A DNA stretch of 64,000 nucleotides from Pyrinomonadaceae bacterium. GTDB taxonomy: Bacteria > Acidobacteriota > Blastocatellia > Pyrinomonadales > Pyrinomonadaceae. Made by a program: the position numbers and the translations under genes. How positions within the stretch are numbered: the first letter of the stretch is position 1; every line of letters begins with the position of its first letter. Below are positions 1-64,000 of the stretch, in pieces. The notes beneath the pieces were generated by a model. That model was not told the origin of the DNA. It saw only the letters and a list, made by a program, of their open reading frames with translations, and did not search any database. Location: assembly GCA_036277115.1 (NCBI GenBank), contig DASUNM010000027.1, positions 806,001 to 870,000 on the forward strand. Reading direction: 5' to 3'.

Positions 1-396
1 GATTTCAATGAAGATGTCGGCGACGTCCCGCTTGGCCCAACCGTCGACAATCGCCAGTTGCAACGTCTCCATGTCGGCGTGACTACGCAGCGCATTCTGC
101 AACTGCACCTCTTCAAAGAATTTGGTGTCCGAAGAGATGAAGAGCGTGCGCGCGCGGGCCAGTACTGTTTTGGGATTTGTCGCCGCGATTCTTGCGGATT
201 CCGCGGCGGCAAGCTTTTCTTCAGCCGCTTTCCGCAGTTCCTTTTCCTTCATTTCGTTCGCCACGCGCTCTTCGACGGTGCCCGCCGGCTGGACGGTAAC
301 GTTAATATTCTGAGTTGTGGTTTGGGCCGCGGCGACTCCTATCGCGGCCGGCAGCAAGCTCAACGCGAAAACCATTCTCAAGATTCTCTTGTTCAT
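1..396 (-). CDS. Exported protein of unknown function (C-terminus cut by window edge)
   Basis: The reading frame is open from an ATG at 394-396 to the window edge, giving 132 codons with no stop, so the C-terminus lies outside. An AAGGGG-like ribosome site sits 7 bases before the ATG. Residues 1-25 form a clear Sec signal peptide ending in AAAQ, so the product is exported. A Glu/Lys/Arg/Ala-rich helical stretch follows at about 42-68, then a mixed segment. I recognise no domain. The codon pattern and signal peptide make this frame far more likely than the opposite-strand frames covering the same DNA. Confidence 0.7.
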   Translation of the reverse strand, partial: MNKRILRMVFALSLLPAAIGVAAAQTTTQNINVTVQPAGTVEERVANEMKEKELRKAAEEKLAAAESARIAATNPKTVLARARTLFISSDTKFFEEVQLQNALRSHADMETLQLAIVDGWAKRDVADIFIEI

Positions 397-621
397 CTTC
401 GCACCCCTTCAGTTTAGAATGACGCCTCTTCGCGTCGTGTTTCAAAGCTGAACCTGGTTGAGCAACGCTTGTGCCGTTAGTTCGTTGATGGAATTACGAC
501 AGTCTTTGCCGCTGAGAAGATTCAGAAAGATCGTGAGTACGAAAAAAAGGAATCAAGTGGAGCCTTATTGCTGCGGGTTTGATCGCCTTCGCACACCTTT
601 GCTCTGACCAGCACGATTAGA

Positions 622-1317
622 ATGACTCGACATCTCTTCATCTTGGCAGTCTTTGGGGTTTTGCTTGCCGGCGGTTTCGCTGTGCGGTCCGAGGCTGTGG
701 GCCAGGGGATCACTCGCGACGCGCGTTATCCGGCGCATTGGTGGACGCCGGTCGAAGATCCCAGGAAACCCATTTGGGAAATTCTGCCGCAGGAAGCTAA
801 ACCCGGCGAAGTCATTCTCTCAAAGCGCCACGAACTCGGGTTGCTGTCTAATTTCGCACCGACTCCGTTTCTCTTTCACGGCAAACGCTACGCGAGCTTA
901 GAAGGCTTCTGGCAGGCCATGTTGTATCCAGAGGGCCCAACGGATCCGCGCGCGCAGTCTCCAGGCTTCGAGTGGAAATACACGCGCGATCAGGTGGCGC
1001 AGATGACGGCGTTCGAAGCCAAGCGTGCCGGCGATCTGGCGGAAGAGAACATGCGGATAATGAAAATCGGTTGGGTCAGTTTTGAGGGAAGACGTTTCGC
1101 TTACCGGCCCAAACAAGCCGGACGACATTATCGGCTTATCGTTGCCGCCACGCGGGCCAAGGTTTTGCAGAATCCTGAGGTGAAGAAGGTGCTGCTCACA
1201 ACCGGCGAGTTAGTCCTCAGGCCTGATCATCATCAAGAGCCCAACGCACCGGCGGCCTGGCGCTACTTTGAGATCCTCATGAATATCCGAAAGGAACTGC
1301 AACGAAGCAGGAAGTGA
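622..1317 (+). CDS. NADAR-domain protein with N-terminal signal peptide
   Basis: A 231-residue protein. Residues from about 70 carry hallmarks of the NADAR/YbiA family (DUF1768): the LSNFAP segment, a following F-F-G-K-Y stretch, then S-L-E-G-F-W-Q-A, which corresponds to the family's usual V-E-H-x-Y-Q-A helix. Family members cleave N-glycosidic bonds of riboflavin intermediates or ADP-ribose derivatives, and some act in NAD-linked phage defence. Those proteins are cytosolic, but here residues 1-29 look like a Sec signal peptide (basic MTRH, then a hydrophobic run), placing the domain outside the cytoplasm. It is followed closely by another exported protein. Domain assignment is good; location and substrate are inferred. 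Confidence 0.75.
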   Translation: MTRHLFILAVFGVLLAGGFAVRSEAVGQGITRDARYPAHWWTPVEDPRKPIWEILPQEAKPGEVILSKRHELGLLSNFAPTPFLFHGKRYASLEGFWQAMLYPEGPTDPRAQSPGFEWKYTRDQVAQMTAFEAKRAGDLAEENMRIMKIGWVSFEGRRFAYRPKQAGRHYRLIVAATRAKVLQNPEVKKVLLTTGELVLRPDHHQEPNAPAAWRYFEILMNIRKELQRSRK

Positions 1318-1367
1318 GGTCAGCCCATACCTGCAAGAGAGGGCTCGGTCCTCCGTTCAACCTTAAA

Positions 1368-2399
1368 ATGAGACTTCGAATTATTCTGGTTACAGCTTCT
1401 TTGTTGATCTGCTTCGCTTCAACCAGTGCGCAAAAGCGTTCGGCAGTACCGGACTCAGCTTTGCTGCGGGCGAGTTTCCTGGCCACTTTCGGGAATGATT
1501 TTGAGCTCGTGAAGGACGGGATCACTCCGCGCACAAACGAACAAGGCGGCGGGATGTACTGGCTGGCTTATGTCCACGCCCGGCAACCGGGCTATTTCAC
1601 TCTGCAGTACAGCTTTAAACGTGACGACAAGCACTATTCGCACGAGGAGCGTGAAATACGTATCGCAGTCGCGCCGAAAGGGTGTCGCCGCGGGCCACCG
1701 TCGTCAGGCGTCTATCCCAGATTCTGCATGGGCGACACGATCATCGTGCCGGTATTAGTCTCGGGAGTGAGCGGTCATGAGTTCAAGTTAACGAAACAAG
1801 CCCCGGCAGCGGACGAAGACTGGAAGACATTTGCAGAAAAGTATCCGGACTTTGGCGATGGCAATTTGAACAAAACGCCGGTAACAAATCCATCGGAGAG
1901 TTTGCGATACGTCGGTCGCCGCGTGCACAAAATGCTGCACCGAAAACCGGGTTATACGCTTCAGTTATTCGCTGACTTTGAAGCGGTGAAACCGGGAAAG
2001 TTTAACCTGCTTGTCGGTTCGTCGGTTTATCGGGGACCGGCAGACCAGACTCCTCCCGGCAGCATTCCGATCATCGTGGTGGATCGCAGTACCCCGCTCA
2101 CGTTGATTGCCGGACGCGAAGAGGTCCGAGGTTATACGATGGGGCACAACGGGCAGGAGTACGTTTCGTCGACCAGCGGCAATAGCTACATGACAAGTTT
2201 GATTATTTTACAGCCGGGCGATCGAGTTTCGTTTCGGTACCTGAGCGCCATCCGCAGCCCGCAGTTTGAGCGGCATGGATACACTCGTCCCGGTGCGGTC
2301 GATCCGGCCGAATCGACTGTGCCGGTGATCAGTGTGCACCCGTTTGCACTGGAGACGAAGTATGACTTTGGCGGGTGGTTGGTGGATTACCTTCCCTAG
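1368..2399 (+). CDS. Exported protein of unknown function
   Basis: About 343 residues from the ATG at 1368. A longer frame from 1314 is possible, but its first 18 residues are not signal-like, whereas MRLRIILVTASLLI at 1368 starts a clean signal peptide ending near SAQ. The mature part is rich in beta-prone segments and has several Gly/Tyr/Pro turns, with no motif I can name. The short upstream gap (1318-1367) includes a GAGGTCAG remnant resembling the dispersed repeat seen elsewhere in the window. It lies 50 bases after the NADAR gene on the same strand and may be cotranscribed. Confidence 0.6.
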   Translation: MRLRIILVTASLLICFASTSAQKRSAVPDSALLRASFLATFGNDFELVKDGITPRTNEQGGGMYWLAYVHARQPGYFTLQYSFKRDDKHYSHEEREIRIAVAPKGCRRGPPSSGVYPRFCMGDTIIVPVLVSGVSGHEFKLTKQAPAADEDWKTFAEKYPDFGDGNLNKTPVTNPSESLRYVGRRVHKMLHRKPGYTLQLFADFEAVKPGKFNLLVGSSVYRGPADQTPPGSIPIIVVDRSTPLTLIAGREEVRGYTMGHNGQEYVSSTSGNSYMTSLIILQPGDRVSFRYLSAIRSPQFERHGYTRPGAVDPAESTVPVISVHPFALETKYDFGGWLVDYLP

Positions 2400-2550
2400 C
2401 GGCACCTCACAAAACCTAACTCCCTGCCGACGAGTAATGCCTCCTGAAATTGCTGGTAACGACCTCGCTGTTCAGCTAAGATTGCCGCGCATTTCGAGAC
2501 CTTAGCGCCGCACGTCCGAAAGAAGCTCTCAGCTTTGGGAAGGTCACCTT

Positions 2551-3099
2551 ATGCCCTCATCGAAAGATCCAGAAAGACGCGAGCCGGTCCGAAACTCTCG
2601 TTACTTACGACTACTCAAAGTAACCAAACGTCTGATTCTGATGACGCTTTGCGGCCTGCTCGTGATCGGGCTCGTGTTCGGCGTGACTCTGATTTTCGGC
2701 AAGAGGTTCATGGTTTCGTGGGCGTGTTTTGGCTGTGGTTTAGTGGGCGGCTTTGTCAGCATCCAGCAGCGATTGAAACAAATTCCCGATGAGGAGCTGG
2801 AACTGCTCTCGCGGTCGTGGTTTCAGATTCTGCTGATTCCTGTTTATGGCGGCGTGTTTGCCATTGTTCTTTATCTCGCGTTTCTCGGTGGCATTATCGA
2901 AGGCGCGATGTTCCCTCGATTCTCGGTGCCTGAGTTCGCCGTTCCCCCTTCGAGCCAGGACATGAAAAACCTGTTCACATCGACCTATCCGACCACGGGT
3001 CCTGACCTGGCGAAATTGATCTTCTGGTCATTCATCGCCGGTTTCTCAGAACGGTTTGTGCCGCAAATCATCAGCAAGACCACAAACGACGAGAAATGA
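2551..3099 (+). CDS. Small integral membrane protein of unknown function
   Basis: A 182-residue protein with a ribosome site GGAAGG seven bases before the ATG. Residues 1-27 are polar and basic (cytoplasmic by the positive-inside rule). Hydrophobic segments follow at about 28-48, 53-68, 89-116 and, weakly, 152-168, so three or four membrane passes. There is no conserved motif I recognise. It converges with the dipeptidase gene on the other strand, 31 bases away. Confidence 0.6.
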   Translation: MPSSKDPERREPVRNSRYLRLLKVTKRLILMTLCGLLVIGLVFGVTLIFGKRFMVSWACFGCGLVGGFVSIQQRLKQIPDEELELLSRSWFQILLIPVYGGVFAIVLYLAFLGGIIEGAMFPRFSVPEFAVPPSSQDMKNLFTSTYPTTGPDLAKLIFWSFIAGFSERFVPQIISKTTNDEK

Positions 3100-3130
3100 T
3101 CCTGCGCTAAAGGCGCGCGCGGAACTTCCC

Positions 3131-4225
3131 TTATCGCCGCGATCGTCTGCCAATCTCCTCAAACCTTTGGTTTCCGATCCGATACTTCTGCCAGTCCTTG
3201 TAGTCGAAGTGCCACCACTCAGGCGCGAAGATGGCGAAATCTTCGGCCTCCATCGCTTTGCGCAGCAGCTCGCGATGCCAGCGTTGCAAAGAAGTGCCGC
3301 CGGGATAATCCGAATGGGCCCGCTCGGTCGTCTCGTCATAGGTCGCGACCATCTCGACCGGTTTGCCGGTTTTCAAATGATAGAGCGTTAGGTCAACCGC
3401 GCAGCCGCGATTGTGACGCGAGCCGCGTGCGGGATCCGCGACAAAAAGCTTCTTGTCCTCAGGCACGGCATCCCAGAAAACTTTTGTCACATACCACGGC
3501 CGGTACGCATCGTGAATCAGCAAGCCGTAACCCTGACGTTTTAAGTTGCGATGGACGCGCACGAGGGCCTCAGCCGCGGGTCTTTGCATGAACGCCCGTG
3601 CTTGCGTGTAGAACTTCGTGCCGAGAAAGTTGTTTGTCGTCGCGTAACGAACCTCGAGACGAATTGTCGGATCAAGTTTTCGCAATTCCACCAGGTCGGT
3701 GTTCAGAAAGTCGCCGTTCTCCAGCGGTGGTTGCGAAGCGAGCGCTTCTTTCATCAACTCCGCGATCGGCCGGACGGGTTTGATGCGGAGTTGATTCCCG
3801 GATTCCGGTTCGATGTTGCGGCGTTTGAGAACGATCGCATCGAGGGCGACCTGGGTTGCGCGTCCTCGGCGGTCACGAGTAAAGATGAGTGTTTGACCAA
3901 CGCGTGGTCCGCTGTCAGTGAGCTCGAAGACGTTCCCTGACTCCTCGTTAAGCGGATAGTAGTCGCCGCCTCGCTTGAACAGAGCTCTTAGGCCGCCCTC
4001 TTCAAAAATGATCAGAATGTCATCGTCGGGTAGTGGTACAAGTTTGTCGGGACCATACTCACCGATCAGTCCGCGCCAGCGTGCGGGAACGGATGTGGGT
4101 TTCGATTGGTGCAGCGTCCCGACAGACTGAGCCGATGCGAAGGATGTCGGAGAATTGACTCGGAGAATTGAGCCATAACCGACCAAAACTATGACGAGAG
4201 TCGTCGCAAGAGTCGTACGTTTCAT
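3131..4225 (-). CDS. D-alanyl-D-alanine dipeptidase (VanX/DdpX, peptidase M15D), exported
   Basis: This enzyme should hydrolyse D-Ala-D-Ala in the cell envelope, recycling or trimming peptidoglycan precursors. The M15D zinc site is visible: SRHNRGCAVD gives the S-x-H-x(6)-D signature with H271 and D278, and EWWH gives E336 and H339. I chose the ATG at 4225, which has a GGAAG ribosome site and starts a signal peptide (MKRTTLATTL to about SAQ). A longer frame begins at 4267 but overlaps the toxin gene. Residues 45-150 form an extra N-terminal beta-rich domain not needed for catalysis. The start lies 13 bases after the parE-like stop, so the toxin-antitoxin pair probably shares its transcript. 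Export argues for wall turnover rather than vancomycin resistance. Confidence 0.88.
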   Translation of the reverse strand: MKRTTLATTLVIVLVGYGSILRVNSPTSFASAQSVGTLHQSKPTSVPARWRGLIGEYGPDKLVPLPDDDILIIFEEGGLRALFKRGGDYYPLNEESGNVFELTDSGPRVGQTLIFTRDRRGRATQVALDAIVLKRRNIEPESGNQLRIKPVRPIAELMKEALASQPPLENGDFLNTDLVELRKLDPTIRLEVRYATTNNFLGTKFYTQARAFMQRPAAEALVRVHRNLKRQGYGLLIHDAYRPWYVTKVFWDAVPEDKKLFVADPARGSRHNRGCAVDLTLYHLKTGKPVEMVATYDETTERAHSDYPGGTSLQRWHRELLRKAMEAEDFAIFAPEWWHFDYKDWQKYRIGNQRFEEIGRRSRR

Positions 4226-4238
4226 ATTCTTCCGAACC

Positions 4239-4547
4239 TCAAAAACGTTGCCGCCAGACGCGATCATGTCGCGCTGCGTGAATTACTGCTGCAATTACGA
4301 CAAGCCGCTCTTCCTCTATCACCTCGAAAATGACGCGATACGGAAATCGTTTTGGATAGCGCCAGCGAATGTTCTTAATTGGATGACGGCGGCAATTTTG
4401 AAGAGGATTTTCGGCGATCGCATCGACTACGGTCACGACTTCTTCGATGAATTCATCGCCGAGGCCCGGTTGTTGCCGGTCATACCAATCGGCCGCTTCA
4501 AGAACGTCGTTCTCCGCCTGAGGTCGCGCAACGACTGTCCATTTCAT
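4239..4547 (-). CDS. ParE/RelE-superfamily toxin
   Basis: A 102-residue basic protein with the ParE fold signature: an N-terminal VVARPQAENDVLEAADWY segment, a central helix pair, then the R-R-H-P and Y-R-V-I-F strands that end the family's core. It lies 6 bases after the smaller antitoxin gene on the same strand, the usual antitoxin-toxin order. ParE-type toxins poison gyrase and RelE types cut mRNA; the sequence alone does not settle which. The stop falls only 13 bases before the dipeptidase start. Confidence 0.85.
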   Translation of the reverse strand: MKWTVVARPQAENDVLEAADWYDRQQPGLGDEFIEEVVTVVDAIAENPLQNCRRHPIKNIRWRYPKRFPYRVIFEVIEEERLVVIAAVIHAARHDRVWRQRF

Positions 4548-4553
4548 GTGGTT

Positions 4554-4760
4554 CTACCGTGAGCGCAAGCGGTTCTTCAGCTCATCCAGGGACATAGAAG
4601 ACGCGGGATCTGCATGATGCGCTGCCAGTCGTTCTTCCACGAATGCCTCATCGCTTGCTGACAAAGGCGGGTCATCTAACTCCACCACCCGTCGAATCAG
4701 AATCTGGCGCTCTTCAAACGTAAGACGTGGAAGTTCGGCTATGACTTCGTTGAAACTCAT
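4554..4760 (-). CDS. Antitoxin of the addiction-module family (TIGR02574-like)
   Basis: About 68 residues from the ATG at 4760 (MSFNEVIAELPRL); a longer frame from 4808 has a less typical beginning. The pattern L-P-x-L-T-x-E-E-R-x-x-L followed by an acidic linker and D-E-A-F-V-E-E-R-L matches short antitoxins paired with ParE/RelE toxins. The acidic N-terminal helix and positively charged tail fit toxin capture. It is the first gene of a probable three-gene unit (antitoxin, toxin, dipeptidase) and diverges from the S9 peptidase gene, so the 92-base gap should hold both promoters. Autoregulation is typical of such modules but is not shown here. Confidence 0.78.
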   Translation of the reverse strand: MSFNEVIAELPRLTFEERQILIRRVVELDDPPLSASDEAFVEERLAAHHADPASSMSLDELKNRLRSR

Positions 4761-4852
4761 GGAGCCCAAGGTTAACCGCAAACGTGTCGGTTTTTCAATA
4801 CTGAGCATTGATATAAACTGGGCGACCTGTTGTTAGGACTCGCAGGATAACC

Positions 4853-7351
4853 ATGAAAACCAGACTTCTGCAAAAACTGACTGCCTCCCTTTCCGCGATT
4901 TGTCTTCTCGCGCAATTCGCGCTCGCGCAAACACCCGCCAAGCCGCCGGTGAAACCATTCGAGCTCACCGTTGACAGCATCATGCGCGGGCCGCGTTTGG
5001 TGGGCCATCAGCCCAGCGGCGTCTACTGGTCGCAGGACAGCCAGCGCGTTTACTTTCGTTGGAAGCAGGCGAACGAGCCGCGCCTGAAAGAGATGAGTCT
5101 CTACGTCATCAATCGTGACGGCACGGGCCTGCGTCGTCTGACGGATGAAGAAGCGAAGCAGGCGCCGCCCGCGTCCGGCGACTTATCGAAAGACAAGACG
5201 ATGACCGTCTTCACGGACGAGGGCGACATCTTCATCTACGACCACGCCAAACAGGCGCGCCGCCAAATCACTCGCACCGTCGAGTCCGAAACGAACGCGC
5301 GCTTCACGTTCGATCAGAAACGCATCTACTTCACGCGAACGAACAACCTGTACGTGATGTCTTTGGAAAGCGGGCTGCTCGAGCAGCTCACCGACATTCG
5401 CATTGGCGCACTGGCATCGCCGAGCTCGACGCCGAGAGGAACCGACAGTCAGGAATACTTGAAGAAGGAAGAGCGCGCGCTAATCGATGCCGTCCGCGAG
5501 CGCGCCGAACAGCGCGAAGAGCAGGAGAAGAAACGCAAAGAACGCGAGAAGCGCAAACCGTTCAGCATTCCTATTGGTCAGAATGTTCTCAATCTGAACC
5601 TGTCACCCGACGGCAAGTATGTGATTGCCACCATCAGCGAACCGGCATCGGGCGCGAAGAACATCATCGTGCCGAACTACGTGACCGAATCGGCCTACAC
5701 CGAAGATATTCCGGGCCGCAGCAAAGTTGGCGACATGCAGGGCCGTACGCGCCTTTTGATCATCGATGTCGAATCAGGCGAGACGAAGAACGTCGATCAT
5801 GGGCAGAAGCAGCCGGCGACTCCCGCCGTTCAGCGGACTGAAATGAACACGACCGAGCAAGCGCAACGTGATCGCGGTGAGGTCAGTACCGGGAGCGGTA
5901 GCGACCGGGTCGATTCGCAAGCAAAACCGACTCCACCGAAAGATCGCGACGTACAACTAGCGCCGGTCCAATGGTCCGAAGATGGAAAGAGCGCGGCGCT
6001 GCTGGCGCGCGCGGCCGACAACAAAGATCGTTGGGTGCTGCTCCTCGATCCGGCTACGGGCAAAACTAAAGTTCTCGCGTCCGTCCATGACGATGCGTGG
6101 GTAGATGGGCCGGGCGCTAACACACTCGGCTGGCTGCCCGACAACACGACTGTCTATTTTGAATCAGAGCGTGATGGCTGGGCACACCTTTATTCCGTTT
6201 CGAAGGATGGTGGCGCGGCCGTACAACTGACTTCCGGGCCGTTTGAAGTTTCAGATGTGCGCCTGTCGGCAGACAAGACCAAATTCTATTTCACGTCGAG
6301 CGAAGGCAGTGTCTTTCAACGACACTTGTTTTCGATGGCGCTTACGGGAGGTCCGCGAACTCAGATCACCGGCATGCCGGGACACAATCAGGCGACGGTC
6401 TCGCCCGACGAAACGATGCTGGCGGACGTGCGGTCTTACAGCAACCTGCCGCCGGAACTCTATCTCATTCCGAATATACCGATGGATGAGTACGCCAGCG
6501 CCCGACTGAAGCCGCTGACCACTTCGCCGATTCTGGAGTTCTTTACCCATGATTGGATCGATCCGCGGCTGGTGAGCTTCAAAGCGCGCGACGGCGCAAC
6601 GGTTTGGGGCCGCATGTATATGCCTTCGAATTACAAAGGTGGCGGGCCGGCGGTACTGTTTGTGCATGGCGCCGGCTATCTGCAAAACGTGCATCGGTGG
6701 TGGAGTTCCTACTATCGCGAGTACATGTTTCATCACTTGCTGATGGAAATGGGTTTCGTGGTGCTCGACATCGACTATCGCGGCAGCGCGGGATACGGCC
6801 GCGACTGGCGTACCGGGATTTATCGGCACATGGGCGGCAAGGATCTGATCGATCATGTCGATGCGGTGAATTACCTGGTGAAGGAACACGGTGTCGATCC
6901 GAAACGGATCGGACTGTATGGTGGCAGCTACGGGGGCTTCATCACGTTGATGGCGATGTTCACGGAAGCCGATGTGTTTGCCGCGGGTGCGGCCTTGCGA
7001 CCCGTGACGGACTGGGCGCACTACAATCATCCTTACACCAGCAACATTTTGAATCTGCCGCAGACCGATCCGGAGGCTTACAAACGCAGCTCACCGATTT
7101 ATTTCGCGAACGGGTTGAAAGGCCCGCTGCTGATCTGCCACGGCGTCGTTGACGTCAACGTGAATTTTCAGGATACAGTGCGGCTGGTCGAGAAATTGAT
7201 CGAACTGCGCAAAGAGAATTGGGAAGTCGCACCTTACCCGGTCGAAGACCACGGGTTTGAAAGGGAAGAGAGTTGGGCGGACGAGTACAAGAGGATTCTG
7301 AAGTTGTTTAGGACGAATCTGAAGCCTGAAGTGAGAACCCGGAGGCGGTGA
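4853..7351 (+). CDS. Exported S9-family serine peptidase (DPP IV/prolyl oligopeptidase type)
   Basis: An 832-residue peptidase with a signal peptide (residues 1-25, ending LAQ). The N-terminal part (about 40-560) is a beta-propeller with repeated S-x-D-G and W-S-x-D-x-x strands. The C-terminal alpha/beta-hydrolase domain has the triad S692 (in GGSYGG), D767 (in VVDVNVNF) and H800 (in EDHGF). Such enzymes remove dipeptides from peptide N-termini in the periplasm. The ATG follows a CAGGAT-type ribosome site. An unusual feature is a dispersed repeat at 5879-5911, read in frame as VSTGSGSDRVD in a charged loop of the propeller. A Lys/Glu-rich helix at about 205-240 is also atypical. The gene ends inside another copy of the same repeat family. 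Confidence 0.92.
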   Translation: MKTRLLQKLTASLSAICLLAQFALAQTPAKPPVKPFELTVDSIMRGPRLVGHQPSGVYWSQDSQRVYFRWKQANEPRLKEMSLYVINRDGTGLRRLTDEEAKQAPPASGDLSKDKTMTVFTDEGDIFIYDHAKQARRQITRTVESETNARFTFDQKRIYFTRTNNLYVMSLESGLLEQLTDIRIGALASPSSTPRGTDSQEYLKKEERALIDAVRERAEQREEQEKKRKEREKRKPFSIPIGQNVLNLNLSPDGKYVIATISEPASGAKNIIVPNYVTESAYTEDIPGRSKVGDMQGRTRLLIIDVESGETKNVDHGQKQPATPAVQRTEMNTTEQAQRDRGEVSTGSGSDRVDSQAKPTPPKDRDVQLAPVQWSEDGKSAALLARAADNKDRWVLLLDPATGKTKVLASVHDDAWVDGPGANTLGWLPDNTTVYFESERDGWAHLYSVSKDGGAAVQLTSGPFEVSDVRLSADKTKFYFTSSEGSVFQRHLFSMALTGGPRTQITGMPGHNQATVSPDETMLADVRSYSNLPPELYLIPNIPMDEYASARLKPLTTSPILEFFTHDWIDPRLVSFKARDGATVWGRMYMPSNYKGGGPAVLFVHGAGYLQNVHRWWSSYYREYMFHHLLMEMGFVVLDIDYRGSAGYGRDWRTGIYRHMGGKDLIDHVDAVNYLVKEHGVDPKRIGLYGGSYGGFITLMAMFTEADVFAAGAALRPVTDWAHYNHPYTSNILNLPQTDPEAYKRSSPIYFANGLKGPLLICHGVVDVNVNFQDTVRLVEKLIELRKENWEVAPYPVEDHGFEREESWADEYKRILKLFRTNLKPEVRTRRR
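5879..5911 (+). repeat. Dispersed repeat (GGTCAGTACCGGGAGCGG family) inside the S9 peptidase gene
   Basis: The sequence from GAGGTCAGTACC to GCGACCGGGTC is nearly identical to copies at 37779-37809 and 63464-63493 and close to 7350-7378. Here it is a single arm, in frame and without a stop, adding about 11 residues. Confidence 0.9.
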
Positions 7352-7464
7352 GGTCAGTACCCGGAGCGGTAGCGACGGAGTAAGGTACCTGTAGATCCGG
7401 TCGCATCCACCACCCCACGCGGGCTGCCCGCTCGGGAACCCCGGTCCGCTCCCGTACTGACTTC
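7350..7464. repeat. Inverted repeat of the GGTCAGTACC family after the S9 gene
   Basis: The left arm (7350-7378) is the GAGGTCAGTACCCGG version of the dispersed repeat, and the right arm (7441-7464, ending GTACTGACTTC) is its inverted partner. Between them lies a second GC-rich palindromic block (CCACGCGGGCTGCCCGC) related to 16925-16965. The S9 stop codon overlaps the left arm. A folded RNA here could end transcription, but there is no T-run. Confidence 0.8.
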
Positions 7465-7489
7465 ATGGCGCATCTCATTGCCTTCGGGA

Positions 7490-8833
7490 TCAATCTTTCC
7501 GATAAACCACGCCATTCTTCATCACGAACGTAACCTTTCCCATCGCGTGAATATCTTTCAACGGATCGCCTGAGACGGCGACGATGTCGGCCCATTTACC
7601 CACCGTCAGCGAGCCGAGGTTTTTGTCCCAGCCGAGCAGCTTCGCAGAGTTCAGCGTCGTAGAAATCGCGTCCATGTTCGACATGCCGCCCCAATCCATC
7701 AGCAGGAAGAATTCGCGCGCGTTGGTGCCATGCGGAATGACGCCCGAGTCTGTGCCGAAAGCTATCGGCACCCCGGTGGCGACAGCCATCTTGATGCCAC
7801 GACGCATTGCGGCCGCTGCCGCCAGGGCTTTCTGCGCACGCAAGCCTTTCAAGACTCCGTTCTTCGCGGCGCGTTCAACTGCTTCGGCAGCCATCAAGGT
7901 CGGCACGAGATAAGTCCCACGCTCTTTCATTAGCCGCGCGCCTTCTTCGTCGATAAACGATCCGTGTTCGATTGAAGCGACGCCCGCGCGGGTGGCGACC
8001 TTGATTCCTTCAGTCCCGTGCGCATGCGCGGCCACCTTGCGTTCGTGCTGCGCAGCTTCATCGACGAGGGCTTTCATTTCTTCAAAGCTATATTGCGTCG
8101 TGCCGACAGCCGCGACTTCAGACAAGACGCCGCCAGTCGCACAAGTCTTGATCACCCCAGCGCCATACTTGATTTGATAACGCACAGCGGCGCGAATTTC
8201 GTCCGGGCCGTTTGCGATTCCATCTTCGATTCCCTTGTCAAAAATGCCCGGTCGGTAGCCATTGGTATCGCAATGGCCGCCCGTGATTCCGAGCGAGTGA
8301 CCCGCGGTCTGCATGCGTGGACCGGGAACCCAGCCCTCCTCGATCGCTTTACGCAGAGCGATGTCGTTAAAAGGTCCCGAAGCTCCGACATTCCGAACCG
8401 AAGTGAAACCGGCCATCAACGTTTCGCGCGCGTGATTGACGCCAAGGATTGCTCCAAACGCGGAGTAGTCTCTCACCGCGGCGTTTTCGCCATCCGGATC
8501 GCCGAGCACTCGGCCAATCAGATGGGTGTGCGCATCGATAAATCCCGGCAACAAAGTCGCGTTACCGAGATCGATTACCTTTGCGCCGGACGGTACACGC
8601 AGGGATCGCGCGTCGCCGACCGCCGTAATCTTGTTATCGGTGACGATGACGATCGCGTTGTTGATGGCGGGCGCGCCCGTGCCATCAATCAATCGAGCGG
8701 CCTTTAGAACGACCACGCCCTGGCCTTCGGTTGGCTGCGTCGTGATTCCGGGGCGCGGCTGATTCTGCGGCCGCGCGGAAATCCCGAGGCTTGCCACCAT
8801 CATTAGGATGAGAAATGCTCTGAAGCTCTTCAC
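7490..8833 (-). CDS. Exported metal-dependent amidohydrolase (imidazolonepropionase/prolidase-like)
   Basis: A 447-residue enzyme of the amidohydrolase superfamily. Visible metal ligands are the HTH of DAHTHL, the likely carboxylated Lys in GVIKTCATGG, the His residues in AHAHG and IEHGSF, and the Asp in FGTDSG. A signal peptide (residues 1-22) places it in the periplasm. The start is GTG at 8831-8833, preceded by GAGGAG six bases upstream. The family covers Xaa-Pro dipeptidases and lactone or amide hydrolases, and substrate cannot be read from sequence. It faces the S9 peptidase tail-to-tail across the repeat at 7350-7464. Confidence 0.88.
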   Translation of the reverse strand: MKSFRAFLILMMVASLGISARPQNQPRPGITTQPTEGQGVVVLKAARLIDGTGAPAINNAIVIVTDNKITAVGDARSLRVPSGAKVIDLGNATLLPGFIDAHTHLIGRVLGDPDGENAAVRDYSAFGAILGVNHARETLMAGFTSVRNVGASGPFNDIALRKAIEEGWVPGPRMQTAGHSLGITGGHCDTNGYRPGIFDKGIEDGIANGPDEIRAAVRYQIKYGAGVIKTCATGGVLSEVAAVGTTQYSFEEMKALVDEAAQHERKVAAHAHGTEGIKVATRAGVASIEHGSFIDEEGARLMKERGTYLVPTLMAAEAVERAAKNGVLKGLRAQKALAAAAAMRRGIKMAVATGVPIAFGTDSGVIPHGTNAREFFLLMDWGGMSNMDAISTTLNSAKLLGWDKNLGSLTVGKWADIVAVSGDPLKDIHAMGKVTFVMKNGVVYRKD

Positions 8834-8958
8834 AGTGAACTCCTCGCGTATCTGTTTTTAGGTTGACGTAAACGGACTAGCCACTAGCGGGCGGCATTCT
8901 AGTTGAGATTTGAGTTGAGCGAAAGGGACTTTGGAAAACCGGATCGCACTATTGTCGC

Positions 8959-11469
8959 TTACGGCGTGACTCCCACGAGCACCACGTTACTCGTCCTACC
9001 ATTAACGGTAATGCTCACCTGCAGATCGCCTGCGACAGTTATTCCGTCGGGAAGCTTCACATTCACCTGCGTAAAGCCCGCGAAAGTAGATAAGCTGCCC
9101 ACGAACTCGACCGAAAGTTGATGGACTGTTTGTTGTGAGTCTACTGCCTGGGCAGTCACCACGAGCCCCTGAGTTACGGTAAGGTTTGTCGCGAAGAGCG
9201 CAACGCGCGTTCGTGGGTCCGTGTTCAGGAACCCGGGATTAGTTATCGAGAACGGATCGCGCAAGAACAAGAATGAGTTGAGGGCAATCGCGCGTTGCGA
9301 GTTCTCTTCAGTCGCAAGCACCGGATTATCATCGTCCAGAATCGTGCCCACGCCCTGACTGTCGGAAATGGTTGCGTTCGTCGCTGCTGATAGATTGAGA
9401 TTAAAAGTAAGCGTTGCCGCTTCGTTGAAGAGATCGCCGTTTACCTGAACATTGACGGGCTGTGTAGTCGTTCCCGGAGTGAACGTCAGAGTGCCGCTCG
9501 TGCTCACATAGTGAGTGCCGGCTATCGCCGTGTCGTTCGCCGTCGCATAATTCACGGTGATGGTTTGGAAGCTTGGATTCGACAACGACACAGTAAAGCC
9601 GGCGTTACACGTACCGGTGTTTCCCTCAGCTACGGACACGTTGTTGATAGAGATCGTTGGTTCCGCATCGTCGTTGTTGATGGTGCCGATTGCCTGACTG
9701 TCGCCGAGCGTGCCGTTATTCGGATTGGTGAGATTGACGAAGAAAGTCTCGGCCGGTTCAAACGTTATGTCTGAGTTGACGGTGACGTTGATGGTAGTAG
9801 AAAGCTGACCCGAAGCTATAGATGCCGTTCCACTGGCAGCCACAAAGTCGGTGCCGGAAGTCGCGGTATTGCCGGCCGTAGCGTAGTTTGCTGTCACCGT
9901 TTGACCGCTCGTATGTGAGAGCGAAACTGTGAATGTCGCGGTGGTCGTTCCGCTCGCTCCCTCTGTCACGCTGACATCGTTTATCGAAATCACGGGCGGA
10001 CCATCGTCGTCTGTGATCGTGCCGACGCCTTGATTGTCATCTATCGTCGCGTTAACCGGGCTCGAAAGATTGACGTTGAAAGTCTCGTTAGGTTCGAAAG
10101 TCGTATCGCCGTTAATGGTGACGCTGATCGGTTGTGACTGTTGCCCGGAAGGGAAAGTTAAGGTGCCACCAGTGGCGACATAGTCAGTGCTGGCCGATGC
10201 CGTGTTGTTGGCAGTGGTGTAATTCACCGTCACTGTCTGCGCGCTCGCCGGCGACAGAAGTACGTTGAAGGTCGCTACGGACGTCCCGCTGTTGCCCTCG
10301 GTAATCGTGAGATTGTTAATCGCGAGGGTGGATCCACCGGAATACTGCACGCGAAACACGGCGCTGGATCCGCGGGCCAGATAATACAGACTCCCGTCTG
10401 ATCCGACTGCCAGATCGACTGGTTGCGAGATTCCTGAGGCAAAGCCCTCGGCCGTGTTGTTCGATGGATCCATCAAGCGAATCCAGCCGCTGCAAAGATC
10501 CGCAAAAAAGTATCTGCCCACGTATTTGGCTGGGAATTGGAGCGTGCCAGGGTTGTAGAACGCGCCGCCGGCAATCGCGCAGCCGGTCGTTGGGCCGAAT
10601 CCGTGACCGTATTGGAACAGGGGGTCACGAAAGTTAGGGTGCAAAATTGAACAGCCGCCTTCGCAAGTCGGCCAACCGTAATTCGACCCGGCAATCCCGT
10701 CGTTAATCTCTTCCGTGGAGCTTTGGCCGACGTCGTTGATGAACATGCGGCTTGTGCCGGGCTGGAACGCAAACGTGAATGGATTGCGCAAGCCAACGGC
10801 CCAGATCGCGCGATTGACGCCTGAGGGAGATCCGGCAATGTTTGGAAATGAGGTTGGGTTATCTGCCGGAATCGTTCCATCAGAGTTGATTCGCAGAATC
10901 TTTCCCAGCCGGTTGGCCAGCGACTGCGAAAATGAAGGAACCGCATTCTCCCCAGTCGCAATATAGAGCTTCCCGTCCGGCCCAAAATGGATGGCGCCGC
11001 CGTTATGGTTAGTTGCACTGAGCGTTTCCAGGTCGAGAAGGACCACTTCGCTGCCCGCTGCGGCGACGTCTTGATTGGCGATGTCGGCAGTGAAACGGCT
11101 TACGCGATTGTGCGTTGCGGGCGTAGTGGCGGTGTAGTAGACGTAAACAAAGCGATTGGTTGCGTAGTCCGGGTCGAAAGCAACGCCCAGTAGTCCACGC
11201 TCGCCCTGGGGATCCACCGTTAGCGTGACAAACGGCGTCGGCAGCAAGGCGCCGTTCTTAATTACTCGCAGTTGCCCCGTCTGCAGACAAACAAAGATGC
11301 GGCCGTCGGGAGCGATGGCCATTGCGGTCGGATTAGAGAGTCCGCTGATTTGAGTTTCCGTGAAACCGGCAGGCAGCGTTGCCGCGCCCGCAGATGTGAA
11401 CGCACTCAGGCAAAAAAGCAGCGCCGACAAATGGATCGCCCATCGACGGGCGATGCTGCTTTGCATCAT
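8959..11469 (-). CDS. Exported PQQ-dependent sugar dehydrogenase with three Calx-beta domains
   Basis: About 836 residues from the ATG at 11469 (an ATG at 11499 is also in frame, but its Shine-Dalgarno-like bases touch the start). A signal peptide ends near AGAA. Residues about 30-375 are a glucose/sorbosone dehydrogenase propeller (L-S-N-P-T-A-M, G-E-R-G-L-L-G-V-A-F-D, NHNGG, F-G-P-D-G-K-L-Y, W-A-V-G-L-R-N-P). Three Calx-beta domains follow, each opening with S-I-N-N/D-V-S-V-x-E-G-type sequence and closing with G-T-I-x-D-D-D. The last ~110 residues are a beta domain. Calx-beta domains bind calcium and often mediate adhesion. The combination suggests a surface-anchored or secreted sugar oxidase. 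Confidence 0.88.
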   Translation of the reverse strand: MMQSSIARRWAIHLSALLFCLSAFTSAGAATLPAGFTETQISGLSNPTAMAIAPDGRIFVCLQTGQLRVIKNGALLPTPFVTLTVDPQGERGLLGVAFDPDYATNRFVYVYYTATTPATHNRVSRFTADIANQDVAAAGSEVVLLDLETLSATNHNGGAIHFGPDGKLYIATGENAVPSFSQSLANRLGKILRINSDGTIPADNPTSFPNIAGSPSGVNRAIWAVGLRNPFTFAFQPGTSRMFINDVGQSSTEEINDGIAGSNYGWPTCEGGCSILHPNFRDPLFQYGHGFGPTTGCAIAGGAFYNPGTLQFPAKYVGRYFFADLCSGWIRLMDPSNNTAEGFASGISQPVDLAVGSDGSLYYLARGSSAVFRVQYSGGSTLAINNLTITEGNSGTSVATFNVLLSPASAQTVTVNYTTANNTASASTDYVATGGTLTFPSGQQSQPISVTINGDTTFEPNETFNVNLSSPVNATIDDNQGVGTITDDDGPPVISINDVSVTEGASGTTTATFTVSLSHTSGQTVTANYATAGNTATSGTDFVAASGTASIASGQLSTTINVTVNSDITFEPAETFFVNLTNPNNGTLGDSQAIGTINNDDAEPTISINNVSVAEGNTGTCNAGFTVSLSNPSFQTITVNYATANDTAIAGTHYVSTSGTLTFTPGTTTQPVNVQVNGDLFNEAATLTFNLNLSAATNATISDSQGVGTILDDDNPVLATEENSQRAIALNSFLFLRDPFSITNPGFLNTDPRTRVALFATNLTVTQGLVVTAQAVDSQQTVHQLSVEFVGSLSTFAGFTQVNVKLPDGITVAGDLQVSITVNGRTSNVVLVGVTP

Positions 11470-11711
11470 CAATCTGTTTCCAAAAGACTGTTCGCTCATT
11501 CCTTCGTGTTATTCCTGGCGCGCACGCGGCCATCCGGGCGCACTGCTGCATCTTTGACGAAGGGCAGCTGAAGTTGATTAAGACAACCCGGGAGACGAGT
11601 CTGGGGTTTAGGTTGTCCTTTCGAATTCTGAGGGGCCGAGGCCGATTATACGCGCCGCAACAGCCGGCTGCCATAACCAATTTGCCCGATCGGCCGGGCG
11701 CAGGTCGCTCA

Positions 11712-12542
11712 TCACGCCGTCGCGTAACTTATTTCAGCGATGACCCAGCGGTCGCCTTCGCGGCGCCAACGAACATAGGTGTGGCTGGTAAGGTGCTCGC
11801 CGCGAGGCACAAACTTATTTCCCCTAAAGCTAGTCCACATTTTGTTGTCGGGAAAGTTATCCACAAAGGCATCGAAGTCCCCGTTATCGGCGCGCTCGAT
11901 CAATAGCCAATAAAGATCGCCTTTCTTCTTCACATCCCTGGTTAATTGCGCGTAGCTAATCGAGTTGCGAAAATATTTCTTTGATCCCACGTTCATCGGA
12001 TTCAAGTGAAAAAACGGGCGCGTGCGCGAAAACAGAGAAAGAAATAAAGACGTGTTACGAGTGCGCATTGCGCGGATAAGTTTTCTCATCGCCGCCGCAA
12101 GTGCGGCTGGCGGGGCCGAGGTGCGGTTGCTGGGCGCATTATCAATTGTAATGGTGAGCGAAAAACGTGCGACCCGGTAATCTGCCGGCTTCGTCACGAA
12201 GACCACATAGTCCCCGGTCTGTTTTAGCGTGCCGGACCAGTAGTAGTGATACGACTCGTCCTTACCGTCAGGGTCTTTAACGAGGAATATTGCTGAGTCC
12301 TGCGGGGCGGATGTGACCTCTATCAGCATCCATTGGCCCGCCCGGGCTTCCACCGCGTACTCGAATTGTTGATCGCCGCGTATCGTACCCTTCAAAGTTG
12401 CACTGTTTGTCCCGCGGGGAAATTGCACGCGGAGTGGCTCGGCTTTTCCACCTTGAGCAAGAGCCGGTTGGGCAAAGCCCAAGCAAAGCACCAAAACAAA
12501 GAACGGCGTCAGCGCGAAGTTGAGAATTAAACGGTTCCTCAT
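11712..12542 (-). CDS. Exported protein with PPC-like N-terminal domain, function unknown
   Basis: 276 residues with a signal peptide ending PALAQG. Residues about 35-130 look like a bacterial pre-peptidase C-terminal (PPC)-type beta sandwich (G-T-I-R-G-D-Q-Q-F-E-Y near the start, G-D-Y-V-V-F-V near the end). Residues 145-276 resemble an NTF2-like fold: a helix of basic and hydrophobic residues followed by strands such as H-T-Y-V-R-W-R and W-V-I-A-E-I. No catalytic motif is visible. It is monocistronic, separated by about 240 bases from the divergent-side dehydrogenase. Confidence 0.6.
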   Translation of the reverse strand: MRNRLILNFALTPFFVLVLCLGFAQPALAQGGKAEPLRVQFPRGTNSATLKGTIRGDQQFEYAVEARAGQWMLIEVTSAPQDSAIFLVKDPDGKDESYHYYWSGTLKQTGDYVVFVTKPADYRVARFSLTITIDNAPSNRTSAPPAALAAAMRKLIRAMRTRNTSLFLSLFSRTRPFFHLNPMNVGSKKYFRNSISYAQLTRDVKKKGDLYWLLIERADNGDFDAFVDNFPDNKMWTSFRGNKFVPRGEHLTSHTYVRWRREGDRWVIAEISYATA

Positions 12543-12729
12543 TAACGGCGCATCATACCGCCAATTAGCGCCCTCCCGCTTCCAAAAAAACTAATTGTAA
12601 TCCGCAGTGGTTTCCTTACTTCGGTTTTTCTTTGCGGTTTGGCCTGAGTAACCAGTATCGCCAGCGTCCTACTAAACTTCGCTTGGCCGTTCGCATTGGC
12701 TGCGGCTAAAGTAAAGCCCTGACTCCACC

Positions 12730-13344
12730 ATGGGCGTTGCCAAGTTAACCGATCAAAATACTGTCGTTCCCGAAAGCAAATACGCGCGCGTCGAGCGCGA
12801 GCGGCGTTTTCTGTTGAACGACCTGCCGGAGGGCTTGATCCGGACCGATCACCACCTGCAAATCACCGATAGCTACATCACCGGCACACGGCTGCGGATT
12901 CGAAAAGTGCGCGATCCGAAGACGAATAAATGGATTGTGAAATTCACGCAGAAGTTTGCCCCGGAACCTGAAAATCTTTCGCGCACCATCATCACAAACA
13001 TTTACTTGAACGCCCTCGAAGCTGAGACCCTGTCGGTATTCGCAGCGAACGAGATTCGGAAGAACCGGTACTATTTCGACTTTGAGGGCCGGCGATTTTC
13101 GGTCGATATGTTTCTCGGCGATTTGTTGGGGCTGACGCTGGCGGAAACGGGTTTCGCAACAGATGAAGAGATGGCTGCGTTTGCATTGCCGCCGTTTGCC
13201 ATCGCTGACGTTACGAACAGCGAGATTTTTTCCGGCGGCAAATTGTGCGAGCTCACGTTTGAAGATATTCGAAAGGAAGCGCAAAAACGCGGATGGGTGA
13301 AGACGCAATCCGCCAACTCCAACGAGGCAGTAGTCCGACCGTAA
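12730..13344 (+). CDS. CYTH-domain protein (triphosphate tunnel metalloenzyme family)
   Basis: 204 residues. The diagnostic ExExR/K motif is E22-x-E24-x-R26 in VERERRFLL, and later charged strands (R-L-R-I-R-K-V-R, W-I-V-K-F-T-Q-K, Y-Y-F-D-F-E-G-R-R-F-S-V-D) build the tunnel seen in CYTH enzymes. Family members hydrolyse inorganic triphosphate, thiamine triphosphate or polyphosphate, or are class IV adenylate cyclases; a single short domain fits a triphosphatase. It has no signal peptide, so it is cytosolic. The next gene starts 17 bases later on the same strand. Confidence 0.8.
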   Translation: MGVAKLTDQNTVVPESKYARVERERRFLLNDLPEGLIRTDHHLQITDSYITGTRLRIRKVRDPKTNKWIVKFTQKFAPEPENLSRTIITNIYLNALEAETLSVFAANEIRKNRYYFDFEGRRFSVDMFLGDLLGLTLAETGFATDEEMAAFALPPFAIADVTNSEIFSGGKLCELTFEDIRKEAQKRGWVKTQSANSNEAVVRP

Positions 13345-13361
13345 GGGAGGGCTTATAAGAC

Positions 13362-14495
13362 ATGCGAAGCAAAACCCAACTAATCCTTTTCATCGCGACC
13401 GCGGTCATGCTTTTCGGCGCGTGCCGCAAATCAACGACGAAGCAAATCGCGAATACCAACACGACGTCTTCAGCGCAGGACACTTTGGGCGGCGGCGCAG
13501 CGCCGGCCGGCGAGAAAGTCAATTTCCGCGGCTCGATCGCGAGTTTGTCGATCGAAATGAATCTGGTGCGCGAAGGCGAGCTTCTAACTGGCACCTATTT
13601 TTATCCTCGAATCGCCAAGAACATTGATTTGAAAGGCGAGATCGACAAGGACGGCAACGTCACTCTCCGCGAGTCCGATGAAACGGGAAAGGAAACCGGC
13701 GTCTTCAAAGGCAAATGGAAATCCAATGCAACCGGTTTGGCCGACATTGAAGGCAAATGGTCACGACCTGACGGCTCGAAAGAGACTGACTTTTTTATCT
13801 CTCAGCAACCAATTGAATTCACCGCCGCGGTCCGAATCGTGCCGAAAGTGATTCGCGAAAACAACAAAGAAGCAAAGTATTCGGTGGACGCTGAGTATCC
13901 TCAGATAGAAGGCGATGCGCGGTTCGATAAGTTCAATCGCGAATCGCGCGCGATGATCACCAAAGACGTGGCGGCTTTTAAAACTGCTGAGACCGCGGCG
14001 CTCGAAGAAGAGGGAGATCTTCCGGAAGAAACACAGACCTCTTCCCTCGACATTGGATACCAGGTGCGACTGGCAACTGACGATTTGATCAGTGTCGAGT
14101 TTACCGAAGGGCAATACTCGCGCGGCGCGGCGCATGGCAACAGCATCACGGCCGTGCTGAACTTCGACGTGAAAAACGGCAAACGAATCGAGCTGGCGGA
14201 TCTATTCAATCCGAAATCGAACTATCTCAGCGTGATCTCGGTGTATGCGATTAAAGATCTGAAGGAGCAGCGTAAGAGCAACGACATGCTCATGGACGAC
14301 CAGATACAAGATGGAGCCGCCGCGCGCGCGGACAATTACCGAGCGTGGACGATCACGCGGAAGGGTCTTTGGATTACGTTCGATCCGTATCAGGTTGCGG
14401 CATACGCGGCCGGCCCGCAGCACGTCTTAGTTCCGTATTCGGCGGTGAAGCCGATCGTGAAGCCTGATGGGCCCATTGGAAATCTGGCGGGGTAG
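13362..14495 (+). CDS. Lipoprotein with DUF4163/DUF3298 (RsiV-like) domains
   Basis: 377 residues. The lipobox M-L-F-G-A-C predicts lipidation of C20. Residues about 40-135 form a beta-rich domain, and the C-terminal half (about 155-370) matches DUF4163 then DUF3298, the fold found in the anti-sigma factor RsiV: L-I-S-V-E-F-T-E-G-Q-Y followed by A-H-G-N and an F-D-V-K-N-G-K-R-I-x-L-x-D-L-F block. In RsiV this region binds lysozyme; no sigma-factor partner is visible here. The ribosome site GGGAGG is 12 bases upstream. Coupled with the CYTH gene in a likely two-gene operon. Confidence 0.72.
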   Translation: MRSKTQLILFIATAVMLFGACRKSTTKQIANTNTTSSAQDTLGGGAAPAGEKVNFRGSIASLSIEMNLVREGELLTGTYFYPRIAKNIDLKGEIDKDGNVTLRESDETGKETGVFKGKWKSNATGLADIEGKWSRPDGSKETDFFISQQPIEFTAAVRIVPKVIRENNKEAKYSVDAEYPQIEGDARFDKFNRESRAMITKDVAAFKTAETAALEEEGDLPEETQTSSLDIGYQVRLATDDLISVEFTEGQYSRGAAHGNSITAVLNFDVKNGKRIELADLFNPKSNYLSVISVYAIKDLKEQRKSNDMLMDDQIQDGAAARADNYRAWTITRKGLWITFDPYQVAAYAAGPQHVLVPYSAVKPIVKPDGPIGNLAG

Positions 14496-14520
14496 GTCAG
14501 TTTTAAGACCGAAGTTTTTA

Positions 14521-14545
14521 GTTTAGAGGTAGCCCGCCTCTAAAC
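14521..14545. terminator. Small hairpin between convergent genes (possible terminator)
   Basis: GTTTAGAGG and CCTCTAAAC are perfect 9-base arms around a 7-base loop, midway between two convergent stop codons. Neither side carries a good T-run, so intrinsic termination is only plausible. Confidence 0.35.
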
Positions 14546-14570
14546 GACCAACTAGAGATTATCTGTTGTT

Positions 14571-15491
14571 CTATTTCGGGCGGCGGTTCTTCTGAGCCGT
14601 CATTATCCGATAAGCTTCAGCGCGTTTGATGCCCAGCTCACGCGCGGCGCTTTTCAAAGCCTCCTTCGAATTTAAACCTTCGCGCTCGAGTTCCTGCACG
14701 CGCTCGATCACTCGTTCAGTGGTTGTCTGTTCGGTATTCGCCGGTGAACTCTCGACAGCTTCGCCGGAAATGAGCAGCACCATCTCGCCGCGCGCCGTAC
14801 CCACTTTCGAAAACTGTTCGACCAATTCATTCAAAGTTCCGCGGACGAATTCTTCGTGAAGCTTCGTTAGTTCGCGCGCGACGACGGCACGGCGATTACC
14901 GAGAGCTTCGGCCGCATCTTTCAGCGCCGCCGCGATTCGATGTGGGGCTTCGTAAAAAGCCAGCGTCGCGCGCACCGCGCGCAATTCTTCCAACCTGGCC
15001 CGTCGCGGATTCGCCCGAGCCGGTAAAAAACCGCCGAAGAAAAACTCATCGGTGGGCAGTCCGGAAGCCGCCAACGCCGCGATTAACGCGACGGCGCCGG
15101 GCACCGGTATCACGCGAATACCGCGTTCGATCGCCGCGGCCACAATTCGATAGCCCGGGTCGTTAATTAAAGGCGTGCCGGCGTCCGAAACCAGCGCGAT
15201 GTTCTTTCCCGATTCCAGCAGTGCACAAAGTTCTGCAGCGCGTTCACGCTCGTTGTGCTCGTGATAACTAATCGTTTTCCTGGCGATGCCGAAATGGCTC
15301 AGGAGCTTTAGCGTGTGGCGTGTGTCTTCGCAAGCGATGAGATCAACTTCGCGGAGCAGGCGGAGGGCGCGTTGGGTAATGTCTTCGAGGTTGCCGATGG
15401 GCGTCGCGACGATGAACAGTTCTCCGGGCACGCGGGCTATTCTGTCATCGCGCGCTGAAAAGGCGAAAGCCCTGCTCGACGAATCGCGCAA
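14571..15491 (-). CDS. rsmI: 16S rRNA (cytidine(1402)-2'-O)-methyltransferase RsmI
   Basis: RsmI 2'-O-methylates C1402 in the decoding centre of 16S rRNA using S-adenosylmethionine. Family marks are GELFIVATPIGNLEDIT near the N-terminus, A-C-E-D-T-R, the S-D-A-G-T-P-L-I-N-D-P-G-Y loop and V-P-V-P-G-A. Length (about 300) fits. The start is uncertain: the longest frame uses TTG at 15491, while GTG at 15431 (VPGELF) would match the usual family N-terminus. The last 50 residues include an RXXA-rich helix-turn-helix-like end (N-S-K-E-A-L-K-S-A-A-R-E-L-G), as in other RsmI proteins. Confidence 0.93.
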   Translation of the reverse strand: MRDSSSRAFAFSARDDRIARVPGELFIVATPIGNLEDITQRALRLLREVDLIACEDTRHTLKLLSHFGIARKTISYHEHNERERAAELCALLESGKNIALVSDAGTPLINDPGYRIVAAAIERGIRVIPVPGAVALIAALAASGLPTDEFFFGGFLPARANPRRARLEELRAVRATLAFYEAPHRIAAALKDAAEALGNRRAVVARELTKLHEEFVRGTLNELVEQFSKVGTARGEMVLLISGEAVESSPANTEQTTTERVIERVQELEREGLNSKEALKSAARELGIKRAEAYRIMTAQKNRRPK

Positions 15492-15527
15492 GGCTCTCGA
15501 ACGGTGACGACTTGTTCCGTCAGTCAG

Positions 15528-16076
15528 TTATGGTCGGATGATTCGCTCCCACCACGGAACGTTGTTGCGGTTGTCCTGCCGGCCACGACGCCAATCGTCG
15601 TTTGAGCCGTTGTATCCGATGCCGTAGGCATTCGAGATTATGTTCAGCTCGCGGCGGATTTCAGACCAGCGATAGCTCGCCTGCGTGTTCATCCGGCCCA
15701 TGACGCGATCCAGCCGGCTGGCTTCGCTCAGCACCCGCTGCGCTTCGTCGCGGCTGCGGCTGAGGTCACGCCCGTTTCCAAAACTGGACTTGAGATTGCC
15801 GGCTGCATTGCGAAACTGACGCGCCTCGCCGTTCAACCTGTCTTCGCGGCGCGTGCCATCGGCCCGGCTGCGATCCAAATTACGATCGAGGTCTCTCTCG
15901 AAATCTTTTGCGAGCCGATCCAGCCGATGAACGCTGTCGCGCAAATAGCGATTGTCGTAACGACCGTTATCGCGGTCACGCCGATAATCCGGCCAGCTTT
16001 GCGCCGAAGCCACAGTGGGAATTAACAGCGCCAATAAACCGACCACCAAACTCAATCTAATCAGTTGCGTTTTCAT
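15528..16076 (-). CDS. Exported Arg/Asp-rich helical protein, function unknown
   Basis: 182 residues from the ATG at 16076, with an AAGGAG ribosome site; the longer frame from 16127 is unlikely. A signal peptide ends at ASAQ. The mature protein is strikingly rich in Arg and Asp (repeats such as DRLAKDFERDLDRNLDRSRA), predicting long charged helices or a coiled coil. It ends in a W-W-E-R-I-I-R-P tail. No family recognised. Confidence 0.65.
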   Translation of the reverse strand: MKTQLIRLSLVVGLLALLIPTVASAQSWPDYRRDRDNGRYDNRYLRDSVHRLDRLAKDFERDLDRNLDRSRADGTRREDRLNGEARQFRNAAGNLKSSFGNGRDLSRSRDEAQRVLSEASRLDRVMGRMNTQASYRWSEIRRELNIISNAYGIGYNGSNDDWRRGRQDNRNNVPWWERIIRP

Positions 16077-16263
16077 TTCAATTCTCCTTACCAAGTGTTC
16101 ATGTGACGCTCCGCGCCCGAACTGCATTTATGGTTGGCAATGACCGTGCCGTTCCGATGGATCCAGCGCGAAGGCTGGGCAGACCCGAGGAAAGGGCGTC
16201 CCGAACGCGCAATGCGCGGCATACCGTGCAAACGAGGGCGGAAATCGTTAAGAGAGGCTTGGT

Positions 16264-16311
16264 GGGTACGCAGGCCTCGGGCATGCTGCACGCCAGAGGC
16301 GTGCGTACCTG
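16264..16311. repeat. Palindromic repeat (GGTACGCAGGCCTC / GAGGCGTGCGTACC)
   Basis: Two arms of about 20 bases, GGGTACGCAGGCCTCGGGC and GCCAGAGGCGTGCGTACC, face each other across a short loop. A related arm (GCGGGACGCGTGCGTACC) is found in frame inside the helicase gene near 27045-27062. It lies just beyond the stop of the next gene. Confidence 0.8.
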
Positions 16312-16312
16312 G

Positions 16313-16837
16313 CTAATCGTCGCGCAGGAAAGTAACGAAGTGCGAACGCAGTGTCTCTTCAGCGAACACTGTGCGATCGGTATCATCGTCGGCGACCAAC
16401 CAATGCGGCTTGTCTTTCGACAACGGCGTCAGCAATAGCTCGGAGTTCGCGCCGCGCCGTCCAAAGTGTTTGATGTTCGCGCAGGCCAAGCCTCCCCCGC
16501 GCACAATGCCGTCGCGTGGGGTGCGCGGCCAGCCACACTCAATGGTGAGTTCGCGAACGCCGCGGCGAAGCGTCACTTGCCGGCCGACCATGGTGGCGTT
16601 GCGACGCGAAAATCTGTGCGGCTCTTTCTGCTCGATCTGAATTCCCGCGCCGCCGCGATTGGCCTGACCGGCAAGTAGAATGACTTCGTTGAGCAGCCAA
16701 TCGATCGCGGTACGCCGCAGCAGGTCATTGCGCCGGCGCACGGTCAGAAATTCGGCAACGTCTGCTTGCCCGGTCGCGTGTGCACGCGATTGGGCTTCAG
16801 CCAAAGCAAGTTCCCAGGCGTCTTCGAGTTCGCTCAT
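16313..16837 (-). CDS. Cytosolic protein of unknown function
   Basis: 174 residues, with no signal peptide or membrane segment. The first 65 residues form an acidic, Ala-rich helix region; the rest is basic and strand-rich (R-E-L-T-I-E-C-G-W-P-R-T-P-R-D-G). A glycine pair (R-G-G-G-L-A) is followed by a likely C-terminal strand-helix. The stop TAG at 16313-16315 directly abuts the palindrome at 16264-16311, so the last codons may have been set by the repeat. No family recognised. Confidence 0.5.
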   Translation of the reverse strand: MSELEDAWELALAEAQSRAHATGQADVAEFLTVRRRNDLLRRTAIDWLLNEVILLAGQANRGGAGIQIEQKEPHRFSRRNATMVGRQVTLRRGVRELTIECGWPRTPRDGIVRGGGLACANIKHFGRRGANSELLLTPLSKDKPHWLVADDDTDRTVFAEETLRSHFVTFLRDD

Positions 16838-16914
16838 CGGACATCTTGTCAGAATCCCGACCGCGGGATAGCGGTCGGTTGAACCTTATGATCGAGTAAC
16901 GTTAGCCAACAACA

Positions 16915-16995
16915 TTCAACCGCCCGCATCCTACACTCCACGCGGGATGCCCGCGTGGGGACCCCGCTACTACAGGCGGTTCTGACTGCCTTTTT
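16915..16995. repeat. GC-rich dispersed repeat (CACGCGGGATGCCCGCGTGGGG)
   Basis: A palindromic core around CACGCGGG-ATG-CCCGCGTG, flanked by ACCGCCCGC-type and GCGGTTCTGA-type arms (AACCGCCCGCATCC / TACAGGCGGTTCTG). Related cores lie at 7405-7440 and near 49980-50040 (CAGGCGGTTCTGAAC). It fills most of the gap before the TPM-TPR gene. Confidence 0.7.
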
Positions 16996-17064
16996 CCTTT
17001 TGCCTTCGGCGTGATGTTATCATGCCCCACCGTTTCAATCTTTCCCGACTTCTTTGCCGTCCTA

Positions 17065-19920
17065 ATGACTAATCTTTCAAACAGAGTTTCCAAAAAGAAT
17101 TACCGGGCATTGATCCTCTCAGCCCTGCTGGCTTTGGTTTGCGTGGCGCATGTCTTTGTCAGTGCGTCCGCCCAGGACAAACTGCCGGCGCCGTCCGGAA
17201 ACATCAACGACTTTGCCGAAGTGCTCGATCCGGCAACTAAGCAACGTCTCGACACGGTGCTACAAAGCTTAAAGACCCGAACTGACGTGGACCTTATAGT
17301 TGCCGTGGTTAAGACAGCCGGGTCGGCGGACATGTACGACTACTCACTGCGAATTGCGAACGACTGGCAGGTGGGCACGCGAGCTTCAACGCGCAAGACG
17401 CTGCTAATGGTTATCGCGGCGGACACCGGCCAGTTCTTCACGCAATTCAGCCGCGCGGCGCAGACAACTCTTCCAGACGGTCTGGTGGGCGAGATGGGAC
17501 GGCGGATGCGTCCTAAATTCGAAGCGCGCGATTTCAGCGGCGGGCTGGTCACCGGCGTGCAAGCGTTTGTTAACGGCCTTGGCGAGCAGCACAACTTCAC
17601 TTTTGCACAGTTAGATGTACCGGCCGACGATGTGGCCGTCGCGCAGACGCGGCCGCGAACTGTCGAGAGTCCGCCGCCGGCTGACACACCGGCGCCGCAG
17701 CCCAGCGGATTGCCGTCGCCGGAAAACGTCCCCAGTCCGACGCCGACCGCAACGCCAACTGAAACGCCTTCCGGCACTCCAGTGCCCGAGGCTACGCCGA
17801 CACCTCAAGCCACCGCGACCCCGGCGGAGAGTCCGACGCCATCCCCAGCGATGACTGAGACACCGGTGGCTGAACCCAGCGCGATGCCGGCTGCGTCGCC
17901 AATTGAATCGCCGGCGGAAACACCAGCGGCTTCGCCTCCGCCATCTGAATCGCCGTCGCCGAGCTCCGTCGCAAAGAACACACCCACCCGACCCGCGCGG
18001 CCGACGCGTTCGCCCGTCCCTCCTGCGGATCCTGAAGACGAATTAGAAGAAGTAGAACTGACGTTGACGAAGCCTTTGGCCGAACGCATCGAGCTTTTGA
18101 AAACGTTTATAGCAACGCACCCCAAGTCCGTTGCTGTCCGTCGCGCTAATGAACTGATCGTTTCTGCGCGGGCGTCACTTGGCGATCAAAAGCTTCAGGC
18201 CGGTGACGTTCGGGGAGGCCTTCAGCAGTTTCAGCTCGCAATGTCGGAAGCTCCGACGGACATGAGCGATCGCCTCTTTACGGAAGTTATCGCACGCATT
18301 CCGATGAACCTGTTTCTTCGTGGCCAGCGTGAAGCTGCCTACGAAGCCGCGCGGCGCGTCGAAGCCCTGGCGAAACTTAATCCCACGCGATTGCTCGCGG
18401 TAACACAGTTCTATTTGGGCATTGAGGACGTGAAGGAGGCCAATCGGCTTGCGGAGCTAACCGTTCAGAACGCTCCTGAAGTGGCGTCGGCGCATCAGGC
18501 GCTGGGCGCGGCGCGTCACATCGCGCTGCGGCTTGAAGACGCGGAAGCTGAATACGCGAAAGCGCTGGCGCTGAATCCGAAGCTGGCATCGGCCAAGCTG
18601 TCGCTGGCGGATTTGAAGCGTGCCTCGGCAAAAAGCGAAGAAGCACTGGTGCTTTATCGCGAAGTGCTGGAGGCTGATCCGAAAAATAATCCGGCGCGGG
18701 CCGGCGCCGTCGTGTCTTTGTTGGAGTCCGGGAAGCAGGAAGAAGCGGTGCTGGAGTTAAACGCCACGCTTCAGGATCCGGAAAAAGCAAGAAACTTGCC
18801 GCTGCTGGTGGGCGCAGCTTACTGGTTCATGGCGCGCGGCAACCCGGGCCGGGCGCTCGATCTAGCCCAACGGGCAGTCGCGCTTGAGCCGCGATATTCC
18901 TGGGCGCAGATTGCGTACGCGCGCGCGCTGGTGGCGGACAAGCGACCGCTGGATGCGGAACGCGTGCTGCGGTTCGCGCAAAATTATAGCCGCTTTCCCA
19001 CACTCGATTACGAGCTGGCAAACGTGCTCGCGTCGGTCGGGTTGTATGACGAAGCCGCCGCGCAATTGGCTAAGTCTTTTTCGCTGAAAGACGGTCAGAT
19101 CGAAACGAAGCTTGCCGGTCGATTGCCGGTCAAGGCCGCAAACTTTTCCGAATTGTTGGCGCCCGAACGGCGCGCGGCAATCTTTCAGAACAAGACGGCC
19201 GATTCTGACGCGAACGCGAAGATGCTGAAGGCCCTGCTGACGTTTACCAGCGCGCTCAACGCGGAACGTCGTTCGCCGCCGGAAGATGAGCTGGCAACAC
19301 TCGCGCAGGAATTCATCTCAGGTGAAGATCCGATGCGCACCTACCGTCAGGTTTACGTGGCGTCTAAATTTCTGAAGAAGGGCGTGGCCCTTTCGACGGT
19401 ATTGGATTTGATGGAGAGCGCAACCACCGGTGTTGAAGCAGCGCTCAATGTGCCGGGCGCGACGGTCGCCGTGCAGGCTGAAGAGCTTGCCGATATGCGC
19501 GCCCGCGCGCTGTCGCAAGGCGGCACGCCGTCTGTCCCGGATGCTCCGCGCACAGCGTTGTCCGGGTTGCTTCGAGGAAAAATGGAAGACAATGCCGGGC
19601 TGGCGCTTTTCAATCTCAACAAACCCGACGAGGCCGTTCTACGTTTCCGGCGCGCCGTCAGCACTGCGCCGGAAGGAACGCCGCTGTGGCGCTCGTCGCT
19701 GTGGCACCTGGGCGCGGCCCTCGAAGCCGACGGGAAGGGCGATCAAGCGCTGCTCTTCTACATCAAGAGTTATGTGGCCGGCCCGGACATCGCGCGCCGT
19801 TCGGTGATCGAGAATCTTTATAAGAAGATAAACGGCACGCTTGACGGGCTGGATGACAAGATCGGCGGGCGGTCTTCTTCAGCCGGACCCACGCCCACGC
19901 CTTCTCCGAGTCCCTGGTAA
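17065..19920 (+). CDS. TPM-domain protein fused through a Pro/Thr/Ser linker to a TPR array
   Basis: About 951 residues from the ATG at 17065; an ATG at 17011 is in frame but adds 18 residues before the signal region. A signal peptide (ending ASAQ) leads into a TPM domain (about 38-180: I-N-D-F-A-E-V-L-D, then G-x-R-x-S-x-R-K-T-L-L-M-V), the fold of TLP18.3/Psb32/MOLO-1, associated with protein repair or phosphatase activity at membranes. Residues about 200-330 are a Pro/Thr/Ser/Glu linker. From about 345 to the end are many TPR-like helix pairs (A-x-A-x-Y-x-x-A-L-A-L-N-P-K; A-x-x-L-Y-R-E-V-L-E-A-D-P). It probably acts in the periplasm as a scaffold. Confidence 0.82.
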   Translation: MTNLSNRVSKKNYRALILSALLALVCVAHVFVSASAQDKLPAPSGNINDFAEVLDPATKQRLDTVLQSLKTRTDVDLIVAVVKTAGSADMYDYSLRIANDWQVGTRASTRKTLLMVIAADTGQFFTQFSRAAQTTLPDGLVGEMGRRMRPKFEARDFSGGLVTGVQAFVNGLGEQHNFTFAQLDVPADDVAVAQTRPRTVESPPPADTPAPQPSGLPSPENVPSPTPTATPTETPSGTPVPEATPTPQATATPAESPTPSPAMTETPVAEPSAMPAASPIESPAETPAASPPPSESPSPSSVAKNTPTRPARPTRSPVPPADPEDELEEVELTLTKPLAERIELLKTFIATHPKSVAVRRANELIVSARASLGDQKLQAGDVRGGLQQFQLAMSEAPTDMSDRLFTEVIARIPMNLFLRGQREAAYEAARRVEALAKLNPTRLLAVTQFYLGIEDVKEANRLAELTVQNAPEVASAHQALGAARHIALRLEDAEAEYAKALALNPKLASAKLSLADLKRASAKSEEALVLYREVLEADPKNNPARAGAVVSLLESGKQEEAVLELNATLQDPEKARNLPLLVGAAYWFMARGNPGRALDLAQRAVALEPRYSWAQIAYARALVADKRPLDAERVLRFAQNYSRFPTLDYELANVLASVGLYDEAAAQLAKSFSLKDGQIETKLAGRLPVKAANFSELLAPERRAAIFQNKTADSDANAKMLKALLTFTSALNAERRSPPEDELATLAQEFISGEDPMRTYRQVYVASKFLKKGVALSTVLDLMESATTGVEAALNVPGATVAVQAEELADMRARALSQGGTPSVPDAPRTALSGLLRGKMEDNAGLALFNLNKPDEAVLRFRRAVSTAPEGTPLWRSSLWHLGAALEADGKGDQALLFYIKSYVAGPDIARRSVIENLYKKINGTLDGLDDKIGGRSSSAGPTPTPSPSPW

Positions 19921-19970
19921 AAATAAAAAGTAAAAAGAAAAAGAGCAGCCCGGGTTGAACCGAGCTGCTC
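19921..19970 (-). terminator. Rho-independent terminator of the M16 peptidase genes
   Basis: On the minus strand a GAGCAGC...GCTGCTC stem of about 11 pairs (one T-G pair) with a short loop is followed by a T-rich run (the A-rich stretch 19921-19942 on the plus strand). It sits 25 bases after the M16 stop. Confidence 0.8.
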
Positions 19971-19994
19971 CGATTTAAGAAAGTGCCGGACTGT

Positions 19995-21503
19995 TTACTT
20001 GCCGGTGCCTTGCGGCTTGCCGTCAGCGTCGAAGACCACCACCGTTCCAAACTTCTCCAGGATCGTTTTGATCTTTTTCGCGTCGCCGACAACGACGATT
20101 TGCTGTGTCTGCGGATTTACGTACTGGCGCGCGACGCGCTGCACTTCATCCGCCGAAACGGCCATGACTTTCGAGGGGTAGGTCTCCCAATAATCATCCG
20201 GCAAACCGTAAATCTTGCGAGTGATCGAATAGTTCAACAGCTGCTGCGGGCTCTCGAGCGAAAGCGCGAAGCCGGCAACGATCGAGCGCTTTTGCTCTTC
20301 GAGTTCCTCGGCGGGAACCTTTTCATCCCGAATGCGATTTAGCTCTTTCATGAACTCAGTCATCGCGCCTTCGGTAACTTCGGTACGCACGTCGCCGCCG
20401 GCTGACCATGGGCCGGAATATTTCACCGCGGTGAAGTTGCTGTAGACCCCGTACGTGTAGCCCTTCTCTTCGCGCAGATTGAGAAACAGCCGCGCCGAGG
20501 CACCGCCGCCGACAATGCTGTTCATGACGACAACAGGAATGTAGTCAGGGTGACGGCGATCGATGGCGATATTGCCCATTGTGATCGTCGACTGCACTGA
20601 ATTTGGCCGGTCAATCAGGTAAATCTTCGCATCGGCTACCGGTTTCGGGTTTGCCGGCAAGCTCTCTTTGTAGTCCGTGCGCTTCCAGCCGGCGAGCGCA
20701 GTTTTCAGCTTCGCAATAACTTCAGAAGCCTTCACGTCGCCCGCGATGCCGAGAATCGCGTTCTGCGGAACATAACGATCGCGATGCCACGCCGCGAGCA
20801 GCTCCGGCGTCAACGCATCGAGCACGGCCGGAGTCGTCGAATAAACGGCCGCCGGGTGATTCCCGTAGACCACGCGGCGAAACCTTTCCTCGGAAAGAAA
20901 ACCAGGCTGCGTGCGCTGTTGCATCAGACCCGTCTTTTGACGCGCCTTCAGCTTTCCGAACTCGTCTGCCGGAAAAGTTGGATTCATCAGCATGTCAGCC
21001 ATCAGCCCGAACCACTGATCGAAGTTGTCGGACAAACCTGAAGCGCTGATCGACGCGGCGGTCGAGCCGAAACCCGAATTGGCGGTAAGCGTGGCTCCGA
21101 GCTTGTCTACTTCTTCAGAAATCTGGCGACTGTTGCGCGTCTTCGTTCCTTCGCGCAGCATTTGCGCCGTCAGATTGGCGAGACCGGGCTTGTCGGCCGG
21201 ATCGAAAATTGGACCGGCGCCGCTCATTTGCAAATTCACGTTGACGACTGGAAAGCGGTGGTCTTCCAGAATCATTACCGTTAAGCCGTTGTCGAGTGTC
21301 GCTTCGACGGCCTTCGGTAACTTAACGCGCAGCACTTCCTTCGACACCGGCGCGCGGTTCTTTCGTTCGACCGCTTTGCGCGAACTCCCTTTGTCTTGTC
21401 CCGGTTGTTGTGCACGCAAAGGCGCGACAACTGAGGCGATAAAAGCGAACCCGAGGAGGGTCGCGGTAATTGTTTTAAGCTTCAATGGATTCAGGTACTT
21501 CAT
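19995..21503 (-). CDS. M16-family peptidase-like protein, non-catalytic partner subunit
   Basis: About 502 residues from the ATG at 21503, which has a perfect AGGAGG. A signal peptide ends near LRAQ. Two M16 domains are present, but the zinc motif HxxEH is missing: the corresponding helix reads LTAQMLREG. The family's R/Y motif near the C-terminal domain is present (EEKGYTYGVYS). This is the pattern of the inactive half of heterodimeric M16B peptidases, whose active half is the adjacent gene. It would help clamp peptide substrates in the periplasm. Cotranscribed with that gene (67-base gap). Confidence 0.88.
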   Translation of the reverse strand: MKYLNPLKLKTITATLLGFAFIASVVAPLRAQQPGQDKGSSRKAVERKNRAPVSKEVLRVKLPKAVEATLDNGLTVMILEDHRFPVVNVNLQMSGAGPIFDPADKPGLANLTAQMLREGTKTRNSRQISEEVDKLGATLTANSGFGSTAASISASGLSDNFDQWFGLMADMLMNPTFPADEFGKLKARQKTGLMQQRTQPGFLSEERFRRVVYGNHPAAVYSTTPAVLDALTPELLAAWHRDRYVPQNAILGIAGDVKASEVIAKLKTALAGWKRTDYKESLPANPKPVADAKIYLIDRPNSVQSTITMGNIAIDRRHPDYIPVVVMNSIVGGGASARLFLNLREEKGYTYGVYSNFTAVKYSGPWSAGGDVRTEVTEGAMTEFMKELNRIRDEKVPAEELEEQKRSIVAGFALSLESPQQLLNYSITRKIYGLPDDYWETYPSKVMAVSADEVQRVARQYVNPQTQQIVVVGDAKKIKTILEKFGTVVVFDADGKPQGTGK

Positions 21504-21570
21504 TTCTCCTCCTGACAAATCTACCTAATCAGGTTAACGCCGCCGACGAATCGGGCGGGGTATGATTTCG

Positions 21571-22965
21571 TTAGTTAGAACCGGCGGCCGGCGCGGTCGC
21601 GCGCGGTTTCGGCGTCGTGGTGATCACCGTGCGGTTCGTTTCTTTAAAGTAAGTGCGCGCCACGCGCTGAATGTCTTCCTTGGTGACGCTATTGTATTTG
21701 GCTTCGATCTCGTTGATGAGATTGGGATCGCCGTAATACACCGCGGTAATTCCCAGGCTTACGGCGCGGCTCAAAGTGCCTTGTAACTGCTGCGCCCGTT
21801 GCCGGCGAATACCCATGCGGACCTTCTCGATTTCCCAATCTGCGACCGGTTCGTTCTTTACGCGCTCGATTTCTTCGTAAATCGCTTTCTCGACGTCCGC
21901 GAGTTGCTTGCCGGGAGGCAGGATCGCGGTCACGGTGAAGAGCGAGGGTCCGCGACGTTCTTGCGCGCCGGCGCCGACTTGCGCCACCAGTTCGCGCTCC
22001 TTGACCAGCTTCTGGTACAGCCGTGAAGACTGACCGCTGGATAAAATCTGTCCGAGCAAGCTCAGCGCGTAGTAGTCCGCGGTGTTGCCTTGCGGAATCT
22101 TGTACGCCACATCAATGCGCGGCGTACGCGCGAAACCGTCGTCAAGCGCCACCCGGCGCTCGGCCTTTTGCTCCGGTTCAGTCATGTCCGGGGCCGGCGG
22201 TTGCGGCTGCGATGGGATCGCTTCGAAATACTTCTTCACCTTGGCGAGCGCTTCGTCGGTTTTGAAGTCGCCAACCAAAGTCAGCACCGCGTTGTTGGGC
22301 GCGTAATAGATGCGAAAGAAATCAGCCACGTCCTTCACGTCCGCGGCATTCAAATCTTCCATCGATCCGATCGTCGAATGCTTGTAAGCGAAGTTGTCGT
22401 ACGCCGTGCCGATAATCGTTTCGAAAGTCTTGCCGTAGGGCACATTGTCGACGCCGAGGCGTCGCTCTTCCTGGACCGCATTGCGCTGGTTGTCCAGGTT
22501 GGCCTGGTTAATTACCAGACTCTTCATGCGATCGGCTTCGAGCCACAGGCCGAGGTCGAGCTGGTTCGCCGGTAGCGCCTGGAAATAATTCGTGCGGTCC
22601 TGGTTGGTCGTGCCGTTCATTTGGCCGCCATTCATGTCAACCAGAATGAAGTGCTCGCCTTTGCCGACATTCTCTGAACCCTGAAACATCATGTGCTCGA
22701 AGAGGTGGGCAAAGCCGGTGCGACCCTGGCGCTCATCGCGCGACCCCACGTTATACGTGATCGCGATCGCGTAAGTCGGCGCCGAGTGATCTTCGGACAT
22801 GATTACTCGCAGGCCATTCTTGAGTTTGAATTCGCGGACCGGAATTCGGCTCGACTTGGTGGCGGGCGCTGATTTTCCGCCCTGGGCGAGAGCGGCGATT
22901 GGCAACGCCGCGCAAACAAGCGCCGACAAAACGGCGAAACTGAGAAATCTCCTATGCAGCTTCAT
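21571..22965 (-). CDS. Exported M16-family zinc peptidase (catalytic subunit)
   Basis: About 464 residues from the ATG at 22965, with AGGAG upstream; a 23-residue longer frame is less likely. After a signal peptide (ending LAQG) comes the inverted zinc motif H87-L-F-E90-H91, with E167 as the third ligand candidate in EERRL. The N-terminal domain runs to about 250 and the C-terminal domain to about 455. Family members such as PqqL and the processing-peptidase homologues degrade peptides in a clamshell chamber. It precedes the HxxEH-less partner, so the two probably form one heterodimer. Confidence 0.92.
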   Translation of the reverse strand: MKLHRRFLSFAVLSALVCAALPIAALAQGGKSAPATKSSRIPVREFKLKNGLRVIMSEDHSAPTYAIAITYNVGSRDERQGRTGFAHLFEHMMFQGSENVGKGEHFILVDMNGGQMNGTTNQDRTNYFQALPANQLDLGLWLEADRMKSLVINQANLDNQRNAVQEERRLGVDNVPYGKTFETIIGTAYDNFAYKHSTIGSMEDLNAADVKDVADFFRIYYAPNNAVLTLVGDFKTDEALAKVKKYFEAIPSQPQPPAPDMTEPEQKAERRVALDDGFARTPRIDVAYKIPQGNTADYYALSLLGQILSSGQSSRLYQKLVKERELVAQVGAGAQERRGPSLFTVTAILPPGKQLADVEKAIYEEIERVKNEPVADWEIEKVRMGIRRQRAQQLQGTLSRAVSLGITAVYYGDPNLINEIEAKYNSVTKEDIQRVARTYFKETNRTVITTTPKPRATAPAAGSN

Positions 22966-23234
22966 GACTGAAAAACTCCTGAATTGTTCAATTGGTGGAC
23001 GTTGTGGCGCCCGTGAGCCGACGCCGTTTTTCAAAACCGAAAACGATATGAGAATCTAATCGCGCCCCACTGCAGTGTCAAGGACGCACGCCAAGAGACG
23101 CGATGCTGACAGTTTGTCGAGGTAGTTCGGCAACCGCCGCACCGTCCCAGCCATCAAATCGGGGCCCAAGGTGCCTCTAATTTAACGGCTCATTAAACCG
23201 TGCAATAATGCACGCAAGACCTGACTCGTCAGCT

Positions 23235-25286
23235 ATGTTTAGAACAAAACTACTTTCCCTGATTGGCTCCGCGCTCGCCGTCGTCGCTTTTGCGAGTGCT
23301 GCAAATGCTCAACAACCAGCCGTTGCCGGCACCCGCTTTGACATCACGAATTACCGGATTGAAGTGCAGCTTCAGCCGGATGACCACACACTTCGCGCCG
23401 GGGCTGACGTTACTTTAACGCCGCTCGAGGCCACGCGTTCCGTTGTTTTTGAGCTGAACGGCTCATTAAAAGTGAACGCGGTGGAGAAGGATGGCCGGGT
23501 TCTGCCGGGCGTCGTCCAGGATCCGGTAGGGGCGGGCGCTCTCGGACCTAACGTCCGAATCGATTTAGGGGAAGTGGTTCCCGCGGGACAACCGGTGACC
23601 CTGCGAATTCGCTGGAGTGGCGCGTTAATTTCGCCGGAAGGTGGCCCGCTGGCGAGCAAGCGGCTCGCGTATGTCGGCACGGAAGGCTCGTATCTGATGT
23701 ACGCGGCCCGTTGGTTCCCGTTTCACGACTACATGGCTGACCGCGCGACCTCAGACATCACCGTAATCGTCCCGACCGGAGTGCAGGTGGGCGGTATCAG
23801 CGACGAGCCGGTGAATCCGCAAGTTGATAAGAGCGGCACAACCAGGTTTCGTTTCGTGCAGAAGACGCCGCAGTTAGTTGGTAACTTTGTCGCCGGACAA
23901 TTCATCACCAAGAGTCTCCGTTTCGGGCGGTACGAGGTGCAATTCTTTGTTAAGCCCGGCAGTGAAAATCGCATCACGCCGTTCGGCGAGTTGATGGGGC
24001 GCGCGCTCGACTTCTACACAAAGCAGTACGGCACGCCCGCGTTCGGGACGCGCATGATCGTCGCGCAGACCGACGATGAAGCGTTCGAAGCGTATTCGGG
24101 ACTCGGCTTGCTGTTCCTCGCGTCGAAGTTTTTCGAAGGCCGCACGACTCCCGAAGATCGTTTACAACGAGAGATAGCCTATCAATGGTGGGGACAGACC
24201 GTCGGATTGAAATCGTTTGACGACGCCTGGGTTTCGCAGGGCCTCGCCGAGTGGAGCGCGTTCGCGTTCCGCCAATCAATATTGACCGGGGCGCAACTGG
24301 ACGCGGCGCAGCGGGAAGAACAGGAACGCGCGCTGACTTTTGAACAGACGTCATCGATCGCGCGCGCGCCGGCTTCGCTCGACGATCAGTCGGCGGCTTA
24401 CCAGTCGATCGTCTTTTACAAAGGCGCAATGGTCTTCAGCATGTTGCGTGAGACCCTGGGCCCCGCCAAGTTTGAAGAGCTGCTGGCGCGATTTGTGGAA
24501 CAGTTCCGCAACAAGAACGCTTCGGTCGACGATTTTGAGCGGCTCACGTCTCAGGTCGCGGGGCGCAACATGCGCTACTTTTTCGCGCAGTGGCTGGAAG
24601 GCACCGGCGTTCCTGAGTTCAGTGTGGATTATCAAATTATCCGCACGCGCAGCGGCAAGTTCCGCACGCGCGGCACGGTCCGGCAGAACTTTGAAAATCT
24701 CAACATGCCGGTTGAACTGACGCTGCGTTCCGAAGGCGGCGACGCGCAGACTAAGAAATTGGTTTTCGCGGGTCGCAGTGAAGACTTCGACTTTGAATCA
24801 GGCGGCCAGCCGATCGCGGCCGAAGTCGATCCAAACAACAAAATTCTGCGCATGTCGGACGATTTGAAAGTGTCCATCGTCGCGCGTCGCGGCATCGAGT
24901 TGTTCAAGGAAGGCCAGTACGCCGAAGCGCAGCAGCAAATGGAATCAGCGCTGAAGCTGGATCGAAACAACGCCTGGGTTTATTACAACCTCGCGTTAAT
25001 TTACTTCGAACAGAAAAACTGGCAACTGGCGCTGGACAATTTTCAGGCGGCCATCGATTCGACCAGCAGCAAGCCGACCTGGATCGACGCGTGGGCGCAC
25101 ATCAGGCGCGGCAATGCGTACGATGCGAAGGGCGATCGCAACAAGGCAGTGTTCGAATACAACAAGGCCCTGCAAACCGGCAGCAACTACGATAACGCCC
25201 AAGCCGCTGCCAAGAAATTCATTGAAACTCCGTTCGATCCGAAGACTCCCGCGGAAACAGTCCAAGCCGCGCCTGGGAGCGAGTGA
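23235..25286 (+). CDS. M1-aminopeptidase-like protein lacking the zinc site, with C-terminal TPRs
   Basis: About 683 residues (ATG at 23235; an ATG at 23208 is also possible). A signal peptide ends ANAQ. Residues 30-200 match the M1 N-terminal beta domain, and the catalytic-domain helix is recognisable as RLQREIAYQWWG, aligned with the family's H-E-x-x-H-Q-W-x-G; both zinc histidines are replaced (R and Y). The following D-D-A-W-V-S-Q-G-L-A-E-W retains the downstream helix. The GAMEN exopeptidase motif is also not visible. From about 555 come two or three TPRs. It is therefore probably a non-catalytic peptide-binding protein. It ends 28 bases before a strong terminator. Confidence 0.82.
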   Translation: MFRTKLLSLIGSALAVVAFASAANAQQPAVAGTRFDITNYRIEVQLQPDDHTLRAGADVTLTPLEATRSVVFELNGSLKVNAVEKDGRVLPGVVQDPVGAGALGPNVRIDLGEVVPAGQPVTLRIRWSGALISPEGGPLASKRLAYVGTEGSYLMYAARWFPFHDYMADRATSDITVIVPTGVQVGGISDEPVNPQVDKSGTTRFRFVQKTPQLVGNFVAGQFITKSLRFGRYEVQFFVKPGSENRITPFGELMGRALDFYTKQYGTPAFGTRMIVAQTDDEAFEAYSGLGLLFLASKFFEGRTTPEDRLQREIAYQWWGQTVGLKSFDDAWVSQGLAEWSAFAFRQSILTGAQLDAAQREEQERALTFEQTSSIARAPASLDDQSAAYQSIVFYKGAMVFSMLRETLGPAKFEELLARFVEQFRNKNASVDDFERLTSQVAGRNMRYFFAQWLEGTGVPEFSVDYQIIRTRSGKFRTRGTVRQNFENLNMPVELTLRSEGGDAQTKKLVFAGRSEDFDFESGGQPIAAEVDPNNKILRMSDDLKVSIVARRGIELFKEGQYAEAQQQMESALKLDRNNAWVYYNLALIYFEQKNWQLALDNFQAAIDSTSSKPTWIDAWAHIRRGNAYDAKGDRNKAVFEYNKALQTGSNYDNAQAAAKKFIETPFDPKTPAETVQAAPGSE

Positions 25287-25313
25287 TTGAGAGCGCGGCA
25301 GCAAGCCGCAGGG

Positions 25314-25370
25314 GCGACACCGGTTTGGATGTTTGATAGCATTGCCCATCCAAAACGGTGTCGCTTTTTT
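25314..25370 (+). terminator. Strong rho-independent terminator
   Basis: The arms GCGACACCGGTTTGGATG (25314-25331) and CATCCAAAACGGTGTCGC (25347-25364) pair over 18 positions with one mismatch, followed by six T residues. It ends the M1-like gene and insulates the helicase gene that starts 20 bases later. Confidence 0.88.
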
Positions 25371-25389
25371 GCGCACTCCATAATGTTCG

Positions 25390-28300
25390 ATGGCTCACAC
25401 ATCACCCGGAACGTCACCCGAACTCAAACCTGAACAAGCCGTCGCCGCGTACACACTCGATCGTCACCTTTCCGTGACTGCCGGTCCGGGCGCGGGAAAG
25501 ACCAGAGTTCTGGTCGAACGCTACCTGGAAATTCTGCGCACCCAAAACGCCTCGGTCGATAACATCGTGGCTATCACTTTCACCAATCGTGCCGCGAATG
25601 AAATGCGCGAGCGTGTCCGGGGCGCGATTGATGCTTTGCTGCGCCGCGCGGCACCGGCTGAGCGCCAGGGCTGGCTCCGACATAAGCGGACGCTTGAAGG
25701 CGCCGTCATCACGACCATCCACGGTTTCTGCTCGCGCATCCTGCATGAGTTTCCCGTCGAAGCGAACATCGACCCGCAGTTCGTGCTGCTCGATGAACAA
25801 CAAGCGACGATGATGCTCGAAGCCGTCGTCGACGAGGCTTTGAGCAATGCCATCCATCACGGTAATGAAAAGATCGTGAAGCTCGCGCAGGGCGTCGGCG
25901 GTCGCGGCGTTTTGTCCGCAGTGCTGGCAGATCTCTACAAGAATTATCGTGGCGAAGGACTCGCACTCGGCGAGATAAGACGGCGCGCGATGGCTAATCA
26001 CTTAACCTCCGAAGACTACGCAGCAGCCTTTCGCGCCCTCGACCTGCGCATGTCAGAGTTGCTTAGTGATCGCGTCAAGACACCGGCCGCGCGCGATAAG
26101 CAGGCGAAACTTGCCAACGAGTGGCCACGGGTGCGCGCGCTGTTGTCGCAACCGCCGTCCCAACAAACCATCGCTAAGTACTGCCAGGCAATCGAAGACC
26201 TGCGCGACGTTCGTCCCTACAAAAGTGTCATCAAGAAAATCGACTTTGTCGATCCATTGTTGTGGGGAGAAAAATCAACGCCTGAGGAGTGTTTCGACGG
26301 GAGAGTTCCCTGTATCGGGTTCGATCTGCTGGCGAAGGATCACGCCCTGGCCGTACTGAACCTGATGCAGGAAATCGAAAGCCGTCTTAATGACGAGAAG
26401 CAAAAACTCTCCGTGGTCGATTTCGATGACTTGCAGCTCCGGACGCTGAAGTTGCTGAACGAGCATCCGCAGTTGATGAATCGGATTTCGGAACGTTACC
26501 GCTTTTTCCTCGTCGATGAATTCCAGGACACGAACGGCCTGCAGCGCGATTTGATGATGAAGCTCGGACTGCGTCGCGGCGCGAACCTTTTCATCGTGGG
26601 CGATCGGAAGCAGTCAATTTATGGATTCCGCGGCGCCGATGTTGACGTGTTCGGCGAAATGACCGATGCGATCAAAGCCGCAGGGGGCCTCAAACAGCCG
26701 TTACATTTGAACTTTCGCAGTCAGCGCCCGCTGATCGATTGTCTCAACTTCGTTTTCGCGAAGACTTTCCAGCCGCGCGCCGACGTCCCGCCCGAACAGC
26801 TGCCGGAGCTCGGTTACGTGGAACACGAAGCCAGCATTGCCGAACGCGAAGCGCGCGACGCGCCGCCTTTGGTTGAGTTTCTCTTCAACATCTTGCCCGA
26901 CCGGCAATCAGCAGATTATTCCGAAGATGAAGTGCAGAGTCGCTACGAAAGCCGCGATGCTCGCGAACGTGACGCCGCCCAACTGGTCGCGAGAATTCAG
27001 GAATTAGTTCGGTTCGCGGACGTCTCGTCCGCTTCCGAGAGCACGCGGGACGCGTGCGTACCCATCAATTACGGCGACATTGCCGTGCTGTTTCGCGCGC
27101 TCACCGGCGTGGGCATTTACGAAAGTGCCCTGCGTCGCGGCGGCATTCCGTACCTGACTGTACAGGGCAAGGGTTTTTATCAACGCGAAGAGATCACCGA
27201 TCTGATTCAGCTGCTGCGGTTTCTCGATAACACGACGGATGAAATCGCTTTGGCGGCCGTGTTGCGCTCGCCCCTTGGCGGCATTTCCGACAACGCGCTG
27301 TTCGCGCTGCGTTCGGCGCCCCTGGTGGGCGAGACCACCGACGGCAAAAAGTTGCCGCGCAGAAACCTATGGCGCGCAGTGCGACAGCATCGGGAGATTC
27401 AGTTCATCGATGAAGAAGAACATGCGGAACTCGATCGCGTCACAGCCTTCCTCGGCGACATAATTGAGCGACGCAGCCGATACTCGATCGCCGACTTACT
27501 GCGTCATGCGGTCGCGGCGGCTGATTTCATGGCCGTAATCGCCGCAAACTTCGACGGCGCGCATCGCATCGCGAACGTCGAAAAGCTTTTTCGCCTCGCG
27601 GAAGCGTTTGAAAAATCAGGCGAGCTGATCCGCGACTTTGTGCACTACGTCGAGAAGTTTGAAGAGATCGGTGGGCGTGAGACTGAAGGGCAGATCGACA
27701 AAACGGCGAACGTGGTGCGGTTGATGACCATTCATCAGGCAAAGGGTCTCGAGTTTCCCGTGGTCATCCTCCCTGATCTCCAGCGTTACGCAGCTTCGCA
27801 GCGCGACAATTCATTGTTTGTCCTGGACCGGCACCGAGGATTCAGTGTGGCCGTGCCTGACGGCCGCGGCGGTGTCGTGCGCGGCGCGACTTTCAAAGAA
27901 CTGCGACAGCGCGCGGGTTGGCGCGAAGAATTTGAGAGCATGCGGCTTTTGTATGTCGCCGCGACGCGCGCGGAAGATCGTCTGATTTTCTCCGGTGCGG
28001 CCACTGAGAAAGAGTTGAAGAACTTAAAAGAGACGAAACGCGAGCAGTGGCTCGCCTGGGTATGGCAAGCTTTGGAACTCGATGAGCATCCGCAAACCGG
28101 AGTGCTGAAGTTTGAAGATGGCGTCCAGATCGATTTGCGCGTGAGTCGCGAACCGGCTGGGAGCGCGGGCATACTGCCCGCAACATCGACGGTTTCATCC
28201 ACGATCGATTCATCTCAGCCGCTTGCTAAAATATTCCCGCTGTTGAGACCCGTCGAGGCCGAACGCGGAACCACGTTGCGACGCTTCACCGTAACTCAAC

Positions 28301-29415
28301 TCATCAATTTTCAGCGTTGCCCGCGGCAGTATTACTTCGAGCGGCTTTTGCGGACACCGGGCGCTGAAGAACTCGCGGTGTGGAACGATGCCGAAGCGCC
28401 TGAACCGCCGGCGAACTTAACGGCGACTCTGAAAGGCGCCGTCATCCACCGTTTCTGCGAAACGTTTTGCGAAGGTGACAACGCTGAGGTTCGCTTGCGC
28501 GAAAGTTTCGAGCACGTGAGGTTGATGCGGCGCGCCCAATTGGCCGGCAGGGAACTGGGCATCGACGACGCGACGGCGGTGGCTGATTTGCTGCCGCTGG
28601 CCCAAAACTATCTGGCGAGCGATGTCTTCCGCCGCGTCGGGGACGCATCGCGATTGCAGTTTTCTGACAATCCGAAATCCGAAATCCGCATTCCGAAATC
28701 GTCTGCGGGCCTTTGGAGCGAATTGCGTTTTCGTCTGCGCCGTCGCCTGGGAATTCTGACTGGCACAATCGACAAGCTGCTGATCACGCCCGCCGCCAAC
28801 GGTTTGGACGTGGAGATAATCGATTTCAAGACGAACCGTTTTAGAGAAAGAGATTTTTCCCCCTCTCCGCACGCGGAGAGGGGGTTAGGGGGAGAGGTTG
28901 CGGCGCCGCTTAACCCCACCCCCATCCCCTCCCCGCGCGCGGGGAGGGGAGATTCGACGCGAACCGCGCAACCTGATGGGTCCACGCGAATCGCCCAGCC
29001 CGGCCAGGCGGCCTTCGATTTCGAAGCCGCCGCGCAAGCCGTCGCGGTCGAAGTCTCCGCCGCACAACCTGCGTCATCATTCGAAGATCAAATCGACAAC
29101 GCGGCGCGCGATTACCGTTTGCAGATGCAAGGCTACGCGCTCGCGTTGCGAGAGCTGCTGCCGGAAGACGCGCCCATCAACTCGCTCCGGGCGACGCTGC
29201 ATTTCATCCATCCGAATGTTGAAGCGATCGTGCCCAACGAACTCCTCGAATACGAAACGTGCGCGCGCGCCATCGACGATGCGATGTCAGAGATCGCTTC
29301 GCTTGACGGCACGTTGGAGATGGAGCATTTCCCGCCGATTGCCAATTCGCACTGCCGGATATGTAATTTTTTGAGCTTTTGTTCGGCCGGGCGCGAATGG
29401 CTGCGTATGCGATAG
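25390..29415 (+). CDS. AddA/UvrD-like helicase-nuclease with Fe-S-type PD-(D/E)XK domain
   Basis: A 1341-residue superfamily-1A helicase for double-strand break processing. Motif I is GPGAGKT at 32-38; motif II is VDEFQDT near 374-380. GDRKQSIYGFRGAD, the VRLMTIHQAKGLEFPVV segment near 776 and the RLLYVAATRAEDRL segment near 851 are motifs III, V and VI. The C-terminal nuclease domain has I-D-F-K-T-N-R (the D and K of PD-(D/E)XK) and four cysteines, C977 plus C1322-x2-C1325-x5-C1331, matching the 4Fe-4S arrangement known from AddB. Unusually, at least four dispersed-repeat segments are read in frame (27011-27063, 28157-28184, 28669-28700, 28858-28952), mostly in the nuclease half. No AddB-like partner is adjacent. 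Confidence 0.88.
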   Translation: MAHTSPGTSPELKPEQAVAAYTLDRHLSVTAGPGAGKTRVLVERYLEILRTQNASVDNIVAITFTNRAANEMRERVRGAIDALLRRAAPAERQGWLRHKRTLEGAVITTIHGFCSRILHEFPVEANIDPQFVLLDEQQATMMLEAVVDEALSNAIHHGNEKIVKLAQGVGGRGVLSAVLADLYKNYRGEGLALGEIRRRAMANHLTSEDYAAAFRALDLRMSELLSDRVKTPAARDKQAKLANEWPRVRALLSQPPSQQTIAKYCQAIEDLRDVRPYKSVIKKIDFVDPLLWGEKSTPEECFDGRVPCIGFDLLAKDHALAVLNLMQEIESRLNDEKQKLSVVDFDDLQLRTLKLLNEHPQLMNRISERYRFFLVDEFQDTNGLQRDLMMKLGLRRGANLFIVGDRKQSIYGFRGADVDVFGEMTDAIKAAGGLKQPLHLNFRSQRPLIDCLNFVFAKTFQPRADVPPEQLPELGYVEHEASIAEREARDAPPLVEFLFNILPDRQSADYSEDEVQSRYESRDARERDAAQLVARIQELVRFADVSSASESTRDACVPINYGDIAVLFRALTGVGIYESALRRGGIPYLTVQGKGFYQREEITDLIQLLRFLDNTTDEIALAAVLRSPLGGISDNALFALRSAPLVGETTDGKKLPRRNLWRAVRQHREIQFIDEEEHAELDRVTAFLGDIIERRSRYSIADLLRHAVAAADFMAVIAANFDGAHRIANVEKLFRLAEAFEKSGELIRDFVHYVEKFEEIGGRETEGQIDKTANVVRLMTIHQAKGLEFPVVILPDLQRYAASQRDNSLFVLDRHRGFSVAVPDGRGGVVRGATFKELRQRAGWREEFESMRLLYVAATRAEDRLIFSGAATEKELKNLKETKREQWLAWVWQALELDEHPQTGVLKFEDGVQIDLRVSREPAGSAGILPATSTVSSTIDSSQPLAKIFPLLRPVEAERGTTLRRFTVTQLINFQRCPRQYYFERLLRTPGAEELAVWNDAEAPEPPANLTATLKGAVIHRFCETFCEGDNAEVRLRESFEHVRLMRRAQLAGRELGIDDATAVADLLPLAQNYLASDVFRRVGDASRLQFSDNPKSEIRIPKSSAGLWSELRFRLRRRLGILTGTIDKLLITPAANGLDVEIIDFKTNRFRERDFSPSPHAERGLGGEVAAPLNPTPIPSPRAGRGDSTRTAQPDGSTRIAQPGQAAFDFEAAAQAVAVEVSAAQPASSFEDQIDNAARDYRLQMQGYALALRELLPEDAPINSLRATLHFIHPNVEAIVPNELLEYETCARAIDDAMSEIASLDGTLEMEHFPPIANSHCRICNFLSFCSAGREWLRMR
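27011..27063 (+). repeat. In-frame repeat segment 1 in helicase gene
   Basis: The palindrome GCGGACGTCTCGTCCGC is followed by an arm GCGGGACGCGTGCGTACC shared with the repeat at 16264-16311. It encodes a Ser/Ala-rich loop of about 18 residues between helicase motifs. Confidence 0.75.
28157..28184 (+). repeat. In-frame repeat segment 2 in helicase gene
   Basis: GGGAGCGCGGGC-ATACT-GCCCGC, a short palindrome translated as GSAGILPA. The GGGAGCGC element recurs at 49970-50000. It lies in the linker between the helicase and nuclease domains. Confidence 0.8.
28669..28700 (+). repeat. In-frame tandem repeat segment 3 in helicase gene
   Basis: A short tandem array of the unit TCCGAAA / TCCGCAT, roughly ATCCGAAATCCGAAATCCGC, translated as NPKSEIRIPKS. 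It lies within the nuclease domain between helices. Confidence 0.8.
28858..28952 (+). repeat. In-frame repeat segment 4 in helicase gene
   Basis: Two linked palindromes, CCCCTCTCCGC-ACGCGGAGAGGGG and CCCCTCCCCGCGCGCGGGGAGGGG, read in frame as a Pro/Arg/Gly-rich stretch of about 32 residues. It follows directly after the catalytic D-F-K-T-N-R strand. A relative (CCTCTCCCTTTGGGAGAGG) lies at 56531-56565. Confidence 0.85.
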
Positions 29416-29484
29416 CGTTCAGAACGAATTCTTGTGGAGTTTTACACACCCGATTCGCCTAATTAAACGTTGTTTAGGAATATC

Positions 29485-29694
29485 AGTCAGCCCGAAGGGC
29501 TGAAAGAGAGTAGCCGGGGGTTGGGCGCGAAGCGCGATACCCCCGGATCGAGTGTCCATAGTTTCTGACCCTGAAAGGGTCACAGAACTAGTCTTGCACC
29601 CTTTCAGGGTGCGAATTCGACGCCTCCGCTTTCCGGGGGTCTACGCTTCGCTGCGACCCCCGGCTACTTTCTTGCAACCCTCCGGGTTGCTTAC
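29485..29694. repeat. Composite inverted-repeat element (~210 bp)
   Basis: The outer arms are AGTAGCCGGGGG...ACCCCCGGA (29510-29547) and TCCGGGGGT...CCCCCGGCTACTTTC (29632-29672). An inner hairpin is formed by GACCCTGAAAGGGTC and CACCCTTTCAGGGTG. Terminal blocks AGCCCGAAGGGCT and CAACCCTCCGGGTTG are palindromic. It occupies almost all of the 300-base gap between the helicase and the zinc-ribbon gene; no ORF is supported there. Confidence 0.85.
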
Positions 29695-29716
29695 CCGATC
29701 CGTCGGCAGTTCTGAC

Positions 29717-30352
29717 TTAATCCTGTTTCAAGTTTAGCGTGGTGTGTTCGGTAACCGAGGCGCCTTTTTCCGAAGCGAGATTGGAAGTCGTGGGCGACCG
29801 TAGCATCGGTGATTCACCGGATCGAACTGGCGGTGGCGTGTAGGCTGAATCGAGCAAATTCTGGAGCTTTGCGTCCGGCAAACGATCATCCAAGGCGCTA
29901 CGCGTTTTGGTGAAGAGCAATCCATTTAAGATAAAACCAAGTCCAAGCGTGAAAGCGGTTAGACCCAGGCCGCCAACCCAAAGGGCCGCTTCATAGTCCG
30001 GACCATTTAGCGCTTCTGACATTATCAATCCGAGGATGCCGGCGCCTAAACCGCATGCGGCGATGATCGTCCCCGCGCGAATTCGACGCAGCCGTTTTTC
30101 CTCCGGCGACTCGAGAAACTTTTCCACCTGCGGCAGGACGCTGTCGGTCACGATCTTCAATTCGGCGGCGTCTTTTACGGAACGTATCCGGTCGCCGATA
30201 GCGCGGCCAATTTCTTCGCGCGCTGATACGGCCGAGGCGGTGATTGAGTCGGGCCACTCAATACTGACACGGACGGCGCGCAGGTCGACGCCGCAGGCGC
30301 GGCAGTATTGGCTAGCCTGACGTTCCTCGGATCCGCAAGTTGGACAGAACAT
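29717..30352 (-). CDS. Zinc-ribbon membrane protein of unknown function
   Basis: 211 residues. The N-terminus has the zinc ribbon CPTCG...CRACG (C3, C6, C17, C20). A helical region spans 40-95, two membrane segments lie at about 97-113 and 127-148, and a polar Ser/Pro tail closes the protein. Such zinc-ribbon plus two-pass proteins are common and mostly uncharacterised. The stop lies close to the composite repeat. Confidence 0.7.
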   Translation of the reverse strand: MFCPTCGSEERQASQYCRACGVDLRAVRVSIEWPDSITASAVSAREEIGRAIGDRIRSVKDAAELKIVTDSVLPQVEKFLESPEEKRLRRIRAGTIIAACGLGAGILGLIMSEALNGPDYEAALWVGGLGLTAFTLGLGFILNGLLFTKTRSALDDRLPDAKLQNLLDSAYTPPPVRSGESPMLRSPTTSNLASEKGASVTEHTTLNLKQD

Positions 30353-30405
30353 GTTGAAGAGTTATACGGCCGCGATTTGCGAACGTTCAACTAAAAGCGC
30401 CGGGT

Positions 30406-30684
30406 TTAGCCGCCGCTGACCGCGGGCATGATGCAAATATCGGCCGTGCCGTCGAGCGACGCATCCAGCACTTCGTCGCGCCGGACGACGCTGCTGTTCA
30501 CAAAAATATTCACGTGCTGGCGAACCTCGCCTTGCTCAGTCAGAACCCGATCGCGCAATCCGCCGTGCCGGTTCCAAAGCTCGTGCAAAGCTTCGCGTAC
30601 CGTCGCCGGCTGCGCATCGACCTTTATTTCGGCGTTGCCGCCAGTGAAGTCGGTCAGATGGCCTGTGATCTGAAAAGTGATCAT
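30406..30684 (-). CDS. MoaD/ThiS-family sulfur-carrier protein
   Basis: 92 residues of ubiquitin-like fold ending in the functional di-glycine (A-V-S-G-G). The strand D-G-T-A-D-I-C-I-M-P-A-V-S-G-G and the internal N-I-F-V-N-S pattern fit MoaD relatives. The C-terminal Gly would be thiocarboxylated by an E1-like enzyme to donate sulfur (molybdopterin, thiamine or cysteine biosynthesis). No partner E1 or MoaE gene lies nearby, so the pathway is open. Confidence 0.85.
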   Translation of the reverse strand: MITFQITGHLTDFTGGNAEIKVDAQPATVREALHELWNRHGGLRDRVLTEQGEVRQHVNIFVNSSVVRRDEVLDASLDGTADICIMPAVSGG

Positions 30685-30775
30685 CTATCGCGGTGCCCGA
30701 GCAAGATGCTCGCGGAAGGCAAGATGCCTGCGCTCCGTGGTTCAGTCTATACTGACACCGCACCTTCTACCTTGA

Positions 30776-31675
30776 ATGTCCACTCCGAGTCAAAAACCGG
30801 GCGGGGAAGAATTGAAAGAGCGCGTCCGCGTTTTCTGGCAGGCGCACCCGTGCGGCACAAAGTTCAGCGACGCAGAGATCGGCACGCCGGAATTCTTCGA
30901 ACGCGTCGAAGCGCATCGTTACGACAAAGAGTGGCACATTCCGGCGGCCGCGGACTTCACGAATGCGCGCGGTCTGCGCGTGCTGGAGATTGGCTGCGGC
31001 ATGGGCACCGACGGCGCGCAGTTCGCGAAGGCGGGTGCGAATTATACGGGCATTGATCTGACTGACGCCGCCGTCGAGTTGGCGCGCAAACGTTTCCAGG
31101 TGTCAGGCTTGAAAGGTGAATTTCGGGTCGCTGATGCCGAGCGTCTCGACTTTCCCGATGCGTCGTTTGATTTGGTTTACTCGCACGGCGTTCTGCATCA
31201 CACGCCCGACATCGAGGCGGCCGTGCGCGAAATTCATCGGGTGTTGAAGCCGGGCGGCCGGGCGATGGTGATGTTGTATCATCGCGGTAGCTACAACTAT
31301 CGCGTTGGCATTCGGGTTTTGCGGCGCGCCGGAGCGGGGCTGCTGACCAGCGAAGCCGGAATCAAACTGATCAACCTGCTCACGCGCGAACCAATCGACT
31401 CGCTCAGAGAGCACGCGCAACTGGCAAAGAACGGCAACTCTTCAGCAGATGATTTTCTCAGCCAGAGCACCGATGGCGCCGGCAACCCGCTCGCCCGGGT
31501 CTATTCGCGACGCGAAGCCCGCGAATTGTTCAAAGACTTCTCAGCGGTCGAGTTGCGTGCCTATTTTCTGAACAAGAGATTCATTCCGATTATCGGCAAC
31601 TTGCTGCCGCGTTCGTTTGAGTCAGCGCTGGCGTCGCGCTGGGGTTGGCATCTTTGGATCTATGCGAAGAAATGA
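30776..31675 (+). CDS. SAM-dependent methyltransferase (class I)
   Basis: 299 residues. The Rossmann motif I is V-L-E-I-G-C-G-M-G-T-D-G near residue 68, followed by D-A-E-R-L-D-F-P-D (motif III) and a long Y-S-H-G-V-L-H-H-T-P segment typical of methyltransferase type 11 proteins. The C-terminal ~110 residues carry additional helices. It is the first gene of the plus-strand polysaccharide block, so it may methylate a sugar or lipid carrier; this is context inference. Confidence 0.82.
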   Translation: MSTPSQKPGGEELKERVRVFWQAHPCGTKFSDAEIGTPEFFERVEAHRYDKEWHIPAAADFTNARGLRVLEIGCGMGTDGAQFAKAGANYTGIDLTDAAVELARKRFQVSGLKGEFRVADAERLDFPDASFDLVYSHGVLHHTPDIEAAVREIHRVLKPGGRAMVMLYHRGSYNYRVGIRVLRRAGAGLLTSEAGIKLINLLTREPIDSLREHAQLAKNGNSSADDFLSQSTDGAGNPLARVYSRREARELFKDFSAVELRAYFLNKRFIPIIGNLLPRSFESALASRWGWHLWIYAKK

Positions 31676-31769
31676 TTTGGAGTGCGCCGGCTTGACGGCG
31701 CTTTAGCTCCTGCAAAACATTAGGCTTACGAAACTAAAACAAAGCGGCGTCAAGCCGCCGCACTCCAAA
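31676..31769. repeat. Inverted repeat spanning the gap before the epimerase gene
   Basis: The arms TTTGGAGTGCGCCGGCTTG (from 31676) and CAAGCCGCCGCACTCCAAA (ending 31769) pair over about 29 bases with few mismatches, enclosing a 36-base spacer. The right arm ends on the A of the epimerase ATG. Confidence 0.9.
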
Positions 31770-32755
31770 TGCGAAGCATCTTAATCACTGGCGGCGCGGG
31801 CTTCATTGGATCGCACCTGGTTGAGCGTTTGCTCGGCGAGGGCGATTGGCGCATCACAGTCGTCGACGACTTCAACGACTTCTACTCGCCGGCAATCAAA
31901 CGCGAGAACGTTGGGCCGCATCTTTCGAGTCCGAACTTCAGGTTGATTGAAGCCGACATTCGCGATGCGGAAGCGCTTGCGTCGGCCTTCGACGACACAA
32001 AGTTCGATTGCCTTGTGCATCTGGCCGCGCGTGCCGGCGTCAGGCCGTCTTTGAAAGAACCACGTTTGTACGTCGAGACAAATGTTAATGGCACCGTGAA
32101 CCTTCTGGAGTTAGCGCGCGCTCACGGGGTGAAGCAGTTTGTGTTCGGGTCGTCGTCCTCCGTTTACGGCGTGAACCCGAAAGTTCCGTTCAGCGAAGAC
32201 GATCCGATATTCAATCCCATCTCGCCGTACGCCGCGACGAAAGCCGCGGGCGAGTTAATCTGCCACTCGTATTCGCATCTTTACGACATGCGAATCGTCT
32301 GCCTGCGATTCTTCACCGTGTATGGTGCGCGCCAGCGCCCTGATCTGGCGATTCACAAATTCGCGAAGCTGATTAGCGAAGGGAAACCAATTCCCGTTTT
32401 CGGCGACGGCACCACACGCCGCGATTACACATACGTTGATGACATCATTGCCGGCGTTCGCGCGGCGATTGATTACGACCAGACGAATTACGAAGTCATT
32501 AATCTCGGCGAATCGCGCACGGTGGAATTGCGCGAACTGATTTCGTTGATCGAGACGGAGCTTGGCACACGCGCGCAGATTGATTGGCAACCACCGCAGC
32601 CCGGCGACGTACCGCAAACATTCGCGGACATTTCCAAGGCGCGCCAGCTGCTCCGGTACGACCCGCAGACGCAAATCGAAGATGGTATTCAAAGGTTTGT
32701 TCAATGGTTCCGGCGAAACACGCGTCAGCCGCAGTCGCACGTTAACACGCCGTGA
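31769..32755 (+). CDS. NAD-dependent nucleotide-sugar epimerase (UDP-glucuronate 4-epimerase type)
   Basis: 328 residues, extended [11 protein letters not shown] is the NAD-binding motif and Y-A-A-T-K the catalytic Y-x-x-x-K. The [15 protein letters not shown] stretch resembles UDP-glucuronate 4-epimerases, which make UDP-galacturonate. No ribosome site is visible because the inverted repeat runs up to the start codon. It belongs to the polysaccharide cluster. Confidence 0.9.
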
Positions 32756-32783
32756 ATTTCGGCTCGTTGCTTCCAATCCTCAT

Positions 32784-32881
32784 CTCTCTGTGCCTCTGTG
32801 AAGGCTCGGTGTCTCTGTGGTAAGCATTTGGTAAGGATTTCTCACCACAGAGACACCGAGTTCCACTGAGACACAGAGAAA
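32784..32881. repeat. Inverted repeat (CTCTGTG-type)
   Basis: The arms CTCGGTGTCTCTGTGG (32805-32820) and CCACAGAGACACCGAG (32845-32860) pair perfectly; outer CTCTGTG/CACAGAG blocks extend the pairing. It lies between the epimerase and glycosyltransferase genes. Confidence 0.9.
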
Positions 32882-32966
32882 ACGGCAATTCTCGCGTTGG
32901 AGTCTGCCTGATACTGCAATCCCGCGCCATTCAGTTTAAAATGCGACGGTTCAGAAGGAGTTGCAT

Positions 32967-33989
32967 TTGATCACGACTGAATTCAAAGCGCCGCCACGTT
33001 TGGCCGAATCCTCGCGGGATGGCGACGCGCCGGAAATTTCTGTTTTTCTGCCGGTATTTAACGAAGAGCCGAACTTGAGACCGCTTCACGAGAAGCTGGA
33101 TCAGTCGCTCGCGCAACTTGGACGCAGCGCTGAGATTATCTACGTGGACGATGGATCCTCAGACGGCAGTCTGTCGGTGCTTCGCGAGATCGCGGCGCGC
33201 GACAGCCGCGTGCGCGTGATTGCGCTGCGACGAAACTATGGCCAGACGCCCGCCATGGCCGCCGGCATCGATGCGGCGCGCGGCGAAGTCCTGATTCCGA
33301 TGGATGCTGATCTGCAAAACGATCCGGCGGACATCATTCGGCTGCTGGAAAAATTAGACGAGGGTTTTGATGTTGTCTCAGGTTGGCGAAAGAACCGCAA
33401 AGATCCGCTGATCACGCGGAAGATTCCTTCCCAAATGGCGAACTGGTTGATCTCAAAGATTGGCGGCGTGCCGCTGCACGATTACGGCTGTTCTTTAAAA
33501 GCTTATCGGCGCGAATCGCTCCAGGACGTACAGCTTTATGGCGAGATGCATCGCTTCATTCCGATCTACGCGTCGTGGTCCGGCGCGCGCGTCGCGGAAA
33601 TCCCCGTCGAGCATCATCCGCGCACGATGGGTAAATCCAAGTACGGTCTGTCCCGCACAATAAAAGTCGTGTTCGATCTGATGACGATCAAGTTCATGGC
33701 GTCGTATCAGACAAAGCCGCTTTACGTTTTCGGCTGGGCCGGGTTGTTGACCTTCGCCGTTTCGGTGATATGCGCCGTGCTCGCGTTCGTGATGAAATTC
33801 CTAAACTGGCCGCATCACGCGGATTTTGTCGAGACGCCTTTGCCGGTGCTGACCATGGTGCTGCTGGTGCTCGGCGTGCAGTTTTTCTTAATGGGACTAC
33901 TCGCCGAGATGCTGGTACGGACTTATCACGAGTCCCAGGCTAAAAGGATTTATGCCGTCCGGGAGAGGATTGGTTTCGACGGCGACTAA
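32967..33989 (+). CDS. Family 2 glycosyltransferase with C-terminal membrane segments (DPM1/ArnC-like)
   Basis: About 340 residues. The start is probably TTG at 32967: AGGAG ends six bases before it, while the alternative TTG at 32961 touches the ribosome site. The GT-A fold shows E-I-S-V-F-L-P-V-F-N-E-E, Y-V-D-D-G-S-S-D and M-D-A-D-L-Q-N-D-P (the DXD-like D-A-D), all typical of polyprenyl-phosphate glycosyltransferases. Two membrane segments at about 250-275 and 290-315 tether it to the inner membrane. It likely transfers a sugar to a polyprenyl phosphate. Confidence 0.9.
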   Translation: MITTEFKAPPRLAESSRDGDAPEISVFLPVFNEEPNLRPLHEKLDQSLAQLGRSAEIIYVDDGSSDGSLSVLREIAARDSRVRVIALRRNYGQTPAMAAGIDAARGEVLIPMDADLQNDPADIIRLLEKLDEGFDVVSGWRKNRKDPLITRKIPSQMANWLISKIGGVPLHDYGCSLKAYRRESLQDVQLYGEMHRFIPIYASWSGARVAEIPVEHHPRTMGKSKYGLSRTIKVVFDLMTIKFMASYQTKPLYVFGWAGLLTFAVSVICAVLAFVMKFLNWPHHADFVETPLPVLTMVLLVLGVQFFLMGLLAEMLVRTYHESQAKRIYAVRERIGFDGD

Positions 33990-34005
33990 CTCAATGATGT
34001 CTTCA

Positions 34006-34038
34006 ACTGCTCACTGCCCACTGCTCACTGCTCACTGA
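34006..34038 (+). repeat. Short tandem repeat (CTGCTCACTG) upstream of asnB
   Basis: Three near-copies of the unit CTGCTCACTG/CTGCCCA fill the gap between the glycosyltransferase stop and the asparagine synthetase start. It may be one arm of a longer inverted repeat family; no partner arm is adjacent. Confidence 0.6.
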
Positions 34039-34042
34039 AGTT

Positions 34043-35974
34043 ATGTGCGGAATTGCCGGCTGGGCCAATCTCAATCCACGCACGCCGCCACCTAACGGCG
34101 CGGAAGAATTATTGCGCTCGATGTGCGACCGCATGGTGCATCGCGGGCCCGATTCAGAAGGCTATGTAATCGATGACGGTGTCGCCCTGGGCATGCGCCG
34201 GCTCGCGATTATCGATCTGATCACTGGCGAGCAGCCCACCTTCAGCGAGGACCACAGCGTCGCGGTGATCCTCAACGGTGAGATTTACAACTATCGCGAG
34301 CTGCGCGCGGATCTGGAAGCGCGCGGACATACCTTTCGCAGCGCATCTGACACTGAAGTCCTGCCTCACCTTTACGAAGAATACGGCCGCGACATGGTCG
34401 AGCACATTAACGGCATGTTCGCGTTCGCGTTGTGGGACGATCGCCGCCGCCGTTTGTTCCTCGCGCGTGATCGATTCGGCGAGAAGCCGCTTTACTGGGG
34501 CGTGTTTGCGGGCACTCTGTTGTTCGCGTCCGAACCGAAAGTGCTGCTCGCGCATCCGTCAGTGCGCCCGGATCTTAATCTCAATGCGCTGCGACAGTAT
34601 CTTTCGTTCGACTATGTTCCGGCGCCGCTTTCGATTTATGACGGCATCAGCAAGCTGCCGGCGGCGCACCATCTGACGCTCGAAGACGGCCGAGTCGAAG
34701 TCCGCCGCTACTGGCAACTGAGTTACAAAACGAAAGAACCGGCGCCCACCGTGGCCGAAGCTGCTTCGCAGCTCCAGGATTTGTTGCAGGATTCAGTGCG
34801 CATGCGCCTTGTCTCGGACGTGCCGCTCGGCGTGTTGCTTTCGGGCGGCATCGATTCGTCGCTGGTGACGGCGCTCGCGGTGCGGGCGTCTTCAGAAACG
34901 GTCAAGACCTTCTCGATCTCGTTCGCTGAAAGCTCGTTCGACGAGTCCGAATACGCGCGTCGCGTCGCGGCCTATCTCGGCACAGATCATCACGAAGAGC
35001 GATTCAGTGCGAGCCTTGCGGCAAATCTCGTCAGTGAAATTGGCGCGTGGATGGACGAGCCGATGAGCGATCCTTCGCTCATGCCGACGTTTCTGCTTTC
35101 GCGGTTCACGCGTAAACACGTGACGGTGGCGCTCGGCGGTGACGGGGGTGATGAATTGTTCGCCGGCTACCCGATGTATTTTGGTCACCGGATGGCCCAC
35201 GCGTACCAAATGATTCCCCGACCGCTCCGAGTGGGACTCATTGAACGCATCGTGAACGGGCTGCCCGTGAAAACGAAGAACCTGTCGTTCGATTACCGCG
35301 CGCGCCGGTTCGTGGCCGCCGCGCATTACGACGAAGTCGCGCGCCATCACGTTTGGTTCGGCTCGTTCACGCCGCGCGATCAGGATTTGCTGCTCAGTGA
35401 AGAAGTGCGGGCGGCCAGTGACGGCGACATTTATCGGGACGCGCGTCGTATGTTTGCTGAGTGCGACTCAAACGATTTGACCGAGTGCATGCAAAGCCTC
35501 GACACGCAGTTCTATCTCGCCGAGGACATTCTGACGAAAGTCGATCGGGCGAGCATGGCAGTGAGTTTGGAAGTGCGCGCGCCGTATCTCGATCCGCGCG
35601 TGGCTGAATTCGCCGCCTCGCTGCCGTCGCATTACAAACTGCACGGCTACACGTCGAAGTATATTCTGAAGCGCGCGGCGAAAGGCTTGGTGCCTTCCTT
35701 TGTTGGCCGCCGCGGCAAGAAAGGTTTCGGCGTGCCGTTCGCCAAATGGTTGAAAGGCGAGTTGCGTCCACTGGCGCGCGACCTTCTTTCGCCTGACCGT
35801 TTGCGCCGCGGTGGTTTATTCAACCCGGAATATGTCGCGCGGCTTCAGGACGAGCACGAACGTGGCGTAGCCAATCACCGCAAGCTGCTTTGGACGCTTT
35901 TGTCGTTCGAGTTGTGGCGCGAGAGTTTTGTTGAGACGCCGCGCCGGATCGAAACATCGGTTTCTGCCGTTTAG
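34043..35974 (+). CDS. asnB: Asparagine synthetase (glutamine-hydrolysing)
   Basis: 643 residues, class II amidotransferase. After Met removal the N-terminal C2 of MCGIAGW is the glutaminase nucleophile. The synthetase half has the ATP-binding P-loop L-L-S-G-G-I-D-S-S and D-E-L-F-A-G-Y. It makes Asn from Asp and Gln, but homologues within polysaccharide loci are often amide-forming enzymes for sugar decoration. Full length fits the family. Confidence 0.92.
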   Translation: MCGIAGWANLNPRTPPPNGAEELLRSMCDRMVHRGPDSEGYVIDDGVALGMRRLAIIDLITGEQPTFSEDHSVAVILNGEIYNYRELRADLEARGHTFRSASDTEVLPHLYEEYGRDMVEHINGMFAFALWDDRRRRLFLARDRFGEKPLYWGVFAGTLLFASEPKVLLAHPSVRPDLNLNALRQYLSFDYVPAPLSIYDGISKLPAAHHLTLEDGRVEVRRYWQLSYKTKEPAPTVAEAASQLQDLLQDSVRMRLVSDVPLGVLLSGGIDSSLVTALAVRASSETVKTFSISFAESSFDESEYARRVAAYLGTDHHEERFSASLAANLVSEIGAWMDEPMSDPSLMPTFLLSRFTRKHVTVALGGDGGDELFAGYPMYFGHRMAHAYQMIPRPLRVGLIERIVNGLPVKTKNLSFDYRARRFVAAAHYDEVARHHVWFGSFTPRDQDLLLSEEVRAASDGDIYRDARRMFAECDSNDLTECMQSLDTQFYLAEDILTKVDRASMAVSLEVRAPYLDPRVAEFAASLPSHYKLHGYTSKYILKRAAKGLVPSFVGRRGKKGFGVPFAKWLKGELRPLARDLLSPDRLRRGGLFNPEYVARLQDEHERGVANHRKLLWTLLSFELWRESFVETPRRIETSVSAV

Positions 35975-36004
35975 CAGCGTTCTCGTAAGGAAGGTCCCGG
36001 GCAA

Positions 36005-36595
36005 ATGAAAACAATACTGTTTTCGCTCGTAATGGTGATTTCAGTTTGCGGGTCAATTGCCGCCCAGACGAGCACCGAACTCCAGCAGGTCACGCTCCAT
36101 TACTTTTCTTATCCGCGACACGAGACCACCAGATCTCACGTGAACTTTGAGACGGGTAAGCGAGGCCCCTTGCGCGGTGAGCTGCCCGACGAATTTGATT
36201 TGAAGTATGGCGGCCTGCGCATTGAAAAGGATGGCAAGGTCTTTCCCGACTGGTTAAGCGTTGCCGATTCCCGATCAATGATTGTCGAGTTGGGGGCGAA
36301 AAAGTGGGAGGACATCAAGCAGACGCCGCCGTTCCCTCAGCCCAAAAAGCCACTTCCGCCGTTATCACTTGCAAAACGCCCGATCGTGATTGACGTTTCT
36401 GCCGGATCCAAAGAAGTATCGCCTTATCGCCAGGTCATCGTGGTCAAGCCGGGCCACATGTACCTGATGCGGCTCCTCCACGGAAAGAAAGTTATCTACG
36501 CGATGTTCAGGGTTGAGAGTCTTCAATCGTGGGACAATTGCGTGCTCTCATGGAAGCTGGTGAGGCCGCCGAACGTCGACGACAACGAAAAATGA
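36005..36595 (+). CDS. Exported protein of unknown function
   Basis: 196 residues with a signal peptide ending IAAQT. The mature part is strand-rich with no recognised motif. An AAGGAAGG-like ribosome site lies within about 15 bases of the ATG. It falls between asnB and the toroid protein on the same strand, with short gaps, so it is likely part of the transcription unit. Confidence 0.55.
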   Translation: MKTILFSLVMVISVCGSIAAQTSTELQQVTLHYFSYPRHETTRSHVNFETGKRGPLRGELPDEFDLKYGGLRIEKDGKVFPDWLSVADSRSMIVELGAKKWEDIKQTPPFPQPKKPLPPLSLAKRPIVIDVSAGSKEVSPYRQVIVVKPGHMYLMRLLHGKKVIYAMFRVESLQSWDNCVLSWKLVRPPNVDDNEK

Positions 36596-36622
36596 CTTGC
36601 GTGTCTGTCGCCGCACCGTTAA

Positions 36623-37801
36623 ATGGCAGTTGATCTCAATACCGCTCATCGAGATTTATGGAAGTGGTGCCGCAGTCAGGGCTTGGCCGGCTATGATCCT
36701 TTCGACGGTCTGAACAGCTCGTTATTTCAAGCCACACCGCTTCGGCATTCACGCGCCGCGCGTCTGGCCTGGACGCAGTTTCTTAAACGCTCACCATTTA
36801 ACCTTCGTAAAATCGCCGGCGTTCCCGCAGAGCGGAACGCGAAGGGAATTGCGCTGTTTGCATTGGCGGCGCTTGCCGATTACCGGCGGCTGCAAACAAA
36901 AGAAGCTGAAGTCACCGCGCGCGAGTTGCTTGACGATCTAATCGGCATGAGCTTGAAAGGCTTCCGGGGCGCGTGTTGGGGCTACAACTTTGATTGGCAG
37001 TCGCGTTCGTTCTTCGCGCCGCGGGGTACGCCGACGATCATCCCCACGGCTTTTGCCGCGCGCGCGCTGTGTGAAGCGGCCGAAGTGATCGACCGCGATG
37101 AGTACCTGCCGTTTGCGCGCACCATCTGCGATTTCATTCTCAACGATCTGAATCAGTCGGACGAGACAAGCGAGGAGGTTTGTTTCAGCTATTCGCCGCT
37201 CGACCAGACGCGTGTTTTCAATGCCAGTCTAATGGCGGCGGAAGTGCTCGCGACGGTCGGTGGGATGCTGGCCGAACAAAGCCTGTGCGATGCGGCGATG
37301 CGTGCGACGCGTTACGTTGTTCGTCGCCAGCTTGCGGATGGGTCGTGGGCGTACGGCGCTGATGGATATCAAACGTGGAGCGATAATTTTCATACGGGTT
37401 TCATTCTTACGAGCCTGTCGCGAATCATAAGGGGATGCGAAGCGGGCGATGAGCTCGAGCCGGCTTTGGTACATGGATATGAGCTGTGGAAAGAACGCTT
37501 CTTTCTCAGCAACGGTTGGCCCAAGTATTACCCCACGCGGCTTTATCCGGCGGATGTACATTCAACCGCCGCCGCCATCGTGACACTGGTCGAGCTGCGC
37601 GGCCGCTTTCCTGGGACGTTGGAACTGGCCGAACGGATCGCCAGTTGGTCGATCGAGAACATGCGCAGCCCGAATGGATACTTTTACTATCAGCGCCATC
37701 GATTTCACACAAACCGAATTCCTTACATGCGCTGGTCGCAAGCGTGGATGGCGTACGCGATCTCGCGACTGCTGGAAGGAAGTCAGTACCGGGAGCGGTA
37801 G
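36623..37801 (+). CDS. Alpha/alpha-toroid protein of polysaccharide locus (function unknown)
   Basis: 392 residues, mainly alpha-helical. Regularly spaced helices (A-L-F-A-L-A-A-L-A-D-Y, A-A-R-A-L-C-E-A-A-E, A-A-E-V-L-A-T-V-G, G-F-I-L-T-S-L-S-R) and the D-G-S-W-A-Y-G turn resemble (alpha/alpha)6 toroid enzymes such as unsaturated glycosyl hydrolases or terpene cyclases. Similar proteins appear in sugar-polymer clusters; the catalytic role is unknown. The last six residues (SQYRER) and stop are encoded by the left arm of the repeat at 37779-37859. Confidence 0.6.
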   Translation: MAVDLNTAHRDLWKWCRSQGLAGYDPFDGLNSSLFQATPLRHSRAARLAWTQFLKRSPFNLRKIAGVPAERNAKGIALFALAALADYRRLQTKEAEVTARELLDDLIGMSLKGFRGACWGYNFDWQSRSFFAPRGTPTIIPTAFAARALCEAAEVIDRDEYLPFARTICDFILNDLNQSDETSEEVCFSYSPLDQTRVFNASLMAAEVLATVGGMLAEQSLCDAAMRATRYVVRRQLADGSWAYGADGYQTWSDNFHTGFILTSLSRIIRGCEAGDELEPALVHGYELWKERFFLSNGWPKYYPTRLYPADVHSTAAAIVTLVELRGRFPGTLELAERIASWSIENMRSPNGYFYYQRHRFHTNRIPYMRWSQAWMAYAISRLLEGSQYRER

Positions 37802-37859
37802 CGACCGGGTCTCGATCAACGTTTGCTCACCGGTCGCTACCGCCCCCGGTACTGACCTC
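37779..37859. repeat. Perfect inverted-repeat copy of the GGTCAGTACC family
   Basis: The left arm (37779-37808) reads GAAGTCAGTACCGGGAGCGG...CCGG and the right arm (37830-37859) its inverse, CCGGTCGC...GTACTGACCTC, with a 21-base loop (TCTCGATCAACG inside). This is the most complete member of the family seen in the window. Confidence 0.93.
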
Positions 37860-37875
37860 ATTACACTGTTGCGTT

Positions 37876-38898
37876 ATGCGACTCTGGATTGATCTCGCCA
37901 ACTCTCCGCACGTGCCGTTTTTTCGCGCGTTGATTCCGGAGTTTGTTGCGCGCGGTCATCAAGTCGAAATTAGCGCGCGTGACTTCGCGCAAACGGTCGA
38001 GCTCGCGACGAAGGCCGGGATGCTGCCGCACGTGATCGGCGGTCATGGCGGCGGCAAGCTCACGCGCAAAGCCGGGAACCTGGTTGGCCGCGCGGCGGCG
38101 CTGCGCAAGTGGGCTCGTGATCGGGGATTCGATCTCGCCGTCAGTCACAATTCGTACGCCCAAATCTCCGCAGCTGCGTCGTTGGGCATACGAAGCGTGA
38201 CGTTGATGGATTACGAGCATCAGCCCGCAAATCATCTCGCTTTTCGGCTGGCGTCGAAAGTGATCGTGCCGCGCGCGTTTCCCTCCGCTGAACTGAAGAA
38301 ATATGGCGCGTCGCTGCGCAAAGTCGCGCGTTACGACGGGCTGAAGGAAGATGTCTATCTCGCCGAGTTCACTCCTGATCCAAAGTTCGCGGAGGTGCTG
38401 CACGAACTCGGCGTCGCCGGCGAAGATGTGCTCATCGTTGCGCGCCCCCCGGCGCATGAAGCCTTGTATCATCGATTCGAAAACGAGTTATTTGACGAGC
38501 TGCTGGCCCATTTGAGTTTGCAGCCGAGTGTCAGAACCGTTTTGTTGCCGCGAACGGAAACCCAACGCGCTGACTACGAAGCGCGAAAACTGCCGAACAC
38601 AATCATGCCCCGTGAAGCGTTGGACGGTGCTAACCTTGTGGCCGCCGCTGACCTGATTGTCAGCGCCGGGGGCACGATGAATCGCGAAGCGGCGGCGTTG
38701 GGTGTCCCGGCCGCAAGTATTTACGCCGGCAAGTGGGCGGCGATTGATGAGCAATTGGTCGCGGAAGGACGCCTGAACAAGATCGCCTCACGCGAGGACA
38801 TCGATTCATTAGTCGTGCAGAAGAAAACGAGCACGGCGCCGCGAGCCAACAAAACAACGCGTGCTGAAGTCGCCAAACTCATCCTTGATGAAGCCTGA
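37876..38898 (+). CDS. DUF354 protein (putative glycosyltransferase-like)
   Basis: 340 residues from the ATG at 37876 (MRLWIDLANSPHV); the frame stays open upstream to 37486 but that part overlaps the toroid gene. The opening W-I-D-L-A-N-S-P-H-V-x-F-F is the DUF354 signature, and the GT-B-like fold is supported by G-G-T-M-N-R-E-A-A near 258. Members occur in archaeal and bacterial polysaccharide loci. It overlaps the next gene by 11 bases, implying translational coupling. Confidence 0.82.
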   Translation: MRLWIDLANSPHVPFFRALIPEFVARGHQVEISARDFAQTVELATKAGMLPHVIGGHGGGKLTRKAGNLVGRAAALRKWARDRGFDLAVSHNSYAQISAAASLGIRSVTLMDYEHQPANHLAFRLASKVIVPRAFPSAELKKYGASLRKVARYDGLKEDVYLAEFTPDPKFAEVLHELGVAGEDVLIVARPPAHEALYHRFENELFDELLAHLSLQPSVRTVLLPRTETQRADYEARKLPNTIMPREALDGANLVAAADLIVSAGGTMNREAAALGVPAASIYAGKWAAIDEQLVAEGRLNKIASREDIDSLVVQKKTSTAPRANKTTRAEVAKLILDEA

Positions 38899-40441
38899 AC
38901 TCGCCAAGACTGGAACCACCGCACAAGCCATTCGCGCTCCGGCGCGCGCGCCGCGCTGGGTCGTGCCCCTCGTCAAGGCGCTTCTGGTTGTTAGCGACAT
39001 CATTCTCACCACGCTCTCGTTTGCCGCCGCATTTTCTTTGCGCCACAGCGAACCGGTTTTGATCCGCACTGCGGAAGGCGCGCTTGCATGGTCAAGCCAA
39101 TTCGCGCCGTACGCAGTCCTTTTGCCGCTGGTCATTCCGATCCGTCTGCTCCTGTTGCGTTACTACGATTTGTATCGGCTGCGCGGCGAATTCTCGTTTG
39201 TTGATGATGCCGCGCGCGTCTTCAAAGCCACTGCCATCGGCTCACTGCTGATCGTGGCCGCCGCGTTCATGTATCGCGGCGGAGTGGCCTACCGCACGTT
39301 CTCGTATTCGCGCGCAATCTTTGCGCTCGACTTTCTGTTGGCGTTCGCGAGTATTGGTCTGCTGCGCGTGATCGTGCGCGCTGCGCAAATCGCAATTCGC
39401 CGCCGCGGCGTGAATCTGATTCCAACGCTGATTGTGGGTCGCGGGCCCGAAGCCGCGCTGTGCATTCGCGAGATGCGCGCCCGCCCGGAGCTTGGCTATC
39501 GCGTCATCGGAATCGTCGAAAACGGACACGTCGGCGCGCCCGGCGCGACGTTTGAAGGTGTGCCCATCGTCGGTGATCTGAAGTCATTGCCACAGGCGAT
39601 TCGGGACTCGCACGCAAACGAAGTAATCATTTCCGATCCAAACGTGCCCGGCGAAGATCTGTTTGACGTGATGATCAAGACCGGCCGGCGTCGGGGCGTT
39701 GAGTTTCGCATCGCGCCCACGCTGCTGAATTGCCTGCCGAGCAAAACGGAAATCGATCAAGTGGGCTCGCTCCCGATGGTGACGCTGTTCCGCTCTCCTC
39801 TATCGAACGCAGCGCGGTTTCTGAAGCGCGCTTCCGATTTGGTAATCGCGATCACCGCGGCGGTGCTGCTGGCGCCGCTCTGGTTACTCGTAGCCCTGCT
39901 GATCAAGCTAGATTCGCGCGGACCGGTGTTCTACAAGCAGGAACGTGTCGGCATGGATGGCCGCGTTTTTCTCTTTTACAAGTTTCGTTCGATGCAGAAG
40001 GGATCTGACGACGAGCGCCATCGCGAGTTCCAGCGCAAGTACATCAAGGGCGAAGCCGAATCAAATCTCGGCGACGACGAGCGGCCGGCTTACAAGCTTC
40101 TCGGTGACGAGCGCGTCACCCGACTGGGACATGTTTTGCGGAAGACCAGTCTCGACGAGCTGCCTCAGCTTTTCAACGTACTGCGCGGCGACATGAGCAT
40201 CGTCGGCCCGCGTCCGCCGATTCCTTACGAAGTGGAAAGCTACGAACTGTGGCATCGCAAGCGTCTCGACATGAAACCGGGGATTACGGGCCTTTGGCAG
40301 GTCTCGGGACGCAACCGTCTGCCATTCGACGAGATGGTGCGCATGGATCTTTACTACATCGAAAACTGGTCGTTGTTATTGGATGTGAAAATTATTCTGC
40401 AGACGCTGCCCGTGATGTGGCGCGGTGAAGATGCGTATTAG
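38888..40441 (+). CDS. Polyprenyl glycosylphosphotransferase (initiating sugar transferase)
   Basis: About 517 residues from the ATG at 38888 inside the preceding gene's stop region. The N-terminal half has four membrane segments (about 18-38, 55-80, 105-122, 132-150) and a CoA-binding-like Rossmann domain. The C-terminal domain is the bacterial sugar transferase: a membrane helix near 310, K-Q-E-R-V-G-M-D-G, F-Y-K-F-R-S-M and L-R-K-T-S-L-D-E-L-P-Q-L-x-N-V-L-R-G-D-M-S-I-V-G-P-R-P. It adds the first sugar phosphate to undecaprenyl phosphate to start repeat-unit assembly. It is the last gene of the block. Confidence 0.93.
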   Translation: MKPELAKTGTTAQAIRAPARAPRWVVPLVKALLVVSDIILTTLSFAAAFSLRHSEPVLIRTAEGALAWSSQFAPYAVLLPLVIPIRLLLLRYYDLYRLRGEFSFVDDAARVFKATAIGSLLIVAAAFMYRGGVAYRTFSYSRAIFALDFLLAFASIGLLRVIVRAAQIAIRRRGVNLIPTLIVGRGPEAALCIREMRARPELGYRVIGIVENGHVGAPGATFEGVPIVGDLKSLPQAIRDSHANEVIISDPNVPGEDLFDVMIKTGRRRGVEFRIAPTLLNCLPSKTEIDQVGSLPMVTLFRSPLSNAARFLKRASDLVIAITAAVLLAPLWLLVALLIKLDSRGPVFYKQERVGMDGRVFLFYKFRSMQKGSDDERHREFQRKYIKGEAESNLGDDERPAYKLLGDERVTRLGHVLRKTSLDELPQLFNVLRGDMSIVGPRPPIPYEVESYELWHRKRLDMKPGITGLWQVSGRNRLPFDEMVRMDLYYIENWSLLLDVKIILQTLPVMWRGEDAY

Positions 40442-40462
40442 TCAGAAAGTTTTGAGAGAGAC

Positions 40463-41584
40463 TTAAGCGGTAAGTCGTGATTCGATGGAAGTGCCAACCG
40501 GCTTCCATTCAGCGTCGTTCGGTTTTCGCATGAGCGAGCGGCGGCGCAGTTCTTCCCAATCTTCCGGCGGCACGCGATGAAAAGCGGCGACTACTTTTGG
40601 ATCGAATTGGCGATCGGCCCATTCATCCAATTCAGCGAGCGCAGCTTCGTAAGGCCGGCCCTTGCGGTACACCCGGTCGCTGGTAATCGCGTCGAATGCG
40701 TCGGCGACGGAAAAGATGCGCGCGCAGATATCTATGTCTTCACCTTTTAATCCCAACGGATAACCGGAGCCGTCCCACTGCTCGTGATGCTGCGCGACCA
40801 CGCGGGCGGCGCCTTCCAAAAATTTGATACCACGCAAAATCTGTTGGCCGTGCGTCGGATGTTCGCGCATCCGCACCCACTCTTCATCAGTGAGTTTCGC
40901 CGGCTTGCGGAGGATTGCATCGGGCACGCCGATCTTTCCAATGTCGTGAAGCAGCGAGCCGAACTCGAGCGCTTTCATCTCAGCCGCGTTCAAACCATAT
41001 TCGCGGCCGAGCCGCAGACTGAAGGTAACTACGCGCTCCGAATGGCCATGCGTTTCTGCGTCGCGGGCTTCCAGCGCCGCGGTCAGGGCCTGCAAAGTTG
41101 ATCGGTAAGCGCTTTCGACTGAGGCCAGTGCGTCGTCTAATTCCGCGGTGCGCTGGACGACCAGTTCTTCGAGGTGATTCTCGTAGCGCTGCTTGCCGAC
41201 GATTAATTCATGATGCTCCTGCGCGCGCTGGATGGCGGCTTCAACCTGCCGCAGGTCGAACGGCTTCATCAAATAATCGAACGCGCCCAGACGCAGCGCG
41301 TTGATCGCGCTCTCCATCGTCTGCATGCCGCTAATCATCACGATGACGGTGTCCGGCGAAATGTCTTTGATGTGCGGAATCATTTCCAGGCCACTCATGC
41401 CGCTCATCGTGATGTCGCTGATCACCAGGTCAAAGGTGCCAAGCAGGAGTTGGTCCAAAGCTTCTTCGGCTGAAGAGGCTTCGGCGCAGTCGTATGAGCC
41501 TTCAAGCAAATCGTGCAAGACGCCGCGAACGACGGGTTCGTCATCCACGATTAATAGGCGGGGCTTAGTCTGTTCCTGCGACAT
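40463..41584 (-). CDS. Response regulator with HD-GYP phosphodiesterase domain
   Basis: 373 residues. The receiver domain (1-125) has acidic D14/D15 and phosphoacceptor D57 in V-I-S-D-I-T-M-S-G. A helical linker (about 130-165) joins an HD-GYP domain with H213-D214 in L-L-H-D-I-G-K-I-G-V-P and the G-S-G-Y-P-L-G motif near 275. HD-GYP enzymes hydrolyse cyclic di-GMP, so the protein links a phosphorelay to second-messenger turnover, often biofilm or polysaccharide output. No sensor kinase is adjacent. It converges with the sugar transferase gene. Confidence 0.93.
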   Translation of the reverse strand: MSQEQTKPRLLIVDDEPVVRGVLHDLLEGSYDCAEASSAEEALDQLLLGTFDLVISDITMSGMSGLEMIPHIKDISPDTVIVMISGMQTMESAINALRLGAFDYLMKPFDLRQVEAAIQRAQEHHELIVGKQRYENHLEELVVQRTAELDDALASVESAYRSTLQALTAALEARDAETHGHSERVVTFSLRLGREYGLNAAEMKALEFGSLLHDIGKIGVPDAILRKPAKLTDEEWVRMREHPTHGQQILRGIKFLEGAARVVAQHHEQWDGSGYPLGLKGEDIDICARIFSVADAFDAITSDRVYRKGRPYEAALAELDEWADRQFDPKVVAAFHRVPPEDWEELRRRSLMRKPNDAEWKPVGTSIESRLTA

Positions 41585-41822
41585 GAATTCGGTTGAAGTG
41601 ACGGGCGACTACGCTATGTGGGGCAAACTTCTGATTTGGGGGCCTGCCGGCTCGGGATGGACTCCGAAGCTCGTTAGCGGAATATCTCCAGTCGAATGAC
41701 TGGCCGAACGATTGTACAATACCGCCTGCCGCGTGGCCAACAAGTTTTTTCATTACTAAAAGGCCTAAAATTGGCCGATTCAGTAGGATCCGGGGTGAGC
41801 AGCCGTTTGCGGCCGGTTCAAG
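41585..41822. other. Intergenic region between HD-GYP gene and tRNA promoter
   Basis: No ORF is supported here. On the minus strand a TTGTTG box and a TATTGT box 16 bases apart, about 120-150 bases before the regulator start, could be its promoter. Otherwise no structure is seen. Confidence 0.35.
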
Positions 41823-41851
41823 TTGACGCTAAGCGCCGGTCTCTCTAATAT
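41823..41851 (+). promoter_or_regulatory. Sigma70-type promoter for tRNA-Leu
   Basis: TTGACG (41823-41828), a 17-base spacer and TAATAT (41846-41851) lie 33 bases before the tRNA. The boxes and spacing are close to consensus. Confidence 0.8.
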
Positions 41852-41884
41852 GGCCTGACGCCGTCGAAAGGCGGTCCCGCAAGA

Positions 41885-41973
41885 GCCGGAGTGGCGAAAT
41901 TGGTATACGCACCAGACTCAAAATCTGGCGAGGTTCACTCCTCATGAGAGTTCGAGTCTCTCCTCCGGCACCA
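41885..41973 (+). tRNA. tRNA-Leu (anticodon CAA), CCA encoded
   Basis: The acceptor stem GCCGGAG/CTCCGGC, the anticodon stem CCAGA/TCTGG with loop CTCAAAA (anticodon CAA, UUG codon), a long variable arm and TTCGAGT in the T loop give a class II tRNA of 86 bases plus encoded CCA. The AT-richer island starts just downstream, a common site of integration. Confidence 0.97.
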
Positions 41974-42191
41974 AAAAATACAGCTAAATCGCTTTCCCGA
42001 ATTCAAATATCTAGACCCGCGTAAGCCTTCAAGTATGCAGTCAGAATTCTTATCCAAGAACTGCAAACTCCTCAAAAACCTCCGCTAGATTTTCGCGACG
42101 ATCCATCGACTTCATGTCTCCGACCGCCATAAACGACAAACTCGACCTCGACTCTCCGAACATCTTCTACCAAGTTCCCAGTGACAACCAT
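41974..42191. other. AT-richer gap after tRNA-Leu, no clear gene
   Basis: A 37-residue open frame exists on the minus strand (42050-42163, beginning MFGESRSS), but it has no ribosome site and no recognisable family, so I do not call it. No integrase remnant or repeat of the tRNA 3' end is visible. Confidence 0.5.
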
Positions 42192-42407
42192 CTACTTCGT
42201 TAAGACAAGCCAAGAGTGCTGAATCAGCAGAATCAGAATAAGGATTGTTACGATCAGCTCCTTAGATTCCCAGGCTAATTCCTTACCTCTCCGCACAGTA
42301 TGTATGGCCACATCGAAGTAGTAGTCGATTGACGGATGTTGGGACCTGCTTACAGGAAGAATTGTTGGACTCGATTTGGCGGGTTTAGGTGCAAGTTGTT
42401 CAGACAT
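42192..42407 (-). CDS. Small protein with C-terminal membrane segment (island gene 4)
   Basis: About 71 residues from the ATG at 42407, which has GGAG eight bases upstream; longer frames to 42536 exist. The first 45 residues are polar with Pro and basic residues, then L-I-V-T-I-L-I-L-I-L-L-I is a single hydrophobic segment close to the C-terminus. It would be a tail-anchored membrane protein. It is the last minus-strand gene of the island, about 190 bases after the coupled pair, so cotranscription is possible but not certain. No family recognised. Confidence 0.45.
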   Translation of the reverse strand: MSEQLAPKPAKSSPTILPVSRSQHPSIDYYFDVAIHTVRRGKELAWESKELIVTILILILLIQHSWLVLTK

Positions 42408-42593
42408 ACGCATTACTCCATTTTCTTTGCGTTGTGTCTGAAACTGGGTATTAGGGTATGCCCGAAACACCCTCTTTGCAACCGAAAAAGAAGTTATTAC
42501 TGTAATAACTTCTGCTGATAAACCGAAGAGAGGCAAACAAAACTTTTCGCTATCTAATTTGAAGTTTTCTTTTGTGGATTTTTGAACCGCTAG

Positions 42594-42911
42594 TTACGTC
42601 TTGCGTTTTCGCCCACCCTTCTTTTTCTGTGGCCACCGTCCGCTTTGAACCACAGCCGGCGCTCGCTCATTCGGGTTGCGGCGTATTGCATTTGGGGTGA
42701 TCGGTTTCCCCTCACGTTCTTGAGCAGCCTGAAGTACAGGAAACTCGATGCCTTCAACAAGCAATGGTTTTCCGTTAGCCCCCCCCGCGAGAGTTTTCCA
42801 CCAGTCTCTTCTTTGCTTGCTACCGCGTGCCGCTATCTTCTCCATAGCTTCGTCGATCTGACTGACCACGTCATCATAGTTATTCTGATTCAGCCACTGT
42901 CGCCAGTTCAT
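42594..42911 (-). CDS. Unknown protein with basic tail, coupled to upstream gene (island gene 3)
   Basis: 105 residues; the start ATG overlaps the preceding stop as ATGA, implying translational coupling. An N-terminal W-R-Q-W-L helix leads into a conserved-looking core (R-R-D-W-W, G-G-A-N-G-K-P, E-G-I-E-F-P-V-L-Q-A-A) and the last 12 residues are almost all Lys/Arg (K-K-K-G-G-R-K-R-K), suggesting nucleic-acid binding. No family recognised. Confidence 0.65.
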   Translation of the reverse strand: MNWRQWLNQNNYDDVVSQIDEAMEKIAARGSKQRRDWWKTLAGGANGKPLLVEGIEFPVLQAAQEREGKPITPNAIRRNPNERAPAVVQSGRWPQKKKGGRKRKT

Positions 42912-43732
42912 GCGTCGCTCTCGTCTGCCGATTGCCAGATATGCACTTTGCTTTCGGGACCGCTCTCAATCATCCAGATTTGTTCTTCACCATTCACGAG
43001 CTGAATGATGCTTCTAACAAAGAGCTTCTTAAACAGTAAGCGAATTTTGGCAAGTTCGTCATCATCTTGGTAGGGAAAAATAAAGCGCGTGACAGCCGTA
43101 GTCTCATCTACTAAATATCTTCGGCCAATCTTTTGGAAGGCAGCAACTTCGTCTTGCGTAAGCACCTTACCGGAGCGGAATCGGCCGTCTACATGGCTGA
43201 TCGAATAACCTACGAAGTGATCTTCGATGAAGTTTAAGATTTCTAAAAGGTACAGGTCATCAGAGATACCTGCTAAACGCGGAAAGAGGCCACTTAAATC
43301 CGACGAGGAAATGGTTCGCAGCTTTGCGAGTAAGGTGTCTTTGTAAAACAATGCGTCAAGGGTTGTGCGAAGGTAAGCCTCGTTCGTCAATGGCATCAAG
43401 AAGTCATAAATCAAAACCTCTCGCTTGATCGGCTCATAGTCAGTGACGACTCTACGTACTTGAGTGACATGTTGTTTGAACCGTCGCCAGTCGACGAGTT
43501 TCCGGAATGATTCAGTTACGTGAAACCTTTCGCTCGGGGATATTTTGAACCCACCACCTACATTTTCTATTAAGCCCTTATACAGCTTACTGAGATATGT
43601 TTCGTAAGTTCTAGGCTTCTTTTTATCCCACCCAACCGCGTCGACGAATTCGGCGAGTGTAAAAGGTTCCTGAGTCTGAAGATGCTCTAATAGGAAGGTG
43701 TGGGCAGCGCGCTGGGTGTTGTCTTTCCCCAT
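42908..43732 (-). CDS. Unknown protein with N-terminal winged-helix-like region (island gene 2)
   Basis: 274 residues. Residues 10-60 (A-A-H-T-F-L-L-E-H-L, F-T-L-A-E-F-V-D-A-V-G-W, Y-L-S-K-L-Y-K-G-L-I-E) look like a winged helix. The remainder is helical with a strand-rich end; no nuclease motif such as PD-(D/E)XK or HNH is visible. It lies 94 bases after the Dam-like methylase gene and is coupled to the 105-residue gene, the arrangement of a restriction or defence partner. Function is unknown. Confidence 0.68.
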   Translation of the reverse strand: MGKDNTQRAAHTFLLEHLQTQEPFTLAEFVDAVGWDKKKPRTYETYLSKLYKGLIENVGGGFKISPSERFHVTESFRKLVDWRRFKQHVTQVRRVVTDYEPIKREVLIYDFLMPLTNEAYLRTTLDALFYKDTLLAKLRTISSSDLSGLFPRLAGISDDLYLLEILNFIEDHFVGYSISHVDGRFRSGKVLTQDEVAAFQKIGRRYLVDETTAVTRFIFPYQDDDELAKIRLLFKKLFVRSIIQLVNGEEQIWMIESGPESKVHIWQSADESDA

Positions 43733-43826
43733 TTCTTTTTTCCTGTGCCTTCACGAGCCGCGCGGGTTGGTTGGTCTTCGGGATCCTGGCGGCCGGCTTC
43801 GTCAGATTTCAGCTGCGCGAATCATA

Positions 43827-44717
43827 CTACGGCAAATTTCGGATCGCCATGACTTCTGGGGCTGGGGTTCTATCGCCATTGCAGCTTATTCGGCGGGGAG
43901 CCTTCATAAACTTGAGGTCAAAGCCTAGTCTTCGGTAGAGATCGATTATTCGTTTCGTCGCCTGATTAACTAGAATAACCGGTCCCGGATGCTTAGATAA
44001 CCACACTGCGGTTGTTTCTTGCTCATGCCAGCCAAATCCCCCTTGTGAATACTGGCGAAACTCCACGTCGTACGGAGGATCCGCATAAATGAAGTCGTGT
44101 TCGTGTAGGTCAAGCTCTTTGAAGTGCAGATTGGTGAATTCCCAATTGGCAAACAGCGCCCGATATTCCCGAAAATCCACTTTGTAGCTGATCTTTTCGT
44201 AACGACCAAACGGCACATTAAATTCGCCACTCCGATTGAATCGGCAAAGCCCGTTGAAGCCGGTTCTATTGAGATAGTAGAAGAGGCCTGCAGCTTCTCG
44301 CGTATCGCTTTTTCCCTCTTTTAATAGTCTGTTGAAGTCACGACGCCGCGCATAGAAAAACGATTCGTTATTCTTTGCGACTAAGTCCGACACAAACCCT
44401 CGCTTTAGCTGTCTATAAAAATTGATCAGATGGGGATTGATGTCATTTAGCAACGCGTTCTCAGGCAGAAGTCCGAGTGCTACTGCAAGACCGCCGCAAA
44501 AGGGTTCCACTAGCCTCCTATATTGCTTAGGCTGCCAGTAAGGAACGAGGTAAGGAATCTGCCATCGTTTGCCGCCAGCCCACTTGAGTGGTGGACGAGC
44601 TCTTGCAGCAGGAGGTTCCGCTTCAAACAAGGTTGGTAAGAATGAGCGTGCAACTGCCGACATTTGATTCAAAGTTCGTAACGCGATTCGCAGCTGATAG
44701 TACAGAGGCTGTTGCAT
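43827..44717 (-). CDS. DNA adenine N6-methyltransferase, Dam-like (D12 class)
   Basis: 296 residues. L-K-W-A-G-G-K (44-50) is the D12-class SAM-binding motif and D213-P-P-Y216 the catalytic motif. The target-recognition stretch G-F-N-G-L-C-R-F-N-R-S-G-E-F-N-V-P-F-G-R-Y closely resembles Escherichia coli Dam, predicting GATC methylation. The first 40 residues precede the core and the true start may be the ATG at 44663. It is the first gene of the AT-richer minus-strand island and is 76 bases beyond the livF stop, so readthrough from the transporter operon is possible. Confidence 0.92.
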   Translation of the reverse strand: MQQPLYYQLRIALRTLNQMSAVARSFLPTLFEAEPPAARARPPLKWAGGKRWQIPYLVPYWQPKQYRRLVEPFCGGLAVALGLLPENALLNDINPHLINFYRQLKRGFVSDLVAKNNESFFYARRRDFNRLLKEGKSDTREAAGLFYYLNRTGFNGLCRFNRSGEFNVPFGRYEKISYKVDFREYRALFANWEFTNLHFKELDLHEHDFIYADPPYDVEFRQYSQGGFGWHEQETTAVWLSKHPGPVILVNQATKRIIDLYRRLGFDLKFMKAPRRISCNGDRTPAPEVMAIRNLP

Positions 44718-44793
44718 GGACGCAACAAGCGCCTATCATAATGATTCGGGCTAAGGGTTAGGGGGTTTCGGCCGAAACCTTGCGACAGGGAGT

Positions 44794-45498
44794 TTATTCC
44801 CCGAGGTAGGCTTCTTTAATTCGCGGATCGTTGGCGAGGTCTTTGGAATTACCTTCCATCGTGATCTCGCCGGTTTCCAAAACGTAAGCGCGATCGGAAT
44901 GGTGCAGGGCAGCGTGGGCGTTCTGTTCGACGAGCAGAATCGTAGTGCCTTCGCTGCGAATTGAATCGATCGCTTCGAAGATTGTGTGCACCACCAGGGG
45001 CGCCAGACCCAACGAAGGCTCATCAAGCAGAAGCAAACGCGGACGAGACATCAGTGCTCGTCCCATGGCCAGCATTTGCTGCTCGCCGCCGGACAAGGTG
45101 CCGGCCTTCTGATTTTCGCGCTCTTTCAGACGCGAAAACATCTCGAAAACTTTCGCCAGGTCGCCGTTTATCTGGGCGCGGTTCTTTTGCAGATACGCAC
45201 CCATATTCAGGTTTTCGCGTACGGACAAATTCGCGAACACGCCGCGCCCCTCGGGCGACATCGAAATTCCGCGGGCTACGAGTTTGTGAGTCGCCGTGCC
45301 GCCGATGTCCTCGCCCTCGAAAGTGACCTTGCCGGCACGCGGCGACAGCAAGCCGGTGATCGTGCGCAGCGTGGTGGTCTTGCCGGCGCCGTTCGCGCCA
45401 ATGAGCGTTACGACCTCGCCTTTCTCGACATGCATCGAGATGCCGCGCAGCGCTTCGATGGCGCCGTAATTCACTGAGACATTTTCTAAAGTCAGCAT
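44794..45498 (-). CDS. livF: Branched-chain amino-acid ABC transporter ATP-binding protein LivF
   Basis: 234 residues. Walker A is G-A-N-G-A-G-K-T-T, the signature L-S-G-G-E-Q-Q-M and Walker B L-L-L-L-D-E-P-S. Length and the E-A-Y-L-G-E end match LivF. It pairs with LivG to energise uptake of Leu/Ile/Val or related amino acids. Separated from livG by a 74-base inverted repeat. Confidence 0.95.
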   Translation of the reverse strand: MLTLENVSVNYGAIEALRGISMHVEKGEVVTLIGANGAGKTTTLRTITGLLSPRAGKVTFEGEDIGGTATHKLVARGISMSPEGRGVFANLSVRENLNMGAYLQKNRAQINGDLAKVFEMFSRLKERENQKAGTLSGGEQQMLAMGRALMSRPRLLLLDEPSLGLAPLVVHTIFEAIDSIRSEGTTILLVEQNAHAALHHSDRAYVLETGEITMEGNSKDLANDPRIKEAYLGE

Positions 45499-45503
45499 AA
45501 AAA

Positions 45504-45575
45504 CTGTCAGTGGTCAGTCGTCAGTAGTCAGTCGTAAAAGCGAACAACTGACCACGGACTACTGACAACGGACTA
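45504..45575. repeat. Inverted repeat (GTCAGTGGTCAGT type) between livG and livF
   Basis: The arms GTCAGTGGTCAGTCGTCAGT and its inverse (ACTGACCACGGACTACTGAC) of about 30 bases face each other across 10 bases. It fills the gap inside the transporter operon and could attenuate livF. Confidence 0.85.
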
Positions 45576-46361
45576 ATCCCCGAGATACGCTTCAATCACT
45601 TTCGGATCGTTGCGAATTTCTTCCGGCAAGCCAAGCGCGATTGATTTTCCATAATCGACTACCTGAATGCGCTCGCAAACACCCATGACCACTTTCATGT
45701 TGTGCTCGACCAGAAGGATTGTCAGCCCGAATCGATCGCGAATCTGCTGAATCAGATTCATCAAATCCCCCTGCTCCGAAGGATTCAAACCGGCGGCCGG
45801 CTCATCCAGCAGCAGAAGTTTCGGTCGCGTGGCGAGCGCGCGCACGATCTCTAAACGGCGCTGCTTGCCGTAGGGCAAGCTCGTACCGCCTTCATCCTTT
45901 ACGTCGGCCAGATCGAAAATTTCGAGCAGTTCCATCGCGAACTTCCGATGTTCCTCTTCGTCGCGATAGTACCGTGGCAGCCGCAGCACCGCGTCCATCA
46001 GGCTCTGCCGCGCGTGAATGTGGCATGCGGTCATGACGTTTTCCAACACGGACATGCCGGGGAACAAGCGAATATTTTGAAAAGTCCGCGAGACACCGCG
46101 TCGCGAAATCTGATAGGGACGCAGGCCGTCGATGCGCTCGCCCTCGAAATGAATCTCGCCGGAAGTTGGTTCATAAACGCCGGTCAGCAGATTGAAGATC
46201 GTTGTCTTGCCCGCGCCGTTCGGTCCGATGAGGCCGTAGATCTCGCCGCGCTTGACCTGCATGTCCAGTTCGTTGACGGCCACCAGTCCGCCGAAGCGAA
46301 TTGTGCATTTCGCCGCGCGCAGCGGATGTTCGCCGCTGGCTTTTGGATTAGCCGCACTCAT
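45573..46361 (-). CDS. livG: Branched-chain amino-acid ABC transporter ATP-binding protein LivG
   Basis: 262 residues. Walker A G-P-N-G-A-G-K-T-T, Walker B L-L-L-L-D-E-P, and the LivG-type insert between them (F-E-G-E-R-I-D-G-L-R, R-T-F-Q-N-I-R-L-F). The start overlaps the livM stop by four bases (ATGA), a sign of coupling. It ends Y-L-G-D like other LivG proteins. Confidence 0.95.
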   Translation of the reverse strand: MSAANPKASGEHPLRAAKCTIRFGGLVAVNELDMQVKRGEIYGLIGPNGAGKTTIFNLLTGVYEPTSGEIHFEGERIDGLRPYQISRRGVSRTFQNIRLFPGMSVLENVMTACHIHARQSLMDAVLRLPRYYRDEEEHRKFAMELLEIFDLADVKDEGGTSLPYGKQRRLEIVRALATRPKLLLLDEPAAGLNPSEQGDLMNLIQQIRDRFGLTILLVEHNMKVVMGVCERIQVVDYGKSIALGLPEEIRNDPKVIEAYLGD

Positions 46362-47518
46362 CGGTTCTCTAATTCCTTCTCACTCTTCTTAGTTGAATCG
46401 CTCTGCTCTGCGATTGGCGCGCCGGTGGATCCGCCTATGGCACCGCCACCTTCCGGACGTTTGCGCGCGCGCTTGAGCCATGACGCGATTTCATAGTTGC
46501 CCAGGATGCCCTGGGGACGCGTAATCATGATGATGATCAGCAGCAACGCATAAATGACGAGACGATAGTTGTAAACGCCGCCGGGCAGCATGCGCAGGAC
46601 CTCGGGCACAAATGTGATCACCAGCGCGCCCAGCACGGCGCCGGTGATCGAGCCCATCCCCCCGAGCACAATCATGATGATGATTTCGAACGAGCGGACA
46701 AACGTGAAGTCGTTTGGATGCGGCAGCCGCCAGTGGCCGTAGAGCGCGCCCGCCACGCCGGCGAACGCTGAGCTGATCACAAACGACGTTACCTTGTATC
46801 GCGTCGTGTTAACGCCCATGGCCTGCGCCGCCAGCTCGTCTTCGCGAATCGAAATCAACGCGCGGCCCATGTCCGAATTCACGATGTTGTAGATGACGAC
46901 AATCGTGATCACCGCGAGGAAGCCTATCCAAAAGAAATTGGTGTATGCCGGAATCGTTAGCCGCCCCAGTGAGGGATCGGAACACGTGATATTCGTGATC
47001 GGATCGACGCAGCCCCGGAAACCGGTGGCGCCGCCGATTTTGTTCATGTTGGTGATCACGATGCGGATAATCTCCGCAAAACCGAGGGTCGCAATCGCCA
47101 GGTAATCTCCGCGCAAGCGCAGAGTCGGAATGCCGACAATCAATCCCGCTACGGCGGCGGCCAGCGCGCCAATGATGATTACTAACGCGAAGACGATCGC
47201 GGCCGCGACTGAGGCGCCCAGAATTCCGGCCAGCCACTGCTCAAGTCCCTGCGTGTAATAGACAGTCATGAACGTCGACGAATACGCGCCGACGGCCATG
47301 AAGCCGATATGTCCGATCGAGAATTGACCGGTGAAGCCGTTAATGAGATTGAGAGAGACGGCGAGGATGATGTTGATACCCGCCATCTTCCAGAGATCGA
47401 CCTGGTAGAGCGGAACGCCGAAACCAAACAGACCTTCCTTGCTCATCGCCAGGTTCAGCGCGTAGAGCACGGCGATGATGATCAGCGCGATGAGGAAGCG
47501 TTTGACGAACGAAATCAT
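46358..47518 (-). CDS. livM: Branched-chain amino-acid ABC transporter permease LivM
   Basis: 386 residues with about ten membrane segments. The family marks N-G-F-T-G-Q-F-S-I-G-H-I-G-F-M-A-V-G-A-Y and the C-terminal G-G-M-G-S-I-T-G-A-V-L-G-A are clear. A Lys/Glu-rich tail and an unusual central loop (D-P-I-T-N-I-T-C-S-D-P-S) are variable parts. It forms the transmembrane channel with LivH. Confidence 0.95.
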   Translation of the reverse strand: MISFVKRFLIALIIIAVLYALNLAMSKEGLFGFGVPLYQVDLWKMAGINIILAVSLNLINGFTGQFSIGHIGFMAVGAYSSTFMTVYYTQGLEQWLAGILGASVAAAIVFALVIIIGALAAAVAGLIVGIPTLRLRGDYLAIATLGFAEIIRIVITNMNKIGGATGFRGCVDPITNITCSDPSLGRLTIPAYTNFFWIGFLAVITIVVIYNIVNSDMGRALISIREDELAAQAMGVNTTRYKVTSFVISSAFAGVAGALYGHWRLPHPNDFTFVRSFEIIIMIVLGGMGSITGAVLGALVITFVPEVLRMLPGGVYNYRLVIYALLLIIIMITRPQGILGNYEIASWLKRARKRPEGGGAIGGSTGAPIAEQSDSTKKSEKELENR

Positions 47519-47561
47519 GTTTTCAGGTAAACAAAAAGATTCGGAGTTGTTCAGCGATCCA

Positions 47562-48473
47562 CTAAACTTTCTCCTGCACGGTCGTGCCCAGAATGCCTGA
47601 CGGACGAATTAACAGAACCAGAATCAGAATGGCGAAAGCGACTGCATCGCGATAAGTTGATTGAATCCCGATGTTGCTGCCGTAGCCGACGACCATCGTC
47701 TCAGCCACGCCGATGAGCAGCCCGCCGAGTACCGCGCCCGGAATATTGCCAATGCCGCCGAGCACCGCCGCCACGAAGGCTTTCAATCCGGTCGTGATGC
47801 CCATCAACGGATCGATCGTCGGGCTGTATTGCGCGGTCAGGACGCCGCCCGCCGCTGCCAGCGCCGAACCCAGCGCGAACGTAAACATGATGATCGCATC
47901 GGTATTGATGCCCATCAGCTTGGCTGAATTCAGGTTGAACGAAACGGCGCGCATCGCGGTGCCGACTTTCGTCTTAAAAATAATCCATTGCAGGATCACC
48001 ATCAGCGCGATCGAAACGGCGAAAATCAGAATCTGCGATTTTGAGATGGCGGCGTTCCCGAACAAAGGGAACGTAGTGTCATTGATCAGTTGCGGAAAGC
48101 CGCGTCCTTGTCCGCCGAACAGCGCGACGAACAGGTTTTCTAATAAGAGCGAAACTCCGATCGCAGTAATCAGCGTCGTCATCCGCGCGTACTTTCTGAC
48201 CGGCCGGTAAGCGAAGCGCTCGATCACCATCCCGAAGATTGCTGCAACCACCATCGACCCGATCAGCACAAAAAGAAGGCCGCCCCACGACGGCCCCAAT
48301 CCTAGTTTCAGCGCAATGAAGTAACCGGCAAACGCGCCGACCATGTAAATGTCGCCGTGCGCGAAATTGATCAGACGAAGGATGCCGTAAACCATCGTGT
48401 AGCCGAGCGCAATCAGCGCATAGATGGCTCCGATGTTTAGGCCGTTGATGAGCTGCTGAACGAAAGTGTCCAT
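47562..48473 (-). CDS. livH: Branched-chain amino-acid ABC transporter permease LivH
   Basis: 303 residues, about eight membrane segments. Family marks: Q-Q-L-I-N-G-L-N-I-G-A-I-Y-A-L-I-A-L-G-Y-T and I-N-F-A-H-G-D, then G-G-I-G-N-I-P-G-A-V-L-G-G near the end. Partner of LivM. Spaced 40-45 bases from its neighbours in the operon. Confidence 0.95.
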   Translation of the reverse strand: MDTFVQQLINGLNIGAIYALIALGYTMVYGILRLINFAHGDIYMVGAFAGYFIALKLGLGPSWGGLLFVLIGSMVVAAIFGMVIERFAYRPVRKYARMTTLITAIGVSLLLENLFVALFGGQGRGFPQLINDTTFPLFGNAAISKSQILIFAVSIALMVILQWIIFKTKVGTAMRAVSFNLNSAKLMGINTDAIIMFTFALGSALAAAGGVLTAQYSPTIDPLMGITTGLKAFVAAVLGGIGNIPGAVLGGLLIGVAETMVVGYGSNIGIQSTYRDAVAFAILILVLLIRPSGILGTTVQEKV

Positions 48474-48512
48474 CTTAAGACTCTTAATCTAAGAAGAGAT
48501 CCTCTGACGTTC

Positions 48513-49664
48513 TTACGGTGCGATCGTTTCTTTGTAAACGAACTGTTTGTTCTTCAATTCGAGCACGACGGCCGATTTCACGGCGTTACGCTCTTCGTTG
48601 AGACTGATGATTCCGGTGATGCCCTTGTAGTCTTTGGTCGTGGCGATCGCATTGCGCAACGCCGCGCACTCAGTGCCATTGGCGCGCTTGATCGCATCAG
48701 CCAGGACCATCATGGCGTCGTAGCCGAGTGCGGCCAGCGCATCGGGCGCCGTGCCGTTGTATTTCGCCTTGAAGCGTCTGACGAAGTCCTGAATCTCCGG
48801 TTTAGGATCGTCAACCGAGTAATGGTTCGAGATGAAACTACCGTTCAAAGAGTCGCCGCCGAGGTCCCAAAGCTGTGGCGAGTCCCAACCATCACCGCCG
48901 AGCAGCGGCGCGGTGATTCCCAATTGTTTCGTCTGCTTGGCGATGACGCCGACTTCCTGATAGTAGCCGGGAACATAAATCACATCTGGTTTCAGATCGC
49001 GAATGGCCGTCAACTGGCCGGTGAAATCGCGGTCGCGTTGCGCGTAGGCTTTCTCAGTGACGATCTCGCCGCCGAGTTTAGTGAAGGCCGCTTTGAAGAA
49101 CTGAACCAGGCCCTTGCTGTAGTCAGAGTTTGAATCGAAAAGAATCGCGGCCTTCTTCGCTTTCAAACTGTTCGCCGCGAACTTGGCCATGACTTCACCC
49201 TGAAACGGATCGATGAAACATACACGGAAGATGTAATCACCAACCTGCGTGACTTTCGGATTCGTCGAAGACGGCGAAATCATCGGCACCTTGCCTTCCT
49301 GAGCATGCGGCGCAGCCGCGAGGCTATTAGAAGATGCCACTTCGCCGATTAACGCCCGGACCTGATCCTGATTGATCAGTTTGGTCACGACGGTGGCGGC
49401 TTTGCCCGGTTCGCCCTGATCGTCTTCATGAATGAGTTGCACCTGACGACCGTTGATGCCGCCCGACGCATTGATCTCATCGGCCGCCATCTGCGAGCCG
49501 TTCTTGGTTGATTGGCCGAAGCTGGACGTTTGTCCAGTCAGATCGCCATATACACCAATCTTGATCGTGCCGCCGGGGTCGGCGCAGTTACCGCCGCGGC
49601 GCGTGCAGGTCGCCGACGCGAACACAGCAGTAATCAGGGTCAATGCGATGAGAATCCGTTTCAT
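48513..49664 (-). CDS. livK: Branched-chain amino-acid ABC transporter substrate-binding protein LivK
   Basis: 383 residues. The signal region MKRILIALTLITAV is followed by Cys (possible lipoprotein, although the -1 Thr is atypical). The Leu/Ile/Val-binding fold is seen in I-K-I-G-V-Y-G-D-L-T-G, G-G-I-N-G-R-Q-V and V-A-S-S-N-S-L-A-A. It delivers ligand to LivHM. First gene of the operon, with GAGG six bases before the ATG. Confidence 0.94.
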   Translation of the reverse strand: MKRILIALTLITAVFASATCTRRGGNCADPGGTIKIGVYGDLTGQTSSFGQSTKNGSQMAADEINASGGINGRQVQLIHEDDQGEPGKAATVVTKLINQDQVRALIGEVASSNSLAAAPHAQEGKVPMISPSSTNPKVTQVGDYIFRVCFIDPFQGEVMAKFAANSLKAKKAAILFDSNSDYSKGLVQFFKAAFTKLGGEIVTEKAYAQRDRDFTGQLTAIRDLKPDVIYVPGYYQEVGVIAKQTKQLGITAPLLGGDGWDSPQLWDLGGDSLNGSFISNHYSVDDPKPEIQDFVRRFKAKYNGTAPDALAALGYDAMMVLADAIKRANGTECAALRNAIATTKDYKGITGIISLNEERNAVKSAVVLELKNKQFVYKETIAP

Positions 49665-49714
49665 AGTTCACCTCACAGAGCGTTTCGGACCAGGCTTTCG
49701 GTTTTGCGGACAGC

Positions 49715-49744
49715 ATCATAGCGGCGAGTCTTGGAATTAGGCAA
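49715..49744 (-). promoter_or_regulatory. Candidate sigma70-type promoter of the liv operon
   Basis: On the minus strand TTGCCT, an 18-base spacer and TATGAT lie 50 bases before the livK start. Confidence 0.55.
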
Positions 49745-49760
49745 ACCCATTCTGAGGCTA

Positions 49761-49900
49761 CTGTGCTTCGTGCTCTGTACTTGGGGCTTGTGCTTAGTAC
49801 TTTGTACTTCGGGCTTTGATGCCTATTCAGAGCTAGTCACCTTGATGGAGAGGTCCAAGTACAAAGCACAAAGAACAAAGCACAAGTACTCAGCACGGTG
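49761..49900. repeat. Inverted repeat (GTACAAAGCACAAAG type)
   Basis: GTGCTTTGTACTT-like text (several variants at 49761-49820) faces AAGTACAAAGCACAAAGAAC (49857 onward), over arms of about 45 bases. The same family recurs at 57309-57412. Confidence 0.88.
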
Positions 49901-50043
49901 ACCAATGCCGGCGCATGAAGCCGAAATCGTTCGGGTTCTGGCGGCGAATCGAATACAATCATGGCGCCTCTGGGAGCGCATCCTGGGAGCGCAGGCATCT
50001 TGCTACTCTTAACCACCCGCTAGCGCAGGCGGTTCTGAACCGA

Positions 50044-51123
50044 ATGTCGATAGAACTTCTCGTCAATTTCCACGAATTCTGGTCGCGCTTGCGCGGAGAC
50101 ATTGAGCGCGCGCATGAGTCGGTGTTTGTTCAGACCTTTGCGTTTGAAGGTGATTCAGTCGGCAAACAATTGGCTGAAACCCTGCTGCTCTCGCCCGCGT
50201 CTGACAAGCGAGTACTGGCTGATTCGTTTACGCGGATTGTTTTGAGCGATCGTTTTCGTTATTCGCCGGCCAACCTGCTTGACCGCGGACTGCAGCACGA
50301 AGCGCGAGAAACCGTGGCGATGCGAAAAAAGTTAGAGGCGGCGGGAACCAGGATCAGGTTTACGAACGCGTACCGCCCCACGCCGCGGACTTTGCTGAGC
50401 CGCAATCACAAGAAGCTGATCGTGATCGACGCATCGACGGCGTACATCGGCGGCATCAATTTCAGTGAGCACAACGCAGCGTGGCACGACATGATGCTGC
50501 GGATTGACGATCGGGCTGCGGTGGCGTTCCTGCGAAAAGATTTTCTTTCGACCTGGGACGGCGGGGATCACTTCGCGCACGGTGACTTTCCCGATCTCGA
50601 ACTGTTCACGCTTGACGGTCGCGACAACCGGCGCGCGTTCCAGCGCGTACTTAATCTGATTGATGGCGCTCGCCGCAGCGTCTTCGTCGAGAGTCCTTAC
50701 ATCACGTTTCCGTTTTACGAGCGTTTGCGCGTGGCGGCGGATCGCGGCGTTAATGTGAAAGTTGTGACGCCCGGACAAAACAACTGGAGTTACTTCGCGA
50801 ACTACGCGCGGTGTGAATCGGCACGATCAAAAATCGATCTGAGATTGTCCCAACGGGGAATGAGTCACTTAAAAGCGATGCTGATCGATGAAGAAGTTCT
50901 GATTGCCGGCTCTTCAAATTTTGATTACTTGAGTTACCGGCTGTATCAGGAAATCCTGGGCGTCTTCACCGACCAGGCGTTGATTTCCGACTTTCGTCAA
51001 CGGGTGATGCTGCCCGACGTGGCGAACAGCGTCGCGGTCGATTGTCAGGCCAGTGCGTTCGACCTTCGTTGGTTGAATTGGCAGAACCGGCTGATCGATT
51101 TCGCGGTGACCACACTCACCTGA
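50044..51123 (+). CDS. Phospholipase-D superfamily protein (cardiolipin synthase-like)
   Basis: 359 residues from the ATG at 50044 (MSIELLVNFHEFW). The frame is open upstream to 49915, but that extension is encoded by dispersed-repeat text (GGGAGCGCAGGCATC). Two HKD motifs are visible: N-H-K-K-L-I-V-I-D with its G-G-I-N-F, and S-H-L-K-A-M-L-I-D with S-S-N-F-D. Cardiolipin synthases of this type join two phosphatidylglycerols, although the protein lacks obvious membrane segments, so it may be a soluble or cytosolic phosphodiesterase. Confidence 0.85.
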   Translation: MSIELLVNFHEFWSRLRGDIERAHESVFVQTFAFEGDSVGKQLAETLLLSPASDKRVLADSFTRIVLSDRFRYSPANLLDRGLQHEARETVAMRKKLEAAGTRIRFTNAYRPTPRTLLSRNHKKLIVIDASTAYIGGINFSEHNAAWHDMMLRIDDRAAVAFLRKDFLSTWDGGDHFAHGDFPDLELFTLDGRDNRRAFQRVLNLIDGARRSVFVESPYITFPFYERLRVAADRGVNVKVVTPGQNNWSYFANYARCESARSKIDLRLSQRGMSHLKAMLIDEEVLIAGSSNFDYLSYRLYQEILGVFTDQALISDFRQRVMLPDVANSVAVDCQASAFDLRWLNWQNRLIDFAVTTLT

Positions 51124-51129
51124 AACCCC

Positions 51130-51208
51130 GTGGCACAGACTTCAGTCTGTGAATTCAACTGACATTGAACGCGGCTGAGTACAAACCACAGACTAAAGTC
51201 TGTGCCAC
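51130..51208. repeat. Inverted repeat (GTGGCACAGACTTCAGTCTGTG type)
   Basis: The left arm GTGGCACAGACTTCAGTCTG (51130 on) and the right arm CAGACTAAAGTCTGTGCCAC (ending 51208) pair with one mismatch, and each arm is itself palindromic (CAGACT...AGTCTG). It lies between the phospholipase-D gene and the broken cytochrome gene. Confidence 0.9.
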
Positions 51209-51214
51209 CATTCT

Positions 51215-51907
51215 TCAGCGCTTATCCATTGGAAAAACAAAATCGTTCTGCGCTGCCGACGCGTGACACTTCAGGCATTTGCCGTTCTTCTCGCGGTTCA
51301 GAATCTTTGTTCCGGTTCCGCTTAGCGTCAGAAATTCCCAACCGTTTGCTTTACGATTAAAGCTCTTCTCTCGTTTGATCATCACGACCAGCCGATCGGG
51401 ATCTGATGATGGCGACCAGCGTCGCTCGCGCACGATGACCGTGCCGACCGGAAAACTAAACGGCTCACGTTCGAATCCACGGCGTCCGACCTCGTTCACA
51501 TAACCGAAACCAAAGCTCGTTTCATGCCTGCCGTCGTCTTTCGTCGAACGATCAGGCGGCGGTTCAGAGCGCGGAAACCCAACTCTGGTCGAGTTTCCGG
51601 TGGTGATGACATTCGGCAGCCCGTCCATCACAGTACGCTGCGGAAAGTTGAGGGTCGATGCGGGGCGAGCAGCGCGCACGGCGCTGAAGCTAACGCTTCA
51701 AACCAATGCTGCGCCGACTGGAATGGCAGAATCTGTTGGGGTGATTGGGACTTCGACCTTCACCGGATCGGCATTTACTTTCGTCCACTGTCGATATCCG
51801 GAAATTTGATCGAGAACCTGCGTCTCGTTGTCGTTACCGGCGAGCGCGGCGGCGGCAAACGCTGCCCCGACTGCAATCGCCAGAGTGGCTAAGGAGAGTT
51901 TTTTCAT
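51215..51907 (-). pseudogene. Cytochrome P460-like gene interrupted by one in-frame TGA
   Basis: A signal-peptide segment from the ATG at 51907 (GAGG six bases upstream) reads to GAALV, then a TGA at 51698-51700, then continues in the same frame through R-A-A-R-P-A-S-T-L-N to the haem motif C-L-K-C-H near the C-terminus. Without the stop it would encode about 230 residues resembling cytochrome P460 family proteins. The TGA lies in the palindrome TGAAGCTAACGCTTCA (51685-51700), so a repeat insertion probably created it. Alternatives are re-initiation downstream giving a headless protein, or readthrough. Confidence 0.72.
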
Positions 51908-51987
51908 GCGAAACCTCAATTCGTGTGTTGAGGTCCAGGGTTGCCCATGAGATGCGCGAGGCGCCGGTCTGGGTGCCCCTCATTAGT

Positions 51988-52770
51988 TCACTTCGCCAGT
52001 CTTTCGTTGAGGGCAGTGAGGTCGCTGGCTTTCCATGAACGATGATTGAAGACATACACGCGACGATTAGGTTTGAACTTAATGTCGAGGGGCTCGTCCA
52101 CCGCGATGCCATAGCTCTTTTGGCAAAGCGGTTCGCGAAAGTCTTCGCCAGAGGACAAGAGGTTCTTGATCGATCGGTCGTCGGCTCCCATGCGAAAGAT
52201 CATTGGCACGGCTTCGTCCACGGGCAAATCGCTGAGCCACCGATCCCCAACACAAAACGAAGCGAGCGCCGTCATCGATAGCGCCAGGTTGTCCGGCAAC
52301 TTCGCGCGCACGTCGTGGAGCAGCGCGCGATAGAAGTCGCGTTCCGAACTAGTCGCATCGAAATCGATCTGGATCGCTGAGACATTGCGGAGTCGCATCG
52401 TTCGCAGAATGAGTTCGACGGCTTTGTGTCGTTGCGCGTCGCTCAATGAAGCGTATTCTCCCGTTGTTTTCTGCGATTCGATGCGCGTGACGGCAATTAA
52501 CTTCATCTCAGGCGAGACATCGAGTGGCTGATGACGCGGCTTCAAAAGGACGTCATCATTCTTCAGCGCAAGTGTTTGCGCCAGGTACGCGACCGAAAAA
52601 TGGTGCGGATCTACTGTCTTCAAATTTTCCGGCCGTTCCCACGCCCACAGAACTACGCGCGGAAAGTAACTCTCATCCAGGCGGTTCCTGTTTTGATCTC
52701 TCGGTGTGCAAGTGGCCAGCATCACGAGCGTTAACCCGCCGACTATGCACCGCTTACTTCTGAGTAACAT
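51988..52770 (-). CDS. DUF3142 lipoprotein
   Basis: 260 residues. V-M-L-A-T-C is a lipobox (C21, T at -1 rather than G/A). The DUF3142 signature V-V-L-W-A-W-E-R-P-E-N-L-K-T-V-D-P follows at about 39-55, and I-Q-I-D-F-D-A-T in mid-protein recalls TIM-barrel active-site strands. Function of the family is unknown. It is preceded by nothing on its strand for about 150 bases. Confidence 0.75.
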   Translation of the reverse strand: MLLRSKRCIVGGLTLVMLATCTPRDQNRNRLDESYFPRVVLWAWERPENLKTVDPHHFSVAYLAQTLALKNDDVLLKPRHQPLDVSPEMKLIAVTRIESQKTTGEYASLSDAQRHKAVELILRTMRLRNVSAIQIDFDATSSERDFYRALLHDVRAKLPDNLALSMTALASFCVGDRWLSDLPVDEAVPMIFRMGADDRSIKNLLSSGEDFREPLCQKSYGIAVDEPLDIKFKPNRRVYVFNHRSWKASDLTALNERLAK

Positions 52771-52933
52771 CGGATTGCATGGTAACGACCGCGACGATAA
52801 TGTGCCAGAAGCTTTACGATAAGAAGCGCGTAATCCTCAGTGACGACCGCGGAAAAACCTCACAGGACGAATACGACGCGGTGCTAGAATGCGTGCGCGG
52901 GAAGTTAATAAAGGTTCGAATGGAGTGGGCCCG

Positions 52934-54685
52934 ATGAGAGTTGTTGACGCCGTCAAGATTTCCCTGGCCGCGCTTACGGTGAGCTTGTTGTTTAGATTCA
53001 CTGACGTGGTGGCTCAAACCTCAGCGTCGCAAGCTACCTCGCTGCCTTCTTACCAACTTAAATTTGGCGCCTTCACCGCGCGGTTCGATCCCGGCGGCAC
53101 TTTCACTCTGCAAGGCCAGGGCTGGCCGGCTTTGAATGGCAATTGGAAGAGCGGCGGCTCCGCGGAGGTTGAGTTGATGATGTCTGGTGGACCCGGCGGT
53201 TGCGATGGGCCCGGGCGTTATCAATTCCGGATGGAGGGAAAGCACGTTAAGTTCACCGTCCTCTCAGACGACTGTCGCGTACGTCGAATGATTCTCGACG
53301 GCAGTGACTGGGGTCCTGCCGACGAAGCGAAAGTCATCCTTTCACGCAAAATCACAGTGACAAATGCGGGCCGGGCCTCACTCCCCCGTCCACGCTCAGC
53401 CGCGGGAAGCTGGCCGTCGTTTCGAGGACATCGCGCATTGGGCGTCGCTGAAGGTCAAAGCCTACCCGATCAATGGAATGCCAGGACCGGCGAGAATATT
53501 TTGTGGCGGACGCCGATCCCCGGGCTCTCGCACTCAAGCCCGATCGTTTGGGGGGACAGGGTGTTTGTCACCACAGCGATTAGCACTGATCCAAAAGCGA
53601 CGTTTCGTCCCGGCTTGTACGGTGATGGTGACGCGTCAAAGGATCGCTCAGTTCACAAATGGATGATCTATGCGATCGACAAACGCAGCGGAAAGATCGT
53701 CTGGGAACGTGTGGCCCACCAGGGCCCGCCCCTCGAAAAACGACACATCAAGGCGACTTATGCTAATGCGACGCCCGCCACCGATGGCCGCATCGTGGTG
53801 GCGTGGTTCGGATCGCAGGGTGTTCATGCCTACGACGTCAACGGCAAGTCTCTTTGGAAAGTCGATCTGGGCCGCGTGGACATGGGCGCTTATGACATCC
53901 CCACCTACGAATGGGGCCCGGCCAGTTCACCGATTATCTGGAATGATCTGGTCATCATCCAGTGCGACACGCAGACCGATTCCTTTCTGATCGCACTTGA
54001 TGTGGCCACGGGAAAGACCATCTGGAAAACTGACCGTGAGGAACTGCCTTCGTGGGGCACGCCGACGGTTGCCGACACTTCAGCGGGAAGCCAGCTGCTA
54101 ACGAACGCTTCAAACTTCATTCGCGCTTACGACCCGCGCAGCGGAAAAGAGTTGTGGCGGCTTGGGCGCAGCTCAAAGATCACCGCGCCCACACCCCTCG
54201 TCGGCGATGACCTGATCGTAGTCGCCAGCGGACGTGGTCCGGAACGGCCGATTTTCGTCGTGCGACCAAACGCTCGCGGGGACATCACGCTGGCCGAAGG
54301 CAAGACCGCCAGCGAGACGATCGCCTGGAGCCGCACGGGCCGTGGATCTTACATGCCGACGCCGCTCATCTATCAGGGGCGGCTATACGTGCTGGCGAAT
54401 AACGGCACCTTCGACGCCTATAATTTGAAGACCGGTGAAGAGATTTATCGCCAGCGCCTGCCGTCAATCGGCAGTGGCTACAGCGCGTCACCCGTGGCGG
54501 CAGATGGCAAGATTTATCTGACGAATGAAGACGGTGAAATTGTAATCGTTGGCGCGGGAGATAAGTTCACTCACATCGCCACCAATTCGATGGGCGAACT
54601 TCTCATGGCCACTCCGGCATTGTCCGAAGGCGTAATGTACGTGCGGTCCGCGCAGAGTTTGTTTGCGGTGGGGAAAAAGCGGTAA
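52934..54685 (+). CDS. Exported PQQ-like beta-propeller protein
   Basis: About 583 residues from the ATG at 52934 (an earlier frame start at 52889 adds 15 residues). A signal peptide ends VVAQT. Residues 35-140 are a small beta domain ([14 protein letters not shown]) and the rest is a seven- or eight-bladed propeller with W-x-x-D and G-x-x-x-W repeats ([23 protein letters not shown]). It resembles BamB/PQQ-like proteins, but no cofactor-binding residues can be named, so a structural role is as likely as oxidation. Confidence 0.82.
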
Positions 54686-54696
54686 TGATTCGTTTC

Positions 54697-54806
54697 TGTA
54701 GCCAGGCGTTAACGCCTGGGAGGATTGATTCATTTTCGAAGCCCCATTAATGGGGCTTTAACCGTGATTCGCATCTCTGAACCAAGGCGTAAGCGCCTGG
54801 GCTACA
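54697..54806. repeat. Inverted repeat (TGTAGCCAGGCG type) with internal hairpin
   Basis: The left arm TGTAGCCAGGCGTTAACGCC (54697 on) faces CGTAAGCGCCTGGGCTACA (ending 54806). A separate palindrome GAAGCCCCATTAATGGGGCTT sits in the middle. It separates the propeller gene from lipA. Confidence 0.9.
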
Positions 54807-54814
54807 AAAAAAGC

Positions 54815-55720
54815 CTATCTCCCATTACCATTCGCTTGCTCACGCGCGTGATAAGAGGATCGCGTTAGCGGGCTGGACTGGACGTGTTTGAATCCCATCG
54901 ACATCCCGATGTCGCGCCAGCGATCGAATTCTTCGGGAGTGACGTAACGTTCGACCGGCAAGCGGCGCGCGTGCGGTTGCAGGTATTGGCCGATGGTCAT
55001 GATGTCGCATGACGCGGCGCGCAAGTCTTTCATCAGCTCGACCACTTCATCGAATTCCTCGCCGAGACCGACCATGATGCCGCTCTTCGTCAACATGGAA
55101 TGCTGTTCACGATCGCGGCGCGCGCCCGCGCGTTGCAGTAACGTCATCGACTGTTCGTAAACCGCATCCGGGCGAACACGACGGTAGAGCCGCGCAATCG
55201 TCTCAGTGTTGTGATTCAACACGTCGGGTTCGGCGTCGAGTACAGTGTTCAGCGCATCTTCATCGCCGTTGAAATCGGGAATCAGGACTTCGACTTTGCA
55301 CTCAGGATTGAGCGCGCGCACTTCGCGAATCGTCTCAGCCCAGTGCGCGGCGCCGCCATCGGGCAAATCGTCGCGATTCACCGAAGTGATCACTGTGTGC
55401 GCAAGATTCAAGTGGCGCACGGCTTCGGCTACGTGACGTGGCTCTTCGGTGTCTAAAGCGTTGGGCGCGCCTTTGCCGACCGCGCAGAAACCGCAATGCC
55501 GCGTGCAGACATCGCCTCCTAACATGAATGTGGCGGTCCTGTTAGTCCAGCATTCAAAGATGTTTGGACACTTCGCCTCCTGACAGACCGTATGCAGGTT
55601 CAACCCTTCGATCAGCTTCAGCACATGGTTCTGATTCGTCGGATCACCCAGACGGATCCGCAGCCAATCAGGTTTAGGCTGACGAGGTTTGGTGTTTAGG
55701 ACTCGAAGTTCGCGGGCCAA
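54815..55720 (-). CDS. lipA: Lipoyl synthase
   Basis: 301 residues, radical SAM enzyme. The auxiliary 4Fe-4S cysteines are in C-Q-E-A-K-C-P-N-I-F-E-C, the SAM cluster motif is C-T-R-H-C-G-F-C, and the family-specific S-S-P-L-T-R-S-S-Y ends the protein. It inserts two sulfurs into octanoyl groups on lipoate-dependent enzymes, using substrate made by LipB, whose gene is at the right edge of the window. Confidence 0.97.
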   Translation of the reverse strand: MARELRVLNTKPRQPKPDWLRIRLGDPTNQNHVLKLIEGLNLHTVCQEAKCPNIFECWTNRTATFMLGGDVCTRHCGFCAVGKGAPNALDTEEPRHVAEAVRHLNLAHTVITSVNRDDLPDGGAAHWAETIREVRALNPECKVEVLIPDFNGDEDALNTVLDAEPDVLNHNTETIARLYRRVRPDAVYEQSMTLLQRAGARRDREQHSMLTKSGIMVGLGEEFDEVVELMKDLRAASCDIMTIGQYLQPHARRLPVERYVTPEEFDRWRDIGMSMGFKHVQSSPLTRSSYHAREQANGNGR

Positions 55721-55782
55721 GTTTTGTTCCTATGGTTTTAGCAAAAACATTCTAGCATCCGCGTCTCGGAATCAGCATCCAA

Positions 55783-55919
55783 GGGCTTTGGGTCTTAGGT
55801 CCCAGGCCTTAGGTCTTAGGTTTGGGTCTTGGGTCGTCGTCACGGCCTGATTGAACCACGCCACGCAGGTCCGATCTAAACCAAAGTCCTAAGTCCTAAG
55901 TCCTAAGACCAAAGACCCG
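55783..55919. repeat. Inverted repeat (GGTCTTAGG type) before the paralog pair
   Basis: The arms GGGTCTTAGGTCCCAGG... and ...CCTAAGTCCTAAGACC of about 45 bases face each other; the inner part contains a tandem CCTAAGT. Confidence 0.85.
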
Positions 55920-55955
55920 AGGCGCAGACCAAAGATGCGAAATTTGGGAGGATCC

Positions 55956-56522
55956 ATGAAACGAATCTTGATTTCGATAACAGCACTCGTGGCTCTGCTT
56001 GCGACTTTCGTTTTTGCGTTTGGCGATGTTCCCCGGCCAAAACCAACGAAACCAACCGAACCGGTGAGACCGATAACGGTAAACAGCTCACTGACGATCA
56101 CGTCTGACAGAAAAGCCTACGACGCGACAATACAAATCCCGGCAGAGACGCTGAAAGAGCTCAATGAGGCGGTGCAAAGAGGAGACGATTCAGCTTTGCT
56201 GGTGCAAAGCATTAAGCACAGCTCGACACGCACGATGATGGCCGGCCTGTTCATGTTTCTCGCCGTCTCGTTCGCCGGTGTTTGGCTGGCGCGTTCGAAT
56301 CAGCGAAGGAATGTGAAAGCTGTCGCTGCCGTGATGGTGATCGCATTTGTCTTTGGATTGGCGACGGTGATTGTGCGCGCGAATGCAGGCCCGCCGGGAT
56401 ACGTTCGGTGGCGCAACCTACCGCAGAATTTAAAGGACGGCAAAGAGACCAGCGCCGATGTTGGTATCGAGATCGTTCCGGGCGATGGAGACATTAAAGT
56501 GATCCTCCCGGTGCGGAATTAA
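55956..56522 (+). CDS. Membrane protein, paralog A of a tandem pair (function unknown)
   Basis: About 188 residues from the ATG at 55956 with GGAGG five bases upstream; a frame from 55935 adds 7 residues. A signal anchor (residues 1-22) leads to a P-R-P-K-P-T-K-P-T-E-P stretch, a helical domain and two close membrane segments (about 92-110 and 118-138), then a soluble end. The whole is matched by the next gene. No family recognised. Confidence 0.68.
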   Translation: MKRILISITALVALLATFVFAFGDVPRPKPTKPTEPVRPITVNSSLTITSDRKAYDATIQIPAETLKELNEAVQRGDDSALLVQSIKHSSTRTMMAGLFMFLAVSFAGVWLARSNQRRNVKAVAAVMVIAFVFGLATVIVRANAGPPGYVRWRNLPQNLKDGKETSADVGIEIVPGDGDIKVILPVRN

Positions 56523-56583
56523 TGTCAGTACCACCTGCTGCTCCTCTCCCTTTGGGAGAGGTTGGGGGAGGGTGCGAAGCATA
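56523..56583. repeat. GC-rich palindrome (CCTCTCCCTTTGGGAGAGG)
   Basis: CCTCTCCC-TTT-GGGAGAGG with a following GGGGGAGGGTGCG tail, preceded by GTCAGTACC, the start of the main dispersed repeat. Related to the in-frame segment at 28858-28952. Confidence 0.7.
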
Positions 56584-56698
56584 GCGGGTGGGTTGAACTC
56601 GCGAGAGCAGAACCGGCAAGGTGCCGGTGGTCCGCACGCAAGGATGCATTGCGCTCCACTTCTCCTCGGTTATACTGCGCCGAATTTAGGAGGACATT

Positions 56699-57283
56699 AT
56701 GAAACGAATTCACATTTCGACAGCGGCGATTGGAGCTTTGCTCACGACCTTTGTGTTTGCCTTCGGTGATATTGCTCGGCCGAGGCCGACGACGCCGACT
56801 GAACCGCACGGACAAATAGTCCTGCACAGCGGGCTGACCATTACGTCGGACAGCAAAACTTACGATGCGCGACTGCAAATCTCGGCAGAAACTTTGAAGG
56901 CGATTAACGAGTCTTTGGAGCGTAAAGACGGCTCGGCCTCGCTGATGCAAAACATCAAGCACAGCTCGACGCGGACGATGATGGCCGGGCTGTTCATGTT
57001 TCTCGCCGTTTCGTTCGCGGGTGTTTGGCTCGCGCGTTCAAATCAGCGGCGGAACGTGAAAGCCATCGCCGCGGTCGTGGTGATTGCGTTCGTTTTCGGG
57101 GTGGCGACGGTCATTGTGCGCGCAAACGCGGGACCGCCGGGATACATTCGCTGGCAGAATCTGCCGCAAGCTTTGAAGGACGGCAAAGCAACGACCGCCG
57201 GTGTTGATATCGAGATCGTTCCCGGCGATGGTCAGATTAGACTGATCATTCCGTTGCGCAACACGAATAGACCTGGGGAATAA
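56699..57283 (+). CDS. Membrane protein, paralog B of a tandem pair (function unknown)
   Basis: 194 residues, ATG with AGGAGG upstream. It has the same layout as its neighbour, with nearly identical core blocks (H-S-S-T-R-T-M-M-A-G-L-F-M-F-L-A-V-S-F-A, V-R-A-N-A-G-P-P-G-Y, I-E-I-V-P-G-D-G) and more variable ends. A recent tandem duplication is likely. Confidence 0.72.
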   Translation: MKRIHISTAAIGALLTTFVFAFGDIARPRPTTPTEPHGQIVLHSGLTITSDSKTYDARLQISAETLKAINESLERKDGSASLMQNIKHSSTRTMMAGLFMFLAVSFAGVWLARSNQRRNVKAIAAVVVIAFVFGVATVIVRANAGPPGYIRWQNLPQALKDGKATTAGVDIEIVPGDGQIRLIIPLRNTNRPGE

Positions 57284-57308
57284 GCTCAGAGCAGGCGCGC
57301 TCGGTGAC

Positions 57309-57412
57309 TGTGCTTCGGACTTAGTACTTTGAGCTTTGATGTCTGTTCGAAGTGAGTCGTCCTGACTGAGAAATCAAAGTACAGAGTACAAAGAACAAAG
57401 TACAAAGCTCAA
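57309..57412. repeat. Inverted repeat (GTACAAAG type) abutting the next start codon
   Basis: The left part GTGCTTCGGACTTAGTACTT (57309 on) faces ACAAAGTACAAAGC near 57395-57410, over arms of about 40 bases. It ends one or two bases before the ATG at 57414, leaving no visible ribosome site. Confidence 0.85.
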
Positions 57413-57413
57413 A

Positions 57414-58451
57414 ATGGAACGAGCTGAAAACATTTCGGTTGCGACATGGTCGCGCGCAACAGCGCACGAGCGAGCGCGCGTGTCTGCAAAAACGTTCGCG
57501 GCGATTCTAATTGGCAGCGCGCTTTTATCGGCGGCGTTTGCCAGTTGGGTGCCGTTGACGGCGTCAATTGCGACCGTGTTCCTTTTTGCGGGTCCGCACA
57601 ACTGGTTTGAGCTGCGTTACTTCCTCACGCGTTTGCCGGTGCGGTTTGGCCGCTCACGAAACTTCTTCATCGTCGCATTCAGCGGAATTTTCGCGCTCAC
57701 TCTAGCCTACGTCTCGCTCCCGGCGCTTTATTACGCAAACCTCTGGTCGGGTCAGAACTGGCCCACTGCGATTGCCGCGTGGAATACGGCGCTCTTGTTA
57801 TGGATAGCAGTGCTGGTCGCGATGCGTGGGAAACAAACGTCGCGACGAGATTGGTCATGGGCATTCCCGGTCGCTTTTGGCCTGTGCGCGGTCAACTGGC
57901 TGGTACCTGATTTGTTCAGTCTTGGGATCGTCTATCTACATCCACTCGTCGCGCTCTGGTTTCTTGATCGGCACCTGCGCCGCACAAAGCCGGAATGGCT
58001 GAAGACGTATCGCCGCTGTCTGATGCTGCTGCCGGTATTATTGGCCGGCATGCTCTGGCAGCTTTCACGCACTCCGTCGCTGGCTGAAGACAACGGCTTG
58101 TTCTGGCGTATCACGCAACACGCCGGTGCAGAGCTTCTGCCGAATGTCTCGAGTCACATGCTTGTTTCCACGCACGTGTTTCTCGAGATACTGCACTACG
58201 GTGTCTGGATTGTGGCCTTGCCGTTGATTGGCGCAACCGGCGCGATTTGGAAAGTGAAGACTATTCCAGTCGCAGGTCACTCGCGTGGTTTTCCGAAACT
58301 GATCGCGGGGTTACTCATCTTCAGCCTGTTTATCGTCGCCGTACTGTGGGTGGGGTTTTCGATGGACTACAACGCCACCCGAGACATTTACTTCACGGTG
58401 GCGATTGCCCACGTGCTCGCCGAAGCGCCGTTCCTTTTAAGAATGCTGTGA
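57414..58451 (+). CDS. Polytopic membrane protein of unknown function
   Basis: 345 residues with about nine membrane segments and several potential ligand residues in the hydrophobic regions (H-N-W-F-E-L-R-Y, Y-L-H-P-L-V-A-L-W-F-L-D-R-H). No known family is recognised. The stop overlaps the next start by one base (TGATG), so the two are translationally coupled. Confidence 0.62.
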   Translation: MERAENISVATWSRATAHERARVSAKTFAAILIGSALLSAAFASWVPLTASIATVFLFAGPHNWFELRYFLTRLPVRFGRSRNFFIVAFSGIFALTLAYVSLPALYYANLWSGQNWPTAIAAWNTALLLWIAVLVAMRGKQTSRRDWSWAFPVAFGLCAVNWLVPDLFSLGIVYLHPLVALWFLDRHLRRTKPEWLKTYRRCLMLLPVLLAGMLWQLSRTPSLAEDNGLFWRITQHAGAELLPNVSSHMLVSTHVFLEILHYGVWIVALPLIGATGAIWKVKTIPVAGHSRGFPKLIAGLLIFSLFIVAVLWVGFSMDYNATRDIYFTVAIAHVLAEAPFLLRML

Positions 58452-58843
58452 TGTCTTCTTCCGCTCTTTGGCGCTTCCTGCCGCTTGGTTATCTCCTCAC
58501 AATTCTGATCGAGACGCCGATTCTGCTCGTCGCTCTCTCAAAGCGGCATCCGATTAAGCGAAGACTGTTGGCGGGACTGTGGCTGACGGCGTGTACTTAC
58601 CCCGTCGTCGTGCTCGTTCTGCCGCTATTGTTTGAAAGTAGATCGCGCGCGGCGTACCTCGTCGTCGCCGAAACATTCGCGCCGGTCGCGGAATGCATTT
58701 TGTTTTGGCTGGCTTACGGCACGGCGACGGAACTAGGAAAGAGTTCGATGTGGCGAGACTTCGCCGCCATCGTCGTCGCGAATCTCGCGTCGTTTGGGGC
58801 CGGTGAAGTTTTGAATGCTTACGGCTGGTTTGGACTGCTCTGA
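58451..58843 (+). CDS. Small polytopic membrane protein, coupled to upstream gene
   Basis: 130 residues from the ATG at 58451 inside TGATG. Hydrophobic segments at about 8-28, 40-60, 70-90 and 107-127 give four passes. It is predicted to work with the preceding protein. Its 3' end overlaps the opposite-strand gene tail by 25 bases. Confidence 0.65.
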   Translation: MSSSALWRFLPLGYLLTILIETPILLVALSKRHPIKRRLLAGLWLTACTYPVVVLVLPLLFESRSRAAYLVVAETFAPVAECILFWLAYGTATELGKSSMWRDFAAIVVANLASFGAGEVLNAYGWFGLL

Positions 58844-59079
58844 GGCTGAGCACCAGATTGAGAAGCCGCGTTACCCAGATTCAAACAGACGTCGCCCACG
58901 ACCACGCGCGTACCTCCGCCGGCATTTCGTCTTAATCGCTTAAAAAGGAAAACGAATCCGACCAACACGGCCGCCGTCAGCATCAGCACAACGACGGCAA
59001 CCAGGATCAAACCGGCGATACCGATGCCGACAGAGACCGGCTCGGGCGCTGCATCGAGCAATAAGATATGACTCATCAT
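58819..59079 (-). CDS. Small single-pass membrane protein (possible gene)
   Basis: 86 residues, or 85 from the second ATG. One membrane segment at about 18-48 (I-A-G-L-I-L-V-A-V-V-V-L) then a basic and Ser/Pro-rich tail. It starts three bases after the truncated dehydratase fragment and overlaps the opposite-strand gene, so confidence is moderate. Confidence 0.45.
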   Translation of the reverse strand: MMSHILLLDAAPEPVSVGIGIAGLILVAVVVLMLTAAVLVGFVFLFKRLRRNAGGGTRVVVGDVCLNLGNAASQSGAQPQSSPNQP

Positions 59080-59082
59080 TCG

Positions 59083-59420
59083 CTAATCCCTCAGAACTCC
59101 GGCGAGCACATCGCTGTCAACGTTACCGCCGGATAGTACGACGCCCACGCGCCGGCAATTTTGCGGAAGCTTCTTCGCAAAAATCGCGGCCGCCGCGGCG
59201 GCTCCTGACGGCTCGACGACCATCTTCATTCTAAACAAGATGAATTTCATCGTGGCGATGATCTCATCGTCCGTCACGGTCAGAACTGCTTCGACGTTTT
59301 GACGCGTGATTGGAAAAGTGAGTTCGCCGGGCTTTTGCACGCGCAACCCGTCCGCGATTGTCGGTGGTGGAGAGATCTTTACGCGCTCGCCCTTGGCGAG
59401 CTTGCAGCTGGTTTGGATTG
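59083..59420 (-). pseudogene. Truncated 3' fragment of a threonine-dehydratase-like gene
   Basis: Residues G-E-R-V-K-I-S-P-P, F-P-I-T-R-Q-N, E-P-S-G-A-A-A-A-A and V-V-L-S-G-G-N-V-D match the C-terminal third of the intact gene at 62498-63454 with similar spacing. The catalytic N-terminal two-thirds is missing; upstream of about 59420 the frame reads unrelated sequence. DNA identity with the intact copy is clear but far from perfect, so the two are diverged, not a fresh duplication. Confidence 0.82.
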
Positions 59421-59518
59421 CCGTCCTAGTAAATAGCCGTAATCGGCCGACACTTTGGAGGGAATACAACTGCCGCTAGACGCGCCCTATGCGCTCGAAA
59501 CGGCAACAATGGGAGACC

Positions 59519-60130
59519 CTATTTATGACGACTAGGAACTGCGGCGTGCGCCTTAGCGTGACCGTTTCCATTCGAAAACCGAAACACTTGTCTCTCGCGG
59601 TCTTTTCTAACAGCACACACAGGTGAGATCTTTCCATTAATTGCTACGTATGTGCCCGCCGGCAGTATTTGGACGGCAGCTATCGCCATTCCGAGATTCA
59701 AGATGGCATCAGTGCCTTTAGATCTCGCTGGTCTAAACGCACCAGTGAGGACGATGGTTTTCTTCGGAATGCCGGAAAGGAATTGGCCGGTCTCCACTAT
59801 CGTGTCTGTGCCGTGCGTAATAATGATCCTTTTCTGAGTACACGCCTCGACCTCGTCACGAATCGCTTTCCGATCAACATCCGTCATCTCAAGACTATCT
59901 TTCTTGAGAATGGGTTTGATGAAGTATTTGAATCGCACTAGTCCATCACGCAGGATGCCTCTAATGAGTGGGCGTGGATCTTCAATTTCGAACGAACTCG
60001 TGAATGGCGAATACGTCTTGTCAATCGATCCCCCGGTTGTAAGAAAAGCAATCTGCGACGAGCCGTTGCCATTTATTCCGTTTTGTACTGCGTCTGTTTG
60101 GACATCGGTCTCCACCGGTATTTCCACCAT
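59519..60130 (-). CDS. Short asparaginase-family protein (N-terminal domain form)
   Basis: 203 residues. The asparaginase signatures are T-T-G-G-S-I-D (31-37) and T-H-G-T-D-T (105-110), followed by L-T-G-A-F-R-P. It corresponds to the short single-domain asparaginases of about 160 residues found in many genomes, plus an N-terminal leader and a C-terminal tail rich in Gly, His and Ala. AGGAGG lies seven bases before the ATG. It may hydrolyse an amide; the usual second domain is lacking, so activity is not certain. Confidence 0.8.
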   Translation of the reverse strand: MVEIPVETDVQTDAVQNGINGNGSSQIAFLTTGGSIDKTYSPFTSSFEIEDPRPLIRGILRDGLVRFKYFIKPILKKDSLEMTDVDRKAIRDEVEACTQKRIIITHGTDTIVETGQFLSGIPKKTIVLTGAFRPARSKGTDAILNLGMAIAAVQILPAGTYVAINGKISPVCAVRKDRERQVFRFSNGNGHAKAHAAVPSRHK

Positions 60131-60145
60131 GACGGCCTCCTCCTA

Positions 60146-61042
60146 TCATGAACTGCCTGTCTCTTGGCGGGCAGATACGACGTACGGACGCGCGAGTGCG
60201 TTGTCGTCGAGTTCGGGGATTTGCAGGTTAAGCGGGACGCCGCTGAACCACATTTTCTGACCTACGAGACCTTTTGGTATCCGCATGTTCTCGTAAATCA
60301 AAACGTCGTGACCGAGAAGCTTTCTGTGGTTCATCGGTCCTTTCAATACCTTCAGTTTTTCCTTAACATATTGTCGGCACTCGGGATGTCGAACCAGCGG
60401 AAGCTCATCCCCACTGTAGTCTATAATGGGATGCTCCACCTGTAAACAGTCAATGCCTACAAACGAAAGCTTTTTGTTAACGATTAGGTCACATGCATCT
60501 TCGGCCAGAAAAGGGTTAAAAAAATACGCATAATTCCACGATTCTACAATCTCATACTTCCAGAATCGCGATAGGCCTGTGTAAATTAGTATCCCTCTTA
60601 GATCTTCAATTCTGACGTTCATGTGGTCTAAAGACCCTGTCAGGTCGGAGGCTGTTATCGAGAGTTTGTCGAGCGATTGGAGAAACTCTAAAACCTTGTC
60701 CTTGTCGTCGATATTGACAATAAACTCGCCGCGCTCATTGAAGTCTTCGCTTAGTTGCAACAACTTAGATGAAAAGTCCAATATCGCTACCGATCCTATA
60801 AATCGCTCGATCGGATATTTCCCCACCGTTTCGTAAAACCGACTTGCATACTCTGAAATGTGGCCCGGGAAGTCGATGTGTGTGCAGGTATTCGAGTAAA
60901 GATTATTAACTACCGACGTGACAAAGAAAACACCATGCGATTCGCCTTCAGTAAAACGCACTTCTGGCAAAGGATTGTTGATGCTGAAAGTACATGGTGG
61001 TTGATCAAGAATAGGATGCGACAGATCAATAAACTCGCCCAT
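60146..61042 (-). CDS. Cyclase-family hydrolase (kynurenine formamidase-like, PF04199)
   Basis: 298 residues. The family metal motif H-x-G-T-H-x-D-x-P-x-H is seen as N51-T-C-T-H55-I-D57-F-P-G-H61: the last three ligands are kept, but the first His is Asn and the Gly is Cys. Members open cyclic or formyl amides (kynurenine formamidase, isatin hydrolase). AAGGAG lies seven bases before the ATG. Its start overlaps the TauD stop by 17 bases. The deviating motif suggests an unusual substrate or weak metal binding. Confidence 0.82.
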   Translation of the reverse strand: MGEFIDLSHPILDQPPCTFSINNPLPEVRFTEGESHGVFFVTSVVNNLYSNTCTHIDFPGHISEYASRFYETVGKYPIERFIGSVAILDFSSKLLQLSEDFNERGEFIVNIDDKDKVLEFLQSLDKLSITASDLTGSLDHMNVRIEDLRGILIYTGLSRFWKYEIVESWNYAYFFNPFLAEDACDLIVNKKLSFVGIDCLQVEHPIIDYSGDELPLVRHPECRQYVKEKLKVLKGPMNHRKLLGHDVLIYENMRIPKGLVGQKMWFSGVPLNLQIPELDDNALARPYVVSARQETGSS

Positions 61043-61925
61043 TGTGAGGCTCCTTACGAGGGTTTACGTAGATCCTATTAATATGGCGCGGCGTAGTTTG
61101 TGGAGCAAAAGCCGTGCGACCGTGGAGGAGAAACCAATTGTCGATCACTGCCACTGAATTTGGGGGTAGCCCTACTTCAAACACGCTCGTTCGCAACGCG
61201 CTAACGAGACTCATCACAGCGTCGATACCATCACGATAAACAGTCCTGAGGTTGTCGCGTCGAAATCGTATACGCAGCGGCGTGGCGTCCGTCTCTCTTG
61301 TTAAGATCGGAAACCTAACAACACGCGCGCCGTCCTTGTAATGAGGCGGGGCAGGAAACTCATAATCGGATTTCTCAAGTTGCTTGATCGCCAAGTTGTC
61401 CATTTCATCAAGCGCCTCTGAGATTCTGCAGAATTCAGAAATACCACCGCTGGCCGTATCATTCGCAATGCTGTGCAGCAAAAAGAATCTTGGCGGTTCC
61501 GGTACGTAAGAGAGATCTGTATGCAGGAAGAAGTCGCGTGCGTTCTTGAAGGACGGCCGTTCGCCCGCCTTTGTCCCTTGGTCCCTGATCTCAATCACGT
61601 AATCACCCTCGCCAGCATATTTCGTGACGTCGCCAAGCAACCAGCCTATTAGCAAACCGAGTGATCGAGGATCAGCTACTTCGGGGACATTCTGTAGCAA
61701 AACCAGACCTGGCGATGAGCTCTCGTCGACACAACCCTGCAGTCTCTGGACAAGGCTCGGCAGATCTTTTGCTAGGTTAGGAGCGGCGCCTTGAGTAGCT
61801 GTTACGAGCGCGTCCTGTGTCTTAGCGCGGGTGAATGCAGAGCAGGCATCGGCGAGGACACTGCGCTCTAACTCGTTCAGCGTATATTCAAATCTTGCGG
61901 TAGCCGCGACAGCAGTACTACTCAT
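61026..61925 (-). CDS. TauD/TfdA-family Fe(II)/2-oxoglutarate dioxygenase
   Basis: 299 residues. The iron facial triad is H135-x-D137 and H268 (in L-L-H-G-R-T), with R284 as the likely 2-oxoglutarate binder. The C-terminal R-x-x-x-R-I-Y-V resembles clavaminate-synthase-like amino-acid hydroxylases (VioC/AsnO group). AGGAGG is seven bases before the ATG; the gene begins two bases after the YbaK stop. Probable role: hydroxylate a small amino-acid-like substrate. Confidence 0.85.
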   Translation of the reverse strand: MSSTAVAATARFEYTLNELERSVLADACSAFTRAKTQDALVTATQGAAPNLAKDLPSLVQRLQGCVDESSSPGLVLLQNVPEVADPRSLGLLIGWLLGDVTKYAGEGDYVIEIRDQGTKAGERPSFKNARDFFLHTDLSYVPEPPRFFLLHSIANDTASGGISEFCRISEALDEMDNLAIKQLEKSDYEFPAPPHYKDGARVVRFPILTRETDATPLRIRFRRDNLRTVYRDGIDAVMSLVSALRTSVFEVGLPPNSVAVIDNWFLLHGRTAFAPQTTPRHINRIYVNPRKEPHNGRVY

Positions 61926-61927
61926 GT

Positions 61928-62428
61928 CTATCCCTCCTGTATCGGTTGAGCCTTTCCGAAAAAACCCAAGCTTGGGTGCTCCACCGTCAAATAATCAGCG
62001 AATCCCATAGCGATTGAGCGGGAATGCGAACCAGCATTGAAGTATATGGTTTCATTGTCCTCTAGCCTGCGATCACAGAAAGTTTGTAAATTGAACAGAC
62101 TGCCAAAGGGCGGGATCGCGCCAGGTTTGAGCGACGTTAAGGAGAACACCTCAGGTTCGTTAGCGAAGCGGAAGCTTTTTGCGTGTAGCTCGCGTTTTGT
62201 GGCCTTGTTATCTAATGAGAAATCAGCCGGAACAACGATCATTAGAAAGTTGTCGTTAGCTTTAACGACGAGCGCTTTGGCACCTGCATGGAGACTCACA
62301 CCGCGTGCAGCGGCCGATTGTGCACTTGTATAAGCCGGAGCGTGAGTTAAAACGCGAAAATCAATGCCCTTCGACTTTAGCAAATCGCTAAGCTGATCAA
62401 AAATGCCATTCTCTTTGTCGTTGGTCAT
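61928..62428 (-). CDS. YbaK/EbsC-family aminoacyl-tRNA deacylase
   Basis: 166 residues from the ATG at 62428. The family core K-A-L-V-V-K, the P-A-D-F-S-L-D-N strand and P-G-A-I-P-P-F-G (the G-x-x-P-F-G type loop) are clear. Members hydrolyse mischarged tRNAs such as Cys-tRNA(Pro) or Ala-tRNA(Pro). Standing inside an operon with a dioxygenase suggests protection against a non-standard amino acid; this is inference. Confidence 0.88.
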   Translation of the reverse strand: MTNDKENGIFDQLSDLLKSKGIDFRVLTHAPAYTSAQSAAARGVSLHAGAKALVVKANDNFLMIVVPADFSLDNKATKRELHAKSFRFANEPEVFSLTSLKPGAIPPFGSLFNLQTFCDRRLEDNETIYFNAGSHSRSIAMGFADYLTVEHPSLGFFGKAQPIQEG

Positions 62429-62497
62429 CGGGAGAATCAATTTAAGTTCGATTTCTGGCTATCCTATACAACTTCAAGTCCCCACGGTCAAGCGGGT

Positions 62498-63454
62498 TCA
62501 TGAGGCAAGACAAACCCCTCTCAAGATGTCGGGATCGACGTTGCCGCCGGATAGGACGACGCCCACCCGGTCACAGCCGTGCGGAAGTCTCTTGACCAAC
62601 ACGGCTGCGGCTGCGGCCGCACCGGAGGGCTCAACCACTAGCTTCATCCGGAACAAAATAAATTTCATCGTGGCGGAGATTTGTTCATCGGTGACGCTCA
62701 AAACTGACTCGGCATTTTGGCGCGTGATTGGGAAAGTCAGTTCACCCGGTGTTTGTGCTCGCATCCCATCAGCGATGGTCGTCGGCGGAGAGATCTTGAC
62801 GCGCTCACCCCTGGCGATTGATTGCTGCGTGTCGTTCGCCGTGTCGGGCTCAACCGCAAAGCATCTGATGGAAGGATTTAATCCCTTTGCTGCCGTGCTG
62901 ACTCCGGCGAACAATCCACCGCCACTGCAAGGCGTTAGGATGCAATCCAGATCCGGAACTTCTTCCACCAGCTCCAGCCCGCAAGTTCCCTGGCCAGCCA
63001 TGATCAAATAGTCGTCGTACGCCGGAACCTGGACTAAGCCTTCGCGTTCAGCGATCTCGCGGCCAAAGGCGTCGCGGTCGTCTTTGTGCCGATCGAAGAC
63101 GCGAATGTCGGCGCCGTATGTTCGCATGCCGGCAACCTTCATCTTTGGCGCGTCATCGGGAATGCAGACGACCGCCCGCACTCCGGCTTCGCGCGCCGCG
63201 AGCGCCACCGCCTGCGCGTGATTTCCGGAAGACACGGCGAGCACGCCCCGCTTTTTCTCTTCATCAGTGAGCGAAAGAATTCTATTGGCGGCGCCGCGCG
63301 CTTTGAATGCGCCCGCGCGTTGCAGGTTTTCGCATTTGAAGAAAACTTCGCAACCGGCGACTTCGTTAAAAGCGCGCGAAGTTGCGACCGGCGTGCGATG
63401 CACACGGCCGGCGATTCGTTCGGCGGCTTGGTTGATGGTGTCGAGTGTCAACAT
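62498..63454 (-). CDS. Threonine/serine dehydratase (PLP-dependent, beta-family)
   Basis: 318 residues from the ATG at 63454; the frame is open to 63559, but that part is encoded by a dispersed repeat. The PLP lysine is K51 in A-G-A-F-K-A-R-G-A, phosphate is held by S-S-G-N-H, and the S-G-G-G-L loop is present. Biosynthetic and catabolic forms differ by a regulatory domain; length here is the short (catabolic or racemase-like) type. It starts the operon that continues with ybaK, tauD-like, cyclase and asparaginase genes. It could deaminate a beta-hydroxy amino acid. Confidence 0.9.
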   Translation of the reverse strand: MLTLDTINQAAERIAGRVHRTPVATSRAFNEVAGCEVFFKCENLQRAGAFKARGAANRILSLTDEEKKRGVLAVSSGNHAQAVALAAREAGVRAVVCIPDDAPKMKVAGMRTYGADIRVFDRHKDDRDAFGREIAEREGLVQVPAYDDYLIMAGQGTCGLELVEEVPDLDCILTPCSGGGLFAGVSTAAKGLNPSIRCFAVEPDTANDTQQSIARGERVKISPPTTIADGMRAQTPGELTFPITRQNAESVLSVTDEQISATMKFILFRMKLVVEPSGAAAAAAVLVKRLPHGCDRVGVVLSGGNVDPDILRGVCLAS

Positions 63455-63463
63455 GGGCGATAT

Positions 63464-63493
63464 GAGGTCAGTACCGGGAGCGGTAGCGACCGG
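63464..63493 (+). repeat. Dispersed repeat copy (GGTCAGTACC family) between lipB and the dehydratase
   Basis: A single arm, GAGGTCAGTACCGGGAGCGG...CCGG, in the 46-base gap upstream of the dehydratase start. The longer frame of the dehydratase reads through it. Confidence 0.9.
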
Positions 63494-63500
63494 AGTACAG

Positions 63501-64000
63501 TCATGTGGATAAAGCCAAGACCCGATCGCTATCCCGATTTGTCGGAATACTGACGTCATTCATCTCAAAGACATCAGCAAACCGCTCGACGATTCGATCT
63601 TCGACTTCGCTCAAATCAAATTCCCGTCCCAGCAACTCTTTCATTGAGGTCACCGGTTCGCCTTCGCAGGCGACGATCAGATCGAAGTAACTCAAATCAG
63701 TGTTCACATTCAGGGCGAAGCCGTGCGTCGTCACCCAACGGGCGATGTGCACGCCGATGGCCGCGACTTTCCCGCGCGGGGTATGCACTCCCGTCAAACC
63801 CGCAATCCGAAACGTTTCGATGCCGAAGTCGCCCATCGCGCGAATCAGCACCTCTTCCAAATCGCGCACAAAGCGATGCACGTCTTTGCGATCCGGACTC
63901 AGGTTGATAATCGGATATCCCACCACCTGGCCCAACCCGTGATAAGTCGCTTTACCGCCGCGGTTTGTTTCAAAGACGGTCACGCCGCGCGCTTGCAGCA
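63501..64000 (-). CDS. lipB: Octanoyltransferase LipB (N-terminus cut by window edge)
   Basis: The open frame continues to the right edge without a start. It contains the LipB motif R-G-G-K-A-T-Y-H-G-L-G-Q and the P-R-G-K-V-A-A-I-G-V catalytic Lys region (K equivalent to K135 in known structures), followed by T-H-G-F-A-L-N-V. It transfers octanoyl from acyl carrier protein to apo-enzymes, the first step of lipoate synthesis, with LipA (54815-55720) as the second. Confidence 0.95.
   Translation of the reverse strand, partial: LQARGVTVFETNRGGKATYHGLGQVVGYPIINLSPDRKDVHRFVRDLEEVLIRAMGDFGIETFRIAGLTGVHTPRGKVAAIGVHIARWVTTHGFALNVNTDLSYFDLIVACEGEPVTSMKELLGREFDLSEVEDRIVERFADVFEMNDVSIPTNRDSDRVLALST

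Follow-up and report, generated by a model that had tools for sequence, protein, structure and literature searches.

Gene content and composition of the island

The window analysed here is a 64,000-bp stretch of DNA from a Pyrinomonadaceae bacterium (NCBI GenBank assembly GCA_036277115.1, contig DASUNM010000027.1, positions 806,001 to 870,000 of the forward strand), and the host genome that was searched alongside it is 4.85 Mb in size and 100% complete. Four minus-strand ORFs, designated M, W, B and T, occupy the interval between a tRNA-Leu(CAA) gene and the liv operon (Table 1). Their G+C contents were 0.45-0.53 against 0.56-0.59 in the flanking genes, and the third-codon-position G+C contents were 0.49-0.54 against 0.67-0.70. 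W and B were joined by an ATGA overlap at positions 42908-42911. The original prediction for this locus had described the position of the four ORFs, their visibly lower G+C, this overlap, a Dam-like D12 methylase and the absence of a visible restriction endonuclease, all of which were borne out in the present analysis.

Table 1. Features of the island and its flanks (positions in the window)
Feature	Position	Strand	Description
tRNA-Leu(CAA)	41885-41973	+	Island flank
T	ORF 42192-42536, probable gene 42192-42407	-	71 aa from ATG 42407; hydrophobic C-terminal segment
B	42594-42911	-	105 aa, basic tail; no family matches
W	42908-43732	-	274 aa; ORF intact; no family matches
M/W gap	43733-43826	no strand	94 bp; slot occupied by PDDEXK_11 nuclease R in relatives
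M	43827-44717	-	Dam-like D12 N6-adenine DNA methyltransferase, 296 aa (Pfam/NCBIfam/PADLOC)
livF	44794-45498	-	First gene of liv operon; island flank

No repeat of the tRNA 3' end that would mark an att site was found in the window, and a promoter and terminator scan gave no more matches than expected by chance. GATC occurred in the window at 0.91 of its expected frequency, neither notably rare nor frequent, unlike CTAG, which was strongly under-represented over the whole window (33 seen versus 62 expected, 0.53).

The methylase M

M matched Pfam MethyltransfD12 (PF02086) with an E-value of 1.9e-41 (142.9 bits, cut-off 22) and NCBIfam dam (TIGR00571) with 178 bits (cut-off 114.85), and as these curated cut-offs were exceeded across the whole domain, M was assigned to the Dam/D12 family. 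The catalytic DPPY was present as YADPPYD, and 95 of the 96 positions that were invariant among 38 homologues were kept, indicating that M is under constraint. In a search of the host genome, M was the sole Dam-like gene found.

The nearest solved structures to M by sequence were M.DpnII (8e-27) and E. coli Dam (1e-22). When M was aligned with both, a segment NGLCR...NVPFGRY was found to be common to M and E. coli Dam, the residues of which we take, from Dam structures, to contact GATC in the E. coli enzyme. The shared segment makes GATC the likely target of M.

Accessory genes W and B and the small ORF T

No credible family was found for W or B in Pfam, NCBIfam, PADLOC or PHROGs, and PDB profile searches gave no credible structure match for W, B or the nuclease R described below. 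Profile searches recognised neither an effector fold nor a nuclease or transmembrane family in either protein, and AlphaFold models made without an alignment had pLDDT values of 38 for W and 51 for B, too low to be of use. The first ~60 residues of W may correspond to a helix-turn-helix or winged-helix segment, which they resemble. W, B and T had no PADLOC 2.0 matches up to an E-value of 1, so that the three genes did not point to any known anti-phage system.

T, for which a tail-anchored small protein had been proposed, does have a hydrophobic C-terminal segment, but its start is probably ATG 42407, which has a GGAG 8 nt upstream, rather than TTG 42536, and its coding status is unproven. It is an ORFan without family matches in Pfam, NCBIfam, PADLOC and PHROGs; no relatives were found in 60 related genomes or in any other cassette, and T lies outside the cassette described below.

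Cassettes with W in related genomes

Seven further genomes of the phylum had a relative of W beside a homologous M, and at all seven loci R or a remnant of R was located beside M. The most complete locus was that of G216, a genome from another family of the phylum, with the order integrase-M-R-W-B, in which M was 63% identical to M of the window, the W relative following M-R was 57% identical and the B relative directly after W was 52% identical; like the window, it had no att repeats. W of G216 was split by a frame change, which is possibly a frame error. M and R were intact in G412 and G480, where W was cut short, and in G512, where a shorter W was joined to a portion of B. G472 retained, behind M, just the final 30 residues of R and 29 of W; what was left in G493 was a stretch of about 25 residues from R and the C-terminal portion of W. 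G634, from the window's own family, had a rearranged W-M-R-B order in which all four genes were broken. The W relatives other than that of G216 were 38-64% identical to W of the window, which was the only intact copy among the eight W loci found. Intact R and intact W were thus together at none of the eight loci; this mutual exclusion was not significant, given one intact W in eight loci (chance about 0.5).

A search for the same gene order elsewhere, which had been suggested together with the original prediction, thus recovered, from other genomes, linkage of M, W, B and R, with the order preserved in most cases, and supports M, W and B as members of a linked restriction-modification cassette. 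The M-R-W-B architecture had no counterpart in the libraries searched and appears to be undescribed. No W relatives were found in plasmids, phages or viral contigs.

Four further candidates were set aside. The Treponema match to W (L002) was a chance match through a DYEPIKRE peptide inside an adenylate-cyclase-like protein, and the weak W match in G196 (33%) was likewise due to chance, having no adjacent M or R and a frame antisense to a membrane-protein gene. The B-like match in G014 was also a chance match, with unrelated genes on both sides and an internal stop, and G489, with a W-like helix-turn-helix stretch of 35 residues only, was not used.

The nuclease R and its absence from the host

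R of the relatives is a PD-(D/E)XK nuclease of about 138 residues (137 aa in G216) that matched Pfam PDDEXK_11 (PF20472; E 5e-11 and 4e-12), and its gene starts either overlapping the 3' end of M or within a few bases after it. The motif carries Ser (S-x-K) at the position where PD-(D/E)XK nucleases usually have D/E, which makes the activity of R less than certain. PADLOC gave no match to R up to an E-value of 0.1.

In the window, neither tblastn nor profile searches matched R, and no recognisable remnant was found in the 94-bp gap between M and W. As an earlier PF20472 search of the host genome had no positive control, a search with an R profile and controls was added; the profile was silent over the whole host genome, though it matched in four of four positive controls. 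The nuclease that a Type II restriction-modification system encodes with its methylase was therefore present in relatives but missing from the host, and M was classed as an orphan methyltransferase with respect to R, a status under which an unrelated nuclease of the same specificity could still exist.

Distribution of R in the wider M family

M-R pairs without W or B recurred across the phylum, with a complete R at eight other M loci examined. Among 30 loci with a close M from one class of the phylum, a complete R was found directly behind M in 12, including 4 W loci, while R was cut by a contig end in 1, frameshifted in 1, present as fragments in 3 and not found within ~1.5 kb in 13. Nine members of the window's family whose genomes carry a related M had no R anywhere. 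As R is common without W, any helper role of W would be confined to some of these systems. When the state without R was placed on the M tree, at least 5 changes were forced by well-supported branches and 10 were required on the best tree, indicating that R was repeatedly lost (or gained), and the R fragments in relatives, with remnants in G472, G493, G085 and G634, show the loss to be real. Through these remnants, several relatives display repeated decay of R.

In the tree, M of the window was placed with R-associated methylases and apart from the orphan methylases linked to tRNA-Leu in G002 and G034 (99/98); the corresponding gene of G005 was left out. In a smaller tree it grouped with R-associated methylases and three orphans of the genus (97/96). 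Its branch was long (0.75), and it had no firm placement inside the large M clade. The response-regulator gene and the tRNA-Leu(CAA) of the window are also present in G002, G005 and G034, which are of the same genus or family; there, a Dam-like gene comes next, on the opposite strand. The tRNA-Leu(CAA) site seems to attract methylases. The window copy most likely originated when an M-(R)-W-B cassette arrived horizontally at the tRNA, which agrees with the low G+C of the island.

The tRNA-Leu(CAA)-linked methylases of relatives were located at L036:8229-9221, L037:7468-9101 and L039:7609-8486, beside an HD-GYP response regulator. That of G005 (L039:7668-8486) contained an interrupting stop, with another C-terminal piece lying 3 kb away (11669-11821). 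In a relative of the same genus, the neighbouring genes included the acidobacterial VWFA domain (TIGR03436), which points to Acidobacteriota as the probable phylum. In G484 (L091:1735-2343) an M-R pair was followed by a ~200-aa protein with a TIR-like sequence by eye, possibly another accessory effector.

Phage counterparts of the M-R pair

Of 19 viral contigs, 10 had an R-like nuclease near a D12 methylase, and so did cyanophage S-RIM12. The viral pairs were those of L041:2815-5394 (S-RIM12), L062-L069, L071 and L073, and their R-like proteins belong to PHROG 6124, annotated as 'unknown function'. The D12 methylase and PDDEXK_11-like gene of cyanophages and related viral contigs probably form a phage-encoded restriction-modification pair, and this independent association supports R as the partner nuclease of M.

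Interpretation of the locus

We interpret the locus as a decayed Type II restriction-modification cassette that has lost its nuclease and left a solitary Dam-like methylase, a reading to which we assign a probability of roughly three in four. The cassette, its gene order, the missing R and the conservation of M can be read from the sequences compared here, and the loss of R, as opposed to its never having been present, would follow by parsimony from R or a remnant at all seven other W-bearing loci, although the 94-bp gap contains no recognisable remnant. In the ancestral M-R-W-B form, M would mark adenines, most likely in GATC, and R, as the putative cognate nuclease, would cut the sites left unmarked. 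W, with its probable helix-turn-helix DNA-binding N-terminus, and B, which is small and very basic, would be accessory proteins that are translated together and most likely assist R by binding DNA. After the loss of R in the host lineage, M would have survived under constraint as the solitary Dam-like methylase of the cell, and W and B, still open without a nuclease partner, may be relics or re-used DNA-binding proteins; that they are intact though R is gone hints at a function of their own or at a recent loss.

A function of their own is the core of one competing explanation, in which M-W-B would be self-contained as a working defence or epigenetic system: M marks the DNA, and W and B detect that mark or serve as effectors, so that R is not needed. 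The conservation of M agrees with such a system, as do the intact W and B in the window where R is missing and the broken W at the loci with an intact R; the latter pattern is, however, of the non-significant size noted above, the other W loci all retain R or its remnant beside M, and nothing resembling an effector was recognised in W or B. We therefore regard a self-sufficient M-W-B as unlikely. A related reading, an undescribed W/B pair that would cooperate with a Dam-like methylase and do without the nuclease (such as a DNA-binding methylation-state reader or a nuclease-free defence), with R optional and the window as the only intact form seen so far, is similarly doubtful. M might instead be an ancient orphan methylase that serves the family as a housekeeping enzyme, with W-B inserted beside it by chance, given that orphan Dam-like genes adjoin the same tRNA-Leu in G002, G005 and G034 and lie elsewhere in other members of the genus. 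M of the window, however, has the opposite orientation and lies 1.9 kb beyond the position of these orphans, it is separated from those of G002 and G034 in the tree, and other families also have the M-(R)-W-B linkage, making a chance insertion quite improbable.

The original prediction had proposed a new restriction or abortive-infection module with M as the modification enzyme, W as a sensor or nuclease and T as the membrane effector, drawing on four co-oriented low-G+C genes adjoining a tRNA and on the hydrophobic tail of T. Its restriction component was partly upheld in that M, W and B are parts of a recurring restriction-modification cassette, but with R missing the window copy is not supported as a working one. 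The abortive-infection component was not supported, because an effector gene conserved with the cassette was not found: no other cassette contains T, the cassette's nuclease is encoded by a separate gene, R, and PADLOC matched M to methylase models with few exceptions and matched nothing in W, B and T. The T-effector module is accordingly given very little credence. A methylase that is solitary among unrelated neighbours in relatives, which had been named as evidence against the prediction, was found in the nearest relatives but not in more distant ones.

One methylase clade holds all stages, with nuclease, with remnants and alone, and the conversion of restriction systems into solitary (housekeeping) methylases becomes directly traceable in it. 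The combination of a Dam-like M, a small PDDEXK_11 R and two uncharacterised proteins can moreover be tested starting from the relatives with an intact R.

Comparison with known systems

M shares with the DpnII/Dam family (D12, TIGR00571) the scores above cut-offs, the DPPY motif and the GATC-contact segment, and differs by a ~40-residue N-terminal extension and by its embedding with W and B. The two-gene Type II M-R systems of the phylum and of T4-like cyanophages combine a Dam-like M with a PDDEXK_11 nuclease, M being homologous in the members of the phylum; in contrast, the window has no R but has W and B, which those systems do not have. Restriction systems with accessory genes are known, and some of those genes were hypothesised to be toxins (PMC12707154). 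Orphan methyltransferases that adjoin REase genes in a degraded state were reported by Seshasayee et al. (cited in PMC6471742), and the citing article also quotes work that found the transition from restriction system to orphan to be infrequent. The present locus resembles these orphans in its conserved methylase, the loss of the cognate nuclease and the R remnants in relatives, but differs from them in that two intact accessory genes without a known family adjoin the methylase.
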